Assembly: GCF_024128855.1 (NCBI RefSeq)
Contig: NZ_JAMYDV010000002.1
Location: 186,001 to 250,000 of the forward strand
DNA: 64,000 bases
Direction: 5' to 3'
Source of the DNA: Rhodovulum tesquicola
GTDB lineage: Bacteria; Pseudomonadota; Alphaproteobacteria; Rhodobacterales; Rhodobacteraceae
Shown here piece after piece: positions 1-64,000 of this stretch (the stretch's first letter is position 1; each line of letters begins with the position of its first letter). The notes below the pieces were generated by a model, which saw only the letters and a program-made list of their open reading frames with translations, did not search any database and was not told the DNA's origin. The position numbers were made by a program, and so were the translations under genes.

Positions 1-593
1 ACGGTTGCAAGCAGGGTGAATCCCAGGGCCTGTGCCGGAAGCGCGGCGATGATGACGCCCACGAATTGCAGATGCCAGACCGGGTTCACGCGGCGCTGTC
101 CGGCCGGGCCGCGGATCAGCGTGAGCACAAGCAGCAGGACCAGACCGGCATGCAGCGCGAGACCTGCGCCCAGCAGGGCCAGCGCGACGCCGGGCGCGAG
201 CGGGACCAGCGCCGCCGCGACAAGGTATGTCGCCAGCACCATCGCCGAGAGCCCCGCCTGGCCCGGCAGCACGCGCAGGTCCTCGGTCAGGACGCCCGGC
301 CGCCGCGCGAGTTTCAGCGCGTAGGCCGCAATGCAGAACAGGCAGAGCAGAGTGACAGCCCCCAGGATCATCTCGCCCATCGCGGCGGGGACGGGGAAGA
401 CCTCGGCCGCCTGCCGCCAGGCAAGGCCCAGCGAAAGCGCGCCGAGCACTGGAGGAAAGATCGCGGGCGGCGTCTGGTCGCCGAAGTGCGGGCGGGGCGA
501 AAGGGGAGGCGGCAGCGTGCGGGACATGCGGGTGATCTGCCATGCCGCCGAGGCCGGGGCAAGCGGCCGGGGCAGGGGGCGGCGGTCGCGCAT
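1..593 (-). CDS. TDT (TehA/tellurite-resistance) family membrane transporter, 3' end cut by window edge
   Basis: The reverse strand reads open from the window edge to an ATG at 593, with an in-frame alternative ATG at 527. The visible part contains TPPAIFPPVLGALSLGLAW followed by several hydrophobic segments and a VNPVWHLQFVGVIIAALP stretch, the typical N-terminal pattern of the TehA/SLAC1-like (TDT) family of anion or C4-dicarboxylate channels and exporters. Four membrane segments are visible; the rest of the expected ~10-helix protein lies outside the window. Neither start has a strong ribosome-binding site. The substrate cannot be told. It is transcribed divergently from recA. Confidence 0.75.
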   Translation of the reverse strand, partial: MRDRRPLPRPLAPASAAWQITRMSRTLPPPLSPRPHFGDQTPPAIFPPVLGALSLGLAWRQAAEVFPVPAAMGEMILGAVTLLCLFCIAAYALKLARRPGVLTEDLRVLPGQAGLSAMVLATYLVAAALVPLAPGVALALLGAGLALHAGLVLLLVLTLIRGPAGQRRVNPVWHLQFVGVIIAALPAQALGFTLLAT

Positions 594-880
594 GCCGGAT
601 GCCCCGCATTGCCCAAATGGCCAGCGCCACGCCCAAGCAAGAGGCCAGCGCAGTGAAGCCCGTGTGATCGGTTCGCAATCGCGAGGGCCATCGCATTGTC
701 GCAATTGCCGGGAGGCGCAGCGGGATACCCTGAAAGGCCACGTTACCCGGACGGGACCGGTTTGCGCTCTGGGGTCGGAAATTTTTATGCGAGCAGAATG
801 GCTTGAGGGGCGCGCAGGTTCAGGGCGGCATCGCCATGTGTCCGTGAACCATTCGTTAACCGATTCCGTCAATGCTCGGG
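594..880. other. recA upstream intergenic region
   Basis: No gene is supported here. Open frames crossing this stretch have poor codon bias and no family resemblance. It separates the divergent transporter from the recA promoter and includes a near-match to an SOS direct repeat (GAAC-N7-TAAC at 845-859). Confidence 0.5.
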
Positions 881-895
881 ATGCTCGAATTTGAC

Positions 896-924
896 TTGAA
901 ATGTTCTCTGTTTGATCCGATACC
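896..924 (+). promoter_or_regulatory. Probable recA promoter
   Basis: TTGAAA at 896-901 and GATACC at 919-924 are separated by 17 bases, giving a plausible sigma-70 type promoter. The SOS box lies immediately downstream, where a bound repressor would block initiation. A GTTC-N7-GATC near-repeat (903-917) lies in the spacer. Promoter elements are inferred by eye only. Confidence 0.45.
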
Positions 925-929
925 TGTGA

Positions 930-944
930 GAACAAGAGGCGAAC
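930..944 (+). promoter_or_regulatory. LexA/SOS box GAAC-N7-GAAC
   Basis: GAAC at 930-933 and GAAC at 941-944 form an exact direct repeat with a 7-base spacer. This is the LexA-binding motif established for alphaproteobacteria such as Rhodobacter and Paracoccus. It sits 51 bases before the recA start and next to the likely transcription start, so recA is expected to be DNA-damage inducible. Confidence 0.85.
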
Positions 945-994
945 AAGAGTGGTCATTGCCGCCCGCTTTGGGGTGTGGAATAAGGATGGGACAT

Positions 995-2068
<1,074 letters not shown>

Positions 2069-2093
2069 GCCGGTCCGCGACCGATCCCGTGAA

Positions 2094-2121
2094 CCCGTCG
2101 GCGCGCGCCGGCGGGTCTTTT
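2094..2121 (+). terminator. Intrinsic terminator of recA
   Basis: CCCGTCGGCG and CGCCGGCGGG (2094-2115) form a ten-pair GC-rich stem with one G-T pair, followed directly by TCTTTT. It lies 26 bases after the recA stop. Confidence 0.8.
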
Positions 2122-2176
2122 GCTGGCCGCCAGGCGGTCGCTTGACCGCGGGGGCGGGGCGCAGTAGCCAGCGCCC

Positions 2177-4000
2177 ATGGCGCGCGCACCCCTTCTGCAG
2201 CTTTCCGGCATCTCGCTGACCTTTGGCGGCAACCCTGTCTTCGAGGGTCTCGATCTGGTGATCCAACCGGGCGACCGGGTGGCGCTGGTGGGGCGCAACG
2301 GATCGGGCAAGTCGACGCTGATGAAGGTGATGGCCGGTCTGGTCGAGCCCGATGCGGGGGCGCGTATCCTCTCGCCCGGCACCACGGTCGGCTACATGGA
2401 GCAGGATCCCGACCTGTCGGGCTTTGCCACGCTGGGCGATTTCGCCGCCGCCACATTGCCGCCGGGCGAGGAATACCGCGTGGCGATGGTGGCCGAGGGG
2501 CTGAAATTCGATCCCGCCACCCCGGTCGCGACCGCCTCGGGCGGCGAGCGGCGGCGGGCGGCGCTGGCCCGTCTTCTGGCCGAGGCGCCGTCTCTGATGC
2601 TGCTGGACGAGCCGACCAACCACCTGGACATCGAGGCGATTGCCTGGCTGGAATCGCAACTGGGCGAGACACGCTCGGCCTTCGTGCTGATCTCGCATGA
2701 CCGGGCCTTCCTGCGCGCGCTGGCGCGGGCGACGCTGTGGATCGACCGGGGCGAGGTGCGCCGCCAGGAGCGCGGCTTCGAGGCGTTCGAGGAATGGCGC
2801 GACAAGGTCTGGGCCGAGGAGGACGAGGCGCGCCACAAGCTCGAGCGCAGGATCAAGGCCGAGGGCCGCTGGGCGGTCGAGGGGATATCGGCCCGGCGCA
2901 AGCGCAACCAGGGACGGCTGCGCGCGCTGGCCACGATGCGCGAGGACCGCGCGGCGATGATCCGGCGGCAGGGCACCGCGGCGATGGCGCTGGACTCGGG
3001 GCCGCAATCGGGCAAGCGGGTGATCGAGGCCAAGGGTATCTCGAAAAGCTTTGCCGACCGTGCGATCCTGCGCGATTTCAGCCTGCGCATCCACCGGGGC
3101 GAGCGTGTGGCGCTGGTCGGACCGAACGGCGCGGGCAAGACGACGCTGTTGCGGATGCTCACCGGCGAACTGGCGCCCGATACCGGCGAGGTGGTCCTGG
3201 GCTCGAACGTGCAGATGGCGGTGTTCGACCAGAACCGCGCAGCGCTGGACCCCGACATGACGTTGTGGGAAAGCCTGACCGGCGATCCGGAGATGCGCGT
3301 TTCGGGCAAGGCCGACCAGGTGCTGGTGCGTGGCCAGCCCCGCCATGTTGTCGGTTATCTCAAGGATTTCCTGTTCGACGAGGCGCAGGCCCGCGCGCCG
3401 GTCCGCGCGCTGTCGGGCGGCGAGCGGGCGCGGCTTCTGCTGGCGCGGATCATGGCGCGCGAGTCGAACCTTCTGGTTCTGGACGAGCCGACGAACGATC
3501 TGGATGTCGAGACGCTGGATCTGTTGCAGGAATTGCTGTCGGACTATGACGGCACGGTGCTGCTGGTCAGCCATGATCGCGATTTCCTCGACCGGGTGGC
3601 GTCCACCACCATCGCGATGGAGGGCGACGGCAAGGCCGTGGTCTATGCCGGGGGCTGGTCCGATTACCGAGGTCAGCGGGGGGGCGTGAGCGATGCGCGG
3701 CCATCCGAGAAGCCTGCCGCCCCGGCTCCGAAACAGGTGCCCAGGAAGGCGGAAAGGGCCGCGCAGGGGCTGAGCTTCACCGAAAGGCACAGGCTCGATG
3801 CGCTGCCCGCGGAGATCGCGCGGCTGGAGGCCGAGATCGGCAGGATCGAGGCGCTGCTGGCCGATCCGGAGCTGTTTGCGCGCGATCCCTCGAAATTCGC
3901 GAGGGCGAGCGAGGCGCTGGCCGAACGACAGTCAGCGTTGTCCGAGGCCGAGGAGGACTGGCTGATGCTGGCCGAGAAGGCCGAGGCGGCCGAACGCTAG
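2177..4000 (+). CDS. uup: ABC-F family ATPase, Uup-like
   Basis: This is a soluble protein with two ATP-binding cassettes and no membrane domain, as in the ABC-F family, which acts on ribosomes or on structured nucleic acid. Cassette 1 has Walker A GRNGSGKST (39-47), an SGGERRR signature and LLDEPTNHLD. Cassette 2 has GPNGAGKTT near 315, LSGGERARLL and VLDEPTNDLD. A charged C-terminal coiled coil (about 530-607, starting FTERHRLDALPAEI) is the feature that separates Uup from the other ABC-F subfamilies. The 607-residue length fits. By family, Uup affects transposon excision and ribosome function; the exact role here is inferred. Confidence 0.9.
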   Translation: MARAPLLQLSGISLTFGGNPVFEGLDLVIQPGDRVALVGRNGSGKSTLMKVMAGLVEPDAGARILSPGTTVGYMEQDPDLSGFATLGDFAAATLPPGEEYRVAMVAEGLKFDPATPVATASGGERRRAALARLLAEAPSLMLLDEPTNHLDIEAIAWLESQLGETRSAFVLISHDRAFLRALARATLWIDRGEVRRQERGFEAFEEWRDKVWAEEDEARHKLERRIKAEGRWAVEGISARRKRNQGRLRALATMREDRAAMIRRQGTAAMALDSGPQSGKRVIEAKGISKSFADRAILRDFSLRIHRGERVALVGPNGAGKTTLLRMLTGELAPDTGEVVLGSNVQMAVFDQNRAALDPDMTLWESLTGDPEMRVSGKADQVLVRGQPRHVVGYLKDFLFDEAQARAPVRALSGGERARLLLARIMARESNLLVLDEPTNDLDVETLDLLQELLSDYDGTVLLVSHDRDFLDRVASTTIAMEGDGKAVVYAGGWSDYRGQRGGVSDARPSEKPAAPAPKQVPRKAERAAQGLSFTERHRLDALPAEIARLEAEIGRIEALLADPELFARDPSKFARASEALAERQSALSEAEEDWLMLAEKAEAAER

Positions 4001-4045
4001 CCGGGGGGAGCGGTTTCGCCCCGGCTTGCGCCGGGACGACCGGGT

Positions 4046-4103
4046 GGGGGGCGCTGCCCCCCGTCCTTCGGACTCCCCCCGGGATATTTGCGGCCAGAAG
4101 AAG
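4046..4103 (+). repeat. Dispersed intergenic repeat, copy 1
   Basis: A GGGGGGCGCTGCCCCCC hairpin, a GTCC-TTCG-GGAC hairpin and a CCCCCCGGGATATTTGCGGC stretch are followed by CAGAAGAAG. The same modular element recurs near 8.1, 13.4, 18.9, 25.0 and 51.8 kb. Here it lies between convergent gene ends, where the hairpins could also act as terminators. Confidence 0.8.
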
Positions 4104-4144
4104 CAGGGATAGGGGTTTTCCCGGCGAGGCCGGATCGGGCGGCC

Positions 4145-4900
4145 TCAGCGCATTCTCAGCGCGCCGTCGAGCCGGATCACCTCGCCGTTCAGATAGCAAT
4201 TCTCGATGATGTGGCAGACAAGGGCCGCGAATTCCGCCGGATCGCCCAGCCGTGGCGGGTTCGGCACGTCGGCAGCCAGCCCGTCCATCACCTCCTGGCC
4301 CAGACCTTCGAGCATCGGGGTGCGGAAGACGCCGGGTGCGACGGCCATCACGCGGATGCGCAGATTCGCAAGGTCGCGGGCAAGCGGCAGGGTCATCGCG
4401 GCGACACCGCCCTTGGAAGCGGCATAGCCGGCCTGGCCCTTCTGCCCGTCGAAGGCGGCGATCGAGGCGGTGTTGACGATCACGCCGCGGCAGCCATCGG
4501 CCTCGTGATCGTTCCCGGCCATCTCGGCGGCGGCCAGGCGCAGCACGTTGAAGCTGCCGATCAGGTTGATCTCGACGGTGCGGCGGAAGCTTTCCAATGC
4601 GTGCGGCCCGTTCCGGCCCAGAAGCCGCTCGGCGGTGGCGATGCCGGCGCAGTTGATGCAGGCGGTCAGTCCGCCCATCTGCGCGACCGCCTCGCCGATG
4701 GCCTGGGCGACCGAGGTTTCGTCGGTGACATCGACCGGCTGGAAGCCCGCGCCGATCTCGGCCGCCAGCGCCATGCCGCGCTCGGCGTCGCGGTCGAGGA
4801 TGGTCACCGCCGCCTCGCCCGCGCAAAGTGCGCGCGCCGCCGCCGCCCCGAGACCCGAGGCGGCCCCGGTCACGATCGCCTTGGTTTCGCTTATCCGCAT
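4145..4900 (-). CDS. SDR family NAD(P)-dependent dehydrogenase, 3-hydroxyacyl-CoA dehydrogenase type 2-like
   Basis: The 251-residue product is a classical short-chain dehydrogenase. It has the nucleotide-binding TGAASGLG (12-19), the CINCAG motif, the catalytic serine in NTASIAAF and the YAASK tyrosine/lysine pair. The segment [13 protein letters not shown] after the active site resembles 17-beta-HSD type 10 / type 2 3-hydroxyacyl-CoA dehydrogenase, so fatty acid or branched-chain acyl-CoA oxidation is likely. The substrate is inferred, not shown. The start is supported by a GAGGGAGGGGA ribosome-binding site. No operon partner is obvious. Confidence 0.85.
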
Positions 4901-4975
4901 GGTTTCCCCTCCCTCTCGGCCCGTCCGGCCAGTGCTAGCCGCGGCGCGCGCGACTTGTCCATGCGTCCTTGCGGC

Positions 4976-5830
4976 CTACCAGCGTCCGCTGGCGCCCCCG
5001 CCCGAGGACCGGCCGCCGCCGAAGCCGCCGCTCGACCCGCCGGGGCGCGAGATCGGGTAGGTTTTCGTGTCGCTCCGCCCGCAGGCGGGGCAGGAGGTGA
5101 CCTGTCGGCCTTCGCCCGCCTCGGCGCTTGTGGCGGGGCGGATCACCTCGCGGCTCCGGTGCAGGCCGCGATGGCCGCAACCGGGGCAGCGCCGGACCCG
5201 CAGGCCCAGATCGCCCAGCCGCCGCCGGAAGGCGACCGCCAGAAAGAAGGCCGCGAACAGCAGCGGCGGCAGAAGCCCCGCCCCCCATCCGCCCGTGCCC
5301 GAGCCGGACCCGGGCGGCTTGCCCGCGGCATGGGGCCGGGCGATGCGGGCGATGGCGGCCATGGTGCCGGTCTCGATCCCCTCGGAATAGCGGTCCTCGC
5401 GGAACAGGGGCAGGAAGCTCTCCTCGACCACATCGCGCGCCACGCGGTCCCAGTCGCGCGCGTAACCTGCGCCCAGTTCCAGCCGCATCTCGCGGTCGCG
5501 ATGGGCAACCAGAACAAGGATGCCGTCATTGCGCGTCGCATCGCCCACGCCCCAGGTGTTGAAAAGGTCCGTCGCGAAATCCTCGAACAGGCCGACATAG
5601 CCGTAAACGGACCGGCGGGCGATGGTCACCACGGTCATCTCGACCCCGGTTTCGGCCCGCAGCGCGGACAGCGCGGCGCGCAGGCGGTCCTCGGCCGCGG
5701 CCTCGATGATCGCGGCATGGTCGTTGACAAAAAGATCGTCAGGCGCGGGCCAGTTGCCGGTCTGGGCAAGTGCCGGGGCCTGCGCGACCAGCAGCGGGAT
5801 CGTCAGGATCAGGGCAAGGCGGCGGGCCAT
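4976..5830 (-). CDS. TPM-domain (YgcG-like) protein with signal peptide and C-terminal zinc-ribbon-like and Gly/Ser-rich tail
   Basis: The N-terminus is a signal peptide (MARRLALILTIPLLVAQAPALAQ) followed by a TPM domain (about residues 30-160), recognisable from DLFNTWGVGDATRNDGILVL. The middle is a Gly-rich linker and one membrane segment (LLPPLLFAAFFLAVAF). The C-terminal part carries CPGCGH and CPACGR pairs, which could bind zinc, and ends in a Gly/Ser-rich run. The TPM domain is likely on the outer face and the zinc ribbon on the cytoplasmic side. TPM proteins are linked in other organisms to membrane or photosystem maintenance; the function here is unknown. Confidence 0.85.
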   Translation of the reverse strand: MARRLALILTIPLLVAQAPALAQTGNWPAPDDLFVNDHAAIIEAAAEDRLRAALSALRAETGVEMTVVTIARRSVYGYVGLFEDFATDLFNTWGVGDATRNDGILVLVAHRDREMRLELGAGYARDWDRVARDVVEESFLPLFREDRYSEGIETGTMAAIARIARPHAAGKPPGSGSGTGGWGAGLLPPLLFAAFFLAVAFRRRLGDLGLRVRRCPGCGHRGLHRSREVIRPATSAEAGEGRQVTSCPACGRSDTKTYPISRPGGSSGGFGGGRSSGGGASGRW

Positions 5831-5897
5831 GGGCGGTCTCCGGGGAGGCGGGGAGCGATTGTCCGGAGGCTGGGCGAGCGGCTGCCGCTTGTCCAGC

Positions 5898-5927
5898 CCC
5901 CGCCCGGCGGAAAGTTGCCGGGCGGGG
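5898..5927. repeat. Strong GC hairpin between divergent genes
   Basis: CCCCGCCCGGC and GCCGGGCGGGG form a perfect 11-bp inverted repeat with an 8-base loop. It lies between the divergent TPM-protein and outer-membrane-protein genes. No T-run follows on either strand, so it is not a typical intrinsic terminator. Its function is unknown. Confidence 0.6.
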
Positions 5928-6083
5928 AGCGTGGAACAGGCGCGGTGTCACATCCCCGTGTTCGTCCCTTTCACTGCAGGCGATGCAGCCCTTTTTACAG
6001 TATCATCGAGAGGCGCCGGTTCGGACGCCTGGCCCTTTATCGGGCCGAATTCCGAGGACGATAGAGAGGCAAGGAGAATTCCG

Positions 6084-6683
6084 ATGAAGCTGAATCGTTT
6101 CACGCTTCCGCTGGCGTTGACTTTCGGCGCCGTTGCGGTCACCCCGGCGCTGGCCGGCAGCTACAGCCCCGCCCCGGCCGATCAGCCGGTCATTGCCGCG
6201 GCGCCCGTGCCGGTGCCTGCCCCGAGCGGCGATTGGGGCGGCGCCTATGCCGGTCTGCAACTGGGCTATGCCGATGTGAATGTCTCGGGTGCGAGCGGCG
6301 GCGATGGCGAGATCTATGGCTTTCATGTCGGCTATCGCTGGGACATGGGCACGCTGGTGACCGGCATCGAACTGGACTATGACCGCGCCGATATCGGCCT
6401 TGCGGGCGGCACCGAGGAGCTGGACGATGTCTGGCGGCTGAAGGGGCAGGTGGGTTACGACATGGGGTCGACCATGCTCTACGGCACGGCGGGCGCGGCG
6501 CGTGCCGGCACCTCGCTGGGCGACGAGACGGGCCCGTTCGTCGGTGTGGGGCTTGCCTGGCAGCCGTCGCCATCCTGGATCATCGGTGGCGAGGTTCTCT
6601 ACCACGATTTCGACGAGTTCGGCTCCTCGGGTGTGGGTGGCGATGCCACCACCGCGACGCTGCGCGCGTCGTTCCGGTTCTGA
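6084..6683 (+). CDS. Outer-membrane beta-barrel protein (opacity/porin family)
   Basis: The 199-residue product has a signal peptide ending in TPALA, a Pro-rich linker and the DWGGAYAGLQLGY entry sequence common in small alphaproteobacterial eight-stranded barrels. Alternating hydrophobic/aromatic strands follow, and the C-terminal ATLRASFRF ends in phenylalanine, the usual outer-membrane insertion signal. The start is fixed by AAGGAG at 6071-6076; longer in-frame extensions upstream are not coding. It is probably a structural surface protein; no specific ligand can be proposed. Confidence 0.85.
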   Translation: MKLNRFTLPLALTFGAVAVTPALAGSYSPAPADQPVIAAAPVPVPAPSGDWGGAYAGLQLGYADVNVSGASGGDGEIYGFHVGYRWDMGTLVTGIELDYDRADIGLAGGTEELDDVWRLKGQVGYDMGSTMLYGTAGAARAGTSLGDETGPFVGVGLAWQPSPSWIIGGEVLYHDFDEFGSSGVGGDATTATLRASFRF

Positions 6684-6693
6684 ACCGGGGGCC

Positions 6694-6714
6694 GGGGCGG
6701 CGTCAGGCCGCCCC
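6694..6714. terminator. Bidirectional hairpin between convergent genes
   Basis: GGGGCGGC (6694-6701) pairs with GCCGCCCC (6707-6714) around a 5-base loop. It lies at the convergent ends of the barrel protein and the decarboxylase, whose stop codon falls in the loop. No T-run follows. Confidence 0.5.
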
Positions 6715-8091
6715 GCTCACCTCCGCCAGCACGCGGGGCAGCATCATCACGTCCGCGCGCGTGCAGTCGAACGAGCCGACCTGCACCCGGATCACGAACC
6801 GGCCCTGATGCCGCGTCTGGGTCAGGTAGACGCGGCCGTCATCATTCACCCGTTTCAGAAGCGCCTCGGTCGCGGCATCGTCGCCAAGCGCGAAGGTGAA
6901 CAGCGACAGAAGCGGCTCTGTCACGATCTCGAAGCCGGGCAGGGCGGCGATGGCGTCGCGCGCCTCGGCGGCCCAGGCGACATGGTTGCGGATGCGGGCG
7001 CGCAACCCCTCGAGCCCATAGGCGCGCAGCACGAACCACAGCTTGAGCGCCCGGAACCGGCGGCCCAGCGGCACCGTCCACTCGTTGAAATCGGTCACAT
7101 CCGACTGGCCCAGAGTTTCCAGGTAATCGGGCCGCAGCCCCAGCGTGCGGACCTGCGGCGCGGGGTCGGCGAGGAACTGCACCGCGCAGTCGAACTGCAC
7201 GCCCAGCCATTTATGCGGGTTCGTGACGATGGAATCGGCCCCGTCGATCCCCTGCCATAGCGGCCGGAATTCCGGGCAGATCATCGCCGAACCCGCCCAG
7301 GCGGCATCGACATGGGTGTAAAGGTCATGCGCCCGGGCGATGGCCAGCGTTTCCGCGACCCGGTCGATGGCGCCGATCCCGGTGCCGCCGACGCACAGGA
7401 TCACGCCCGCCGGAAGGTAGCCCGCCGCCAGATCAGCCCGGATCGCGGCATCAAGCGCCTCGGGATCCATTGCATGGGTCGCGTCGGTCGGCACCTTGAC
7501 CAGGTTCTCCTGCCCGATCCCCGACAGCCGCGCCGCCTTGTCGACCGAGGAATGGGTCTGGGCGCTGGCATAAAGCCTCAGCCGCTTCTGGCCCGACAGC
7601 CCCTGCGCATTGCCCGCCCAGGACAGCGCGCGCTCGCGCATCGTCAGCACGGCCGAGAGCGTGGCGGTGGTGGCGCTGTCATGGATCGTGCCGGTGAAGC
7701 GGGGGGCAAGCCCCAGCGCCTGGCGCAGCCAGTCGACCGTCACCTGTTCAAGTTCCGTGGCGGCGGGGGCGGTCTGCCAGAGCATGCATTGCGCGGCCAT
7801 CGCATTGGCCAGTTGCTCGGCCAGCATGGAGGCGGGGGCGGCGTTCGCCGGGAAATAGGCGAAGAAGCGAGGATGCTGCCAATGGGTCATGGCATCGGGC
7901 ACAAGCCGCTCGAAATCGGCCCAGATGGTTTCCATCGGCTCGGGCTGTTCGGGCGGCGCGGCGGGCAGGCGGGCGGCGGTGGCGCAGGGCGTTGTCTGCG
8001 CCCGCACGGGGCGGTCGCGCAGCCCCCGGTGATACTCGCGCGCCCAGTCGGCGGCGCGTTTCGACCAATGCGCCAGATCGTCGTGGTCCAT
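6703..8091 (-). CDS. Pyridoxal-phosphate-dependent group II decarboxylase (aromatic-L-amino-acid decarboxylase-like)
   Basis: The 462-residue protein matches group II PLP decarboxylases. Visible hallmarks are [21 protein letters not shown] near the N-terminus, [28 protein letters not shown] (aspartate binding the PLP ring nitrogen) and [16 protein letters not shown] with the PLP lysine. The C-terminal FVIRVQVGS is also typical. Such enzymes remove CO2 from aromatic or related amino acids to give amines; the exact substrate cannot be read here. The start at 8091 is supported by AGGAG about 8 bases upstream; the longer open frame upstream is not coding. Confidence 0.9.
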
Positions 8092-8106
8092 CGCCCCTGT
8101 CTCCTG

Positions 8107-8146
8107 TCGGATGCCTCCGGCGGGGATATTTGGGGCCAGAAGAAGG
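8107..8146 (+). repeat. Dispersed intergenic repeat, copy 2 (short form)
   Basis: A short TCGGATGCCTCCGG stem-loop is followed by CGGGGATATTTGGGGCCAGA and AGAAGG. This copy lacks the long G/C hairpin of copies 1, 5 and 6. It lies between two minus-strand genes. Confidence 0.75.
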
Positions 8147-8165
8147 GGCAAGGGGGCGCGGCGTC

Positions 8166-8498
8166 TCAGCCGAGGCTGTCGCGCAGGCGTCTGGGCAGGC
8201 TGGTGCGGATGGTGGCGTGGCTTTCGGTCAGGCGGTGGGCAAGGTCGGGATCGGAGGCGGGCAGCGCGATCCAGCCGCCGCGGGGCAGATAGGGGGCGCG
8301 GGTGGCGCGGCCGGTTTCGATCAGCATTTCGGCAAAGGCGGGATCGGGGCATTTGAGCGAGACGCGGCCCTGACCGAGGGCGAGGATCGCGAAGATCTTG
8401 CCGCCGAGTTTCCAGACCTCGGCCTCGGGGCCGAAGGGCTGGTCGCGCGTGGCGCCGGGCAGCGCGTTGCAGAAGGCGATGATCTGATCCTCGGTCAT
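8166..8498 (-). CDS. MmcQ/YjbR family protein
   Basis: The 110-residue product ([20 protein letters not shown]...) matches the small MmcQ/YjbR family: an N-terminal helix, [19 protein letters not shown], then [14 protein letters not shown]. The fold is CyaY-like and is proposed to bind DNA, but the role is unknown. The start at 8498 is preferred over an upstream in-frame codon at 8603 because family members begin at the MTEDQI-type helix. It shares its strand with the decarboxylase downstream, separated by repeat copy 2. Confidence 0.85.
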
Positions 8499-8606
8499 GC
8501 GGGCAGGGTGCCCCGTGGCGCGCGGTTGGGCAAGCCGGTCGGCATATTCCCATCGCGGCGCGGATATGCCAGAACCCGGCCCGGGACGCGCGCGAAGGAC
8601 CACGCC

Positions 8607-10037
8607 ATGACCGAGATCCGCCTATACAACAGCAGGACGCGCCGCAAGGAGACGTTCGAGCCCCTCGACCCCGCCAATGTGCGGATGTATGTCTGCGGGC
8701 CCACCGTCTATGACCGCGCGCATCTGGGCAATGCGCGGCCCGTGGTGACCTTTGACGTGCTGTTCCGGCTGTTGCGCCATGTGTATGGCGAGGGCGCGGT
8801 GACTTATGTGCGCAATTTCACCGATGTCGATGACAAGATCAACGCCGCCGCCCGGGCGCGGCGCGCGGCGGGCGATCCGCGGTCGCTGGAGGAACTGATC
8901 CGCGAGCGGACGGACGAGACCATCGGCTGGTATCACGCCGACATGGATGCGCTGGGGGCGCTGCGCCCGACCCGCGAGCCGCGCGCGACCGAGTGGATCG
9001 GGGCGATGATCGCCATGATCGAGGGGCTGATCGCCAAGGGTCATGCCTATGCGGCCGAGGGGCATGTGCTGTTCCGGGTGCGGTCCTATGCGGCCTATGG
9101 CGCGCTGTCGGGGCGGTCGGTCGACGACATGATCGCGGGCGCGCGGGTCGAGGTGGCGCCGTTCAAGGAAGACCCGATGGATTTCGTGCTGTGGAAGCCC
9201 TCGGACGACGAGTTGCCGGGCTGGGACAGCCCCTGGGGCCGGGGGCGGCCGGGCTGGCATATCGAATGCTCGGCCATGGCGCATGAATTGCTGGGGGCGT
9301 CCTTCGACATCCATGGCGGCGGCATCGACCTGCAATTCCCGCATCACGAGAACGAGATCGCCCAAAGCTGCTGCGCCCACCCCGAGGGCGGGTTTGCCCG
9401 GGTCTGGATGCATAACGAGATGCTGCAGGTCGAGGGCAGGAAGATGTCCAAGTCTCTGGGCAATTTCTTCACCGTCCGGGATTTGCTGGACCAGGGCGTG
9501 CCGGGCGAGGTGATCCGCTTCGTGTTCCTGTCCACGCACTATCGAAAGCCTATGGACTGGACGGCGGAGAAGGCGCGGGAGGCGGAGGCCGTGTTGCTTA
9601 AGTGGCGTAGGCAACTTGATGGCGTAGAAAGCACATCGCGCCCGTCGGCATTGCCAAATGGCGTTATGGCGGCACTTGCCGACGATCTGAACACGCCCCT
9701 TGCGATTTCGCGACTGCACGATCTTTCGAAACAAGGTGATTTGGAGCAGCTTTCTGCCGGGCTGGGCCTCCTCGGATTTGGTGATCAGTGGGAGGACAGG
9801 CTTTATCGCGATGTGGAAGCTGTCGTCACGCTTCATCCGTTCAAGGAACGTTTGGAAGCCGAGCGCGCGAGGGCACTGGAAAGCAAGGACTTCAAGGAGG
9901 TGGACCGGCTGAAGGCGGCGTTGCTTGCCGCCGGTGTAGAGGTGCGGATGAGCAAGTCGGGGGTCGAGTTAGTTCCGGGCAAGGGGTTCGATTTGGCTGG
10001 ATTGGCTGCAATCGACGGTGCGGTGGAATGGGAATGA
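8607..10037 (+). CDS. cysS: Cysteine--tRNA ligase
   Basis: CysRS charges tRNA-Cys with cysteine. The 476-residue product has the N-terminal [15 protein letters not shown] (zinc cysteine C30 and the HIGH-equivalent HLGN), WHIECSAM, the zinc-binding HHENEIAQS and KMSKS at 279-283. The start has GAAGGA eight bases upstream. From about 9594 to the end, codon use changes sharply to TTG leucine and A/T-ending codons compared with the G/C-ending start of the gene. This suggests that the 3' third was replaced by recombination. No frame damage is visible, so the enzyme should be functional. Confidence 0.97.
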
Positions 10038-10058
10038 TGGACCGCCCGAGCCGCATCG

Positions 10059-10198
10059 CCCGGCGGCACGCCGGGCAGCGCCCGACCCTCCCCCCGGGAG
10101 GGCGCCTTGATGACGTCCTGCGCCGAAGTGCTGGCATGGGCGGTTGCGCTGCCTCGCGCCGCCCGGCCGTCGCGGGCGCCCTCCCAGGCTCGGGCGCT
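10059..10198. repeat. Large imperfect palindromic element
   Basis: A CCCGGCG-GCA-CGCCGGG hairpin (about 10059-10075) is followed by a long imperfect inverted repeat: left arm 10077-10106, right arm 10175-10198. The arms share AGCGCCCGA and GGGAGGGCGCC blocks on opposite strands. About 68 bases separate the arms. It fills the gap between cysS and cimA. It resembles a repetitive-extragenic-palindrome type element, but no transposase is nearby. Confidence 0.65.
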
Positions 10199-10227
10199 AC
10201 CCTCCTTTTCGACCGGATACCCGGCCG

Positions 10228-11856
10228 ATGAAGGAACGCCTTTTCCTCTACGACACCACGCTTCGCGACGGGCAGCAGACGCAGGGGGTGCAGTTCTCGA
10301 CCGACGAGAAATGCCGGATCGCGCGGACGCTGGACGCGCTCGGCGTCGACCATATCGAGGGCGGCTGGCCGGGTGCCAACCCCACCGACAGCGCCTTTTT
10401 CGAGACCGCGCCCAAGACCCGCGCGCGGCTGACCGCCTTTGGCATGACCAAGCGGGCCGGGCGGTCGGCCGAGAATGACGAGGTGCTGGCGGCCGTCCTG
10501 AACGCCAAGACCCGAAGCGTCTGCCTCGTTGGCAAGACCCATGATTTCCACGTCACGACGGCGATGGGCATCACGCTGGCCGAGAACGTCGAAAACATCG
10601 CGAAATCCATTGCCCATGTCGCGCGAGAGGGCCGCGAGGCGCTGTTCGACGCCGAACACTTCTTCGACGGCTGGAAGGCCGACCCGGCCTATGCGCTTGA
10701 TTGCCTTGTGGCCGCGCATCTGGCGGGCGCGCGCTGGATCGTGCTGTGCGACACCAATGGCGGCACGCTGCCCCATGAGATCGGCGAGATCACGGCCGAG
10801 GTGATCGCCCGCGGCATCCCCGGCACGGCACTGGGCATCCACACCCATGACGATACCGGCAATGCGGTGGCGGGCAGCCTGGCCGCTGTCGATGCGGGCG
10901 CGCGGCAGGTGCAGGGCACGCTGAACGGGCTGGGCGAGCGGTGCGGCAACGCGAACCTGACCACGCTGATCCCGACCTTCCTGCTCAAGGAGCCCTATGC
11001 CAGCCGGTTCGAAACCGGCGTGACGGCAGAGGCGCTGACCGGGCTGACGCGGGCCTCGCGGCTTCTGGACGACATCCTGAACCGGGTGCCGCGCAAGGCG
11101 GCGGCCTATGTCGGCGCCTCGGCCTTTGCCCACAAGGCGGGGCTGCATGCCAGCGCCATCCTCAAGGATCCCGCGACCTACGAGCATATCGACCCCGCCC
11201 TTGTCGGCAATATCCGGGTGATCCCGATGTCGAACCAGGCCGGGCAGTCCAACCTGCGAAGGCGGCTGTCCGAGGCGGGGCTGGAGGTGCCCGAGGGCGA
11301 TCCGCGGCTGGCGCTGATCCTTGACGAGATCAAGACGCGTGAGGGCGAGGGCTATTCCTATGACGGCGCGCAGGCCAGTTTTGAACTGGTCGCGCGGCGC
11401 ATCCTCGACCGGCTGCCCGCCTTCTTCGAGGTCAAGCGCTACCGGGTGACGGTCGAACGGCGCAAGAACCGCTATGACCGGATGGTCAGCCAGTCCGAGG
11501 CGGTGGTGGTGGTCAAGGTGGGCGGCGAAAAGAAGCTCTCGGTCTCGGAAAGCCGCGATGCCGAGGGGCGCGACCGGGGGCCGGTCAACGCGCTCTGGCG
11601 GGCGCTGGCCAAGGATCTGGGCCTTCATCAGCCCTATATCGACGACATGAAACTGGTCGATTTCAAGGTGCGCATCACCAATGGCGGCACCGAGGCCGTG
11701 ACCCGCGTCATCATCGACAGCGAGGACGGACAGGGGCGGCGCTGGGCCACGGTGGGGGTCTCGCCCAATATCGTCGATGCCAGTTTCGAGGCGCTTCTGG
11801 ATGCGGTCGTGTGGAAACTGGTGCGCGACGGGGCGCCGGTATCGGGGAAAGCCTGA
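10228..11856 (+). CDS. cimA: (R)-citramalate synthase
   Basis: CimA condenses pyruvate with acetyl-CoA to form (R)-citramalate, giving a threonine-independent route to isoleucine. The 542-residue protein has LYDTTLRDGQQTQGVQFS (metal-binding aspartate and arginine of the DRE-TIM family), IHTHDDTGNAVAGSLAAVDAG, the GLGERCGNANL active-site loop and a C-terminal LeuA-type dimerisation/regulatory domain (about 400-540). The length and the QTQGVQF sequence favour citramalate synthase over 2-isopropylmalate synthase. The next gene starts on its stop codon (TGATG), so the three genes 10228-13336 are probably co-transcribed. Confidence 0.93.
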   Translation: MKERLFLYDTTLRDGQQTQGVQFSTDEKCRIARTLDALGVDHIEGGWPGANPTDSAFFETAPKTRARLTAFGMTKRAGRSAENDEVLAAVLNAKTRSVCLVGKTHDFHVTTAMGITLAENVENIAKSIAHVAREGREALFDAEHFFDGWKADPAYALDCLVAAHLAGARWIVLCDTNGGTLPHEIGEITAEVIARGIPGTALGIHTHDDTGNAVAGSLAAVDAGARQVQGTLNGLGERCGNANLTTLIPTFLLKEPYASRFETGVTAEALTGLTRASRLLDDILNRVPRKAAAYVGASAFAHKAGLHASAILKDPATYEHIDPALVGNIRVIPMSNQAGQSNLRRRLSEAGLEVPEGDPRLALILDEIKTREGEGYSYDGAQASFELVARRILDRLPAFFEVKRYRVTVERRKNRYDRMVSQSEAVVVVKVGGEKKLSVSESRDAEGRDRGPVNALWRALAKDLGLHQPYIDDMKLVDFKVRITNGGTEAVTRVIIDSEDGQGRRWATVGVSPNIVDASFEALLDAVVWKLVRDGAPVSGKA

Positions 11857-12572
11857 TGGACATGGAAGCCTTCTTCACGCTTTACGACGACTTGCCCCGC
11901 AGCGGGCCGAGCGACGACGACAGCCTGGACTGGGCGCTGGCCCTTGCAGGCGTGCCCGCGGATGGCGCGATCTGCGATGCGGGCTGCGGGCCGGGGGCGG
12001 ATATCGCGGCGCTGCTGGCCCATGTGCCGCGCGGCCGGGTCGAGGCGGTGGAGCTGCACCCCCATTATGCCGAACGGGCGACGGCGCGTTTCGCGGATGA
12101 GCCGCGGGTCCGGGTGCGGCAGGGCGACATGGGCGCGCTGACCGGTCCCTTCGATCTGATCTGGTCGGCCGGCGCGCTCTATTTCCTCGGTGTGACCGAG
12201 GGGCTGAGCCGCTGGCGCGCGGCGGTGGCCCCGGGTGGTGCGGTGGCGTTTTCCGTGGCCTGCTGGTTCACCGCGACGCCCTCGGCCCCGGCGCGCGCCT
12301 TCTGGGATCGGGAATACCCCCAGATCACAGACGCGGCAGGCATTGCGGCCCAGGTCGAGGCCGCGGGATACGCGGTCCTTGGTCAGCGCCCCCTGTCCGA
12401 TGCGGCATGGGAGGGCTATTTCCAGCCGATGGAACGCCAGATCGCCACCCTCCGCCCCGGCGCGTCGGCCGCGCTTGCCGATGTGCTGGCGGCGGCCGAG
12501 GATGAGATCGCCACCTGGCGCGCCTGCCGGGCCGAATACGGCTATCTGCTGACCGTGGCCCGGCCGCGATGA
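11856..12572 (+). CDS. Class I SAM-dependent methyltransferase
   Basis: The 238-residue product has the SAM-binding DAGCGPGADIAALL (motif I), VEAVELHPHYAERA (motif II) and DLIWSAGALYFLG (motif IV), as in small-molecule class I methyltransferases. The substrate is unknown. Its ATG overlaps the cimA stop and its own stop overlaps the next start by four bases, so translation is probably coupled in a three-gene operon. Confidence 0.85.
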   Translation: MDMEAFFTLYDDLPRSGPSDDDSLDWALALAGVPADGAICDAGCGPGADIAALLAHVPRGRVEAVELHPHYAERATARFADEPRVRVRQGDMGALTGPFDLIWSAGALYFLGVTEGLSRWRAAVAPGGAVAFSVACWFTATPSAPARAFWDREYPQITDAAGIAAQVEAAGYAVLGQRPLSDAAWEGYFQPMERQIATLRPGASAALADVLAAAEDEIATWRACRAEYGYLLTVARPR

Positions 12573-13336
12573 GCCTCGATGCCTGCGCCGAGATCGTCCG
12601 GCGGGGCGATCCCGACCGCTTCCTCGCCTCGATGACTGCGCCGGTCGCGGCGCGCGAGCGGCTGCTGCCGCTTTATGCCTTCAATGTCGAGGTGGCGCGC
12701 GCGCCCTGGCTCACCGCCGAGCCGATGATCGCCGAGATGCGCCTTCAATGGTGGCGCGACGTGCTGGACGAGATCGCGCGCGGCGGCCCGGTCCGCCGCC
12801 ACGAGGTCGCGACACCGCTGGCGCAGGTGCTCGATCCCGAGGGCGCAATTCTGCTCGATTCTCTCGTGGCCGCGCGCCGCTGGGATTGCACCCGCGCCCC
12901 CTTTGCCGATCAGGCGACGTTCGAGGCGCATATCGACGCCTGTTTCGGCACGTTGATGTGGGTCGCGGCGCGCGTGCTGGGCGCCGCAACGGGCGAGCGC
13001 GCCTTGCGCGACCTGGCCTTCGCCCAGGGCATCGCCGCCTGGCTCTTGGCGGTGCCGGATCTCGAGGCGCGCGGCCGCCTGCCGCTGGTCGATGGCCGTC
13101 CCGCAGCCGTCGCCGCGCTGGCCCGCCAGGGCCTTGCCCGGCTTGCCGCCGCCCGCCGCCAGCGCGCCGCGATTCCCCCCGCCGCGACCCCCGCCGCGCT
13201 GACCGCCTGGCGCGCGGGTGCGATCCTCGGCCGCGCCGCGGCCGATCCCACCCGCGTGGCCGACGGCCGGCTTGCCCCCTCGGAATTCCACCGCCGCGCG
13301 GGGCTGCTGATCCGCAGCCTGACCGGACGCTGGTAG
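12569..13336 (+). CDS. Squalene/phytoene synthase family protein, catalytic aspartates lost (NDUFAF6-like)
   Basis: The 255-residue protein has the family fold signature near the start (ERLLPLYAFNVEVAR and AEMRLQWWRDVLDEI). The usual DDxxD metal-binding motif is replaced by NVEVARAP, and no second Asp-rich motif is evident. It is therefore unlikely to be a prenyl-transferring enzyme. Similar inactive homologues include NDUFAF6, a complex I assembly factor in mitochondria. That role here is only an inference. It starts in a four-base ATGA overlap with the methyltransferase. Confidence 0.8.
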   Translation: MSLDACAEIVRRGDPDRFLASMTAPVAARERLLPLYAFNVEVARAPWLTAEPMIAEMRLQWWRDVLDEIARGGPVRRHEVATPLAQVLDPEGAILLDSLVAARRWDCTRAPFADQATFEAHIDACFGTLMWVAARVLGAATGERALRDLAFAQGIAAWLLAVPDLEARGRLPLVDGRPAAVAALARQGLARLAAARRQRAAIPPAATPAALTAWRAGAILGRAAADPTRVADGRLAPSEFHRRAGLLIRSLTGRW

Positions 13337-13353
13337 CCCTCCACCCACGCCTG

Positions 13354-13408
13354 CCTTTTCTTCTTGGCCCAAATACCCAAAGGGCCGGGGGAGCAGCCCC
13401 CGGCCCCG
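13354..13408 (-). repeat. Dispersed intergenic repeat, copy 3 (reverse orientation)
   Basis: Read on the minus strand this is a CCGGGGGCTGCTCCCCCGG hairpin, then CCCTTTGGGTATTTGGGCCA and AGAAGAAAAGG. It lies between convergent gene ends. Confidence 0.75.
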
Positions 13409-13451
13409 GTCGCCTCGCGCAAGCGAGGCGAAACACGCAGTCCCACAACCG

Positions 13452-14000
13452 CTATTCGGCCCCGTCCCGCCCCTTCAGCCGGGCCAGCGCGGCAAAGGGT
13501 TTCGTGTCCTCGTCGCGCATCGCGGCCACCCCGGGCGGGCCAAAGCTGGCCTCGCCGGTTTCCGCCCCCTCGGCACGCGGATAGAGCGGCAGCGCCAGCG
13601 CCAGCGCCTCCTCGATCACCGCCAGCAGATCAAGCCGTTCGGGCAGGGGCTCCTCGCTGTCATCCTCGGGCATCTCGATCTCGCTGCCCGGGGCCGGGGG
13701 CGCGAGTCCCGCGCGGTAGACGCGCACGAGATCGGTCTCGACCCGCGTTGTCACCGGGGTAAGCGTCACCACGCAGGGCTGGACCACGGTCGCCCCCAGC
13801 CGCCCCGACAGCCGCCAGTCGCGCCGCGCCTCGGGCACCAGCTCGCCCCCGAAGCGCAGCTTTTTCAGCGCCAGCAGCCCCAGCCGCCCGGCCATCGCCG
13901 CGCGCTCCGAGGCGTCTGGTTCCAGTCGCAGCGATACCGGCGTGCGGCCCGGCAGCGCGGCGAGCCGGATCGTCGTGCCCGTGTGTTCGGTATCGGTCAT
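13452..14000 (-). CDS. DUF177 (YceD-like) domain protein
   Basis: The 182-residue product contains the YceD/DUF177 pattern (SGRLGATVVQPCVVTLTPV followed by an acidic PEDDSEEPLPERLDLLAVIEE and LPLYPRAEGA). In many bacteria this gene sits next to rpmF/plsX; here it is divergent from a BamE-like gene. In plants and bacteria DUF177 is linked to 23S rRNA accumulation, but the role here is inferred. The start at 14000 has an excellent AAGGAAGGA site; the longer open frame upstream is not supported. Confidence 0.88.
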   Translation of the reverse strand: MTDTEHTGTTIRLAALPGRTPVSLRLEPDASERAAMAGRLGLLALKKLRFGGELVPEARRDWRLSGRLGATVVQPCVVTLTPVTTRVETDLVRVYRAGLAPPAPGSEIEMPEDDSEEPLPERLDLLAVIEEALALALPLYPRAEGAETGEASFGPPGVAAMRDEDTKPFAALARLKGRDGAE

Positions 14001-14082
14001 GGCGACGTTCCTTCCTTGAACCCGGGTGGCTCTCTGATGTAAGCGGATTAGGAGGCAAGAGCCCTTGTGACAAGAGGTTGGC

Positions 14083-14547
14083 ATGGCAAGGCCCCGGGCA
14101 GGTTCCGCCAGACTGGCGCTCGTCGTCGTTCTGTGCGCGTCGATTGCGGGCTGTTCCCCGATCATGCGCAAGAACGGCTACGCCCCCTCCGAGGAGGATC
14201 TGTCCGCAATTGTGGTGGGCGTGGATACCCGCGACAGCGTGGCCGAACTGGTCGGCACCCCCTCGGTCAATGGCGTGATGCGCGACGAGGCGTGGTATTA
14301 CGTCGAGAACACCTGGAAGACGGTCGGCCCCCGCGCGCCCGAGAATATCGAGCGGCAGGTGGTGGCGATCTCGTTTGCCTCGAACGGCACGGTCGAGAAT
14401 GTCGAACGCTTCGGGCTGGAACAGGGCCGGGTGATCGCGCTCAATCGGCGGGTGACCGAATCGAATGTCAAGGGCATCACCTTCCTCGGCCAGCTGTTCC
14501 GCAACCTTGGCAATTTTCGCGCCGAGGATGCTATCGGTCCGCGCTAG
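14083..14547 (+). CDS. bamE: BamE/SmpA-OmlA-like outer-membrane lipoprotein
   Basis: The 154-residue protein has a lipoprotein signal peptide ending at a lipobox (CASIAGC, cysteine about residue 24). It then has the SmpA/OmlA fold pattern (GTPSVNGVMRDEAWYYVENTW and VAISFASNGTVENVE). BamE is a peripheral lipoprotein of the BAM complex that inserts beta-barrel proteins. The C-terminal region after about 115 (TFLGQLFRNLGNF) is typical of alphaproteobacterial members. It is divergent from the DUF177 gene, an arrangement I know from related genomes. Confidence 0.87.
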   Translation: MARPRAGSARLALVVVLCASIAGCSPIMRKNGYAPSEEDLSAIVVGVDTRDSVAELVGTPSVNGVMRDEAWYYVENTWKTVGPRAPENIERQVVAISFASNGTVENVERFGLEQGRVIALNRRVTESNVKGITFLGQLFRNLGNFRAEDAIGPR

Positions 14548-14574
14548 CCGCCCGGCCCCCAAAGATGGGGCGGT

Positions 14575-14970
14575 TCAGCCCCTTTCCTCGAAATTCAGCG
14601 CAACCCCGTTGATGCAGTAGCGCAGCCCCGTGGGCGCGGGCCCGTCGGGAAAGACATGGCCCAGATGGGCGTCGCAGCGGGCGCAATGCACCTCGGTCCG
14701 GGTCATGAAAAAGCTGCGATCCGTGGTTTCCCCCACCGCGTCCGGATCCGCGGGGCGGGTGAAGCTGGGCCAGCCCGTGCCGCTGTCGAACTTGTCTTCG
14801 GCATCGAAAAGGACCGCGCCGCAGCAGGTGCAGCGGAAACTGCCCGGCCGTTTCGGGAAATCGTCATGGGTAAAGGGCCGCTCGGTGCCGTGCCTGCGGG
14901 TCACCTTGTAGGCAAGGTCCGACAATTGCGCGCGCCATTCGGCATCGGTTCTGGTGATCTTCTGGGTCAT
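14575..14970 (-). CDS. msrB: Peptide-methionine (R)-S-oxide reductase
   Basis: MsrB reduces methionine-R-sulfoxide in proteins and repairs oxidative damage. The 131-residue product carries the two zinc-binding pairs (CTCC and CARC), the SGTGWPSF substrate loop and the catalytic cysteine in RYCINGVAL. The start at 14970 ([16 protein letters not shown]) is preferred to an upstream codon at 15003, because it matches family N-termini and has GAGG six bases upstream. It ends 27 bases from the convergent BamE-like gene. Confidence 0.95.
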
Positions 14971-15078
14971 CTTGCCTCGCGCGCCCTGTCCTTCAGTTGT
15001 CACAAATTCTGTGCTAACGCCGTCGTGAACATAGATAGTCGGACGCTCGCCGTCCGCCAGTCCGCGGGAGCGGTCACG

Positions 15079-15825
15079 ATGCTGTCACTTCGCAGGGGAC
15101 GATACGCCGCCCGCTTCGCCCAGACCCCGGACGATATCGAGGCCGCGCAGCGTCTGCGCTACCTGACCTTCCGCGCCGCGCCCGACGCCCCCGATGGGCT
15201 GGATGCCGATGCCTTCGACGCGCTCTGCCGCCATGTGCTGGTCGAGGAGGTGCGCAGCGGTGAACTTGTCTGCTGTTTCAGGCTCATGCCGCTCAAGGGC
15301 GGGGCCGAGATCGGGCAAAGCTATTCGGCGCAGTATTACGAGTTGTCGGCGCTGGCCGAGTTCGACGGGCCGATGGTCGAGATGGGGCGCTTCTGCATCC
15401 ATCCCGACTGGCGCGATCCGGATATCCTGCGCGTCGCATGGGGAGCGATGACGCGCTTTGTCGACGAGACGGGCGTCGAGATGCTGTTCGGCTGTTCCTC
15501 CTTCAAGGGCACCGAGGCCGCGGCGCATATGGATGCCTTCGCGCTGCTGACCGAGCGCCATCTCGCCCCCCCGCGCTGGCTGCCGCGGGTCAAGGCGCCC
15601 AATGTCTTCCGCTTTGCCCAGCGGCTGCGCCGCCGCAAGCCGGATGCCAAGCGCGCCATGCTGGCAATGCCGCCGCTTCTGCGCAGCTACCTGGTGATGG
15701 GCGGCTGGGTTTCCGACCATGCGGTTGTCGATCGCGACCTGAACACGCTGCATGTGTTCACCGGGCTCGAAATCCGCGCGATCCCGCCCGCGCGCAAGCG
15801 GCTGCTGCGCGCCACCGCGGGCTGA
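15079..15825 (+). CDS. OlsB-like GNAT N-acyltransferase (candidate glutamine-lipid GlsB)
   Basis: The 248-residue protein belongs to the OlsB family, which transfers a 3-hydroxyacyl chain from ACP to the amino group of an amino acid. Visible features are [29 protein letters not shown], an [14 protein letters not shown] segment, [15 protein letters not shown] and [24 protein letters not shown] second homologue at 43962 is linked to an OlsA-like gene and is the better ornithine-lipid enzyme. Rhodobacteraceae also make glutamine lipids using the OlsB paralogue GlsB, so this gene is a candidate for that role. This assignment is inference. It lies 98 bases before alaS. Confidence 0.8.
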
Positions 15826-15923
15826 GGGGGGCAGCCGGGCGCAGCGCCGCCTTGGCCATGGACAGCCCCCGCGCGCGGCGATACATCGGATCGGAAATCC
15901 CGAGACCCCGAGGCGCGACCGAC

Positions 15924-18581
15924 ATGCCCAGCCTGAACGACATCCGTTCGACCTTTCTGAGCTATTTCCAGAAGAACGGCCACGAGGTGGTCGAAAGTTC
16001 GCCCCTTTTGCCGCGCAACGACCCCACGCTGATGTTCACCAACTCGGGGATGGTGCAGTTCAAGAACCTGTTCACCGGGGTCGAGAAGCGCGACTACACC
16101 CGTGCCACCACCTCGCAGAAATGCGTCCGCGCGGGCGGCAAGCACAACGATCTGGACAATGTCGGCTATACCGCGCGGCATCATACCTTCTTCGAGATGC
16201 TGGGGAATTTCAGCTTCGGCGACTATTTCAAGGAAAACGCGATCCCCTATGCCTGGGAGTTGCTGACCCGCGATTTCGACATTCCAAAGGATCGTCTGCT
16301 GGTCACCGTCTATCACACCGATGACGAGGCCGCCGCGATCTGGAAGAAGGTCGCGGGCCTGCCCGACGAGCGGATCATCCGCATCCCCACCAACGACAAT
16401 TTCTGGATGATGGGCCCCACCGGCCCTTGCGGCCCCTGCACGGAGATCTTCTTCGACCATGGCCCCTCGATCTGGGGCGGCCCGCCGGGCAGCAAGGACG
16501 AGGATGGCGACCGCTTCATCGAGATCTGGAACCTCGTCTTCATGCAGAACGAGCAGTTCGAGGATGGCAGCATGCGCGCCCTCGACATGCAGTCGATCGA
16601 CACCGGCATGGGGCTGGAACGGATCGGCGCGCTGTTGCAGGGCAAGCATGACAATTACGACACCGACCTGATGCGCGCGCTGATCGAGGCATCGGCGCAT
16701 GCGACCTCGTCCGAGCCGGACGGGCCGGGCAATGTCCACCATCGGGTGATCGCGGACCATCTGCGCTCGACCTCCTTCCTGATCGCGGACGGGGTGATGC
16801 CCAGCAATGACGGGCGCGGCTATGTGCTGCGCCGGATCATGCGCCGCGCGATGCGGCACGCGCATCTGCTGGGCGCGCAGGATCCGGTGATGCACCGGCT
16901 GGTGGGGGCGCTGGTGACCCAGATGGGCGCGGCCTATCCCGAACTGCGCCGCGCTCAGGCGCTGATCGAGGAGACGCTGAAGCTGGAGGAAACCCGCTTC
17001 AAGCAGACGCTCGATCGCGGGCTTCGCCTGCTGGACGACGAACTGGCCCGCCTGCCCGAAGGCGCGGCGCTGCCCGGCGAGGCGGCCTTCAGGCTTTACG
17101 ACACCTATGGCTTCCCGCTCGACCTGACGCAGGACGCGCTGCGCGAGATGGGGCGCGGGGTCGATGTGGCGGGCTTCGACGCGGCCATGGCCGAGCAGAA
17201 GGCCAAGGCGCGCGCCAGCTGGGCCGGTTCGGGCGAGGCGAAGGAGGCGACCATCTGGTACGAGATCGCCGAGCGCGTCGCCCCGACCGAATTCCTGGGC
17301 TACGATACCGAGGTGGCCGAAGGGCAGGTGCTGGCGCTGGTCGTGGAGGGCGCCGAGGTGGCCTCGCTGTCCGAAGGCGCGACCGGCTGGCTGGTGGTCA
17401 ACCAGACCCCGTTCTATGCCGAATCCGGCGGGCAGGTGGGCGATAGCGGCACATGGCTGAAACCCGATGCCTCGGGCGTGATCCATGACACCCAGAAGAT
17501 GCCCGGCGGACTGTTCGCCCACAAGGTGACGCCCGCCAAGGGGGGGCTGTCGGTCGGCGACCCGCTGGAATTGCGCGTCGATCACGCCCGCCGTTCGGCG
17601 ATCCGGGCCAATCACTCGGCCACGCACCTGCTGCACGAGGCGCTGCGCCAGACGCTGGGCGATCATGTCGCGCAAAAGGGCTCGCTGAACGCGCCCGACC
17701 GGCTGCGCTTCGACTTCTCGCATTCAAAGGCGATGAGCGCGCAGGAACTGGCCGCTGTCGAGAGCGAGGTCAACGCCTTCATCCGGCAGAACAGCCCCGT
17801 GGAAACCCGGATCATGACACCGGACGATGCCCGCGCCATCGGCGCGCAGGCGCTGTTCGGCGAGAAATACGGCGACGAGGTGCGCGTGGTCTCGATGGGC
17901 CGCGCGCCCACCGGCAAGGGGCAGGACGGCAACACCTGGTCGCTGGAGCTGTGCGGCGGCACCCATGTCGAACGCACCGGCGATATCGGGCTGTGCGTGG
18001 TGCTGGGCGACAGCGCCTCCTCGGCCGGTGTGCGCCGGATCGAGGCACTGACCGGGCAGGGCGCGCTCGACCACCTGATCGCCCAGCAGAACCGGCTGGC
18101 CGAGGTGGCCGAGGTGCTGCGCGCCCAGCCCGCCGACGTGGTGGCGCGGGTGCGGGCGCTGGTGGACGAACGCCGCGCGCTGGAAAACGAGGTGGCCACG
18201 CTCCGCCGAGACCTGGCGATGGCCGGTCCCGCCGGGGCGGCACCCGAGGCGCGTGAGGTGGGCGGCGTGCCCTTCCTCGCCCAGGTGCTGACGGGTGTCT
18301 CGGGCAAGGACCTGCCGCCGCTCATTGACGAGCACAAGGCCCGGCTCGGCTCGGGCGCGATCCTCCTGATCGCCGAGGCCGAGGGCAAGGCCGCGGTCGC
18401 CGCGGGCGTGACGGGCGACCTGACCGCCCGCGTCTCGGCCGTCGATCTGGTCAAGGCGGCGGTGGCCGAACTGGGCGGCAAGGGCGGCGGCGGGCGGGCC
18501 GACATGGCGCAGGGCGGCGCACGCGACATCGCCAATGCCGAGGCCGCGATCCGCGCCGCCGAAACCCTGCTGGAGGGCTGA
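15924..18581 (+). CDS. alaS: Alanine--tRNA ligase
   Basis: AlaRS charges tRNA-Ala and edits mischarged serine and glycine. The 885-residue product starts [20 protein letters not shown] and has class II core motifs ([45 protein letters not shown]). The editing site is [11 protein letters not shown] with the distal CGGTH. A Gly-rich C-Ala domain ends the protein. The length is normal. GAGG lies about 10 bases before the ATG; the longer upstream open frame is a shadow. A small DUF1330 gene follows three bases after the stop and shares its terminator. Confidence 0.98.
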
Positions 18582-18584
18582 GCG

Positions 18585-18872
18585 ATGGGGGCCCTCTGGA
18601 TCGCGCATGTCACCGTCACGGACCCCGACGCCTATGGCAAGTACGCCGAACTGGCCGGTCCCGCCATCGCCGCGCATGGCGGCACCTTCCTCGCGCGGGG
18701 CGGCCGTTTCGTGCAGCTCGAAGGCCGCGAGCGCCCGCGCAATGTCGTGGCGCGCTTTCCCAGCCTCGAGGCGGCGGTTGCCTGCTACAACAGCCCCGAA
18801 TACCAGGCCGCGCTGGACCATGCCCGCGGCGCCTCGGAACGGGAATTGCTGGTCGTCGAAACCACCGACTGA
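18585..18872 (+). CDS. DUF1330 domain protein
   Basis: The 95-residue product matches the small DUF1330 family (a ferredoxin-like alpha/beta dimer). It has TVTDPDAYGKYAELAGPAIAAHGG, an RGG strand and the C-terminal YNSPEYQAALDHARGASEREL. The function is unknown. It lies three bases after alaS and is probably co-transcribed. Confidence 0.88.
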   Translation: MGALWIAHVTVTDPDAYGKYAELAGPAIAAHGGTFLARGGRFVQLEGRERPRNVVARFPSLEAAVACYNSPEYQAALDHARGASERELLVVETTD

Positions 18873-18888
18873 CGCAGGCCCCAGAAAG

Positions 18889-18931
18889 CAAGGCGCCGCA
18901 CCCTTGAATGGGGCGCGGCGCCTTGTTTCTT
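18889..18931 (+). terminator. Intrinsic terminator of alaS-DUF1330
   Basis: CAAGGCGCCGC (18889-18899) and GCGGCGCCTTG (18915-18925) form a perfect 11-bp stem with a 15-base loop, followed by TTTCTT. The stem's right arm abuts repeat copy 4. Confidence 0.85.
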
Positions 18932-18983
18932 CTTGGTCCAAATACCCACGCGCCGAAGGCGCCCGGCCCCGCAAGGGGCCGGA
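18921..18983 (-). repeat. Dispersed intergenic repeat, copy 4 (reverse orientation)
   Basis: On the minus strand: CCGGCCCC-TTGC-GGGGCCGG hairpin, GGCGCCTTCGGCGCG hairpin, then TGGGTATTTGGACCAAGAAG and AAACAAGG. It lies between convergent DUF1330 and typA and overlaps the alaS terminator. Confidence 0.75.
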
Positions 18984-18985
18984 AT

Positions 18986-20806
18986 TCAGCCCGCCGCGCG
19001 GGACTGGCGCTTGCGTTCGTGCGGATCGAGGAAGCGCTTGCGCAGACGGATCGCGCTGGGGGTCACCTCCACCAGTTCGTCATCGTCGATATAGGCGATG
19101 GCTTCTTCCAGGCTCATCCTGACCGGCGTGGTCAGCCGCACCGCCTCGTCCGTGCCGGAGGCGCGGATGTTGGTCAGCTTCTTGCCTTTCAGCGGGTTCA
19201 CTTCCAGGTCGTTGTCGCGGCTGTGCTCGCCGATGATCATGCCCTCATAGACGGGCTCCTGCGCGCCGATGAAAAGCCGTCCGCGTTCCTCGAGATTGAA
19301 CAGCGCGTAGGCCACCGAGACGCCGTTCTCCATCGAGATCAGAACGCCGGCCCGGCGCCCCGGGATCGGTCCCTTGAAGGGCGCCCATTCATGGAACACG
19401 CGGTTCAGAACGCCCGTGCCGCGGGTGTCGGTCAGGAACTCGCCGTGATAGCCGATCAGCCCGCGCGAAGGGACGTGGGCCACGATCCGGGTCTTGCCCG
19501 CGCCCGCGGGCCGCATTTCGACCATCTCGCCGCGGCGGGGGCCGCTCAGCTTCTCGATCACGACGCCGGAATAGTCGTCATCGACGTCGATGGTGACCTC
19601 TTCGACCGGCTCCAGTTTCTGGCCGTTCTCCTCGCGCATCAGCACCCGCGGGCGCGAGATCGACAGTTCGAACCCTTCGCGGCGCATGTTCTCGATCAGC
19701 ACGCCCATCTGCAATTCGCCGCGGCCCGCGACCTCGAACGCCTCGCCGCCCGGCGTGTCGGTCACCTTGATCGCGACGTTCAGTTCGGCCTCTTTCATCA
19801 GCCGTTCGCGAATCACCCGCGATTGCACCTTCTTGCCCTCGCGGCCCGCCAGCGGGCTGTCATTGATGCCGAAGGTGACGGAAATCGTCGGCGGGTCGAT
19901 GGGCTGGGCGGGCAGGGGTTCGGTCACGGCGGTCGCGCACAGCGTGTCGGCGACGGTGGCTTTCGACATGCCCGCAAGCGTCACGATATCGCCCGCCTCG
20001 CCCACCTCGATGGCGGTTTGCGACAGCCCGCGGAAGGCCAGCACCTTCGAGACGCGGAAGCGTTCCAGTTCCTCGCCGCTGCGCGACAGCGCCTTGATCG
20101 TGTCGCCCGCCCGCACCCGGCCCGATTCGATCCGGCCCGTCAGGATACGGCCGATGAAGGGGTCGGCCGACAGCGTCGTGGCCAGCATGCGGAAAGGTTC
20201 ATCGACATGGGCCAACTGCTTCGGCGCGGGCACATGGTCGAGGATCAGGTCAAAGAGCGCATGCAGGTCCTTGCGCGGCCCGTCCAGCGTGAGATCGGCC
20301 CAGCCCGACCGGCCCGAGGCATACATATGCGGGAAATCGAGCTGTTCGTCATTCGCGCCGAGATTGGCGAAAAGGTCGAACACCTCGTCCAGCGCGCGGT
20401 CGGGTTCGGCCTCGGGCTTGTCGACCTTGTTCAGAACCACGATGGGACGCAGCCCCAGCGCCAGCGCCTTGGAGGTGACGAACTTGGTCTGCGGCATCGG
20501 CCCTTCGGCGGCATCGACCAGCAGCACGACACCATCGACCATCGACAGGATACGCTCGACCTCGCCGCCGAAATCGGCGTGGCCGGGGGTGTCGACGATG
20601 TTCACCCGATGCCCGTCCCAGTCGACCGAGGTGGCCTTGGCCAGGATGGTGATGCCGCGTTCGCGTTCCAGATCGTTGGAATCCATCGCGCGTTCGGCCA
20701 CCGCCTGATTCTCGCGGAAGGAACCGGATTGCTTCAAGAGCTGGTCCACAAGCGTCGTCTTGCCGTGGTCCACATGCGCGATGATCGCGATGTTGCGAAT
20801 GTCCAT
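18986..20806 (-). CDS. typA: Ribosome-associated GTPase TypA/BipA
   Basis: TypA is a translational GTPase related to EF-G that helps 50S assembly and stress adaptation. The 606-residue product has [10 protein letters not shown] (G1), the RERGITI switch, [14 protein letters not shown] (G3) and [10 protein letters not shown] (G4). The C-terminal half contains the TypA-specific domain ([18 protein letters not shown]). The length matches the family. GAGG lies upstream of the start. It is the last gene of a run of minus-strand genes. Confidence 0.97.
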
Positions 20807-20872
20807 GGGTTTGGCCTCTGGGGGATTTGCGCTGCGGATAGTGGCTTTTGCCCCAAAAGGCCAGCACCAATG

Positions 20873-21208
20873 CTAATGCGCCGCGCTTTTCGAGAACAGG
20901 TGGATCACCAGGATGCCCGCAAGGATCAGCGCCATGCCCAGAACCGCGGGCAGGTCGATGCGCTGGCCGAAGACCCACCAGCCGATCAGTGCGATCAGGA
21001 CGATCCCCAGCCCCGACCAGACGGCATAGGCGATGCCGACGGGAATTGTCTTGAGCGCGTGCGAGAGCAGGTAGAAGGACAGCGCATAGCCCAGCACGAC
21101 GATGACCGAGGGCAGAAGCCGGGTGAATTGCTGGCTGGCCTGCAAGGCCGAGGTCGCGATGGTTTCGGTCAGGATGGCCACGAGAAGGAAAATGTAGGAT
21201 TTCGGCAT
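20873..21208 (-). CDS. SMR family small multidrug/quaternary ammonium exporter
   Basis: The 111-residue protein has four hydrophobic segments and the EmrE/QacE signature. This includes the membrane-embedded glutamate in LLVAILTETIATSAL (residue 14-15), YLLSHALKTIPVGIAYAVWS and the GLGIVLIALIGW third helix. Such proteins work as antiparallel dimers and exchange protons for cationic compounds or guanidinium. The start at 21208 is chosen for AGGA nine bases upstream and for family length. It lies 19 bases after the YitT gene on the same strand. Confidence 0.9.
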   Translation of the reverse strand: MPKSYIFLLVAILTETIATSALQASQQFTRLLPSVIVVLGYALSFYLLSHALKTIPVGIAYAVWSGLGIVLIALIGWWVFGQRIDLPAVLGMALILAGILVIHLFSKSAAH

Positions 21209-21227
21209 GGGGCTGTGTCCTGATTGC

Positions 21228-21833
21228 CTAGCGGGCGATATAGCGGTCGCGACGGTGGTTGGTGGCGATGATGACATTCAGCACGACCGCCCCGATCAGC
21301 GACCAGAGCAGGGTCAGTGGCGCGATCACGGCTGCGGCCAGCGCAAAGACCGCCGCGTCGAAGCCAAGCTGCACCCAACCCGCGCGAATGCCATGCCTGT
21401 CCTGCAGCCAGACCGCCACGATGCCGACGCCGCCAAGGCTTGCCCCATGGCGGAAAAGCGCAAGCAGCCCCGCGCCCGCGGTCACGCCTGCCAGGATCGC
21501 GGCCGCGAGCGGCTGAACGGGGCCAAGGCTCATGACATGGGGCAGCGTTTCCGTGAACAGCGAGAGAAGACCCACCGCCGCAAGGGTCTTGAGCGTGAAG
21601 GCCCGCCCCATGCGGCGCAGCGCCAGCAGGTAGAAGGGCAGGTTGAGCGCGAAGAAGACGGCGCCGAAGGACCATCCGGAGGCATAGGAAGCCACCAGCG
21701 CCAGCCCCGCGATCTGGCCGGTGACCAGCCCCGCTGCACTGAGCAATTGCACCGAGATCGCCACCAGAAGCGTGCCGACGATCAGCCCCTGAGCGTCGTC
21801 AAGCAGGCTGTGGCGGGGAACGGAAAGCTGCAT
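21228..21833 (-). CDS. YitT family integral membrane protein
   Basis: The 201-residue product has five to six hydrophobic segments. It shows the YitT pattern LVTGQIAGLALVASYASGWSFGAVFFALNLPFYLLA near the start, and GAGLLALFRHGASLGGVGIVA. Its function is unknown. The start at 21833 was chosen because the upstream part of the open frame is charged and not conserved in type. It is followed closely by the SMR exporter. Confidence 0.85.
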   Translation of the reverse strand: MQLSVPRHSLLDDAQGLIVGTLLVAISVQLLSAAGLVTGQIAGLALVASYASGWSFGAVFFALNLPFYLLALRRMGRAFTLKTLAAVGLLSLFTETLPHVMSLGPVQPLAAAILAGVTAGAGLLALFRHGASLGGVGIVAVWLQDRHGIRAGWVQLGFDAAVFALAAAVIAPLTLLWSLIGAVVLNVIIATNHRRDRYIAR

Positions 21834-21887
21834 GATCCGGAAATGCCGTTGCCGGACGGAATTGTCCAGCCGGATGGCGTCCCCGGG

Positions 21888-21946
21888 GGGCCGCATGCCC
21901 TGACGACATGCGGCCCGGTCTTCGGGTGGGCGGGTGCGACCCGCCC
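21888..21946 (-). terminator. Two hairpins downstream of icd
   Basis: GGGCCGCATG/CATGCGGCCC (21888-21916, 9-base loop) and GGGCGGGT/ACCCGCCC (21928-21946, 3-base loop) are perfect inverted repeats just after the icd stop. Neither is followed by a clear T-run on the minus strand, so termination is likely but not certain. Confidence 0.5.
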
Positions 21947-21951
21947 GCGCC

Positions 21952-23166
21952 TCAGCCCGCCAGCGCCCTGTTCAGGTTCTCGTCCACCTTCTCCAGAAAG
22001 CCCATGGTGGTCAGCCATTTCTGGTCCGGCCCGACCAGCAGCGCCAGATCCTTGGTCATGTCGCCCGCCTCGACCGTTTCGACCACCACCCGTTCCAGCG
22101 TCTCCGCGAAATGGGCGAGCCGCTCGTTGCCGTCCAGCTTGGCGCGATGCTTCAGCCCGCCCGTCCAGGCGTAGATCGACGCGATGGAATTGGTCGAGGT
22201 CTCTTCGCCCTTCTGGTGCTGGCGGTAGTGGCGGGTGACGGTGCCGTGCGCGGCCTCGGCCTCGACGATCTTGCCGTCGGGCGTCATCAGCTGGCTGGTC
22301 ATCAGCCCCAGCGAGCCGAAGCCCTGCGCCACGGTGTCGGACTGCACGTCGCCGTCATAGTTCTTGCAGGCCCAGACGAAGCCGCCATTCCACTTCATCG
22401 CGCAGGCGACCATGTCGTCGATCAGGCGGTGTTCATAGGTGATGCCCTTGGCCTTGAAGCGGTCGGCGAATTCCTCGTCGAACACCTTCTGGAACAGGAT
22501 CATGAACTGGCCGTCATACTGTTTCAGGATGGTGTTCTTGGTCGACAGGTAGAGCGGCCAGCCCATGCTGAGCGCGTAGTTCATCGAGGCCCGCGCGAAG
22601 TCGATGATCGACTGGTCGAGGTTGTACATGCCCATGTAGATGCCCGAGGACGGCGCCTTGTAGACCTCTTCCTCGATCACCGTGCCGTCCTCGCCCACGA
22701 ATTTCAGGCTCAGCGTGCCGGGGCCGGGAAACCTGATGTCGGTGGCGCGATACTGGTCGCCGAAGGCGTGGCGGCCGATCACGATGGGCTGGGTCCAGCC
22801 GGGCACCAGGCGGGGGACGTTGCGGCAGATGATCGGGGCGCGGAAGACGACGCCGCCCAGGATGTTGCGGATCGTGCCGTTGGGCGATTTCCACATCTTC
22901 TTGAGGCCGAATTCCTCGACGCGCGCCTCGTCGGGGGTGATCGTGGCGCATTTCACGCCGACGCCGACCTCCCTGATCTTCTCGGCGGCGTCGATGGTGA
23001 TCTGGTCGTCGGTCCGGTCGCGTTCCTCTATGCCGAGGTCGTAATACAGAAGGTCGACATCGAGATAGGGCAGGATCAGCTTCTTCTTGATGAAGTCCCA
23101 GATGATCCGGGTCATCTCGTCGCCGTCGAGCTCGACGACCGGGTTGTCGACTTTGATCTTCGTCAT
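21952..23166 (-). CDS. icd: NADP-dependent isocitrate dehydrogenase (dimeric, eukaryote-like type)
   Basis: This TCA-cycle enzyme oxidises isocitrate to 2-oxoglutarate and CO2, producing NADPH. The 404-residue product begins [20 protein letters not shown] and has [16 protein letters not shown] (substrate loop), the [28 protein letters not shown] metal-binding region and [20 protein letters not shown] (nucleotide loop). Sequence and length place it in the dimeric subfamily shared with mitochondria rather than the E. coli type. GAGGGG precedes the start. Confidence 0.97.
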
Positions 23167-23464
23167 GTGGCCCCTCGTTCAGGATTGCGGGAATCGCGCA
23201 TCGTTCGGGTCATAGCCGATTTCACCGGTTCAGGCCAGAGCGGTATGCGTTGGTATACCGTGGTAGTCCCGCGGGGCAATCGCGGTCGCGGGCGGCCGCG
23301 AGATCGGTCCACGCATCGACCTGATCGCGCGGTTCTGCGGCGCCCGGCCCGCCGGGACAGGCGCGCGACCTGGCGCGAGGCCCCGCATTGCCCGAGCCGC
23401 TGCCCATGCCAACGCTCCAGCCCCCGGCGGCCTGCCGCATGCCTCGGCCGCCCCTGGTCGGCCC
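23167..23464. other. Intergenic region upstream of icd
   Basis: No gene is supported: the open frames on both strands lack family features. A GGTATACC palindrome (about 23252-23259) is visible. The icd promoter must lie here, but I cannot place it confidently. Confidence 0.4.
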
Positions 23465-23710
23465 TTAGGCGGGATCACCCTGTTCGGGCGGGGGCAGGGC
23501 GCGGGTGCCGCGCTTGCGCTCCATCACCGCGCGACCGCGGCCAAGGGCGCGGCGGATGCGCACGGCGGTCATGAACGCGTCCTGGGTCGTGGGCGAGGAC
23601 TCGCCGATCGCCTTGGACATCTCGTCGATCAGCCGATCATCGTCGAGCTGTTCCGCCAGGTCCAGCGCCTCGCGGGCCAGCGCATCGGCAAGATCGTCGA
23701 GAATCGCCAT
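23465..23710 (-). CDS. Small conserved acidic/basic protein of unknown function
   Basis: The 81-residue product (MAILDDLADALAREALDLAEQLDDD...) is predicted helical, with an acidic N-terminal half and a basic C-terminal half (RIRRALGRGRAVMERKRG). There is no recognised domain. GGGAG lies seven bases before the ATG, and the gene follows the hydrolase by 12 bases on the same strand, so it is probably expressed with it. I do not recognise a function. Confidence 0.7.
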   Translation of the reverse strand: MAILDDLADALAREALDLAEQLDDDRLIDEMSKAIGESSPTTQDAFMTAVRIRRALGRGRAVMERKRGTRALPPPEQGDPA

Positions 23711-23722
23711 CTGGCTCTCCCG

Positions 23723-24376
23723 TCAGCGGGTGCCCTCGGTCAGGCGACGCCGGACATAGGTGCTCACATGGTCGATCAGCGTGTCCATATGCGGGTCCTG
23801 GAAGAAGTGGTCCGCGCCCTCGATCTCGTCATGGGTGATGGTGATGCCCTTCTGCTCGTGCAGCTTGTCCACCAGCGAACGGGTATCGGCGGGCGGCGCG
23901 ACGCGGTCGGCCGAGCCGTGGATCACCAGGCCCGAGGACGGGCAGGGGGCGAGGAACGAGAAATCGTACATGTTGGCAGGCGGGCTGACCGAGACGAAAC
24001 CCGTGATCTCGGGCCGCCGCATCAGAAGCTGCATGCCGATCCACGCCCCGAAGGAGAACCCCGCAACCCAGCAATGCTTGGCATTCTGGTTCATGGATTG
24101 CAGGTAATCGAGCGCGGCCGCGGCATCCGACAACTCGCCGATGCCCTGGTCGTATTCGCCCTGGCTGCGCCCCACCCCGCGGAAATTGAACCGCAGCACG
24201 GTAAAGCCCATGCGGTGAAACGCGTAGTGCAGGTTGTAGACGACCCGGTTGTTCATCGTTCCGCCGAATTGCGGATGCGGATGCAGCACGATGGCGATGG
24301 GGGCGTCCTTGTCTTTCTGCGGATGGTAGCGGCCTTCGAGACGGCCTTCGGGGCCGGGAAAGATGACCTCGGGCAT
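23723..24376 (-). CDS. Alpha/beta hydrolase
   Basis: The 217-residue protein has the alpha/beta hydrolase layout: HPHPQFGGTMNN (oxyanion region), VLRFNFRGVGRSQG, nucleophile elbow GFSFGAW and a late histidine in GADHFFQDPH. It belongs to the short dienelactone-hydrolase-like group whose N-terminus is PGPEGRLEGRY. The substrate is unknown. It is divergent from the iron-sulfur operon and separated from iscR by about 150 bases, so the two may share a regulatory region. The start is supported by GAGAAGAA upstream. Confidence 0.88.
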   Translation of the reverse strand: MPEVIFPGPEGRLEGRYHPQKDKDAPIAIVLHPHPQFGGTMNNRVVYNLHYAFHRMGFTVLRFNFRGVGRSQGEYDQGIGELSDAAAALDYLQSMNQNAKHCWVAGFSFGAWIGMQLLMRRPEITGFVSVSPPANMYDFSFLAPCPSSGLVIHGSADRVAPPADTRSLVDKLHEQKGITITHDEIEGADHFFQDPHMDTLIDHVSTYVRRRLTEGTR

Positions 24377-24383
24377 TTATGTT

Positions 24384-24433
24384 CTTCTCGTTCGCGAGGC
24401 CCGGATTCTTGACGAGAAGGGCCGGGCTAAATA
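24384..24433. promoter_or_regulatory. Divergent regulatory region between hydrolase and iscR
   Basis: CTTCTCGT (24384-24391) and ACGAGAAG (24412-24419) form a perfect 8-bp inverted repeat. TTGACG (24409-24414) and the A/T-rich TAAATAGGAC (24428-24437) are the best promoter-like elements for the iscR operon. Assignment is by eye; an IscR site is expected near here because IscR represses its own operon in Rhodobacter. Confidence 0.35.
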
Positions 24434-24523
24434 GGACAGGTCCACCCGACGAGCGTGGGCTCGGGGTGCAGTCCGAGGTAATGGCCCACCCGCGCTGCGT
24501 CAACCGTCTGCGGGAGGGTGGCG

Positions 24524-24985
24524 ATGAAACTGAGCACCAAGGGGCGCTACGCGATGGTGGCGCTGGTCGATCTGGCCCTGACCCCCGAGGGCGGGCTGGT
24601 GTCGCTGGCCGAGATCTCGAAGCGGCAGGATATCTCGCTGCCCTATCTGGAGCAGTTGTTCGTCAAGCTGCGCCGCGCGGGTCTTGTGGAGTCGGTGCGC
24701 GGACCGGGCGGCGGCTACCGGCTGGCGCGGCCGCCTTCCGAGATCCGGGTGGTCGATGTGCTGGCGGCGGTGGACGAGACGGTAAGCGCGATGCACAAGG
24801 GCGCGGGCGCCTCGGGCGCGCTGTCGGGCAGTCGCGCGCAATCGCTGACCAACCGGCTGTGGGAGGGTCTTTCGGCCCATGTCTATGTTTTCCTGCACCA
24901 GACGCGGCTGTCGGACATCACGGCGAATGACCTTGCCCCTTGTCCGGCGGTGCCGGCGCTGTTCGAGGTGGTGGACGACGAGTAG
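24524..24985 (+). CDS. iscR: Rrf2-family regulator IscR, single-cysteine Rhodobacter type
   Basis: IscR represses iron-sulfur assembly genes when clusters are sufficient. The 153-residue protein has the Rrf2 winged helix (MKLSTKGRYAMVALVDLAL, DISLPYLEQLFVKLRRAGLV, GPGGGYRLAR). The three cysteines that hold the cluster in E. coli IscR are absent: that region reads MHKGAGASGALSGSRAQSL. The only cysteine is C140 near the C-terminus. One-cysteine IscR has been described in Rhodobacter sphaeroides as a distinct cluster-binding type. The start at 24524 is preferred to one two codons upstream. The gene heads the suf operon. Confidence 0.93.
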   Translation: MKLSTKGRYAMVALVDLALTPEGGLVSLAEISKRQDISLPYLEQLFVKLRRAGLVESVRGPGGGYRLARPPSEIRVVDVLAAVDETVSAMHKGAGASGALSGSRAQSLTNRLWEGLSAHVYVFLHQTRLSDITANDLAPCPAVPALFEVVDDE

Positions 24986-25045
24986 GGGGCGCTGCCCCCG
25001 TCCGCTGGCGCGGACTCCCCCGGGATATTTTGGGCCAGAAGAAGG
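24984..25045 (+). repeat. Dispersed intergenic repeat, copy 5, overlapping a ribosome-binding site
   Basis: AGGGGGCGCTGCCCCC hairpin, GTCCGC-TGGC-GCGGAC hairpin and CCCCCGGGATATTTTGGGCC are followed by AGAAGAAGGA. The final AAGGA sits seven bases before the ATG of the desulfurase gene, so the repeat supplies its Shine-Dalgarno sequence. Confidence 0.8.
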
Positions 25046-25052
25046 ACAGGGC

Positions 25053-26099
25053 ATGGGCGGGCGCGTCTATCTGGACTGGAATGCGACGGCGCCTTTGCGG
25101 CCGGAGGCGCGCGCGGCGATGATCGCGGCGATGGATGTGGTAGGCAACCCGTCGAGCGTGCATGCCGAGGGGCGCGCGGCGCGGGCGCTGGTCGAGAAGG
25201 CGCGTGCGCAGGTCGCTTCGGCCCTGGGGGCGGAGGGGGCGGAGATCGTCTTTACCTCGGGCGCGAGCGAGGCCGCCGCGCTGGCCTGTGCCGGGCGGGG
25301 GCTGGTTGCGGGCGATATCGAGCATGATTCGGTCGCTTCCTGGGTCGATCCCTGCCTGGCGGTGGACCGGAACGGACAGGTAAGCGTGGCCGATCCCGCG
25401 CGCACGGCGCTGCAACTGGCCAATTCCGAAACCGGCGTGATCCAGGACCTGCCGCCGGGCATCGCGGTCTGCGACATGACGCAAGCGTTCGGCAAGTTGC
25501 CGGTGGCGTTCAACTGGCTGGGCTGCGACATGGCACTGGTTTCGGCCCACAAGATCGGGGGTCCCAAGGGGGTCGGGGCGCTTGTTCTGCGGCGCGGGAT
25601 CGAGCTGGAGGCGCGAATCCGCGGGGGCGGGCAGGAGCTGGGCCGCAGGGCTGGAACCGAGAATGTGGTGGGCATCGCGGGCTTCGGAGCGGCTGCGGAA
25701 GCGGCATCGCGAGAACTTTCTGCTGGAAAATGGCTAGAAATCGAGCATCTTAGAAATATTCTAGAAAACAGCATTGAGGCTGCCGCAAACGAGACTATTT
25801 TTGTCGGGAAAGCTGCGCAAAGGTTGCCAAACACCTCGTGCTTCGCCACTCCGGGTTGGAAGGGCGAAACCCAGGTGATGCAGATGGACCTTGCCGGGTT
25901 CGCGATTTCCGCGGGGTCGGCCTGTTCCTCGGGCAAGCTGCGCGCAAGCCGCGTGCTGCGGGCGATGGGCCTGGGCGAGGTGGCGGCGGCATCGGCGGTG
26001 CGGGTCTCGCTGGGGCCGGGGCTGCGACAAGAGGATGTGATGCGGTTTGCCGAGGCGTGGCTTTCGGCAGCCGCAAGGATCAGGGCCCGGGCGGGCTGA
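25053..26099 (+). CDS. Cysteine desulfurase (IscS/NifS-like, group I), suf operon
   Basis: This PLP enzyme takes sulfur from cysteine for cluster assembly. The 348-residue product has [26 protein letters not shown], the PLP lysine in [15 protein letters not shown] and the catalytic cysteine in [14 protein letters not shown], a group I pattern. It is somewhat shorter than typical IscS (~400). The start follows AAGGA supplied by repeat copy 5. A patch at about 25700-25860 is strikingly A/T-rich with different codon use, and includes an Irr-box-like palindrome. A second, group II desulfurase (sufS) closes the same operon. Confidence 0.92.
25749..25765. promoter_or_regulatory. Irr/ICE-like palindrome inside the desulfurase gene
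   Basis: CTTAGAA-ATA-TTCTAGA is close to the iron control element consensus TTTAGAA-N3-TTCTAAA: 12 of 14 arm positions match. It lies in an A/T-rich patch 388 bases before sufB, within coding sequence. It could be a chance effect of the A/T-rich patch; binding by Irr is untested. Confidence 0.35.
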
Positions 26100-26152
26100 A
26101 ACGAGTTGGACCGGTGCCCCTGCGGGGCCGGCAGGAAAGGCGGAAGGATCAC

Positions 26153-27694
26153 ATGGCTGCTTTGGACAATGCCGATCGCGAGGGCGTCACGGAGATCCGC
26201 GAGGGGGTCGATCGCGAGACCGTCGAGACCGTCCAGTCGATGGCGGGCAAGTACAAGCATGGTTGGGAAACCGATATCGAGATGGAATACGCCCCGATGG
26301 GCCTCAACGAGGACATCGTGCGGCTGATCTCGGCCAAGAACGAAGAGCCCGAATGGATGACCGAGTGGCGGCTGGCCGCCTTCCGGCGCTGGCAGCAGCT
26401 CGACGAGCCCAAATGGGCGATGGTCGACTATCCCGAGATCGACTTCCAGAAGCAGTATTATTACGCCCGGCCCAAGAGCATGGCGGAAAAGCCCAAGTCG
26501 CTGGACGAGGTCGATCCCAAGCTGCTGGAGACCTACAAGAAGCTGGGCATCCCGCTGAAGGAACAGATGATCCTGGCCGGTGTCGAGGGCGCCGAGGACG
26601 CGCCCGCCGAAGGGCGCAAGGTCGCGGTCGATGCGGTGTTCGATTCGGTCAGCGTGGGCACCACCTTCCAGAAGGAGTTGGAGAAGGCGGGCGTCATCTT
26701 CTGCTCGGTCTCCGAAGCGATCCGGAAGCACCCGGACCTGGTGAAGAAATACCTCGGGAGCGTCGTTCCGCAATCGGACAATTTCTATGCCACGCTCAAC
26801 AGCGCGGTATTCTCGGATGGCTCCTTCGTCTATGTGCCGCCCGGCGTGCGCTGTCCGATGGAACTCAGCACCTATTTCCGGATCAACGCCGAGAATACCG
26901 GCCAGTTCGAGCGCACGCTGATCATCGCCGACAAGGGCGCCTATGTGTCCTATCTGGAAGGCTGCACCGCACCCCAGCGCGACGTCGCGCAGTTGCACGC
27001 GGCGGTCGTGGAGATCGTGGTGCTTGACGATGCCGAGGTGAAATATTCCACCGTCCAGAACTGGTACCCGGGCGACGAGCACGGCAAGGGCGGCATCTAC
27101 AATTTCGTCACCAAGCGCGCCGATTGCCGCGGCGCGCGGTCCAAGGTGATGTGGACGCAGGTCGAGACCGGCTCGGCGGTGACGTGGAAATATCCCTCCT
27201 GCATCCTGCGCGGCGATGACAGCCAGGGCGAGTTCTACTCGATCGCCATCACCAACAACTGGCAGCAGGCCGATACCGGGACCAAGATGGTGCATCTGGG
27301 CAAGAACACGCGCAGCCGGATCGTGTCCAAGGGGATTTCCGCGGGCCATGCGCAGAACACCTATCGCGGGCTCGTGTCGATGCACCCCAAGGCCAAGAAC
27401 AGCCGCAACTATACCCAGTGCGACAGCCTGCTGATCGGCAGCACCTGCGGGGCGCATACGGTGCCCTATATCGAGGTGCGCAACAATTCGTCCCGGGTCG
27501 AACATGAGGCGACGACATCCAAGGTGGATGACGACCAGCTGTTCTATTGCCGAAGCCGCGGGATGGACGAGGAAGAGGCCGTCGCACTGGTCGTCAACGG
27601 CTTCTGCAAGGAGGTCTTGCAGGCCCTGCCGATGGAATTCGCCATGGAGGCGCAGCAGCTCGTGGCGATCAGCCTCGAGGGTTCGGTGGGCTGA
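26153..27694 (+). CDS. sufB: Fe-S cluster assembly scaffold SufB
   Basis: SufB is the scaffold subunit of the SufBCD complex on which clusters are built. The 513-residue product has the family core: [40 protein letters not shown], the conserved cysteine in EGCTAPQRD, and [14 protein letters not shown]. The C-terminus contains [27 protein letters not shown] gives a strong ribosome-binding site. The length fits alphaproteobacterial SufB with its extended N-terminus. It is third in the iscR-led operon. Confidence 0.97.
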
Positions 27695-27742
27695 TGGGGC
27701 GGGCGGACAGGGGCAGGGCTGGCATCTCGGAGACGCGCGGCA

Positions 27743-28210
27743 ATGTGGCCATATCTTGCGCCGATCGGCCTTCTGGCCGTGTCGAACGTGTTCATGACCT
27801 TCGCCTGGTACGGCCATCTCAAGTTCAAGGCGGCGCCGCTGGCCGTGGTGGTGCTGGTCAGCTGGGGCATCGCGTTCTTCGAATACTGGCTGGCGGTGCC
27901 GGCGAACCGGCTGGGTCATCAGGTCTATTCCGCCGCGCAGCTCAAGACCATCCAGGAGGTGCTGACGCTGACGGTCTTCGTCGGGTTCTCGGTGCTGTAT
28001 CTGCGCGAGGCGATCGGCTGGCAGGTCATCCTGGGGTTCACGCTGATCGCGGCGGGCGCGGCGCTGGTCTTCTTCGCGCCGGGCGCGCGCGCCGACAAGG
28101 TGCCGCTGCCCGAGCCGATCGGCGTGATCGACGCGATTGACGCGCCTGCGCCCGTCCGCGCGGCAAGCGCCGGGGCGCAGGATGCAACAGGAACGGAAGG
28201 ACGGGGATGA
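27743..28210 (+). CDS. DMT family / DUF486 membrane protein with extra C-terminal tail
   Basis: The 155-residue protein has four hydrophobic segments and the DUF486 signature (SNVFMTFAWYGHLK, WGIAFFEYWLAVPANR, YSAAQLKTIQEVLTL, FSVLYLREAIGWQ). DUF486 proteins are usually about 115 residues. Here a ~40-residue Ala/Pro-rich tail follows the last helix. The function is unknown. It is inserted between sufB and sufC and overlaps a 21-codon open frame by four bases, so it is almost certainly co-transcribed with suf genes. Confidence 0.85.
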   Translation: MWPYLAPIGLLAVSNVFMTFAWYGHLKFKAAPLAVVVLVSWGIAFFEYWLAVPANRLGHQVYSAAQLKTIQEVLTLTVFVGFSVLYLREAIGWQVILGFTLIAAGAALVFFAPGARADKVPLPEPIGVIDAIDAPAPVRAASAGAQDATGTEGRG

Positions 28211-28272
28211 CCGTCGAGACCGAAAACATTCTGATGATGCCCGCGCCGGGGATCGTCGAAACCCTTGGGTGA
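28207..28272 (+). CDS. Possible 21-residue small protein before sufC
   Basis: An ATG overlapping the DUF486 stop (ATGA) opens a 21-codon frame ending 12 bases before sufC (MTVETENILMMPAPGIVETL). GGAAGGA lies seven bases upstream, a strong site with no other obvious use. It could be a small protein or a coupling leader for sufC. No homologue is known to me. Confidence 0.35.
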   Translation: MTVETENILMMPAPGIVETLG

Positions 28273-28284
28273 AGGAAAAGAAAG

Positions 28285-29039
<755 letters not shown>

Positions 29040-29040
<1 letters not shown>

Positions 29041-30329
29041 TGGCTTTGCCGCAGGCGAAACTGACCGCGACCGAAGTGCGGCTGGCCGGGCTGAGCCTGC
29101 CTTCCGCGCCGGGTTGGACGCGGCTCGCGCGCGAGGGGGCGTTGGCGCGGGTGCAGGCGATGGGCATGCCGGGGCGGCGCGACGAATACTGGCGCTTCAC
29201 CGATCCGGCGGATTTCGTGTCCGCCGAGCCGGTGCCCGCGACGCATCACGCGCGCCAGAAGATCCCGGTCTTCGACGGCATGGATCGGGTGAGGCTGGTC
29301 TTCGTCGACGGGGTCTTCGATGCGGCGGCCTCGGACGATCCGGCGCTGGCGGGGATCGAGATCACCCGTCTGGCCGAGGCGCAGGGTCAGGATATTCACT
29401 GGGCCGCCGATCTTTACGGCACGCTGGAGGCACGCGGACAGGAGCCGGTGGACCGGCCGCTGGCCGCGCTGAACACCGCCTTCGCCACCGATGGCTTTCT
29501 GATCCGTGCGACGGGCCGCGCCGAGAAGCCGGTGAACCTGATCTATCGGCACGAGTCGGACAGCTCTGACGCGATCCTGCACCATGTCATCAAGATCGAG
29601 CCGGGCGCCGATCTGACCGTTCTGGAGAACGGCCCGGCCGCGGCGCGGTTCAACAAGGTGATGGAGGTCGAGATCGCCGATGGCGGCGCCTTCCACCATG
29701 TCCGGGTGCAGGGGCGCGACCATGACCGGCGCGCGGCAACCCATATCTTCGCCCGGCTTGGGCGCGAAGCGACGTTCAAGTCCTTCACCATGACCGCGAA
29801 TGGGGCGCTGACGCGCAATGAATGCGTGATCGAGCTGGCGGGCGACGACGGCGTGGCCCATGTGGCGGGCGCCTGCGTGGGCGACGGGGCGGATTTCCAC
29901 CATGACGACACGGTCTTCGTCACCCATGACGCCGAGCGCTGCGAAAGCCGCCAGGTCTTCAAGAAGGTGCTGAAAAACGGCGCCACCGGCGTCTTCCAGG
30001 GCAAGATTCTCGTTCAGCCCGGCGCGCAGAAGACCGACGGCTACCAGATCTCGCAATCGCTGCTGCTGGACGGGGACAGCCAGTTCCTGGTCAAGCCGGA
30101 ACTGGAAATCTATGCCGACGACGTGGCCTGTTCGCATGGCTCGACCAGCGGGGCCATCGACGAGACGGCGCTGTTCTACCTGCGCTCGCGCGGTGTGCCG
30201 CGGGCCGAGGCGGTCGACATGATGGTATTGTCGTTCATCGCCGAGGCGGTCGAGGAGATCGAATCGGAGGAGATCCGCGGCGAGATCGTCGAGCGGCTTG
30301 TCCAGTGGCTGGCCCGCCACAGGGGGTAG
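29040..30329 (+). CDS. sufD: Fe-S cluster assembly protein SufD
   Basis: SufD pairs with SufB in the SufBC2D complex. The 429-residue product has a divergent N-terminal helical domain (RRDEYWRFTDPADF) and the shared beta-helix core. The C-terminal signature is VFQGKILVQPGAQKTDGYQ, then DDVACSHGSTSGAIDETALF. An in-frame GTG three bases upstream is an alternative start; ATG at 29040 is preferred. It is translationally coupled to sufC. Confidence 0.96.
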
Positions 30330-30330
30330 G

Positions 30331-30822
30331 ATGTCTATCATCAAGGAAATCGTGGCGACGTGGCGCAGCCCGCGCGCCGCGCTCCGCCGCCAGTTGCAGG
30401 CCGGTCAGCGTGAGGACCGCGCGCTGGTCTACCTGATGCTGGCCTGTTTCCTGATCTTCGTAGCGCAATGGCCGCGGCTGATGCGCGAATCCCTGATGAG
30501 CGACGCCGTCCCGCTGGAGGCGTTGCTGGGTGCGGCACTGTTTGGCTGGATGTTTCTGGCGCCGTTGTTCTTCTACGGGATCGCGGCGTTCAGTCACCTC
30601 TTTGCCCGGATGATGGGCGGCGCGGGCACGTTCTACGGCGCACGTCTGGCACTGTTCTGGACGCTGCTGGTGGTGTCGCCCGCGATCCTGGGCTTTGGTC
30701 TTCTGGCCGGATTCCTGGGGGCGGGGGCGATCACGAACCTGATTGCGTCGGTTCTTACGGTTGCGTTCGCGGCGATCTGGTTGTTGTCTCTGGCCGAGGC
30801 CGAGAAAAGCGGCCGTGTCTGA
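30331..30822 (+). CDS. YIP1 family membrane protein, first copy
   Basis: The 163-residue protein has about four to five hydrophobic segments after a basic N-terminus (MSIIKEIVATWRSPRAALRR). It resembles the small YIP1-domain membrane proteins of Rhodobacterales. The function is unknown. It starts one base after the sufD stop, inside the suf operon. A second YIP1-like gene follows, so the pair may form one membrane complex. Confidence 0.75.
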   Translation: MSIIKEIVATWRSPRAALRRQLQAGQREDRALVYLMLACFLIFVAQWPRLMRESLMSDAVPLEALLGAALFGWMFLAPLFFYGIAAFSHLFARMMGGAGTFYGARLALFWTLLVVSPAILGFGLLAGFLGAGAITNLIASVLTVAFAAIWLLSLAEAEKSGRV

Positions 30823-30841
30823 GTTTCAGGAAAACCGTTCC

Positions 30842-31444
30842 ATGTCCGACAGCCCCCCCTCCCTGCTCGCGCTTGCGCGCGACACCGTGAGCGACCCCCG
30901 CGAAGGCGCGCGCCGCATGCTTGCGCTCGACCTGCCGGAGGGCGTGCTGTGGCAGGCGCTGATGGCGGTGGTGGCGGTCAGCGTGCTGCTGACCCGGATC
31001 GGCGATTACCTGGTGCCGACACCAACGGACCCGCTGCTGCCGATCTTCGGCGAGAACCCGCTGCTGATCGCGGTGGTGCAGGGCGGGCTTCTGGTGGTGA
31101 CGGTCTATGCGGTCTACGGCATCGGACGGTTCTTCGGCGGCATCGGCAGCTTCGCGGGTGCGCTGGCGCTGATGGTCTGGCTGCAGGTGATCATGGTGCT
31201 GCTGCAGGTGGTGCAGACCGCAAGCCTGCTGATCCTGCCGCCGCTGGCCGGCCTGGTGGGCATGTTCGGCATCGGGCTTTTCTTCTATCTTCTCAGCAAT
31301 TTCGTGGCTGTTCTTCACGGCTTTTCCTCGGTGCTCAAGACGTTCTTCATGATCCTGGCCTCGATGTTCGGGATCGTCATCGGGATGAGCATCCTGATGT
31401 CGTTGCTCGGCATCACCTTTGGCGGAGCGCTTTCGGATGTATGA
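30842..31444 (+). CDS. YIP1 family membrane protein, second copy
   Basis: The 200-residue protein (MSDSPPSLLALARDTVSDPREGARRMLALDLP) has five hydrophobic segments and the YIP1-like pattern YGIGRFFGGIGSFAGALALMVWL. Weak similarity in layout to the preceding gene suggests an old duplication. The function is unknown. Its end overlaps the sufS start by eight bases, so it is firmly embedded in the suf operon. Confidence 0.78.
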   Translation: MSDSPPSLLALARDTVSDPREGARRMLALDLPEGVLWQALMAVVAVSVLLTRIGDYLVPTPTDPLLPIFGENPLLIAVVQGGLLVVTVYAVYGIGRFFGGIGSFAGALALMVWLQVIMVLLQVVQTASLLILPPLAGLVGMFGIGLFFYLLSNFVAVLHGFSSVLKTFFMILASMFGIVIGMSILMSLLGITFGGALSDV

Positions 31445-32657
31445 CGTCGAGAAGATCCGCGCGGATTTCCCGATCCTGTCCCGCACGGTGAACGGCAAGC
31501 CGCTGGTCTATCTCGACAATGGCGCCTCGGCACAAAAGCCCCGCGCGGTGATCGAGGCGGTGACGCTGGCCTATGCGCAGGAATACGCGAATGTGCATCG
31601 GGGCCTGCACACGCTTTCCAACATCGCGACCGAGAAATACGAGGCCGTGCGCGGGATCGTCGCCCGCTTTCTGGGGGCGGCGGACGAGGACGAGATCGTG
31701 TTCACCTCGGGCGCGACCGAGGGGATCAACCTTGTCTCCTATGCCTGGGCCGCGCCCCGGTTTGAGGCCGGGGACGAGATCGTTCTGTCGGTGATGGAGC
31801 ATCACGCCAATATCGTGCCCTGGCATTTCCTGCGCGAACGGCAGGGCGTGGTGCTGAAATGGGTCGATGTGGATGCGGCGGGCAATCTGGATCCGCAGGC
31901 GGTGCTTGACGCGATCGGGCCGCGCACCCGGCTGGTTGCCGTCACGCATATGTCGAACGTGCTGGGCACCGTGGTCGATGTGGCCGCCATCGTGCGGGGC
32001 GCACGCGAGCGCGGCGTGCCGGTGCTGGTCGATGGCAGCCAGGCCGCGGTTCACATGCCGGTCGATGTCGATGCGCTGGGGGCGGATTTCTACGTCGTCA
32101 CGGGGCACAAGCTTTACGGTCCCTCGGGTTCGGGCGCGATCCATATCCGCAAGGAGCGTCTGGCCGAGATGCGGCCCTTCTTCGGTGGTGGCGACATGAT
32201 CCGCGAGGTGCACAAGGATATCGTCACCTATGCCGACCCGCCGATGAAGTTCGAGGCGGGCACGCCCGGCATCGTCCAGCAGATCGGCCTGGGCGTGGCG
32301 CTCGACTACATGATGGACGTCGGGATGGAGAAGATCGCCGCCCATGAGGCGGATATCGGATCCTATGCGATGGACCGTCTGAAGGGATTGAACTGGTTGC
32401 AGGTCCATGGCCATGCAGACCGGAGGGGCGCGATCTTCTCGTTCACGCTGGACGGCCCGGCGCATCCCCATGACATCTCGACCGTGCTCGACAAGAAGGG
32501 CGTGGCGGTGCGCGCCGGGCATCATTGCGCCGGGCCGCTGATGGACCATCTGGGGGTCAGCGCGACCTGCCGGGCGTCATTCGCGATGTACAACACCCGC
32601 GCCGAAGTCGACAAACTGGTCGAGGCGCTGGAGCTGTGCCACGACCTGTTCGCCTGA
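31437..32657 (+). CDS. sufS: Cysteine desulfurase SufS (group II)
   Basis: SufS supplies sulfur to SufBCD through SufE or a related carrier. The 406-residue product has MYDVEKIRADFPILSRTVNG, YLDNGASAQKP, ANVHRGLHTLS, FTSGATEGINLV, the PLP lysine in VVTGHKLYGPSGSGA and the catalytic cysteine in VRAGHHCAGPLM, all group II hallmarks. The start lies inside the 3' end of the YIP1 gene. The gene ends three bases from a convergent gene. Its likely partner sufE lies 7 kb away. Confidence 0.96.
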   Translation: MYDVEKIRADFPILSRTVNGKPLVYLDNGASAQKPRAVIEAVTLAYAQEYANVHRGLHTLSNIATEKYEAVRGIVARFLGAADEDEIVFTSGATEGINLVSYAWAAPRFEAGDEIVLSVMEHHANIVPWHFLRERQGVVLKWVDVDAAGNLDPQAVLDAIGPRTRLVAVTHMSNVLGTVVDVAAIVRGARERGVPVLVDGSQAAVHMPVDVDALGADFYVVTGHKLYGPSGSGAIHIRKERLAEMRPFFGGGDMIREVHKDIVTYADPPMKFEAGTPGIVQQIGLGVALDYMMDVGMEKIAAHEADIGSYAMDRLKGLNWLQVHGHADRRGAIFSFTLDGPAHPHDISTVLDKKGVAVRAGHHCAGPLMDHLGVSATCRASFAMYNTRAEVDKLVEALELCHDLFA

Positions 32658-32660
32658 GCC

Positions 32661-34181
32661 TCAGTCGATCAGCTTGCCCAGCCCCACCAGCCGGTCGATC
32701 GGAGCGTAGTCGTCGGTCAGCACGGGCGGCGCCTGTTCGGCCAGCAGCCCCTCGATGAAGCTGTCGTCCAGTGCGCCGAAGCTGCGCGGCTCGGACGCGC
32801 GCAGGGTCAGGCCGTCCACCGGGCTTTGCGTCTGCCCGGCCACCAGTGCAAAGACCCGCCGCTCGCCGGGCAGGGGCGGGCGCATCTCGGTCCAGACCTC
32901 GACCGCGGGGAACACCTCGCGCAGCGTCGCAACGATGGCGGCCAGTGCGCGCAGCCGGTCGGCATGGTCGATCACCGTCATCACATAGATGCCGTCCTCG
33001 ACCAGCCGGTCGCGCACCAGTTCGAAGAATTCCCGCGTCACCAGATGCGCGGGCACCGCGATGTCGTGGAACGCGTCGCCCACCACCACGTCGAACCGCG
33101 CCTCGGGCCGCCTGTTCAGCGCGCGGCGGGCGTCCTCGTGCAGCACCTCGGTCGTGGCAGGGTCGAACCAGAAATCCCGCGCCGCCGCCCGCGTCACCTG
33201 CGGGTCGATCTCGGCCACCGTCACCGTACCCGACGCGCGCGCCGCCCAGATGCGCGGCACCGAATAGCTGCCCCCCCCGATGAAATAGGCGCGAAAGGCC
33301 CGGTCCTGCATCCGCATCCGGGTGATCCCGTCCAGCATCGCGGAATGTTCGGTATAGGCCAGCGTGGGGTCGTCGCGGCCCGAAATGCCATGGGCCAGAT
33401 GATCCAGCACCATCAGCCGCACGCTGCCCGGCGCCTCGGGCACAAGTTCGACGGTGCGGATGCAGAAATACTGGCTTTCGGTATCGCAGATCCGGGGCAG
33501 GGCAAGCCCGCCGCCGGCCAGTCCCAGCGCAGCGACCAGCGCCGCCATCGCGGGCGCGCCGATCCCGGGCCTTGCGGCCAGCTGGAACAGGATCGCCGCG
33601 ACGACGGCATAGCAGGCGGTGACGACGGCCAGTGTCAGTGTCGTGCCCAGCCAGGAGATGAACAGGAATCCAGCCAGCAGCGTGCCCGCGATGGCCCCCA
33701 GCGCGCCGGCCGCGAACATCGCCCCCAGCGCGTGCCCCGACCGACCGCCCGCGCGGATCGCCACGATGGACAGCACCGGCGCGGGAACGCCAGCAAAGAA
33801 CGAGGGCAGGAAGAAGACCGCCGCGGCCAGAACCGTGATCGCCGCCATCGGCTGGGACACCGCCTCCAGCACCGGCCCCGCAACCTGGCGCAGCAGCAGA
33901 ACCGCGCCCCCCGTGGTCAGTGCAGCGCCCACGATGGCCCAGCCGGTGCGCCGGAGGGCGGCGGGACTGTCGCGTTCGGCGATCCGCCCGCCCCACCAAT
34001 GCCCGGCCGAGAACCCCGCCAACACCACCGCGATGATCGCCGTCCAAGTATAGAGCGACATGCCCACATAGGGCGCGATCATGCGCCCCGCCACGATCTC
34101 GACCACAAGGCTTGCGGCCGAGACGATGCCCTGCAGGGCCACCAGAAGCCAGATCGGTACGGCTGGAGAAGATGGGGTCAT
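32661..34181 (-). CDS. Fused membrane (MFS-like) / spermidine-synthase-like protein
   Basis: The N-terminal ~250 residues form about seven to eight membrane segments (VALQGIVSAASLVVEIVAGR onward). The C-terminal ~260 residues are a polyamine-synthase-like Rossmann domain: AYFIGGGSYSVPRIWAARA (SAM-type loop), VTVAEIDPQVT and FDVVVGDAFHDIAVP. Such fusions are common, but their activity is poorly known. The window also has a regular speE, so this is probably not the main spermidine synthase. The start at 34181 is chosen because AAGGACAAGG lies upstream; an in-frame ATG at 34214 lacks a site. Confidence 0.85.
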   Translation of the reverse strand: MTPSSPAVPIWLLVALQGIVSAASLVVEIVAGRMIAPYVGMSLYTWTAIIAVVLAGFSAGHWWGGRIAERDSPAALRRTGWAIVGAALTTGGAVLLLRQVAGPVLEAVSQPMAAITVLAAAVFFLPSFFAGVPAPVLSIVAIRAGGRSGHALGAMFAAGALGAIAGTLLAGFLFISWLGTTLTLAVVTACYAVVAAILFQLAARPGIGAPAMAALVAALGLAGGGLALPRICDTESQYFCIRTVELVPEAPGSVRLMVLDHLAHGISGRDDPTLAYTEHSAMLDGITRMRMQDRAFRAYFIGGGSYSVPRIWAARASGTVTVAEIDPQVTRAAARDFWFDPATTEVLHEDARRALNRRPEARFDVVVGDAFHDIAVPAHLVTREFFELVRDRLVEDGIYVMTVIDHADRLRALAAIVATLREVFPAVEVWTEMRPPLPGERRVFALVAGQTQSPVDGLTLRASEPRSFGALDDSFIEGLLAEQAPPVLTDDYAPIDRLVGLGKLID

Positions 34182-34297
34182 GGCCGGGCCTTGTCCTTGG
34201 GTCTGCGGGTTCATTTGCGGAACCGGGATGCGGCTCGGCAAGAGGTTTTTCCATATGCCGGACGGATCCGCAGCGGGATCGGCAGACATCGGAAATC

Positions 34298-34374
34298 TGG
34301 TAGGCCCGGAGGGACTCGAACCCCCAACCAAGGCGTTATGAGCGCCCTGCTCTGACCAATTGAGCTACAGGCCC
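34298..34374 (-). tRNA. tRNA with CAU anticodon, probably tRNA-Ile2 (lysidine type)
   Basis: The minus strand folds into a complete cloverleaf: acceptor GGGCCTG/CGGGCCT, D-stem GCTC/GAGC, anticodon stem GGGCG/CGCCT with loop CTCATAA, T-stem GGGGG/CCCTC with TTCGAGT, discriminator A and an encoded CCA. The first acceptor pair is G-U. Anticodon CAU could mean elongator Met, initiator Met or Ile2. The lack of initiator features and the GGGCCTGTAGCTC acceptor point to Ile2, which needs TilS modification to read AUA. Confidence 0.88.
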
Positions 34375-34500
34375 GACCTGTGGCCCTGAGTAGCAGAGCG
34401 GGGCGGGCCGTCAAGGTGGCCATCGGGCCGCGGAGTCCGCGATGCGGCGCGATTCGGGGTTAACGGCCTTGTTTTGCAGGGATATGGCGATCGGAACCGT

Positions 34501-34531
34501 ATCGGACTTCCATCGGACTTCCATCGGACCT
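34501..34531 (+). repeat. Short tandem repeat, 11-base unit
   Basis: ATCGGACTTCC occurs twice in tandem and is followed by a third partial copy ATCGGACC and TTTTT. It lies between the tRNA and purM. It may be a regulator site or a slippage product. Confidence 0.6.
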
Positions 34532-34630
34532 TTTTGCGGACAGGCGGGCGGTTAACGGGGCGTGCGGTGGGCCCCGTGGACAGGGGGCGGGGGATCGGCT
34601 AACGCTGCGCCGACCAGATGGAGGGCGTCG

Positions 34631-35677
34631 ATGAGCGAGCGCAAGAATGGCCTGACCTATGCTGCGGCGGGGGTCGATATCGACGCGGGCAATGCGCTGG
34701 TCGAGCGGATCAAGCCCGCCGCCAAACGCACCGCGCGGCCCGGCGTGATGTCGGGGCTGGGCGGGTTCGGCGCGCTGTTCGACCTCAAGGCGGCCGGCTA
34801 CACCGACCCGGTTCTGGTGGCCGCGACCGACGGGGTGGGCACCAAGCTGCGGATCGCCATCGACACCGGCGAACTGGGCGGGGTGGGGATCGACCTTGTC
34901 GCGATGTGCGTGAACGATCTGGTCTGCCAGGGGGCGGAGCCGCTGTTCTTTCTCGACTATTTCGCGACCGGAAAGCTGTCGGTCGATGAGGCCGCAACCG
35001 TGATCGAGGGCATCGCCGAGGGCTGCGCCCGGGCGGGTTGCGCGCTGATCGGGGGCGAGACGGCGGAAATGCCGGGGATGTATCACGACGGCGATTTCGA
35101 CCTTGCAGGCTTTGCGGTGGGCGCGATGGAGCGGGGCGCCGAGTTGCCCGCTGGCGTGGCCGAGGGCGATGTGCTGCTGGGGCTGGCCTCGGACGGGGTG
35201 CATTCCAACGGCTATTCGCTGGTGCGCAAGGTGGTCGAGCTGGCCGGGCTGGGCTGGGACGCGCCCGCGCCCTTTGCCGATGGCCCGCTGGGCGCGGCGC
35301 TGCTGGTGCCGACGCGGCTTTATGTGCGCCCCGCGCTGGCGGCGATAAGGGCGGGGGGCGTGCATGCGCTGGCCCATATCACCGGCGGCGGGATCACCGA
35401 GAACCTGCCGCGCGTCCTGCCCGAGGGGCTGGGCGCCGAGATCGACCTGTCGGAATGGGACTTGCCGCCGGTCTTTCGCTGGCTGGTCGGGACGGCCGGG
35501 ATGGAGCAGGCGGAACTGCTCAAGACCTTCAATGCCGGGCTGGGCATGGTGCTGGCGGTTGCGTCCGAGCGGGCTGACGCGCTGGCCGATCTGCTGGCGG
35601 CCGAGGGCGAGAGGGTGCACCGGATCGGCCGGGTCGTGGCGGGGCAGGGGGTGGCCTACCGGGGTCGGCTGGTGTGA
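34631..35677 (+). CDS. purM: Phosphoribosylformylglycinamidine cyclo-ligase
   Basis: PurM (AIR synthetase) closes the imidazole ring in purine synthesis, using ATP. The 348-residue product has [14 protein letters not shown], the GGFGALFDL motif, [39 protein letters not shown] and [16 protein letters not shown], all diagnostic. GGAGGG lies just before the ATG. It overlaps purN (GTGA), the usual order in alphaproteobacteria. Confidence 0.98.
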
Positions 35678-36264
35678 AGCGCGTCGCGATCCTGATCTCG
35701 GGCGGCGGGTCGAACATGGTCGCGCTGGCCGAGAGCATGGTGGGCGATCATCCCGCGCGGCCCGTGCTGGTGCTGTCGAACGTGCCGGGGGCGGGGGGGC
35801 TTGCACGGGCGCAGGCGATGGGCATTCCGACCGCTGTGGTCGATCACCGCCCCTTCGGCCGTGACCGCGCCGCGTTCGAGGCCGCATTGCAGGCCGAGCT
35901 TGACCGGGCCGCGCCCGACATCCTGTGTCTTGCGGGCTTCATGCGGGTGCTGACCGAGGGGTTCGTGACCGCCTGGGCGGGCCGGATGCTGAACATCCAT
36001 CCCTCGCTTCTGCCGAAATATCGCGGGCTTGATACCCATGCCCGGGCGATTGCGGCGGGCGACACGCAGGCGGGTTGCAGCGTGCATGAGGTGACCGCGG
36101 AACTGGATGGCGGGCCGATCCTTGGCCAGGCGCGGGTGCCGATCCTGCCAGGCGACACCGCCGGGACGCTGGCCGCGCGCGTGCTGCCGATGGAGCACCT
36201 TCTGTATCCCGCAGTCCTGCGCCGCTTTGCGGAGGGGGACAAAAGCCCCGTCCTGCTGCCCTGA
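35674..36264 (+). CDS. purN: Phosphoribosylglycinamide formyltransferase
   Basis: PurN transfers a formyl group from 10-formyltetrahydrofolate to GAR in purine synthesis. The 196-residue product has [47 protein letters not shown] (catalytic Asn-His) and [14 protein letters not shown] with the catalytic aspartate. It starts with GTG overlapping the purM stop. Confidence 0.97.
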
Positions 36265-36412
36265 TCGGCCCTGCTATGGCCCGATTCCCGCAGGTTTTCC
36301 GATCCTTGCGCGGACAGAAAGCACCCTTTCCAAGGCCCCCGGCATTCATTATCAGAGGCGGGAGTGGTGCCGGAGCAGAGAGACGCATGAACACGGCAGG
36401 ACACGGGCGCAG

Positions 36413-37576
36413 ATGATCACAGTGACCACCACCGAGGCGCTGGCCGCCTTCTGCAAGGAGGCCGCGACCCGGCCCTATGTGACGGTCGATACCGAATTCC
36501 TGCGCGAACGGACCTATTACGCCAAGCTCTGCCTGCTGCAACTGGCGATCCCCGGCCCGGATGACCCCGAGGGGGCGGCGGTGCTGGTCGACCCGCTGGC
36601 CGAGGGTCTGTCGCTCGACCCGCTTTACGAACTGTTCCGCAATACCGATGTCGTCAAGGTCTTCCACGCCGCGCGTCAGGACCTGGAGATCTTCTATACC
36701 GAGGGCAAGGTCTTTCCCGAGCCGCTGTTCGATACCCAGGTCGCCGCCATGGTCTGCGGGTTCGGCGAGCAGGTGGGATACGAGACGCTGGTGCGCAAGA
36801 TCGCGCGCGACAATCTCGACAAGACCTCGCGCTTTACCGACTGGTCGCGGCGGCCGCTGTCGGATGCGCAGAAGACCTATGCGCTGGCCGATGTCACCCA
36901 TCTGCGGGTGATCTACGAGCATCTGGCCGCCGAACTGGACCGCACCGGCCGGGCGAAATGGCTGCAGGAGGAGCTGGGGGTGCTGACCGACCCCGAGACC
37001 TATATCGTGCGCCCCTCGGAGGCGTGGCAGCGGATCAAGACGCGCACGAGTTCGGGCAAGTTCCTGGCCGTGGTGCGGGAACTGGCGCGGTTTCGCGAAG
37101 GCTATGCCCAGTCGCGCAACATCCCCCGCGCCCGGGTGTTCAAGGACGACGCGCTGCTGGAACTGGCCTCGACCCGGCCGCAGAATATCGAGGAACTGTC
37201 GCGCTCGCGGCTGCTGCTGCGCGAGGCGCGGCGGGGCGAGATCGCGGATGGCATCATCGCCGCCGTCCGTGTCGCCCAGGAGACCGCGCCCGAGGATTAT
37301 CCCAAGGTGCCGGGCACCAATTCGCGGCTTCAGGTGAACCCGGCCCTGGCCGATCTGCTGCGGGTGCTGCTCAAGGCCAAGTCCGAGGAGACCGGCGTGG
37401 CGCAGAAGCTGATCGCGACCTCGTCGGACCTGGACCTGATCGCGGCGGGCGAACGCGACGTGCCCGCGCTGCGGGGCTGGCGGCGCGAAGTGTTCGGCGA
37501 GGACGCGCTGCGGCTGTGCCGGGGCGAGATCGCGCTGACCGCGCGGGGCAGCAATGTGGAAGTTGTCGGGCTCTGA
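36413..37576 (+). CDS. rnd: Ribonuclease D
   Basis: RNase D is a 3'-5' exonuclease that trims tRNA precursors. The 387-residue product has the DEDD motifs VDTEFLRERTYYA (Exo I), FHAARQDLEIF (Exo II) and TYALADVTHL (Exo III, DEDDy). The HRDC helical region is at about 200-380. The ATG overlaps the stop of a 9-codon open frame (36387-36416) by ATGA; this may be a leader peptide but could be chance. Another possible start is not evident. Confidence 0.95.
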   Translation: MITVTTTEALAAFCKEAATRPYVTVDTEFLRERTYYAKLCLLQLAIPGPDDPEGAAVLVDPLAEGLSLDPLYELFRNTDVVKVFHAARQDLEIFYTEGKVFPEPLFDTQVAAMVCGFGEQVGYETLVRKIARDNLDKTSRFTDWSRRPLSDAQKTYALADVTHLRVIYEHLAAELDRTGRAKWLQEELGVLTDPETYIVRPSEAWQRIKTRTSSGKFLAVVRELARFREGYAQSRNIPRARVFKDDALLELASTRPQNIEELSRSRLLLREARRGEIADGIIAAVRVAQETAPEDYPKVPGTNSRLQVNPALADLLRVLLKAKSEETGVAQKLIATSSDLDLIAAGERDVPALRGWRREVFGEDALRLCRGEIALTARGSNVEVVGL

Positions 37577-37712
37577 GCGCGGCGGGGACGGGGCGCACTT
37601 CACGTTTGCATGAGATTTCTGCGCTGCGGCGGTTTCCCGGCGCCCATGCCCTTGCCGCGAGGGCCGTGCGCATCACCTTTGGGGCAGTATTGGGCGAACA
37701 CGGGAGTCTGCC

Positions 37713-38141
37713 ATGGCCGACAAGAAGAATGACCAGTTGATCGACGACCCCACCCCGCTGTCGAGCCGGTTCAACTGGCCGCTTCTGAGCAGTCGCAAAT
37801 CCGCGGTCAATCTGGCGGGGGTGGGCCCCACGCCGTTCTCGTCGGCGCTGGGCCTGTCCTTGCTGTCCAGCCGGTCGGGCACGGGGGCGATGGAACTGCG
37901 CACCGGCGATCCGACGCCGTTTTCCAGCCGGTTCAACTGGCCGCTCCTCAGCGAGCGCCGCAGCAATGTCGAGCTGTCGACGGGGGATCCCACGCCGCTG
38001 TCCTCCAAGCTGAACCTTCCGCTGCTGAGCGACCGGGCGACCCTCGCGGGCGGTGAGGTGTCGGGCGGCGGCTCGGGCCTGCCGGATGGAGCGTTCGGGC
38101 GGTTCATCCGTCAGATCATCACGGGCGAGGTCCAGAAATAG
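37713..38141 (+). CDS. Uncharacterised protein with four PTP-[LF]-SS tandem repeats
   Basis: The 142-residue product contains four repeats starting near residues 12, 38, 66 and 92 with 26-28 residue spacing. The consensus is [DG]PTP[LF]SSx[FL][NG][WL][PS]LLSxRx, followed by a short linker ending L-x-[TG]-G. A Gly-rich linker and an amphipathic tail (GAFGRFIRQIITGEVQK) finish it. There is no signal peptide, cysteine or known domain. GGGAG precedes the ATG and an intrinsic terminator follows, so it looks like a genuine single-gene unit. I do not recognise the family. Options include a structural or scaffold protein, or a self-assembling repeat protein. Confidence 0.8.
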   Translation: MADKKNDQLIDDPTPLSSRFNWPLLSSRKSAVNLAGVGPTPFSSALGLSLLSSRSGTGAMELRTGDPTPFSSRFNWPLLSERRSNVELSTGDPTPLSSKLNLPLLSDRATLAGGEVSGGGSGLPDGAFGRFIRQIITGEVQK

Positions 38142-38147
38142 GCCGCA

Positions 38148-38163
38148 CCCGGTCCGGACCGGG
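38148..38163. repeat. Perfect 16-base palindrome after the repeat-protein gene
   Basis: CCCGGTCCGGACCGGG is a perfect palindrome seven bases after the stop at 38141. It may add to termination or be a protein site. Confidence 0.6.
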
Positions 38164-38174
38164 ATATCTGGATG

Positions 38175-38201
38175 GCCCGTCGGCTTCGGCCGGCGGGCTT
38201 T
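38175..38201 (+). terminator. Intrinsic terminator of the repeat-protein gene
   Basis: GCCCGTCGGC and GCCGGCGGGC form a ten-pair stem (one T-G pair) with a TTCG tetraloop, followed by TTT. It lies 34 bases after the stop. Confidence 0.8.
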
Positions 38202-38205
38202 GCAC

Positions 38206-38235
38206 TTGAAGCGGCGGCGGCTGCGGCGATATGGT
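38206..38235 (+). promoter_or_regulatory. Candidate promoter
   Basis: TTGAAG (38206-38211) and TATGGT (38230-38235) are separated by 18 bases, directly after the terminator. A strong hairpin with a T-run (38243-38274) begins about eight bases downstream, so any transcript would meet it at once. Confidence 0.4.
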
Positions 38236-38698
38236 TCGGATAGCGGGGGCGGTCATTCTGCCGCCCCGCCTTTTCGGGCGATCCGGTTTGGACCATTCCC
38301 GCATTCTGGGCATTGCTTCGGAAGAACCGGCTGCGGCGCATCGCGCTGCGGCCTTGGCGCGTTTGCGCGGCTGGTTCGGTGCCGCTGTCGCGGTGCTTCT
38401 GGCGCTGAGTCTCGTTCTTGCGACGGGCGTCCGGGCGGGCGAGCGGGGCGGGGTGGCGGTGTTTCAGGCCGCGGCCCTGTCCGCTGCCCCGGCGCTTGCG
38501 GAATTGTCCGGGCGTGGGGCCGCCGGAGATTCTGGGCTTGCGACCTTCGGGGATGTGCCGCCGGGACTGACCCCGGGGGCCGCGACCGGCGGGGTCACCG
38601 GATGCCGCGCAATCGCGGCGGTGACGGTCGCGGGGTATCTGCGGGGGGCGCGTGACGGGGCCAACGGGGCGCGTGCGCCGCCGGGCGTTCGGGGCTGA
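38231..38698 (+). CDS. Possible membrane-anchored or secreted protein of unknown function
   Basis: The frame encodes 155 residues with one clear hydrophobic segment at about 48-70 (WFGAAVAVLLALSLVLATGV) preceded by basic residues and followed by AGE, like a late signal peptide or anchor. The remainder is Ala/Gly-rich with no known domain. There is no good ribosome-binding site, and its first codon overlaps the candidate -10 element, so a later start may be used. It may not be a gene. Confidence 0.3.
   Translation: MVRIAGAVILPPRLFGRSGLDHSRILGIASEEPAAAHRAAALARLRGWFGAAVAVLLALSLVLATGVRAGERGGVAVFQAAALSAAPALAELSGRGAAGDSGLATFGDVPPGLTPGAATGGVTGCRAIAAVTVAGYLRGARDGANGARAPPGVRG
38243..38274 (+). terminator. 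Terminator-like hairpin close behind a candidate promoter
   Basis: GCGGGGGCGG pairs with CCGCCCCGC around TCATTCTG and is followed by CTTTT. As it starts near the predicted transcription start, it could be an attenuator, a very short RNA or a coincidental structure. Confidence 0.45.
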
Positions 38699-38759
38699 GT
38701 TCATTCACCCGATCGACCCTGCCGCGCCACAGGCTGCGGCCCCTTTCGCAGGATATTCC

Positions 38760-39131
38760 ATGACCATGACCCTTCCGGCTCTGACGAGCCTATTGACGGC
38801 TGCAACCGCGCTGACGCTTGTGGCCAATCGCGCCAGAAAATGGCTCAGCACGCTTGATGTGATCGCCCCCGCGCCGACCTCGGCGGCCACGCCGATGCCG
38901 AAGGCAACCACCATCCCTGCGGCCAGCCCGCGTCGGCGCAAGGCGAACCTGCCCGATACAACCTGCGAAGGGTGCGGCACCCCGATCCCCGGCAACGAGA
39001 CGCTGTGCCCGCTTTGCGCCCGCAAGCAGGCGGCGGCGAAGGGCGCGGGCTGGACCACGCTCTGGCACTGGCTGTTCACCATCGCGGTGCTGACGGTGCT
39101 GTATGGCGGGGCCTATCTGCTGACGCCGTGA
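38760..39131 (+). CDS. Small zinc-ribbon membrane protein
   Basis: The 123-residue product has an Ala/Thr-rich N-terminal half, a zinc-ribbon-like CEGCGTPIPGNETLCPLC, and a C-terminal membrane helix (LWHWLFTIAVLTVLYGGAYLL). AGGA lies seven bases before the chosen ATG; a longer in-frame start at 38652 has no site. The order ribbon-helix suggests a cytoplasmic zinc finger tethered to the inner membrane. The function is unknown. Confidence 0.6.
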   Translation: MTMTLPALTSLLTAATALTLVANRARKWLSTLDVIAPAPTSAATPMPKATTIPAASPRRRKANLPDTTCEGCGTPIPGNETLCPLCARKQAAAKGAGWTTLWHWLFTIAVLTVLYGGAYLLTP

Positions 39132-39150
39132 GCGGGACGGGGCGCGCGGA

Positions 39151-39618
39151 TCAGCGGCTGACGCGCTGCTGGTTCTGCGCGCCGCGCACCACGATGGCGC
39201 GCACGCCGTCCAGATCCTGATCGGTCAGGAAGGTGCCCGCGGTCAGTTCGCGCGAGGGCTCGGTGCCGACGCGGGTGGACCCCTTCGGAGGCGCGAGGCG
39301 GAAATCGTAGACCAGAACGCCGGTCTCGCCGGGGGTGGCGCGGTCGCGCACCAGTTCGGCGTTCCAGAACCCCTGCCGCGAGGGTCGGCCCGTGGCCTGC
39401 ACGATGGCGCCGCCGGGCGCGCGATCGACGCCCATCTCGACCACCAGATCGACCAGCGGGCGCGGATCGGCCATCTGGCGGCTGACCGGAATGGCGGTCG
39501 TGCCTTCCTGGGTGGCGCCGCCGAACCAGTTGAACGGGTTGATGCGGGATTCGCGCACCGTGGCGCAGCCGCCAAGGATCAGCGCGGTCGACAGGATGAC
39601 CATGAAACGTGCGCGCAT
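39151..39618 (-). CDS. DUF3576 lipoprotein
   Basis: The 155-residue product has a lipoprotein signal (MRARFMVILSTALILGGC). It is followed by the DUF3576 pattern INPFNWFGGATQEG, and QGFWNAELVRDRATPGETGVLVYDFRL. It is likely an outer-membrane lipoprotein of unknown role, conserved in alphaproteobacteria. Starts at 39645 and 39603 are possible alternatives; 39618 gives the best signal peptide. Confidence 0.82.
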   Translation of the reverse strand: MRARFMVILSTALILGGCATVRESRINPFNWFGGATQEGTTAIPVSRQMADPRPLVDLVVEMGVDRAPGGAIVQATGRPSRQGFWNAELVRDRATPGETGVLVYDFRLAPPKGSTRVGTEPSRELTAGTFLTDQDLDGVRAIVVRGAQNQQRVSR

Positions 39619-39751
39619 GGGGGCCCCCGTGTTGTTCCTGCCCACGGGTTAGCCGAAAGCCGGGCGGTTGAAAAGCCGCGACAGGCGCTGCGCTGGACCT
39701 TTCGCGTTGCCGGTCCTAAGTGGGAGGGGCAATGGCAAGGAGGCCCGGGTG

Positions 39752-40183
39752 GTGGCAAGCGCGGCATTCGAGGAGATCGTCGAGACCTTCGAGTTCCTGG
39801 AGGACTGGGAGGACCGGTATCGCCATGTGATCGAACTGGGCCGCGCGATGGACCCGCTGGAGGATGCCTTCAAGGTGCCCGCGACCAAAGTGGACGGCTG
39901 CGCCAGCCAGGTCTGGCTGATGCCCGAGATCGAGGGGCAGGGCGCGGGCGCGGTCTACCGTTTCAAGGGCGACAGCGACGCGATGATCGTGCGCGGGCTG
40001 ATCGCGGTGCTGCGGGCGCTTTATGACGGGCGGACGGTGGCCGAGGTTCTGGCCACCGATGCGGGCGCGCAGATGGCCCGGCTGGGGCTGGACGAGCACC
40101 TGTCCTCGCAACGCTCGAACGGGCTGCGCGCGATGGTGGAACGCATCCGCAGCCAGGCCGCTTGCGTCGCCGAGGGCGTCTGA
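39752..40183 (+). CDS. sufE: Sulfur acceptor protein SufE
   Basis: SufE takes persulfide sulfur from SufS and passes it to SufBCD. The product (about 143 residues) has FEEIVETFEFLEDWEDRYRH, the catalytic cysteine C50 in KVDGCASQVWL, and the C-terminal LDEHLSSQRSNGLRAMVERI. It starts with GTG: two tandem GTG codons (39749, 39752) follow an AAGGAGG site, and the second has the better spacing. It is unlinked to the suf operon, 7 kb downstream of sufS. Confidence 0.93.
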   Translation: MASAAFEEIVETFEFLEDWEDRYRHVIELGRAMDPLEDAFKVPATKVDGCASQVWLMPEIEGQGAGAVYRFKGDSDAMIVRGLIAVLRALYDGRTVAEVLATDAGAQMARLGLDEHLSSQRSNGLRAMVERIRSQAACVAEGV

Positions 40184-40202
40184 CGCGGCACGGTCGCCCG
40201 TT

Positions 40203-40841
40203 TCAGGCGCGCGGCGCGAGGAACCGCGCCAGATCGCCATAGCCCGTGACCCGCCGTTCATGGGCCAGCCCCAGCCGCGCGGCGCATGCGCGCGCGGCCG
40301 CGTCCAGTGCCGGGTCGTCGGTCTGGGCAAGATGGATCAGCCGGTCGTAATTGCCGAAATAGCTGGCCACCAGCTCCGGGTGGCGGTCGAGGCCGAGCGG
40401 GCGCCAGACGAAGGCGTCGAACTGGCGGGCGAGGAAATCGGTCAGGTAGAAGGCGGTCAGCTCGTCCCCGGCGCGGGCGGCGAAGGCGTCGAGCCCGTCG
40501 AAGAAGGCGTAGCAATGCGGCCCCGCGATCATCTCGACGTCCAGTTCGGCGCAGAGCCGCGCCAGCCCGCCGCCGGTGCCGCAATCGGCATAGGCCACGA
40601 GGATCGTCCGGTAATCGGCGCGATGCTGCGCCACGGCGGCGCGGATGCCCGGTTCGATCCGCTCGGGGTGGTTGTGCCAGATCGCGGGCAGGCAGGCGAG
40701 GTCGAGATGGTCCCAGCCATTGGCCCGTTTCAGCGCGAGGATCTCGTGGGCCAGCGCGCCGCAGCCGATCACCAGCACCCGGCCCTTGCCCGACGGCGCA
40801 AGCCCGGTTTCGGTCAGCGCGTGGTCGCCGGACGGGATCAT
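40203..40841 (-). CDS. DUF1638 domain protein
   Basis: The 212-residue product has the DUF1638 pattern: VLVIGCGALAHEILAL, LDLACLPAIWHNHPERI, LVAYADCGTGGGL, and IAGPHCYAFFDGL. Conserved cysteines and histidines suggest a metal or cofactor site. DUF1638 genes often lie beside corrinoid-dependent methyltransferase genes, as here, but the reaction is unknown to me. It overlaps the preceding 52-residue gene (ATGA). Confidence 0.88.
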   Translation of the reverse strand: MIPSGDHALTETGLAPSGKGRVLVIGCGALAHEILALKRANGWDHLDLACLPAIWHNHPERIEPGIRAAVAQHRADYRTILVAYADCGTGGGLARLCAELDVEMIAGPHCYAFFDGLDAFAARAGDELTAFYLTDFLARQFDAFVWRPLGLDRHPELVASYFGNYDRLIHLAQTDDPALDAAARACAARLGLAHERRVTGYGDLARFLAPRA

Positions 40842-40996
40842 TTCCGCCGCAGCAAGCGCAGCGCCAGCGCCGCCACCAGCGCCAGCGGGATCAGCACCGC
40901 CATGCCGTGGCCGGGCAGGGCGGTCACCAGCGCGACGGTCAGCGCGGCGGCGGCGATCACGCCGGCCAGGATCAGGGCGAAGATGCGGAACGGCAT
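40838..40996 (-). CDS. 52-residue membrane protein in the corrinoid cluster
   Basis: The minus strand encodes a 52-residue protein with two hydrophobic segments (IFALILAGVIAAAALTVALV and AVLIPLALVAALALRLL) and a basic end (RRK). GAGGGGAG precedes the ATG and the stop overlaps the DUF1638 start by four bases, which strongly supports expression. The function is unknown; it may anchor neighbours to the membrane. Confidence 0.7.
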   Translation of the reverse strand: MPFRIFALILAGVIAAAALTVALVTALPGHGMAVLIPLALVAALALRLLRRK

Positions 40997-41056
40997 GGGC
41001 ACTCCCCTCGGGTCATGGGGCCGATGTGGGGCCCCGACCCCGGCGCCCGCAAGGGG

Positions 41057-41761
<705 letters not shown>

Positions 41762-41898
41762 TCGCGTCACTCCGGTTCCCCGGGCCCGCCGGGCAAGGCG
41801 GACCCTTCGCGCGATCTATCGGCATTTCCGGCCGTCCGACTTGGCCGGTTGCGACATCGCCCGCGCGGCGTGCGACGTTTTCGCACGCGCCGGCCGGG

Positions 41899-42864
41899 TC
41901 AGGGCCGCCCGCGACGACGCAGAAGGACCAGCCCGCCCAGCCCGCCCAGCAGCAACACGCCCCCCGCGGGCAGCGGCACGGGGGCGATGGCGGCGAGGAA
42001 CCGATCTGCGATCAGCGCATGCGCGGCCTGGGTCGGGTGGATGCTGTCGTGGAACAGGAAGCCGGTACAATCCGGTGCCGCACCGGCCTGAAGCGCGACG
42101 AGGCAGGGCGTGGTGAGGTTCGTGAAGCCGTAGGCGGCGCTGTCGTCCTGGACCAGCGCGAACAGCCCGAAGATGTCCACATAGCGCACATCGCCGTCGC
42201 TGATGCCCGTCAGGGCGGTCTGGAGGGTGGCGTTGAAGGCCATGGTCGCCGCGGTTGCGGCGGCCGAGGCTTCGCCGCCCAGGGCCAGCGCCTCGGGGAT
42301 CTTGCCCAGATCGGGCAGGCCGAAGACCGCGACGGTGCCGAGGCCGCCGGCGATCAGGGCCTGGACCCCGGTGACGATCCCGGTCACGGCGGCACCGATG
42401 GCTGCGGCGGCGGCGGTCGCGGGATCGTCGGCGCGGAAGGCGTCGCGCAGGTCGTTGCCGCCGAACCAGACCGCGGCCAGCGGGTTCGCCCCCAAGACTG
42501 GCGCCGTCGCTTCGTAAAGGGTGCGCTGTTCGGCGAAATCGGGCAGGTCGACGGTATAGGGGCCGCCGGGCAGGTTGATCTCGATCTCGCCCTGGGTCAC
42601 CGCGGTCGCGCCGCCGAAGGCGAAATTGGCGCCGGAGGCGAGATCGGCGCCGAGTTGCGCCGCCCATGTCGCGCCATCGGTGAACTGGCCCTGCGGATAG
42701 ATCGCGGCGAGAGCCGGGTTCGCGCCGGGCAGCTGCGAGAGCGTGTTGCCCGGATCGCTGAGGCTGTCGCCGAAGACGAAGAAATCGGTGTAGGGCCCCA
42801 GCGATCCGGCGCAGGCGGGCAGGGGGGCGGCCAGAATCGCCGCGGCAAGTGCAAGATGTTTCAT
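41899..42864 (-). CDS. SGNH/GDSL hydrolase with VPLPA C-terminal sorting tail
   Basis: The 321-residue product has a signal peptide (MKHLALAAAILAAPLPACAG). Its lipase/esterase blocks are FVFGDSLSD (nucleophile serine), ANFAFGGAT, WFGGNDLRD and HDSIHPTQAAH (catalytic Asp-His). It ends in VPLPAGGVLLLGGLGGLVLL followed by RRRGRP at about 296-321. This is the VPLPA-CTERM type signal: motif, helix and basic end, cleaved by an exosortase. It is therefore probably a surface-exposed or released esterase. No exosortase gene is in the window. Confidence 0.88.
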   Translation of the reverse strand: MKHLALAAAILAAPLPACAGSLGPYTDFFVFGDSLSDPGNTLSQLPGANPALAAIYPQGQFTDGATWAAQLGADLASGANFAFGGATAVTQGEIEINLPGGPYTVDLPDFAEQRTLYEATAPVLGANPLAAVWFGGNDLRDAFRADDPATAAAAAIGAAVTGIVTGVQALIAGGLGTVAVFGLPDLGKIPEALALGGEASAAATAATMAFNATLQTALTGISDGDVRYVDIFGLFALVQDDSAAYGFTNLTTPCLVALQAGAAPDCTGFLFHDSIHPTQAAHALIADRFLAAIAPVPLPAGGVLLLGGLGGLVLLRRRGRP

Positions 42865-42987
42865 CGGGGTCTCCCTCGTTCCCTGGTGCGAGGGATTAGA
42901 GCGCCGCGCGGGGAAGCTGTCCATTCCCTTGCCCATGGCGCCCCCGGCATGGCGCCGGGCAGGCCGCGCCGGAGCGGCCCTTCGGGG

Positions 42988-43581
42988 TCAGATCGAGAGG
43001 TCGAACCGCGTCTCGCTGCGCGAGAGCGCGAGCGTGCGCCCGGCCGCGCGGGCGGCGACCGGCAAGAGCGCGAACTGGACCTCCGAGGCGGCGATCTCGC
43101 CCTCCGGGGCGCGGTTCTCGGCGATCGGAAGCCAGAGCCGCGGATCGAGCAGCAGGCGGGCGCCTTCCGCCGTCAGCGCCAGATCCCTGCCCGAGCCGCT
43201 GATCGCGATCCGCCCGCCGCGCAGCAGGGCGGTCTCGGCGCACAGGACCGCCAGCAGGACGACCTTGGCCAGCGCGCGCGGCAATGCGGCGGGCGGTTCG
43301 GCGGCGATCTCGATCCGGCTGCCGCCGTAATAGTCGGACAGGATGTCGGCGATCTCGGCCCCGGCGATCTCGGTGCCTTCGCCCGCCGCGCCGAAGGCCA
43401 GGCGGAACAGCCGGATGCGCCCATTCGCGCGGGCGACGCTGTGGGCGATCAGTTCGAATTCGTCGCGCCCCGAGATGCCCGGCGACATGGCCAGAAGTTC
43501 CATCCCGTTGCCGATCGCACCGATCGGGCTGATAAGGTCGTGACAGATGCGCGAGCCGACAAGGGCGGTCAGATCAGCCAT
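42988..43581 (-). CDS. chpT: Histidine phosphotransferase ChpT
   Basis: ChpT carries phosphate from the CckA kinase to CtrA in the alphaproteobacterial cell-cycle and motility relay. The 197-residue product has the phosphoacceptor helix with H14 in RICHDLISPIGAIGNGMELL, and a degenerate GHKL-like C-terminal domain. The start at 43581 has CGGAGTT upstream. A CtrA-type site lies about 250 bases away at 43834. Confidence 0.9.
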   Translation of the reverse strand: MADLTALVGSRICHDLISPIGAIGNGMELLAMSPGISGRDEFELIAHSVARANGRIRLFRLAFGAAGEGTEIAGAEIADILSDYYGGSRIEIAAEPPAALPRALAKVVLLAVLCAETALLRGGRIAISGSGRDLALTAEGARLLLDPRLWLPIAENRAPEGEIAASEVQFALLPVAARAAGRTLALSRSETRFDLSI

Positions 43582-43619
43582 GTCGCAACTCCGCGTGGCG
43601 GGTGATGGGGGAAAAGTCG

Positions 43620-43802
43620 ATGCAGCCAATGAATTCCATCCTCGAACCCGGCATGCTGGTGCGCCATCCGGGCCAGCCGGATTGGGGCATCGGGCAGGTG
43701 CAATCGGTGATCGGGGCACGGATCACTGTCAATTTCCGCGAGGCGGGAAAGGTGGTGATCGACGGGGCGAGAATAGAGCTCATGCCTGTTTACGAATCCT
43801 AA
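43620..43802 (+). CDS. DUF3553 domain protein
   Basis: The 60-residue product (MQPMNSILEPGMLVRHPGQP) is a small SH3-like DUF3553 protein, with DWGIGQVQSVIGARITVNF and VVIDGARIELMPV. It resembles the C-terminal module found in some helicases and CarD-like proteins. The function is unknown. GGGGGA lies eight bases before the ATG at 43620; ATG codons at 43602 and 43629 are alternatives. Confidence 0.8.
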   Translation: MQPMNSILEPGMLVRHPGQPDWGIGQVQSVIGARITVNFREAGKVVIDGARIELMPVYES

Positions 43803-43833
43803 CATCCTATGCGCGCAGGCTGACCGAAGATGG

Positions 43834-43849
43834 TTAACGCGGGATTAAC
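43834..43849 (+). promoter_or_regulatory. CtrA-binding box TTAA-N7-TTAAC
   Basis: TTAA (43834-43837) and TTAAC (43845-43849) with a 7-base spacer match the full CtrA consensus exactly. It lies 113 bases before olsB and 31 bases after the DUF3553 stop. CtrA control of the lipid genes is an inference. Confidence 0.6.
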
Positions 43850-43961
43850 GGCCGCGCCTGGCCGGGGGGGGATGCGCGGCGGCACGCGCAGTTGCGCTTT
43901 GGCGCACGGCCCCCTAGAACGCGCCGAGACCGCCCCGCCGGGGCCGCCGGAGTCCGCGCCG

Positions 43962-44738
43962 ATGCACCCGCCCGAGGACCATTTCGAGCTGCGCCTTGCC
44001 CAGACCGAGGCCGATCTGCGCGCCGCCCAGCGGTTGCGCTACGAGGTCTTCGTGGCGGAACTGGGCGGCGACGGGCCGCTGGTCGATCACGAAAACCGGC
44101 TGGAGCGGGACGCGTTCGATCCGCATTACGACCACCTGATTCTGGTCGACACGCGCCGCGATGCGGGCGCGCTGGATCATGTGGTGGGGGTCTACCGGCT
44201 GTTGACCTCGGAACGGGCGGCGGCGCTGGGGCGGTTCTATACCGAGGACGAATACGACCTGACCCGGCTCGGGGAGAGCGGGCGGCGGTTGCTGGAACTG
44301 GGGCGGTCCTGCGTGCATGCCGATTATCGCGGCGGCACGGCGCTGTATCACCTGTGGAACGGGCTGGCCGATTACGTCCAGCAGCGCGGGGTCGAGATCC
44401 TGTTCGGGGTGGCCAGTTTCCACGGCACCGATGTCGAGGCGCTGGCCGAGCCGCTCTCGCTGCTGCATCACCGGTTCCTTGCGCCCGAACCGCTGCGCGT
44501 GCGCGCGGTCGAGGGGCATTTCCAGCGGATGGACCTGCTGGAGGAGGACGCGATCGACCGCAAGCGCGCGATGCTGGCGATGCCCGCGCTGATCAAGGCC
44601 TATCTGCGGCTTGGCGGCTTCGTGGGCGAGGGGGCCTATATCGACCGGGCGTTCAACACGATCGACGTCTGCCTTGTGATGGACACCGCGCAGATGAACG
44701 CGAAAAGCAGCGCGCGCTATGTGCGGGGGCGGGGGTGA
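43962..44738 (+). CDS. olsB: L-ornithine N-alpha-acyltransferase OlsB
   Basis: OlsB makes lyso-ornithine lipid from ornithine and 3-hydroxyacyl-ACP. The 258-residue product has DLRAAQRLRYEVFVAELGGD, LELGRSCVHADYRGGTALYHLW, ILFGVASFHGTDVEALAEPL and PALIKAYLRLGGFVGEGAYID, all typical of the OlsB GNAT family. It is directly followed by and overlaps an OlsA-type acyltransferase, which supports the assignment. CCGGAG lies eight bases upstream of the start. Ornithine lipid is a phosphorus-free membrane lipid used under phosphate limitation. Confidence 0.9.
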   Translation: MHPPEDHFELRLAQTEADLRAAQRLRYEVFVAELGGDGPLVDHENRLERDAFDPHYDHLILVDTRRDAGALDHVVGVYRLLTSERAAALGRFYTEDEYDLTRLGESGRRLLELGRSCVHADYRGGTALYHLWNGLADYVQQRGVEILFGVASFHGTDVEALAEPLSLLHHRFLAPEPLRVRAVEGHFQRMDLLEEDAIDRKRAMLAMPALIKAYLRLGGFVGEGAYIDRAFNTIDVCLVMDTAQMNAKSSARYVRGRG

Positions 44739-45553
44739 GCACCTGGCGTGGCGCCGAGCCGCCGCCCGCGCCGCCGATTTCGCTGGCGGGCTGGGTTCGC
44801 GTGGTCTGGCGCGGCCTGGCGCTGGGGATCGTGACCTTCGGTTGCCTGGGGCTTTTGCTGCTGGTGCGGCTGGTGGAGCGCCCGGTTTTCGGCTGGCACC
44901 GGCCCGTGACGCCCTTCATCACGCAATTCGTCTGCCGGATGGCCTTTGTCATCCTCGGGATCGGCTATACCGTGCGCGGCCGGCAGATGCGCGAACGGGG
45001 GGCGGTGGTGGCCAACCATGCGTCCTGGCTGGACATCTTTGCGCTGAATGCGCGCAAGCGGATCTATTTCGTCTCGAAATCCGAGGTGGCAGGCTGGCCC
45101 GGCATCGGCTGGCTGGCGCGGGCGACGGGGACGGTCTTCATCAATCGCGACCGGCGCGAGGCGAAGGCGCATAACCATGTCTTCGAGGATCGGTTGAAGG
45201 CGGGTCACAAGCTGCTGTTCTTCCCCGAGGGTACCTCGACCGACGGGCGGCGGGTTCTGCCTTTCAAGACAACGCTTTTCGCGGCGTTCCTGGCGCAGGA
45301 GTTGAAGGATATCCTGCATATCCAGCCGGTGACGGTGATCTATGCCGCGCCGCCGGGCGCGCATCCGGCCTTTTATGGCTGGTGGGGCGACATGGGGTTT
45401 GGCGCGCATCTGCTGAAGGTGCTGGCGGCCCGACCGCAGGGGGGGGTCGAACTGGTCTATCACGCGCCGCTGAGGGTGGCCGATTACCCCGACCGCAAGG
45501 CGCTGGCCCGGGCCTGCGAGGACGCGGTGCGCAGCGCCATGCCGCCCGTCTAG
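44735..45553 (+). CDS. olsA: Lyso-ornithine lipid O-acyltransferase OlsA (PlsC family)
   Basis: OlsA adds the second acyl chain to lyso-ornithine lipid. The 272-residue product has one N-terminal membrane helix and the PlsC-family motifs NHASWLD (HX4D), GTVFINRDRR and FFPEGTSTDG. It starts with GTG overlapping the olsB stop. In Rhodobacterales the same enzyme also completes glutamine lipid. The 3' end overlaps the convergent ThiE-like gene by four bases. Confidence 0.9.
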   Translation: MSTWRGAEPPPAPPISLAGWVRVVWRGLALGIVTFGCLGLLLLVRLVERPVFGWHRPVTPFITQFVCRMAFVILGIGYTVRGRQMRERGAVVANHASWLDIFALNARKRIYFVSKSEVAGWPGIGWLARATGTVFINRDRREAKAHNHVFEDRLKAGHKLLFFPEGTSTDGRRVLPFKTTLFAAFLAQELKDILHIQPVTVIYAAPPGAHPAFYGWWGDMGFGAHLLKVLAARPQGGVELVYHAPLRVADYPDRKALARACEDAVRSAMPPV

Positions 45554-46170
45554 CCCATCGCGGCGATCAGGCGGGCGAGCGTCGCGCAGGCATCGTCGGT
45601 GCGCCAGATTTCCTCGCCGATGGCGAAGAAATCCACGACGGGGGAGAGGTTTGCGATCAGTTCCTCATCCAGCGCGCCCTCGGCCACCACGGGGATCTCG
45701 ATCACTTCGGACCACCATTCGAACAGGTCGCGTTCGGCCAGCGTCCCGTCGCCCAGACCCGTCGCGCCGATGGGGCCGAAGGCGATGTAATCCGCGCCCG
45801 CCTCGCCCGCGTTCAACCCGTCATGGCGCGAGGCGCCGCAATAGGCGCCCACGATCGCATCCGCCCCCAGTGCGGTGCGCACCTTGCGCACGTTGCGCGC
45901 GCCGTCGGTCAGGTGGACGCCGTCAAGCCCCAGCCGTTCGACCAGGCCCAGATGCGCCTCGATCACCAGCGGCACGTCGCGGGCATGGGCGATCTCGCGC
46001 AGCTCGTCGGCGGCGCGCGCGACGCGGTCCTCGTCCCGCGTTGCCATTGTCAGCCGCAGGCAGGCCACCGGATGGGCATCCAGCACCGCGGCAAGGCGGG
46101 GGGCGAACGCCTCGGGCTCGAAGGCGGGGGGGGTGATGAGGTAGATTTGCGGGCGCTCGATCTCGGCCAT
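45550..46170 (-). CDS. ThiE-like thiamine-phosphate synthase family protein
   Basis: The 206-residue TIM-barrel protein has IYLITPPAFEPEAF, VPLVIEAHLGLVERLGLDGVHL, VGAYCGASRHDGLNAGEAGADYIAFGPI and a C-terminal phosphate-binding end. It belongs to the ThiE/TenI family, but several positions differ from canonical ThiE: VIEAHL replaces the usual IINDR-type segment. It may therefore be a paralogue, not the main thiamine enzyme. AGGAG precedes the ATG. Confidence 0.8.
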   Translation of the reverse strand: MAEIERPQIYLITPPAFEPEAFAPRLAAVLDAHPVACLRLTMATRDEDRVARAADELREIAHARDVPLVIEAHLGLVERLGLDGVHLTDGARNVRKVRTALGADAIVGAYCGASRHDGLNAGEAGADYIAFGPIGATGLGDGTLAERDLFEWWSEVIEIPVVAEGALDEELIANLSPVVDFFAIGEEIWRTDDACATLARLIAAMG

Positions 46171-46288
46171 TTCGGGGCTCCTGGGTCGTTCGCGCCCCTA
46201 TAGCGGGGTTTGCGCGGCTTGACCATCGCTTGAACCGGGCGGGCGGCTTGCGTATCAGGCGGGCGCAGCCCAGCCCGGAGCCCCCCGC

Positions 46289-47026
46289 ATGGCCGATCAG
46301 CCCGTCTTTGTCCTTGTCCGCCCGCAGATGGGCGAGAATATCGGCGCGGCGGCGCGGGCGATGTGGAATTTCGGGCTGACGGGCATGCGGATGGTGGACC
46401 CGCGCGATGGCTGGCCGAACCCGCGCGCGGTGGCGCTGGCATCGGGGGCGGGTCGGCTGCTGGATCATGCGGGCGTCTTTGCCACCACCGCCGAGGCGCT
46501 GGCCGATTGCGACTATGTCTATGCCACCACCTCGCGCGCACGCGGGCTGACCAAGCCGGTCGTCACCCCCGAACGCGCGATGGCGGAGGCGCGCGGGATG
46601 ATCGCGCAGGGCCGCCGGGTGGCCGTGCTGTTCGGTCCCGAGCGCGCGGGGCTGGAAAACGAGGACATCGCGCGGGCCAATGCGATTGTCGAGGTGCCCG
46701 CGAACCCGGAATTCCCCTCGCTGAACCTGGCGCAATGCGTGTTGCTGACGGCCTATGAATGGCGCCGCGAGGGCCCCGGGATCGTGGCCGAACGGCTGGA
46801 GATGGCCGGGGCCGCGCCCGCCACGGGGCTGGAGGTCGAGAAACTGGCCGAGCATTTCGAGGAACGGCTTGAGGCGGCGGGCTTCTTCTTTCCCGAAACC
46901 AAGGCCGCGAACATGAAGCTGAACCTGCGCAACATGTGGAGCCGGATGCCGCTGACGCGGGCCGATGTGCAGACGCTGCACGGGATGCTGCGGCAATTGA
47001 TGCGGGGCCGCGGCGACGGGCTCTGA
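46289..47026 (+). CDS. trmJ: tRNA (cytidine/uridine-2'-O-)-methyltransferase TrmJ
   Basis: TrmJ methylates the ribose of tRNA position 32. The 245-residue SPOUT protein has PVFVLVRPQMGENIGAAARAM, FGLTGMRMVDPRDGWPN, VAVLFGPERAGLENEDIARA and PSLNLAQCVLLTAYE, the knot motifs of the family. A helical C-terminal extension (LEVEKLAEHFEERLEAAGFF) is typical of TrmJ. Confidence 0.93.
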   Translation: MADQPVFVLVRPQMGENIGAAARAMWNFGLTGMRMVDPRDGWPNPRAVALASGAGRLLDHAGVFATTAEALADCDYVYATTSRARGLTKPVVTPERAMAEARGMIAQGRRVAVLFGPERAGLENEDIARANAIVEVPANPEFPSLNLAQCVLLTAYEWRREGPGIVAERLEMAGAAPATGLEVEKLAEHFEERLEAAGFFFPETKAANMKLNLRNMWSRMPLTRADVQTLHGMLRQLMRGRGDGL

Positions 47027-47108
47027 CTTGAAGGCACCCCCCGGCGGAACTACTGTTCGCCGCAGGCCTCAGACGCGCGGCAGGGACGGGCCGCCGAAAG
47101 GGACATCC

Positions 47109-48257
47109 ATGAGCAAGAAGCGCAACATCTTCGAGGAGGTCGGCACCGAGGCCCCGCGCGAGCGGCCCGTGGTGCAGCCTGGCGCGATCGACCGTGCGGC
47201 CCGCCGGGGCGCGCGCAGCGCGGTGCGGCTGTGGCTGATGATGCTGTTCCTGATCGTCGCCGCGATGCTGGTGATCGGCGCCTTTGCGCGCCTGACCGAG
47301 ATGCTGGTGCCGATGCCGAACTGGAACCCGCTGTTCGGGGCGCTGCCGCCGCTGGACCCCGGCGACTGGCTGGCCGCGTTCGACCGCTTCCGCCAGAGCC
47401 CGGTCTATCGCGGCGAGGCGCATGGGCTGGGGATCGACGAGTTCCAGCTGGCCTTCTGGTGGGGCTGGGGCTCGCGCCAGCTGGCGCCCACGGCGCTGGT
47501 GCTCTGGGCGGTGGGCTTTGTCGGATTTCTGGCGGCGGGCAAGATGCCCAAGGGCTGGACGCTGCGCCTGTTGGGGCTGGGCGTGCTGATCGTGTTCCTG
47601 GGCGCGGCCGACTGGCTGGTGGGCGGGGGCGGGATCGCGCCGCCGCCCTTCGATTTCCTGTCCTACCGAATGGCGCTGCATATCGGCTTCGGCTTCTCGC
47701 TGATCGGGGTGACGGCCTGGTTCATCTTCAAGCTGTCGCGGACCGAGGCCGACCTGTTGCAGGCCCGCCGGGTGCGCGATCCGGCGGGCTACGGGATGGC
47801 GACGGCGCTGATGCTGCTGGTCTTCCTCCAGATCCTGCTGGGCTCGCAGGTGGCGGGGCTCTATGCGGGCAGGGCCTATACCGACTGGCCGATGATGGCG
47901 GGCGGCTTCCTGCCGCCGAACCCGTTCTATATCGAGCCGCTCTGGCGCAATTTCTTCGAGAATCACGGGCTGGTGCAGTTCCTGCACCGGATGAACGGCT
48001 ATCTGGTGGCCGTGCTGGGCATCGTGACCTGGTTTGTCGGGCGCAAGAGCGTGCATCGGCGCACGCGCCGGGCCTTTGACCTTGTGGCGCTGATGGTGCT
48101 GATGCAGGCGACGCTGGGGATCGGGACGATCCTGTTCGCCTCGCAATGGCCGATCGCGGTGGCCCACCAGATCGGGGCGATCACGCTCTGGACGCTGGTG
48201 CTGCATGCGCGGTTCCTGGCGCAATACCCGGTGCAGCAATCGACGATCCGGGGGTAG
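47109..48257 (+). CDS. ctaA: Heme A synthase (CtaA/COX15, type II)
   Basis: This enzyme oxidises heme O to heme A for aa3-type cytochrome oxidases. The 382-residue protein has eight membrane helices with four conserved histidine sites, seen in RMALHIGFGFSLIG, ENHGLVQFLHRMNGYLVA and AVAHQIGAITLW. It lacks the paired cysteine loops of Bacillus CtaA and has the longer COX15-like form. The start at 47109 is preferred over in-frame codons upstream. The next gene begins three bases after its stop. Confidence 0.95.
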   Translation: MSKKRNIFEEVGTEAPRERPVVQPGAIDRAARRGARSAVRLWLMMLFLIVAAMLVIGAFARLTEMLVPMPNWNPLFGALPPLDPGDWLAAFDRFRQSPVYRGEAHGLGIDEFQLAFWWGWGSRQLAPTALVLWAVGFVGFLAAGKMPKGWTLRLLGLGVLIVFLGAADWLVGGGGIAPPPFDFLSYRMALHIGFGFSLIGVTAWFIFKLSRTEADLLQARRVRDPAGYGMATALMLLVFLQILLGSQVAGLYAGRAYTDWPMMAGGFLPPNPFYIEPLWRNFFENHGLVQFLHRMNGYLVAVLGIVTWFVGRKSVHRRTRRAFDLVALMVLMQATLGIGTILFASQWPIAVAHQIGAITLWTLVLHARFLAQYPVQQSTIRG

Positions 48258-48260
48258 CGG

Positions 48261-49739
48261 ATGGGTGCGTTCGACGATCTGATGGCGTTTCAGCGCGAGA
48301 CCGAGGCGCTGGCGCAGGTGATGGGGCGGCTGGGCTGGGACCAGGAAACGGTGATGCCGAAGGGGGCGGCCCAGCAGCGCGCCGACGAGATGGGCGCGCT
48401 GGAATCGGTGCTGCATGCGCGCCGGACCGATCCCAAGGTCGGCGAGTGGCTGGCGGCGGTGGACGAGGGGGCGCTGGACCCGGCGGGCCGGGCGCAGCTG
48501 CGCCATATCCGGCGCAGTTTCGCCCGCGCGACCAAGCTGCCCGACCGGCTGTCGGCCGAGCTCGCCCGGGTGACAAGCCGCGCGCAGGGCATCTGGGCCG
48601 AGGCGCGGGCGGCTGACGATGTCGCGCATTTCCTGCCCATCCTGACCGAGGTCGTGCGGCTGAAGCGCGAGGAAGCCTCGGCGCTGGCCGAGGGCGGCAG
48701 TCTTTACGACGCGCTGCTGGATGATTACGAGCCGGGCGCCACCGCCGCGGGGCTGGCAGCCATGTTCGACCGGATGCGGCCGCGGCTGGTGGAGCTGCGC
48801 GAGCGGATCATGGGTTCGGGCCGCGCCCCCGCGGCGCTGGCGGGGCATTTCCCGGCCGAGGGCCAGTTGGCGCTGGCGCGCGAGGTGGCGAGCCATTTCG
48901 GCTATGACTGGCGGCATGGGCGGCTGGACCGGTCGGTGCATCCCTTCACCAGCGGGTCGGGGACGGATGTGCGCATCACGACGCGCGTGGACGAGGCCGA
49001 GCCGCTAGGCTGTCTTTACTCCACGCTGCACGAGGTGGGCCATGGCGCCTATGAACAGGGGATCGAGCCCTCCTATCGGCTGACGCCGCTGGGGGCGGGC
49101 GTGTCGATGGGCGTGCATGAAAGCCAGAGCCGGATCTACGAGAACCAGCTGGGGCGGTCCCCCGCCTTCTGCGGCTGGCTACACGCCCGGATGACCGGGA
49201 TCTTCGGGTCCTCGGGCGCCCCCGATCCGGACGCCTTTTATGCCGCGGTCAACCGGGTTCATTCCGGCTTCATCCGCACCGAGGCGGACGAGGTGCATTA
49301 CAACCTGCACATCATGCTGCGCTTCGATCTGGAGCGGGAGCTGATTGCCGGGCGGATGGAGGTGGCCGATCTGGAAGAGGCCTGGAACGCGCGGTTCATG
49401 GCGGATTTCGGTCTGGCGGTCGACCGGCCGTCGAACGGGGTCCTGCAGGATGTGCATTGGTCGGTCGGGCTGTTCGGCTATTTCCCGACCTACACGCTGG
49501 GCAATGTCTATGCCGGGTGCCTTCATACCGCGCTGCGCGCCGCGATGCCCAGGCTGGACGAGGATCTGGCGCGCGGCCATGCCGAACCGGCGACCGCCTG
49601 GCTTGCGGCCCATGTGCAGCGCCATGGCGGGCTGTATCTGCCGGCCGAGACGATCGAGCACGCCTGCGGATTTGCGCCGCATGAGGGGCCGCTGATGGAT
49701 TATCTCGACGCGAAGTTCGGCGCACTCTACGATCTGTAA
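48261..49739 (+). CDS. M32 family carboxypeptidase (Taq type)
   Basis: The 492-residue metallopeptidase removes C-terminal residues from peptides. It has AFDDLMAFQRETEALAQVMG at the start, YDWRHGRLDRSVHPFTSG, the zinc site HEVGH in YSTLHEVGHGAYEQGI with the downstream HESQSR (third ligand), and GMTGIFGS-like helical regions. The length and motifs match carboxypeptidase Taq. It is just downstream of ctaA. Confidence 0.95.
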   Translation: MGAFDDLMAFQRETEALAQVMGRLGWDQETVMPKGAAQQRADEMGALESVLHARRTDPKVGEWLAAVDEGALDPAGRAQLRHIRRSFARATKLPDRLSAELARVTSRAQGIWAEARAADDVAHFLPILTEVVRLKREEASALAEGGSLYDALLDDYEPGATAAGLAAMFDRMRPRLVELRERIMGSGRAPAALAGHFPAEGQLALAREVASHFGYDWRHGRLDRSVHPFTSGSGTDVRITTRVDEAEPLGCLYSTLHEVGHGAYEQGIEPSYRLTPLGAGVSMGVHESQSRIYENQLGRSPAFCGWLHARMTGIFGSSGAPDPDAFYAAVNRVHSGFIRTEADEVHYNLHIMLRFDLERELIAGRMEVADLEEAWNARFMADFGLAVDRPSNGVLQDVHWSVGLFGYFPTYTLGNVYAGCLHTALRAAMPRLDEDLARGHAEPATAWLAAHVQRHGGLYLPAETIEHACGFAPHEGPLMDYLDAKFGALYDL

Positions 49740-49790
49740 GTGCCCGGACAGCGGGCTGGAAACGATGTCAGGGCGCTGGTAGAAGGCGGA

Positions 49791-50048
49791 ATGATGCGGC
49801 GCGGGACACTCTTGGGCGAGCTGTGGCAAAGCGCACGGCGGGTCGCCTTTGCCATTCTCGGCGGGGTGATCCGGCGCTATTCGCCCGAGGAGATCGAGGA
49901 ACGCGTCTCGCGCCGGCCCATCCACGAACAGGTCTTCATCGTGCTCGCGGTGCTGCTGGCGATGCTGTTCACGAGCCTGCTGTTCGCCAATGCCGGTGTC
50001 ATCGGGCTTCTGGTGTTTTTCCTGATCATCATCATCCTGGTGCGCTGA
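49791..50048 (+). CDS. Small membrane protein of unknown function
   Basis: The 85-residue product has a basic N-terminal half (GELWQSARRVAFAILGGVIRRY) and a C-terminal hydrophobic region with two closely spaced segments (FIVLAVLLAMLFTSLLFANA and VIGLLVFFLIIIILV). AAGG lies just upstream of two tandem ATG codons. No domain is recognised. It lies 51 bases after the carboxypeptidase. Confidence 0.7.
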   Translation: MMRRGTLLGELWQSARRVAFAILGGVIRRYSPEEIEERVSRRPIHEQVFIVLAVLLAMLFTSLLFANAGVIGLLVFFLIIIILVR

Positions 50049-50244
50049 CCGGCAGTCATGGGCCGATCACACAGCCGTGACCGCGCCCGTCAGGGCCGGG
50101 TTTTCGGCGTTCCGACAAGCACTTGGCCTGCGGTATGCCGGTGCATGCACATGAATTCCAACATTTTTTCCCCCACCGGTGATCCGGTTTACCATGCCTG
50201 CCGTATCCCTTGCACAACCACACACAAAACAAAGGGAACTGGAA

Positions 50245-50409
50245 ATGGACATCATCGGCCCCCTCGCGCTTGGCACCATCGGTTTCGTCGTCGCCTTCGC
50301 CTATATCAACATGCGTCAGACCGAAGAGCAGCTCGCCGAGACCCGCCGTCGCAAGGCTGAGAAAGCCGCTGCCGAGTCGGCGTCGGCCATGCGGATCGCC
50401 GCCGAGTGA
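50245..50409 (+). CDS. 54-residue single-helix membrane protein
   Basis: The product has one N-terminal membrane helix (MDIIGPLALGTIGFVVAFAY) and a charged helical tail rich in Glu, Arg, Lys and Ala. AAGGGA precedes the ATG. The function is unknown. It is followed by a strong hairpin, which supports a short independent transcript. Confidence 0.65.
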   Translation: MDIIGPLALGTIGFVVAFAYINMRQTEEQLAETRRRKAEKAAAESASAMRIAAE

Positions 50410-50437
50410 TCGCGGCCTCCTGCCAGTGAAACGATCA

Positions 50438-50463
50438 GGGCCGGGCGCGCTCCCGCCCGGCCC
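50438..50463. terminator. Hairpin between convergent genes
   Basis: GGGCCGGGCG and CGCCCGGCCC form a perfect 10-bp stem with a 6-base loop. It serves the 54-residue gene and the convergent hydratase. No T-run follows. Confidence 0.55.
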
Positions 50464-50475
50464 CGGTCCATCTGC

Positions 50476-51264
50476 TCACGCCTGCCAGTCCGGCGGGCGT
50501 TTTTCGAGAAAGGCGCTGATTCCCTCGTCGGTATCGCGCCACAGCATGTTCTCGACCATCACGTCGCCCGCATGGGCATAGGCGTCGGAAATCCCCATCT
50601 CGATCTGCTCGTAGAATGTCCGCTTGCCGATGCGCACCGCGGGGTTGAGTTTTCCTGCGACGGTCTCGGCTAGGGCGCGGGTTTCCTGATCGAGACTGTC
50701 ATGGGGAACGGCGCGGTTGATGAGGCCCAGCGCGGTCGCCCGGTCGGTGTCGATGAAGGCGCCGGTGGTCAGCATCTCGAACGCCTGCTTGCGCGGGATG
50801 TTGCGGGTCAGCGCGACCATGGGCGTCGAACAGAACAGCCCGATATTCACCCCGTTCACCCCGAAGCGCGTGCCCTCGGCGGCGATGGCCATGTCGCAGG
50901 AGGCGACGAGCTGGCAGCCCGCGGCCGTGGCAATCCCGTGCGGCGCGGCGATCACCGGCTGGGGCAGGCGCATCAGCCCGGTCATCACCGAGGCGCAGCG
51001 GGCGAAGAGATCGGCGAAATAGGCGCGCCCGCCATCCTCGGCCTGACGGCCCTGCTGCATCTCCTTGAGGTCATGGCCCGCGCAGAACGCCTTGCCATTG
51101 CCTTTCAGGATCACCACCCGCGTCTCGCGGTCCCCGGCCAGCGCGTCGATCTGCGCCTGAAGGGCGGCCAGCATCGCATCCGACAGCGCGTTCAGCCGTT
51201 CGGGCGCGTTCAGGGTCAGCGTGGCAATGCCGCCAGCATCCTCACGCAACAGGATTTCGGTCAT
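50476..51264 (-). CDS. Enoyl-CoA hydratase/isomerase family protein (ECHDC3-like)
   Basis: The 262-residue crotonase-family protein has RLNALSDAMLAALQ, VVILKGNGKAFCAGHDLKEM (first oxyanion segment), GIATAAGCQLVASCDMAIA, and FGVNGVNIGLFCSTPMVAL. The CAGHDLKEM and IGLFCSTP sequences resemble the ECHDC3-like group. It probably acts on an acyl-CoA, but the substrate is unknown. GGAGAG precedes the start. It is divergent from a thioesterase gene by 58 bases, so the two may be co-regulated. Confidence 0.87.
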   Translation of the reverse strand: MTEILLREDAGGIATLTLNAPERLNALSDAMLAALQAQIDALAGDRETRVVILKGNGKAFCAGHDLKEMQQGRQAEDGGRAYFADLFARCASVMTGLMRLPQPVIAAPHGIATAAGCQLVASCDMAIAAEGTRFGVNGVNIGLFCSTPMVALTRNIPRKQAFEMLTTGAFIDTDRATALGLINRAVPHDSLDQETRALAETVAGKLNPAVRIGKRTFYEQIEMGISDAYAHAGDVMVENMLWRDTDEGISAFLEKRPPDWQA

Positions 51265-51322
51265 CTTGTCTCTCCTCGCCTTTGCGGCGAAGACTACGCG
51301 TCAAAGGGACAGGGGAAAAGCC

Positions 51323-51745
51323 ATGAACGTGGTGATGGACCGGGACGCGCTTGCCGCGTTCCTTGCGCGGGAATTTCCGCAGGTCTGCGACGATTTCGTG
51401 ATCGAGGACGTCGCGCCGATGGCCGTGCGGGTGCGCATGGCGGTGGCCGAGCGGCATCTGCGGCCGGGCGGCACGGTGTCGGGGCCGTCGATGTTCGCGC
51501 TGGGCGATGTCGGGATCTACCTGGCGATCCTTGCGATGATCGGGCCGAAGGCGCTGGCGGTGACGACGAATTGCTCGATCGACTTCATGCGCAAGCCCGA
51601 GGCCGGGCGCGACCTGGTCTGCGAGGCGCGCCTGCTGAAGCTGGGCCGCGTGCTGGCGGTGGGCGATGCGCTGATCTTTTCGGAAGGAATGGCGGGGGCC
51701 GTGGCGCGCGCCGGGCTGACCTATTCGATCCCGCCCAAGGGGTAG
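51323..51745 (+). CDS. PaaI-family hotdog thioesterase
   Basis: The 140-residue hotdog-fold protein has HLRPGGTVSGPSMFALGDVGIYLAIL, the usual catalytic region of PaaI-like acyl-CoA thioesterases, and NCSIDFMRKPEAGRDLVCEA. Its substrate is unknown. It is divergent from an enoyl-CoA hydratase, suggesting a shared acyl-CoA pathway. Confidence 0.87.
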   Translation: MNVVMDRDALAAFLAREFPQVCDDFVIEDVAPMAVRVRMAVAERHLRPGGTVSGPSMFALGDVGIYLAILAMIGPKALAVTTNCSIDFMRKPEAGRDLVCEARLLKLGRVLAVGDALIFSEGMAGAVARAGLTYSIPPKG

Positions 51746-51815
51746 GGGGGCCTTCTGCCCCCCGTCCGCGGACGCGGACTCCCCCCGAGGATATTTCCGG
51801 CCAGAAGAAGGCAGG
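51744..51815 (+). repeat. Dispersed intergenic repeat, copy 6
   Basis: GGGGGGCCTTCTGCCCCCC hairpin, GTCCGC-GGAC-GCGGAC hairpin and CCCCCCGAGGATATTTCCGG are followed by CCAGAAGAAGG. It lies between the convergent thioesterase and speE ends, where it could also end transcription. Confidence 0.8.
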
Positions 51816-51818
51816 GTG

Positions 51819-52664
51819 TCAGGGCATCAGGCGCGCGACATAGCCCGGCAGCGCGAAGGCGGCCTTGTGCACCTCGGGCGTGTAATAGCCCGTGTCGATG
51901 CCGGAAGCGGCGAAACGCTGGTCCAGCACGTCGAGCGGGGTGTGGCGCGCGTCGCCATCGGTGCCCCAGCCGAAGGCCATCGGCCCGCCGGCATAGGTGG
52001 GGATCGAGGCGAGATAGCAGCCCCAGTCGGCGAAGAGCGCCTTGAAGGCGCGCATCGTGTTGGCCAATTCCCCGCCCTGCATGAAGGGCACGCCGTTCTG
52101 GGTGACGAGGATGCCGCCCGGGGTCAGCGCGCGTTTCGCGTGGCCATAGAACGTGTCGGTGAACAGCACCTCGCCGGGGCCGATCGGATCGGTCGAATCG
52201 ACCACGATCACGTCGAATTTCTCGGCCGTGTTGCGGATGAAGGCCGCGCCGTCGTCGATCACGAGATTCAGGCGCGGATCGTCGAACGCGCCCTGGCTGA
52301 GCATCGGCAGGTAGGTCTTCGAGAAATCGACCACGCCCGCGTCGATCTCGACCATGGTGACATGCGCGACCGATCTGTGGCGCAACACCTCGCGGGCCAT
52401 GCCGCCATCGCCGCCGCCGATAATCAGCACACGGCGCGCGGCCCCATGCGCGAGGATCGGCACATGGGTCATCATCTCGTGATAGATGAAATTGTCGCCT
52501 TCGGTGGTCTGCACCACGTCATCCAGCGTGAGGACGCGGCCGAAGGTGGCGTTCTCGAACACCTTCAGCCGCTGATGCTCCGTCTCGCTGTCATAGAGCA
52601 GACGATCCACGCGCAGGGACTGCGCGTAGTCGGGATGCAGGCTTTCGCGGACCCAGTCGGTCAT
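51819..52664 (-). CDS. speE: Polyamine aminopropyltransferase (spermidine synthase)
   Basis: SpeE transfers an aminopropyl group from decarboxylated SAM to putrescine. The 281-residue product has DYAQSLRVDRLLYDSETEHQ, VLTLDDVVQTTEGDNFIYHE, VLIIGGGDGGMAREVLRH (SAM loop), VEIDAGVVDFSKTYLP, and the catalytic aspartate region VVDSTDPIGPGEVLF. It overlaps speD by four bases, so the two enzymes of the pathway are translationally coupled. Confidence 0.96.
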   Translation of the reverse strand: MTDWVRESLHPDYAQSLRVDRLLYDSETEHQRLKVFENATFGRVLTLDDVVQTTEGDNFIYHEMMTHVPILAHGAARRVLIIGGGDGGMAREVLRHRSVAHVTMVEIDAGVVDFSKTYLPMLSQGAFDDPRLNLVIDDGAAFIRNTAEKFDVIVVDSTDPIGPGEVLFTDTFYGHAKRALTPGGILVTQNGVPFMQGGELANTMRAFKALFADWGCYLASIPTYAGGPMAFGWGTDGDARHTPLDVLDQRFAASGIDTGYYTPEVHKAAFALPGYVARLMP

Positions 52665-53167
52665 GCCGCCTGGACGTCCGTCACCAGACCGTCGCCGCGC
52701 AGCAGTTCCTTGACGCGGACATCCTGGGTGCCGAAGGCGCGCGACAGCACGTCGACGGCGCGCCAGGGCTGGGCATCGCCGCACATGAAGACATCGAAGG
52801 CGCCATAGCCGATCTCGGGCCAGGTGTGCACCGAGATATGGCTTTCGGCCAGCACGGCCACGCCGCTCACGCCCTGGGGGCTGAACTTGTGGGTGTGGAT
52901 ATGCAGCAGCGTGGCACCGCATTCGTCCACGCAGTCGCGGAACGCCTGCTGGATGCGGGCCTCGTCGTCGAGACCGTGGCCGTTCACCACCTCGATGATG
53001 AGATGGGTTCCGGCGAATACCCGACCGTCGCGGCGGATGAAATGGTCATCGCGCGAATCGTCGAACACGTCACGGGTTACGTTTGCAGCCGATTGGCCGC
53101 GGTGATCTTCCGCATGGGCGCCTGTCTCCAGACCGATCCCCAGTTGGAAGAGGTTGGCGTCGCTCAT
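52661..53167 (-). CDS. speD: S-adenosylmethionine decarboxylase proenzyme
   Basis: SpeD makes decarboxylated SAM, the aminopropyl donor for SpeE. The 168-residue product self-cleaves at E108-S109 in LAESHISVHTWPE, giving a pyruvoyl group. Other motifs are HLIIEVVNGHGLDD and the catalytic cysteine in FDVFMCGDAQP. GAAGGGGAG precedes the start, which is preceded by a potentially structured leader. Confidence 0.96.
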   Translation of the reverse strand: MSDANLFQLGIGLETGAHAEDHRGQSAANVTRDVFDDSRDDHFIRRDGRVFAGTHLIIEVVNGHGLDDEARIQQAFRDCVDECGATLLHIHTHKFSPQGVSGVAVLAESHISVHTWPEIGYGAFDVFMCGDAQPWRAVDVLSRAFGTQDVRVKELLRGDGLVTDVQAA

Positions 53168-53175
53168 GGCGCTCC

Positions 53176-53273
53176 CCTTCTGACCAGTAGATTGAATCCA
53201 GTCGGTCCCTTAGCGCCCCCCCGGTGCTCCGAAGTTGGGATCGGTTCCGATCATGTGGAGTGGCACCTAAGGG
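53176..53273 (-). promoter_or_regulatory. Candidate structured 5' leader of speDE
   Basis: On the minus strand CCCTTAG (53273-53267) pairs with CTAAGGG (53213-53207). Inside are GGTGC/GCACC and TCC/GGA helices capped by a perfect GATCGG-AA-CCGATC hairpin (53252-53239). A GACC...GGTC pair follows just before the ribosome-binding site. The nested compensating helices suggest a cis-acting RNA, possibly sensing polyamines or SAM-related compounds. No known riboswitch class is recognised. Confidence 0.45.
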
Positions 53274-53428
53274 TTCGTGTCGAGTCGATCAAGGGGTTTC
53301 TGCTGCGATTGCAACATTCCGTCCCTGGCCGGGCCGGCCGGCCACCATGTCGGGGTCGGCTGCATGGGCTGGCCATCGACGCGGTTCAGGCCGTATAGGA
53401 CGCGCAGCCGCTGACCGGAGGGCGATCC

Positions 53429-54433
53429 ATGGCTGAAAGAGACGAAAAGCGGGACGGCATCGCGGCGCGCCTTATGTCCGTCGCCCCGATGATGGACTGG
53501 ACCGACCGCCATTGCCGGTATTTCCACCGGCTGATGAGCGCGCGCGCCCTGCTCTATACCGAGATGGTCACCTCGGCCGCGCTGGTGCGGGGGGAGGCGC
53601 GGCATCTGCTGGCCTTCGATCCGGCCGAGCATCCGGTGGCGGTGCAACTGGGCGGCTCGGATCCGGGCGAGCTGGCGCTGGCGACGCGGATGGCCTGCGA
53701 CGAGGGGTATGACGAGGTGAACCTGAATGTCGGCTGCCCCTCCGACCGGGTGCAGTCGGGCAGTTTCGGGGCGGTGCTGATGAAGTCGCCCGGTCTGGTG
53801 GCCGAATGCGTGGCGGCGATGCGGGCGGCGGCGCGCGTCGAGGTGACGGTGAAATGCCGCATCGGCGTCGACGACCAGGAGCCGCGCGACATCCTGCCGG
53901 GATTCCTGGAAACCCTGCGCGCGGCGGGTGTGCGCTGCTTCGTGATCCATGCGCGCAAGGCCTGGTTGCAGGGGCTGAGCCCGCGGGAGAACCGGGACAT
54001 CCCGCCGCTGGACTACGATCTGGTTCTGGACATGAAGCGCGCCTTTCCCGACCTTGCGATCTGCATCAATGGCGGGATCCAGTCGCTGGACGAGGCGCGG
54101 CGGTTGCTGGAGGCGGGGCTTGACGGGGTGATGATCGGCCGGGCGGCCTATCACGATCCGGCGGCGATCCTGCTGGGTGCGGATGCGGCGATCTTCGGGC
54201 AGGAAGGCCGGAAGACGCGGGAAGAGGTTGTCGACGGGATGCGCCCCTATATCGCGCGCCACCTGGCCGAGGGCGGGCGGCTGCACAATGTCACCCGGCA
54301 CATGCTGGGCCTTTATGCGGGCCAGCCCGGTGCGCGGGCCTGGCGGCGGATCCTGTCCGAAGGGGCGGTGCGGCCGGGTGCGGGGCTCGACGTGCTGGAC
54401 GCGGCCCTTGCGGCGCTGCCGCGCGCGGCCTGA
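53429..54433 (+). CDS. dusA: tRNA-dihydrouridine(20/20a) synthase DusA
   Basis: DusA uses FMN and NADPH to reduce uridines 20 and 20a in tRNA D-loops. The 334-residue TIM-barrel protein has RLMSVAPMMDWTDRHCRYF, LLYTEMVTSAALVRG, NLNVGCPSDRVQSGSFGAVLM with the catalytic cysteine, VKCRIGVDDQEPRD and VIHARKAWLQGLSPRENRDIPPL. The MDWTDRHCRYFHRL and ARKAWLQGLSPKEN-type sequences are specific for DusA. It is divergent from speD. Confidence 0.96.
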   Translation: MAERDEKRDGIAARLMSVAPMMDWTDRHCRYFHRLMSARALLYTEMVTSAALVRGEARHLLAFDPAEHPVAVQLGGSDPGELALATRMACDEGYDEVNLNVGCPSDRVQSGSFGAVLMKSPGLVAECVAAMRAAARVEVTVKCRIGVDDQEPRDILPGFLETLRAAGVRCFVIHARKAWLQGLSPRENRDIPPLDYDLVLDMKRAFPDLAICINGGIQSLDEARRLLEAGLDGVMIGRAAYHDPAAILLGADAAIFGQEGRKTREEVVDGMRPYIARHLAEGGRLHNVTRHMLGLYAGQPGARAWRRILSEGAVRPGAGLDVLDAALAALPRAA

Positions 54434-54515
54434 ACCGGCGCTGAACGGGGGCTTATCCCGCTGGCGCGGCGGGTGCGGCTGGGCTAAGGGCAGGGGAGCC
54501 GGACCGGAGATTGCC

Positions 54516-55340
54516 ATGCCAGACCTTTCGCTGATCCTGCCGATGCTGGCGCTGCTGCTGGCGATCGGGGCGGTGGCGGGGGTGATCGCGGGCTTGCTGG
54601 GCGTCGGCGGCGGGCTGATCCTGGTGCCGGCCTTCTTCTATGCCTTCACCGCGCTGGGCTATGACAGCCCGCAGATCATGCAGATCTGCCTGGCCACCTC
54701 GCTGTCCACCATCATCGTGACCTCGGTCCGCTCGGTGCTGGCGCATCATGCCAAGGGGGCGGTGGACTGGGCGATCCTGCGCGGCTGGGCGCCGGGGCTG
54801 ATGCTGGGGGCGGTGCTGGGCGTGCTGGTGGCCTCGGGGCTGCGCTCGGTGGTGTTGCAGGGCATCTTCGGGGTGCTGGGCGTGCTGGCGGGGGGCTATC
54901 TGGCCTTCGGTCGGGCGAACTGGCGGCTGGGAGTGGCCATGCCGGGGGGCGCGCTGCGTGCGGCGCTGTCCTCGGGCGTGGGGTTCCTGGCGGTGCTGAT
55001 GGGGATCGGGGGCGGGCTGTTCGGGGTGCCGCTGATGACGGTCTATGGCCAGGCGATCCACCGGGCGGTGGCGACGGCGGCGGGCTTCGGGCTGCTGATC
55101 GCGGTGCCTTCGGTGATCGCCTTTCTTCTGGTCGATATCGCCCCCGAGGGGCGGCCGCCGCTGACCATCGGCGCGGTGAACCTGCCCGCCTTTGCGGTGA
55201 TCGTGGCGATGACGCTGCTGACCACGCCGCTGGGCGTGCGGCTTGCCCATCGGCTGGACCCAAAGCCCTTGCGCCGGGTCTTTGCGCTTTTCGCGATCGT
55301 GGTGGCGGGCAACATGCTGCGCAAGGCGGCGGGGTTCTGA
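54516..55340 (+). CDS. TSUP (TauE/SafE) family sulfite/organosulfonate exporter
   Basis: The 274-residue membrane protein has eight hydrophobic segments and the two TSUP repeats: AGVIAGLLGVGGGLILVPAF and SSGVGFLAVLMGIGGGLFGVP. The family exports sulfite, sulfoacetate or related anions; the substrate is not determined. It lies 82 bases after dusA and 82 bases before an enoyl-CoA hydratase on the same strand. Confidence 0.92.
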   Translation: MPDLSLILPMLALLLAIGAVAGVIAGLLGVGGGLILVPAFFYAFTALGYDSPQIMQICLATSLSTIIVTSVRSVLAHHAKGAVDWAILRGWAPGLMLGAVLGVLVASGLRSVVLQGIFGVLGVLAGGYLAFGRANWRLGVAMPGGALRAALSSGVGFLAVLMGIGGGLFGVPLMTVYGQAIHRAVATAAGFGLLIAVPSVIAFLLVDIAPEGRPPLTIGAVNLPAFAVIVAMTLLTTPLGVRLAHRLDPKPLRRVFALFAIVVAGNMLRKAAGF

Positions 55341-55422
55341 GCGCGCCCGCGCCGCTGCGTTCCGCTTTCCATCCCCGCCCGCCGCGCTAGTCTGGCGGAA
55401 GGGCGAAGCGGGAGGACCGGCC

Positions 55423-56199
55423 ATGGTCTACGAGGTGATCGACTACCGCGCGGCGGACGGGATCGGCGTGCTAGTGCTGAACCGGCCCGAGGTGATGAAC
55501 GCGCTGAACACGCGGATGCGGGCCGAGATCCTGGATGCCGTGCGCCACGCGCCCGAGGATGCCCGGGTGCTGGTCATCACCGGGGCGGGGCGGGCCTTCT
55601 GTTCGGGGCAGGATCTGGGGGACGGGGCCAATGTCGCCGATATCGACCTGGAACGCACGCTGCGCGACGAATACGAACCGATGCTGCGGGCGATCTTCGA
55701 TTGCCCGATCCCGACACTCGCGGCGGTGAACGGTCCGGCGGCGGGGGCGGGGGCGAATCTTGCGCTGGCGGCGGATGTGGTGATCGCCTCCGAGGCGGCG
55801 ATGTTCCTGCAGGCATTCACCCGGATCGGGCTGATCCCCGATGCGGGCGGCACCTACTGGTTGCCGCGGCAGGTGGGGTTCGCGCGTGCGATGGGGGCGG
55901 CGCTGTTTGCCGAACCCGTGCCCGCGCGTCAGGCCGCCGATTGGGGCATGATCTGGGAGGCGGTTCCCGAAGAGGGGTTCGAGGCCCATTGGCGGACCCG
56001 CGCGGCGCAATTGGCCAAGGGACCCACGGTGGCCTATGCCAGGCTGAAGCAGGCGATCCGCGCCTCTTATGGCAACGACCTGGAGGCGCAATTGTCGCTG
56101 GAGGCGCAGCTTCAGGGTGCTTGCGGGGCGACGCGGGATTTCAAGGAGGGCGTTCTGGCCTTCCTGGAAAAGCGGCCGCCCCGGTTCGAGGGACGCTGA
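55423..56199 (+). CDS. Enoyl-CoA hydratase/isomerase, PaaG-like
   Basis: The 258-residue crotonase-family protein has RPEVMNALNTRMRAEIL, VLVITGAGRAFCSGQDLGD, and NGPAAGAGANLALAADVVIA. The catalytic-region IGLIPDAGGTYWLPRQVG contains the acidic residue used by the PaaG-type isomerase. The C-terminal SLEAQLQGACGATRDFKEGVLAFLEKRPPRF also fits PaaG. Whether phenylacetate is the real substrate is unproven, as no paa cluster is visible. Confidence 0.88.
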   Translation: MVYEVIDYRAADGIGVLVLNRPEVMNALNTRMRAEILDAVRHAPEDARVLVITGAGRAFCSGQDLGDGANVADIDLERTLRDEYEPMLRAIFDCPIPTLAAVNGPAAGAGANLALAADVVIASEAAMFLQAFTRIGLIPDAGGTYWLPRQVGFARAMGAALFAEPVPARQAADWGMIWEAVPEEGFEAHWRTRAAQLAKGPTVAYARLKQAIRASYGNDLEAQLSLEAQLQGACGATRDFKEGVLAFLEKRPPRFEGR

Positions 56200-56287
56200 G
56201 ACAGGCGCAGGCAATCGGGGCCGCCCCGGCAGCGCCCGGTTCGCGCCTTGGGGATCACGAAATGACCCTGCGCGTGCCATGCAATCC

Positions 56288-56299
56288 CTAAAATTTTAG
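56288..56299. repeat. 12-base A/T-rich perfect palindrome upstream of the chemotaxis operon
   Basis: CTAAAATTTTAG is a perfect palindrome in an otherwise GC-rich 270-base gap, 172 bases before the first chemotaxis gene. It could be a regulator site. Confidence 0.5.
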
Positions 56300-56426
56300 C
56301 CGATCCCGCGACCTGCGGCCCGTCGGGGCGCGGGTCCGCGTCGCGTGCCGAAAGGTGGTGCGGCCGGGCCGTTCGATCAAATCGGCTGCGTTTTCCCCGC
56401 GGAGCAAATCCCGTCTTAGGGCTTCG

Positions 56427-56442
56427 TTAATTCGCATTTCAT
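56427..56442 (+). promoter_or_regulatory. Degenerate CtrA-like site before the chemotaxis operon
   Basis: TTAA (56427-56430) and TTCAT (56438-56442) are separated by 7 bases, one mismatch from the TTAA-N7-TTAA core, 29 bases before the first start codon. CtrA controls motility in Rhodobacterales, so a real site is plausible. Confidence 0.35.
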
Positions 56443-56470
56443 AGTCACCTTTTCAATCGAAAGGGGTTGC

Positions 56471-56806
56471 ATGTCCTCTGAACTGATTGGCGATCTTTCC
56501 GGCGTGGACCTGGCCCGCGCGGACAAGATTGCACCGCGCCTGTCCGCCGGGATCGTTGCGGGCGGCGATCATCACATCGACACCTCGGACTGGATCCATT
56601 GCGATCTGACGGGGATCGCCACGCTGCTTTCGGCGCTGGCGACCGCCACGCAGCGCGGTGCGGCGCTGGCCGTCACGATGCCCTCGGGCGGGCTTGTCGC
56701 GCAACGGATGCAGGCCTGCGGGATCGACCCGGACCGGCATCTGCAGATGGAAGGGGGTCGCGCCACCGGCCTTGCCCCCAAACGAACCAAGGAAGCTGAC
56801 GCATGA
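56471..56806 (+). CDS. STAS-domain protein of the chemotaxis operon
   Basis: The 111-residue product looks like a single STAS domain: DTSDWIHCDLTGIATLLSALATATQRGAALAVTMPSG is the usual strand-helix region carrying the phosphorylatable position, although the usual D-S pair is weak. STAS proteins often lie at the start of alphaproteobacterial chemotaxis clusters. It may act as an adaptor or antagonist. It overlaps cheY by four bases. Confidence 0.7.
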   Translation: MSSELIGDLSGVDLARADKIAPRLSAGIVAGGDHHIDTSDWIHCDLTGIATLLSALATATQRGAALAVTMPSGGLVAQRMQACGIDPDRHLQMEGGRATGLAPKRTKEADA

Positions 56807-57249
56807 CCAAGACCGTCCTTATCGTCGACGACTCGCCCTCTGTCCGGCAGATGGTGCGCAAGACGCTCGCGGGTGCGGGCTATCAGGTGATCGAGGCCGG
56901 CGATGGCGAACAGGCTTTGGCCGAGCTTGACCGGGCGCGGCCCGACGCGATCCTGACCGACCAGAACATGCCGCGGATGGACGGGCTGAGCTTCATCCGC
57001 AGCTACCGCACCCGCCCGGCATCGCGCGGGGTGCCCATCGTGTTCCTGTCGACCGAAACCCGCGATGACCTGCGCCAGGAGGCCAAGGCCGCGGGTGCGT
57101 TGGGCTGGATGACCAAGCCCTTCGATCAGGCGCAACTTCTGACCGTGGTGAAACGGATGGTGGGGGCAAGACCGGGGACGAGGATGCCGATGCGGTCTTT
57201 CTGGCCGAGGCGGCGGATCTGCAGGCCGCCATCGAACGCAACCTGCTGA
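56803..57249 (+). CDS. cheY: Chemotaxis response regulator CheY
   Basis: CheY carries the chemotaxis signal to the flagellar motor. The receiver domain (residues 1-121) has D9/D10, phosphoacceptor D53 in LTDQNMPRMDG, T84 and K105 in MTKPF. After residue 121 the frame runs 27 residues into sequence that overlaps cheA in another frame (GARPGTRMPMRSFWPRRR) and is not receiver-like. A one-base shift in the G5 run at 57162-57166 would join it in frame to CheA. Either this CheY has a non-native tail or a frameshift makes a CheY-CheA fusion. Confidence 0.9.
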   Translation: MTKTVLIVDDSPSVRQMVRKTLAGAGYQVIEAGDGEQALAELDRARPDAILTDQNMPRMDGLSFIRSYRTRPASRGVPIVFLSTETRDDLRQEAKAAGALGWMTKPFDQAQLLTVVKRMVGARPGTRMPMRSFWPRRRICRPPSNATC

Positions 57250-59102
57250 ACCTTGACGATGCACCGGATGATCGCGGCCTGATCGACGCGCTTTTTCGCG
57301 ACCTGCACACGCTCAAGGGGTCGGGCGCGATGTTCGGCCATGCCGAGCTGGCGCATTTCCTGCACGGATTCGAAACCGCCTTCGAGGCATTGCGCGCGCC
57401 GGGCGGCCGGGCGGGCGCGGCGCTGATCCGCGTCGCGCTGACCGCCTGCGACCAGATCGGCGCGCTGCTGGCCGATCCGGTCGCGGCAAGCCCCGGCAAC
57501 GGGCCGATCCTGGAAGCGCTGGCCGCCGCGCTGGGCGGGCAGGACGCCGCCGCGCCGCCCTCGGGCGAGGGGTGGCGCATCGTCTTCGGCCTGGGTCCCG
57601 ATGCGCTGGGGCTGGGGCTGAACCTGCCCGCGCTTCTTGAGGAATTGCAGGCACTTGCGCCGGGACGGGTGCAGGTTGACTGCGATCTTTCCGAATTGCC
57701 GCCGCTTGATGCGCTGAACCCGCAGGCGCCGCCGATCCGCTGGACCGTGCTGATCGAGGCGCCGGTTGCGCGCGAGGCGATCGACGAGGTGTTCCTGTTC
57801 CTTCAGGACCAGTTGCGCCTGAGCATCGAACCGCTTGGGGATGCACCGGCGCTAGCGGCCGAGGAGGCACCCGACACCGCCCGCGCCACCCCCGAAAAGC
57901 GGGCCGCCGGGCCGGGCGATCACGCCACGATGCGCGTGGCGACCCAGCGGCTGGACGAGATCATGGACCGGGTGGGCGAACTGGTGATCGCGGAGTCGCG
58001 GCTGCACGACCTGTCGCAATCGCTGCGCGATCCCACGCTGATCGCGGTTGCCGAGGATATCCGCCGCCTTGCCTCGGGCATGCGCGAGACCACGATGTCG
58101 ATCCGCATGGTGCCGATCGGGAACCTGTTCGGCCGCTTTCGTCGGCTGGTGCATGACCTGTCGCAGCAACTGGGCAAGCCCATCGAGTTCGTCTCGACCG
58201 GCGGCGAGACCGAGCTGGACAAGACCGTGATCGAGGTGCTGACCGATCCGCTGGTCCATATCCTGCGCAACGCCGCCGATCACGGGCTGGAAACGGCCGA
58301 GGACCGCGTCGCGGCGGGCAAGCCGCGCATGGGCACGGTCTCGCTGACCGCGACCCATGCCGGGGCCGAGGTGCATATCCGCATCCATGACGACGGGCGC
58401 GGGCTGAACGACGAGCGGCTGCGCGCCCGCGCCATCGAGCGCGAGTTGCTGCCGCCGGGCTCGACCGTCGCCGGTCCCGAGCTTTACCGGCTGATCTTCG
58501 AGCCGGGCTTCTCGACCGCGGCCACCGTGACCGAGCTTTCGGGCCGGGGCGTGGGCATGGACGTGGTGCGCAGCGCGATCCAGGGGCTGCGCGGGCAGAT
58601 CGACGTGGACAGCGAGCCCGGCCATGGCACCACCGTCACGCTGCGCCTGCCGCTGACGCTGGCCATTGCCGACGGGCTGCTGGTCGAGGTGGGGGGAGAG
58701 CGCTATTCGATCCCGGTTTCGGCGGTCGAGGAATGCGTGGAACTTCCGCCCGACCTGCTTGCCAGCGAGGGCCGCTCGAACTTCCTCGATATCCGCGGCG
58801 ATCTGGTGCCCTTCCTGCGGCTGGCCGACGTGTTCCAGACGCCCGGGCCGCGGTCGGAGTTCCAGAAGGTGGTGATCGTTTCCGGCACCAATGGCCGGGT
58901 GGGCCTGGTGGTCGACCGGATCGTGTCGAACGCCCAGACCGTCATCAAGCAGCTTTCGCGCGTCCATGCCGGACTCAAGGCGTTTTCGGGCGCGACGATT
59001 CTGGGCGACGGCAAGGTCGCGCTGATCCTCGATATCGGGCACCTGATCCTGCTGGGCCGGAGGCTTGAGGATCGGGTGCGCATTCTGGAAGGAGCCGCCT
59101 GA
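57165..59102 (+). CDS. cheA: Chemotaxis histidine kinase CheA, 5' end out of frame / lacking a start codon
   Basis: CheA autophosphorylates and passes phosphate to CheY and CheB. In this frame the P1 (Hpt) domain begins near 57177 with DEDADAVFLAEAADLQAAIE, and phosphoacceptor His is at 57306-57308 in DLHTLKGSGAMFGH. Then follow P3 dimerisation (ATQRLDEIMDRVGELVIAES), P4 kinase (LVHILRNAADHGLE, ELSGRGVGMDVV) and a CheW-like P5. No ATG, GTG or TTG occurs in this frame between a stop at 57066 and ATG 57330, which lies after the histidine. Expression needs a -1 shift from cheY at the G5 run, a non-standard start, or the sequence has lost one G. It overlaps cheW (TGATG). Confidence 0.85.
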   Translation, partial: GKTGDEDADAVFLAEAADLQAAIERNLLNLDDAPDDRGLIDALFRDLHTLKGSGAMFGHAELAHFLHGFETAFEALRAPGGRAGAALIRVALTACDQIGALLADPVAASPGNGPILEALAAALGGQDAAAPPSGEGWRIVFGLGPDALGLGLNLPALLEELQALAPGRVQVDCDLSELPPLDALNPQAPPIRWTVLIEAPVAREAIDEVFLFLQDQLRLSIEPLGDAPALAAEEAPDTARATPEKRAAGPGDHATMRVATQRLDEIMDRVGELVIAESRLHDLSQSLRDPTLIAVAEDIRRLASGMRETTMSIRMVPIGNLFGRFRRLVHDLSQQLGKPIEFVSTGGETELDKTVIEVLTDPLVHILRNAADHGLETAEDRVAAGKPRMGTVSLTATHAGAEVHIRIHDDGRGLNDERLRARAIERELLPPGSTVAGPELYRLIFEPGFSTAATVTELSGRGVGMDVVRSAIQGLRGQIDVDSEPGHGTTVTLRLPLTLAIADGLLVEVGGERYSIPVSAVEECVELPPDLLASEGRSNFLDIRGDLVPFLRLADVFQTPGPRSEFQKVVIVSGTNGRVGLVVDRIVSNAQTVIKQLSRVHAGLKAFSGATILGDGKVALILDIGHLILLGRRLEDRVRILEGAA

Positions 59103-59572
59103 TGCAGGTCGTGACCCTGACCCTGTCCGGCGAGACGCTGGCCGTTCCGACCCGGATGCTGCACGAGATCCTGGAACCCGTGCCGGTGACCCGGGTGCCG
59201 CGCGCCGGGCGTTTCGCCTCGGGGCTGATCAATGTGCGCGGCGCGGTGATCCCGCTGACCGATCTGCGTGTCGCGCTTGGCATGGCACAGGCGGCGCAGG
59301 ATGAGCATACCCGGATCCTGGTGCTGGACGTGCCCGTGGCGGGCGAGGCGACCACGGTCGCGGTGATCGCCGACCGGGTGCTCGACGTGACCGAGATCGA
59401 CGATGCCGCCATGGGCGACATCCCCGAGGTGGGCATGAAATGGCCGCCCGAATTCCTGTCCGGCATCGCCCGCACCGATGCCGGTTTCGTCATCCTGCCG
59501 GATCTCGAGCGGTTCTATGCCGCTTCGCTCGCCAATTCCGCCGGCACCCCCCAGTTCGAGAAGGACCTCTGA
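59102..59572 (+). CDS. cheW: Chemotaxis coupling protein CheW, first copy
   Basis: CheW links receptors to CheA. The 156-residue product has the CheW fold pattern: [42 protein letters not shown] and [14 protein letters not shown], ending [12 protein letters not shown]. It starts on the cheA stop and is followed two bases later by the receptor gene. Confidence 0.92.
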
Positions 59573-59574
59573 AA

Positions 59575-61215
59575 ATGCGCCTCACGATCAAAGTCAAACT
59601 CGCCGCGGCCTTCGCGGTGCTCGTCGCGATGTCGGCGGTGGGGGTCGGCCTGCTGCTGGCGGATCTGTCGAACCTGAACGGGCGCCTGAACGGGCTGGTC
59701 GACAACGAGGCCAAGCGTGTCGAACTGACCCAGACGATCACCGCCGAACAATTGCGCGTGCAGCGCAACGTGCGGGAATACCTGCTGTCGGACGATGCCG
59801 CCGTCAGGGAAGAAATCAAGGCCGCCCTGACCCGCGGACGCGAGGCGCATGGCAGGCATGTCGAGGAGTTCCGCGCGCTTGCCTCCGCCGAGGGGCGGGC
59901 AGAGGTCGAGTCCTATCTTGGCATCTACGCCACGCTCAGCGCGATCTCGAGCCGGGCCATGGAACTGTCGGATGCCGGCCAGCAACAGGAGGCCTACCGG
60001 CTTCTGGCCGGCGAGGGGCAGCAGACCTGGCGGCAGATGGAGGCGATCCTGGACGGCATGTTGCAGCGCAACCTCTCGATGATGGACGAGTCCGTCGCGG
60101 CGGCGCGGGTCGAATATGAAAGCGCCCGCATGCTGGCGCTGACGCTTCTGGCCGTGGCGACGATTCTCGGGACCGGCATCGCGACCTGGATCCTGATCTC
60201 GATCAGCCGCGGGCTGAACCGTGCCAATGCGCTGGCCCGCGCCGTGGCCGATGGCGACCTGACCCAGACCGCCGAGGCGCGCGGCAATGACGAGATCGCC
60301 GATCTGCTCGGCGCGCTGAACCGGATGTCGGAAAAGCTGCGCTCGGTGGTCACCGAGGTGAACGGTGCCGCGCGCAACGTCTCGTCGGGGGCCGAGCAGA
60401 TGGCCTCGACCTCGGAAGAACTGAGCCAGGGCGCGACCGAACAGGCCTCCTCGACCGAAGAGGCGTCGGCCTCGATGGAGCAGATGGCGGCCAATATCGA
60501 GAAGAACGCAGAGAACGCCAACGAGACCGAGAAGACCGCGCGCAAGGCCGCAGGCGATGCCCGCGAGAGCGGCGCGGCGGTCCGCCAGGCGGTCGAGGCG
60601 ATGCAGACCATTGCCGAGAAGATCATGGTGGTGCAGGAGATCGCCCGCCAGACCGACCTGCTGGCGCTGAACGCCGCGGTGGAAGCCGCCCGCGCGGGCG
60701 AGCATGGCCGCGGCTTCGCGGTCGTGGCCTCCGAGGTGCGCAAGCTGGCCGAACGCAGCCAGAGTGCGGCGGGCGAGATCTCGTCGCTGTCGGCCAGCAC
60801 GGTCAAGTCGGCCGAGATGGCGGGCGAGATGCTGGCCTGCCTCGTGCCCGATATCGAGCGGACCTCGCAGCTTGTCACCGAGATCTCGCGCTCGAACCAG
60901 GAACAGGCAACCGGCGCGAGCCAGGTGAACATGGCGATCCAGCAACTCGACAAGGTCGCGCAGGAAAACACCTCGGCCTCCGAAGAGATGTCGGCCACCG
61001 CCGAGGAACTGGCCAGCCAGGCCGAACAGCTGCAATCCGCGATCGCCTATTTCCGGGTGACCGATGCCAAGGCACCGGCCCGCGCGCCCGCGCCCGCCCG
61101 CAAGGCGCTCGCGAAGAAGGCGCAGCCGATGGGCTTCGATTTCGATCTGGGCAAGGATGGCGACGAGCTGGACGCGCAGTTCATGCGCGACTGGAAGAAA
61201 GAGAGCGCCGCATGA
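59575..61215 (+). CDS. Methyl-accepting chemotaxis protein
   Basis: The 546-residue receptor has an N-terminal membrane helix (about 8-30), a helical-bundle periplasmic sensor (about 31-180), a second membrane helix (about 180-205), a HAMP domain ([20 protein letters not shown]) and a signalling domain. The latter has the tip region [20 protein letters not shown] and flanking Ser/Glu methylation helices. The C-terminus has an Ala/Pro linker and a short conserved tail ending DWKKESAA, not the NWETF-type pentapeptide. The ligand is unknown. It overlaps the second cheW by four bases. Confidence 0.94.
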
Positions 61216-61688
61216 CCGGCATCGGGCAGGTCGTGACCCTGGGCGTCGGGGAGGAACGGTTCGCCGTCCCCGTCGGCCGGGTGCAGGAAATCCTCGACCG
61301 GCGGCGGATCACGCGCATTCCCAACGCGCCCGCGCATGTCATGGGCGTGATCGACGTGCGCGGCGCGGGCGTGTCGGTCGTGGATCTGCGCGCGGTCCTG
61401 GGCCTGCCGCGCGCGGAGGATGACGACGCGACGCGCATTGTCGTGCTCTGGATCGAGACCGGCGAGCGGCGCGCGCAGGTCGCGCTGCGCACCGACCGGG
61501 TGTTCGAGGTCGCGGCCTTCGACAATGACCGCATCGAGCCGGTGCCCGAGGCGGACCTTCTGCACTGGGATCACCGTCTGGTCCGGGGCATCGGTCGGCG
61601 CGACGGCGAATTCGTCACGCTGCTGGATCTGGAGCGGCTGTTCCTGGCCTACCCGGCCGCGGCGCCCGGCAGTCCGGCCGCGGCCTGA
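61212..61688 (+). CDS. cheW: Chemotaxis coupling protein CheW, second copy
   Basis: The 158-residue product is a CheW-fold protein with [44 protein letters not shown] and [14 protein letters not shown]. It differs considerably from the first copy, so the two probably serve different array positions or receptors. It starts in the ATGA overlap with the receptor gene. Confidence 0.92.
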
Positions 61689-61705
61689 GCCTAGGGAGGT
61701 CCGAC

Positions 61706-62596
61706 ATGGCCGCGACGATGAACGCCGAAAGCCCGGCCCCCCAAGCCGCCGTCCTGCGCCCGCAGGCTGCGGCCGGGCGCGACGCGTTCGGCCGCTTCGC
61801 GGCCTATGTCGAGGCCGAGATCGGCGTCCGCCTGCCGCCGAGCAAGCGCATGATGGTGGCCGGGCGGTTGCGCCGGCGGATGGCCGAGCTGGGCTTTGCC
61901 ACGCTTGACGACTATATCCGGCACCTGTTCCGCGATGGCGCGCTTGACGCCGAGCGCACCGAGATCTTCGACGCGGTGACCACGAACAAGACCGATTTCT
62001 TCCGCGAACCCACGCATTTCCGGCATCTTTCGGACAGCGCGCTGCCCGAGGCCATCGCGCGGCGGCGTGGCACGCGCCAGCCGGTCAAGCTGTGGTCGGC
62101 AGCGGCCTCGACCGGGGCCGAGGCCTGGACGATGGCGATCTGCGCGGCCGAACATGCCCGCGCGACCGGCCCGTTCGACTGGGCGATCCTGGCCACCGAC
62201 ATCAATACAAGGGTGATCCGCGACGCCCGCCGCGCGGTCTATCCCGATCCGATGCTGGCCCCGGTGCCCCCCGATCTGCGGGAGCGGTGGGTGATGCGCG
62301 GCCGCGAGGGGCAGAGCGGGCAGTCGCGCATCGTGCCCGAACTGCGCCGTCACGTCCGTTTCGCGCAACTCAACCTGCTCGATGCAAGCTATCCGCTCGA
62401 GCGCGATATCGACATCGTCTTCCTGCGCAATGTGCTGATCTATTTCTCCTCGGAGGAACAGGCCCGCATCGTCGGGCGTGTGGCGGGCCATCTGGCGCCC
62501 GGTGGCATCCTGTATCTTGGCCATTCCGAGTCGATGATCGGGCAAGGCGCGGCGCTGGCCCAGATCGCACCGGCGACTTTCAGAAGGGTGGATTGA
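61706..62596 (+). CDS. cheR: Chemotaxis protein methyltransferase CheR
   Basis: CheR methylates receptor glutamates using SAM. The 296-residue product has the N-terminal helical domain (RMMVAGRLRRRMAELGFATL), TTNKTDFFREPTHFRHL, VKLWSAAASTGAEAWTMAICA (SAM motif; the usual C of SAGCSTGEE is replaced by A), ILATDINTRVI, and FLRNVLIYFSSEEQARIV. The YLGHSESM end is typical. It lies 17 bases after cheW. Confidence 0.95.
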   Translation: MAATMNAESPAPQAAVLRPQAAAGRDAFGRFAAYVEAEIGVRLPPSKRMMVAGRLRRRMAELGFATLDDYIRHLFRDGALDAERTEIFDAVTTNKTDFFREPTHFRHLSDSALPEAIARRRGTRQPVKLWSAAASTGAEAWTMAICAAEHARATGPFDWAILATDINTRVIRDARRAVYPDPMLAPVPPDLRERWVMRGREGQSGQSRIVPELRRHVRFAQLNLLDASYPLERDIDIVFLRNVLIYFSSEEQARIVGRVAGHLAPGGILYLGHSESMIGQGAALAQIAPATFRRVD

Positions 62597-62597
62597 C

Positions 62598-63725
62598 ATG
62601 ACAGGCACGGCCCTGAAAGACCCCGTTCGCGTGCTCGTCATCGACGACAGTGCCTCGATCCGGATCGCCTTCAAGAAGCTGATCGCCGAGGATCCGGGGC
62701 TGGAGATGATCGGGGCAGCGGCCGATCCGTTCCAGGCGGCCGAGATGATGCGCGAGCGGCTGCCGGACGTGCTGCTTCTGGATTTGCAGATGCCGCGGAT
62801 GGACGGGCTGACCTTCCTGAAGAAGATCATGTCCCAGCGCCCGATGCCGGTCGTCGTGATCTCGTCCTTCACCGAGGCGGGTTCGCGCGCCTCGCTCAGG
62901 GCGCTGGAACTGGGCGCGGCCGAGGTGCTGGCAAAGCCGCGCATCGCCACGGCCGAGGACCGGCGCGAGGCCGCGATCCGTCTGTGCGACGCGATCCATG
63001 CCGCCTATCAGTCGGGCAGGGGCGCGTCCGGACGCGGGTCCAGGCGGAACGTGGCGCGGCTGCGTGCGCTCGCCCCCGGAGAGCGGTTCAGCGCCGATGT
63101 GATCCTGCCGCCCCTGGCCGCGCGTCCGGGTGCAGGCCCGCCGGTGATCGCCATCGGCGCCTCGACGGGCGGCACCGAAGCGGTGCGCGAGATCCTCGAA
63201 AGCCTGCCGGTCGGATTGCCGCCGATCGCGGTGGTCCAGCACATGCCCGAGCATTTCACCCGCGCCTTCGCGGAGCGTCTGAACGCGCTCTGCGCCATTG
63301 CGGTCAAGGAGGCCGAGGATGGCGATGTGCTGGTGCCGGGCCAGGCGGTGATCGCGCCCGGCGACCGTCACCTGGTGCTGCGCCGGGACGGCAGGACCTA
63401 CCGGGTCGAGCTGCGCGCCGGACCCTGCGTGTCGCGCCACCGCCCGTCGGTAGATGTGCTGTTCCGCTCGGTCGCGCAGGCGGCGGGGCAGGGCGGGCTG
63501 GGCGTGTTGCTGACGGGCATGGGCGATGATGGCGCGGCAGGCATGGGCGAGATGCGCGCGGCGGGCGCCTGGGCCATCGCCCAGGACGAGGCGTCCTGCG
63601 TGGTCTATGGCATGCCGCGGGCCGCCGAGGAGCTGGGTGCCGTCTGCCAGACCCTGCCGCTGGACCGGATCGCCCGCGAGATCATCGCCCGCAGCGGTCG
63701 CGACGACCGCAAGGCGGCGTCGTGA
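62598..63725 (+). CDS. cheB: Chemotaxis response regulator protein-glutamate methylesterase CheB
   Basis: CheB removes receptor methyl groups and is activated by CheA. The 375-residue product has a receiver domain with D16/D17, phosphoacceptor D62 in LLLDLQMPRMDG and K103-type KPR, then a linker. The esterase domain has IGASTGGTEAVREIL (Ser), VVQHMPEHFT (His) and LTGMGDDGAAGM (Asp). It begins one base after cheR and overlaps the next gene (GTGA). Confidence 0.95.
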   Translation: MTGTALKDPVRVLVIDDSASIRIAFKKLIAEDPGLEMIGAAADPFQAAEMMRERLPDVLLLDLQMPRMDGLTFLKKIMSQRPMPVVVISSFTEAGSRASLRALELGAAEVLAKPRIATAEDRREAAIRLCDAIHAAYQSGRGASGRGSRRNVARLRALAPGERFSADVILPPLAARPGAGPPVIAIGASTGGTEAVREILESLPVGLPPIAVVQHMPEHFTRAFAERLNALCAIAVKEAEDGDVLVPGQAVIAPGDRHLVLRRDGRTYRVELRAGPCVSRHRPSVDVLFRSVAQAAGQGGLGVLLTGMGDDGAAGMGEMRAAGAWAIAQDEASCVVYGMPRAAEELGAVCQTLPLDRIAREIIARSGRDDRKAAS

Positions 63726-64000
63726 CCGCCGCGCTGCCCCACCCGATGCGTCCCGCGGCCCGCCCGCCCGAGGCGGCGGCGCTGGACAGCCTGCGGGCCG
63801 GGCTTGAGCGCGTATTCCTTGACGCGGGCGAGACGCTGATCGCGATGGAGGCCCGCTTCGCCGAGCTGCGCGGCCCGCTTGCCGAACTGGTCGACCGCGC
63901 GCCTTGCGTGATCGAGGCGGCGGATGGCTATGCGCGCCAGCTTGCCCGGTCGGTGGGCACGCTTGACGACGATCTGGGCCGATGCAACGGCGATCTGGAC
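63722..64000 (+). CDS. Uncharacterised helical protein of the chemotaxis operon, 3' end cut by window edge
   Basis: A GTG overlapping the cheB stop opens a frame that runs off the window (93 codons visible). ATG at 63746 is an alternative start. The visible part after a Pro/Ala-rich start is amphipathic and helical (LDSLRAGLERVFLDAGETLI, ARFAELRGPLAELVDRAPCV), suggesting a coiled coil. No domain is recognised. Position and coupling indicate a chemotaxis role. Confidence 0.65.
   Translation, partial: MTAALPHPMRPAARPPEAAALDSLRAGLERVFLDAGETLIAMEARFAELRGPLAELVDRAPCVIEAADGYARQLARSVGTLDDDLGRCNGDLD

Follow-up and report, generated by a model that had tools for sequence, protein, structure and literature searches.

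The window, that is, the whole stretch of 64,000 nucleotides that was analysed, carries a small gene for a tandem-repeat protein. The features of the gene and its flanks are listed below:

37702..37706, + strand: Shine-Dalgarno-like GGGAG, seven bases 5' of the ATG, read in the sequence
37713..38141, + strand: repeat-protein gene (type C paralogue), 142 aa, open reading frame from ATG to TAG; orthologues 97% and 72% identical over the full length; dN/dS about 0.3
37746..37823, + strand: repeat unit 1 (DPTPLSSRFNWPLLSSRK...), read in the sequence
37824..37907, + strand: repeat unit 2 (GPTPFSSALGLSLLSSRS...), 28 residues, diverged, read in the sequence
37908..37985, + strand: repeat unit 3 (DPTPFSSRFNWPLLSERR...), read in the sequence
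37986..38057, + strand: repeat unit 4 (DPTPLSSKLNLPLLSDRA...), end approximate, read in the sequence
38085..38138, + strand: C-terminal tail DGAFGRFIRQIITGEVQK, predicted short amphipathic helix (AlphaFold2 helix 127-137; tails of the type B and C paralogues are alike)
38174..38202, + strand: GC-rich hairpin with a short U run, possible terminator (fold z -3.07 for 38140-38215)

The first unit begins about 12 residues into the protein, and the four PTP[LF]SS units are spaced by 26, 28 and 26 residues. Units 1 and 3 are near-identical (82% at the DNA level). The original prediction of four near-identical units was correct in number but a little strong in wording, since units 2 and 4 have drifted. 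The array is non-random, with a self-similarity score of 143, whereas 1000 shuffles scored no higher than 51. The reading frame is real and under purifying selection: it is kept in the relatives, where a loss of the frame had been named as evidence against the prediction, with 138 of 142 residues identical in the orthologue from genome G012 and 101 of 142 in that from G007 (dN 0.24, dS 0.74 against the window gene). A Rhodovulum steppense protein is 97% identical to the window protein.

The translation contains no cysteine, as had been claimed. Structure prediction of the array, one of the checks suggested earlier, was made with AlphaFold2 from an alignment of two sequences and gave a mean pLDDT of 48 with a single helix at residues 127-137, in line with the amphipathic tail claimed before. 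Because the alignment was so shallow, this is weak evidence of disorder; judging from this low-confidence model, the protein most likely has no globular fold.

The GGGAG motif bears out the earlier claim that the gene has its own ribosome-binding site. The claimed terminator fared less well: a GC-rich hairpin with a short U run does follow the stop codon, but a strict terminator scan at the gene found none. No sigma-70-like promoter was found for the gene. An RNase D-like gene (Pfam PF01612 and HRDC) precedes it, the other neighbouring ORFs are unrelated, and in the neighbouring stretch that was read the gene lies away from the puc operon. Elsewhere in the window, an 11-bp unit, ATCGGACTTCC, occurs in 2.6 copies without mismatch at 34501-34529, between tRNA-Met and an ORF read as purM, and a 123-aa ORF at 38760-39128 combines a zinc-ribbon-like CxxC...CxxC stretch with a hydrophobic C-terminus, its Pfam matches being below the cut-off only.

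The window protein matched no Pfam or NCBIfam family, and its one match among PDB sequences was meaningless (1whk, E 0.14). The protein was unmatched in the plasmid and phage collections, and the idea that it came from a phage or plasmid was abandoned; four relatives searched against the plasmid collection were not matched either. Among the open-access papers found in literature searches, none names the repeat family in its title or the start of its abstract. The earlier statement that no family matches thus holds for Pfam and NCBIfam, but the protein is no orphan, as the family occurs in 16 Rhodovulum genomes and has relatives in puc operons.

The repeat family in Rhodovulum

The family was present in all 16 Rhodovulum genomes in multiple copies of four paralogue types, which were assigned from neighbours and termini, without a tree, using gene calls on the fetched stretches. 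LHC genes were likewise found in all 16. Neighbouring genes were named by reading unless confirmed by Pfam, as was done for LHC, PUCC and NDK in L035, TetR in L036, LHC and PUCC in L115, and PUCC in L143. Type A and the LH2 antenna genes pucBA (then pucC) are arranged head-to-head in 15/16 genomes, and ndk flanks type A on the non-puc side in 14 of those 15. G004 is the exception: its A-like gene has another location, and next to its pucBA (L121) no divergent member was called. Type B occurs in 14/16 genomes, with a TetR-type gene called nearby in 12/14 and another gene, coding for about 160 aa, in 13/14. Type C, to which the window gene belongs, occurs in 9/16 genomes with four or five units at a location that changes between species; its tail is [FI][IF]RQI[IV]TGEVQK-like, and similar tails are common to types B and C. 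Type D is short and basic (14/16 genomes). The window gene and types B and D were not found beside puc in the stretches read.

The number of units in relatives, a count also suggested earlier, ranges from 2 to 5 across the Rhodovulum proteins, and their spacing is mostly 26-27 residues (80/91). Ser stands at the same place in 109/109 distinct units, for which the search pattern admitted only S or A.

The motif TGTN12ACA, which we take to be the PpsR consensus, was found upstream of 14/15 puc-divergent type A genes (not L050), versus 46/629 other upstream regions, and was found upstream of neither the window gene nor type B nor type D. Since the intergenic site is common to type A and pucBA, it may serve pucBA only. 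Only two FnrL-like sites, both weak, turned up in the upstream regions scanned. Type B proteins in L070, L057 and L045 carry a second, TNPQVETKTF-like tandem repeat ahead of the PTPLS units. An upstream block of type B (AGACGCGGCGAAAA..CA.CTTG.CC...G.GCATAA...CCAT; e.g. L036 9595-9794) is largely conserved in 5 aligned regions and may be a promoter.

Relatives outside Rhodovulum

A two-unit repeat profile, A1, was built from 30 Rhodovulum fragments. In 394 Rhodobacteraceae genomes (393 genera) it matched G000, G003 and one spurious sequence; first-look candidates were only partly scored in many of these genomes, and the outcome, members in Rhodovulum only, proved an under-count. A match in G353 (L087, A1 E 8.4e-4) was dropped as a single S-S-x-L-G-W-A-L-L stretch without an array. 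Among 385 Alphaproteobacteria genomes, 26 of which have Photo_RC (G000 included), seven were matched besides G000. With G000 excluded, matches fell in 6/25 Photo_RC-positive versus 1/359 negative genomes (Fisher p 2.8e-7). The one matched genome without detected Photo_RC, G505, has a completeness of 84%, and its match lies next to pucA. All seven class matches adjoin pucBA and/or pucC, and the repeat-protein gene (X) is placed as follows:

pucB-pucA-X-pucC: L115, L117
X directly before pucC: L114, L118
X after pucBA: L116
X divergent from pucBA: L120
X convergent with pucA: L119

The X proteins begin with an N-domain of some 100 residues and continue with C-terminal PLSSxxGLPLLS-like repeats, of which G502 has about one plain unit only. 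The N-domain is absent from the window protein, and types A, B and D are also too short to hold it.

From the seven class relatives a further profile, A3, was built and searched in 80 genomes, namely the 25 Photo_RC-positive class genomes, G505, 34 Rhodobacteraceae drawn from the 164 Photo_RC-positives of the family outside Rhodovulum, and 20 class negatives. It matched 19/80 genomes and 0/20 negatives. Seven of the 19 matched by construction, two (G751, with two matches, and G737) were dropped as N-domain or unrelated sequences without PLSS repeats, and ten were new. All ten lie in puc operons: seven are arranged pucB-pucA-pucC-X, one pucB-pucA-X-pucC and two pucBA-X-pucBA-pucC. The seven Rhodobacteraceae found in this way matched mainly over the N-domain, and A1 had missed them in whole genomes. 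They were used to build profile A4, which was searched in 80 further Rhodobacteraceae genomes that were absent from the construction of A3 and A4 and had earlier been used with A1. A4 matched 13/40 phototrophic genomes versus 0/40 without Photo_RC (p 7.6e-5), and pucC was directly 5' of all 13 best matches.

Altogether, the relatives found outside Rhodovulum lie within or next to the puc (LH2) operon in 30/30 genomes, with plain repeats in 29; G268 (L165), whose repeats are doubtful, is counted among the 30. No relative was found in the 60 chosen genomes without reaction-centre genes (20 class genomes with A3, 40 Rhodobacteraceae with A4). Most of the Photo_RC-positive genomes tested had no detected member (16/25 in the class, 27/34 and 27/40 in the Rhodobacteraceae). 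Two Rhodobacteraceae genomes, G200 and G250, have a second puc-linked copy. These copies, L166 (at a contig edge, no pucC found) and L167 (in tandem with L154, the G250 copies being close together), were left out of the 30.

In several genomes with the repeat protein at puc, PucA is C-terminally extended to 112-117 aa, and several of these extended PucA contain an LPDGTTA-like stretch. The extended PucA genes are:

L143, 9499-9837
L147, 9614-9967
L149, 8901-9251
L120, 9281-9634

The kinship between the repeats of the two groups was examined in both directions. An HMM was made from six of the seven non-Rhodovulum class repeat regions and searched against 8277 ORFs, taken stop to stop from the window and from 50 loci of Rhodovulum, and every match below E 0.01 was a family member, two of them being recognised as such only when their sequences were read. 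As the loci had been picked for containing family members, this result tests specificity and not frequency. The window ORF was matched with E 6.7e-10 among the 8277 ORFs, and the window protein outscored all 15 puc-adjacent type A proteins. For the Rhodobacteraceae, 16 C-terminal parts were compared (without L154, L160, L162 and the correct-strand L165). A1 gave 12/16 of them a higher score than any of 800 shuffles (top E 1.7e-7), and the class-repeat HMM only 2/16, so the repeat link to these relatives is weaker. Some of their arrays have a 26-residue rhythm and a like core, e.g. the RMANWPIPLISRRKP units in L149 and L164. The repeat Ser is not universal among the relatives, as L134 has G-D instead. 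The puc linkage of the relatives and the reciprocal profile match place the window protein in a light-harvesting-associated tandem-repeat family, under no name found so far.

A proposed role at the antenna

Since its relatives adjoin antenna genes, the window protein is predicted probably to cling to antenna rings. Each unit of 26-28 residues, with the Ser of PTP[LF]S, a Trp or Leu and the PLL core, would dock on an alpha-beta antenna subunit from the cytoplasmic side. The four units would form an extended ribbon along successive subunits of the LH2 or LH1 ring, its end being anchored in the membrane by the amphipathic helix of the C-terminus. Bound in this way, the ribbon would make the ring more stable and could hold additional bacteriochlorophyll, on the model of LH2-gamma in Rhodopseudomonas palustris. 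We infer the docking, the shape of the ribbon and the choice of ring, and pigment ligation by the conserved Ser is speculative. The original prediction of a repeated binding or assembly surface is partly supported: a repeated binding surface is still the best reading, and the units are conserved, but the protein is no orphan. On balance, we favour docking at the antenna as the function of the window protein.

The same gene contexts could also be read in terms of antenna biogenesis, with an assembly or regulatory factor whose repeats hold nascent alpha-beta polypeptides or PucC and which is no lasting subunit. The relatives lie directly after the assembly gene pucC in 20/20 Rhodobacteraceae best matches, one longer relative has an N-domain similar to the stress domain YflT (PF11181, E 0.0034, sub-cut-off), and LH2 assembly is greatly reduced by interruption of PucC according to the excerpt available of PMC4949548. 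However, in 10 class genomes X has no fixed place: it may lie between pucA and pucC or between two pucBA pairs, or be divergent or convergent, so that its link is with the entire puc operon, and the Rhodovulum members have no N-domain. We regard such a factor as rather unlikely.

It is less probable still that the type C paralogue has left photosynthesis for another membrane or stress role, with the repeat chemistry alone kept. The window gene does follow an RNase D-like gene among unrelated ORFs, its place varies between species, it occurs in just over half of the genus's genomes and it has no PpsR-like site. Yet its product scores above every puc-adjacent type A protein on the puc-linked repeat profile and shares its tail with type B. 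As for a recent selfish or low-complexity expansion without function, the variation of unit number within the genus is what it would predict, but it is already contradicted by the conserved frame and motif, the dN/dS ratio, the presence of the family in every Rhodovulum genome and the puc linkage of the relatives, and we give it hardly any credence.

Comparison with known systems

YflT proteins differ from the window protein in that the latter has no such domain. The pucBACDE cluster is named in the accessible part of PMC9231093, and pucDE expression is reported in that of PMC4634722. In Rhodobacter capsulatus, pucD and pucE come after pucC, the position that the relatives take in the Rhodobacteraceae, and the likeness is one of position; the window gene, by contrast, is not at puc. 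R. capsulatus PucE has been reported as a gamma chain of LH2. The puc operon of a Rhodovulum is described in PMC9230146 as including a gene of the PucC family, and the available portion of that paper mentions no repeat protein.

The closest comparison is with LH2-gamma of Rhodopseudomonas palustris (7zcu chain S), for which the sections available of PMC9618040 describe an extended ribbon round six of the nine alpha-beta units, a Ser in each repeat that ligates an extra BChl, and gamma-bound BChls 27.6 A apart. The sequence kinship of the family to gamma is weak. L102 (G652), a puc-operon relative, matched 7zcu_S in the PDB with E 0.0062, the only one of four distinct puc-linked queries to do so; neither the L132 protein, profile A3 nor the L134 protein matched LH2-gamma. 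The window protein and A1 had no match to 7zcu_S at E <= 10, and the only PDB match of A1 was a SUMO entry (E 0.58). When the units of gamma were permuted 500 times, L102 beat all permutations; the score of the G529 protein was reached by 3 and that of the window protein by 61, so the latter fails this control. A search of 27 genomes with a fragment of gamma gave the L102 gene as the sole match (E 0.0043), and as the same gene was found again this is not independent evidence. Because the other queries miss gamma, working like gamma is proposed here as a hypothesis, not as membership.

The units also differ, gamma having six of about 16 residues with S-G-x-P-L and the window protein four of 26-28 with the Ser spaced differently. 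Like LH2-bound gamma, the window protein is a short polypeptide of tandem repeats that probably lacks a globular fold, and every unit repeats a Ser and a core of the form G-x-P-L-[LI]. A stretch of 26 extended residues would be long enough for one 27.6 A step with slack, or perhaps for two. LH2 serves as a standard light-harvesting model. The available text of PMC9618040 treats gamma as peculiar to one genus, its authors reporting it in Rhodopseudomonas only. We tentatively suggest, at somewhat less than even odds, that a widespread and so far unnamed class of antenna accessories exists in the Alphaproteobacteria, comprising unfolded ribbons encoded with LH2, of which gamma would be one distant or convergent example. 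Rhodovulum would have lost the N-domain, and its four paralogues could dress LH2 or LH1 rings and tune their pigment. If these proteins are true antenna subunits, a ribbon component has been overlooked in many purple bacteria, and pigment number and ring stability need to be re-examined there.
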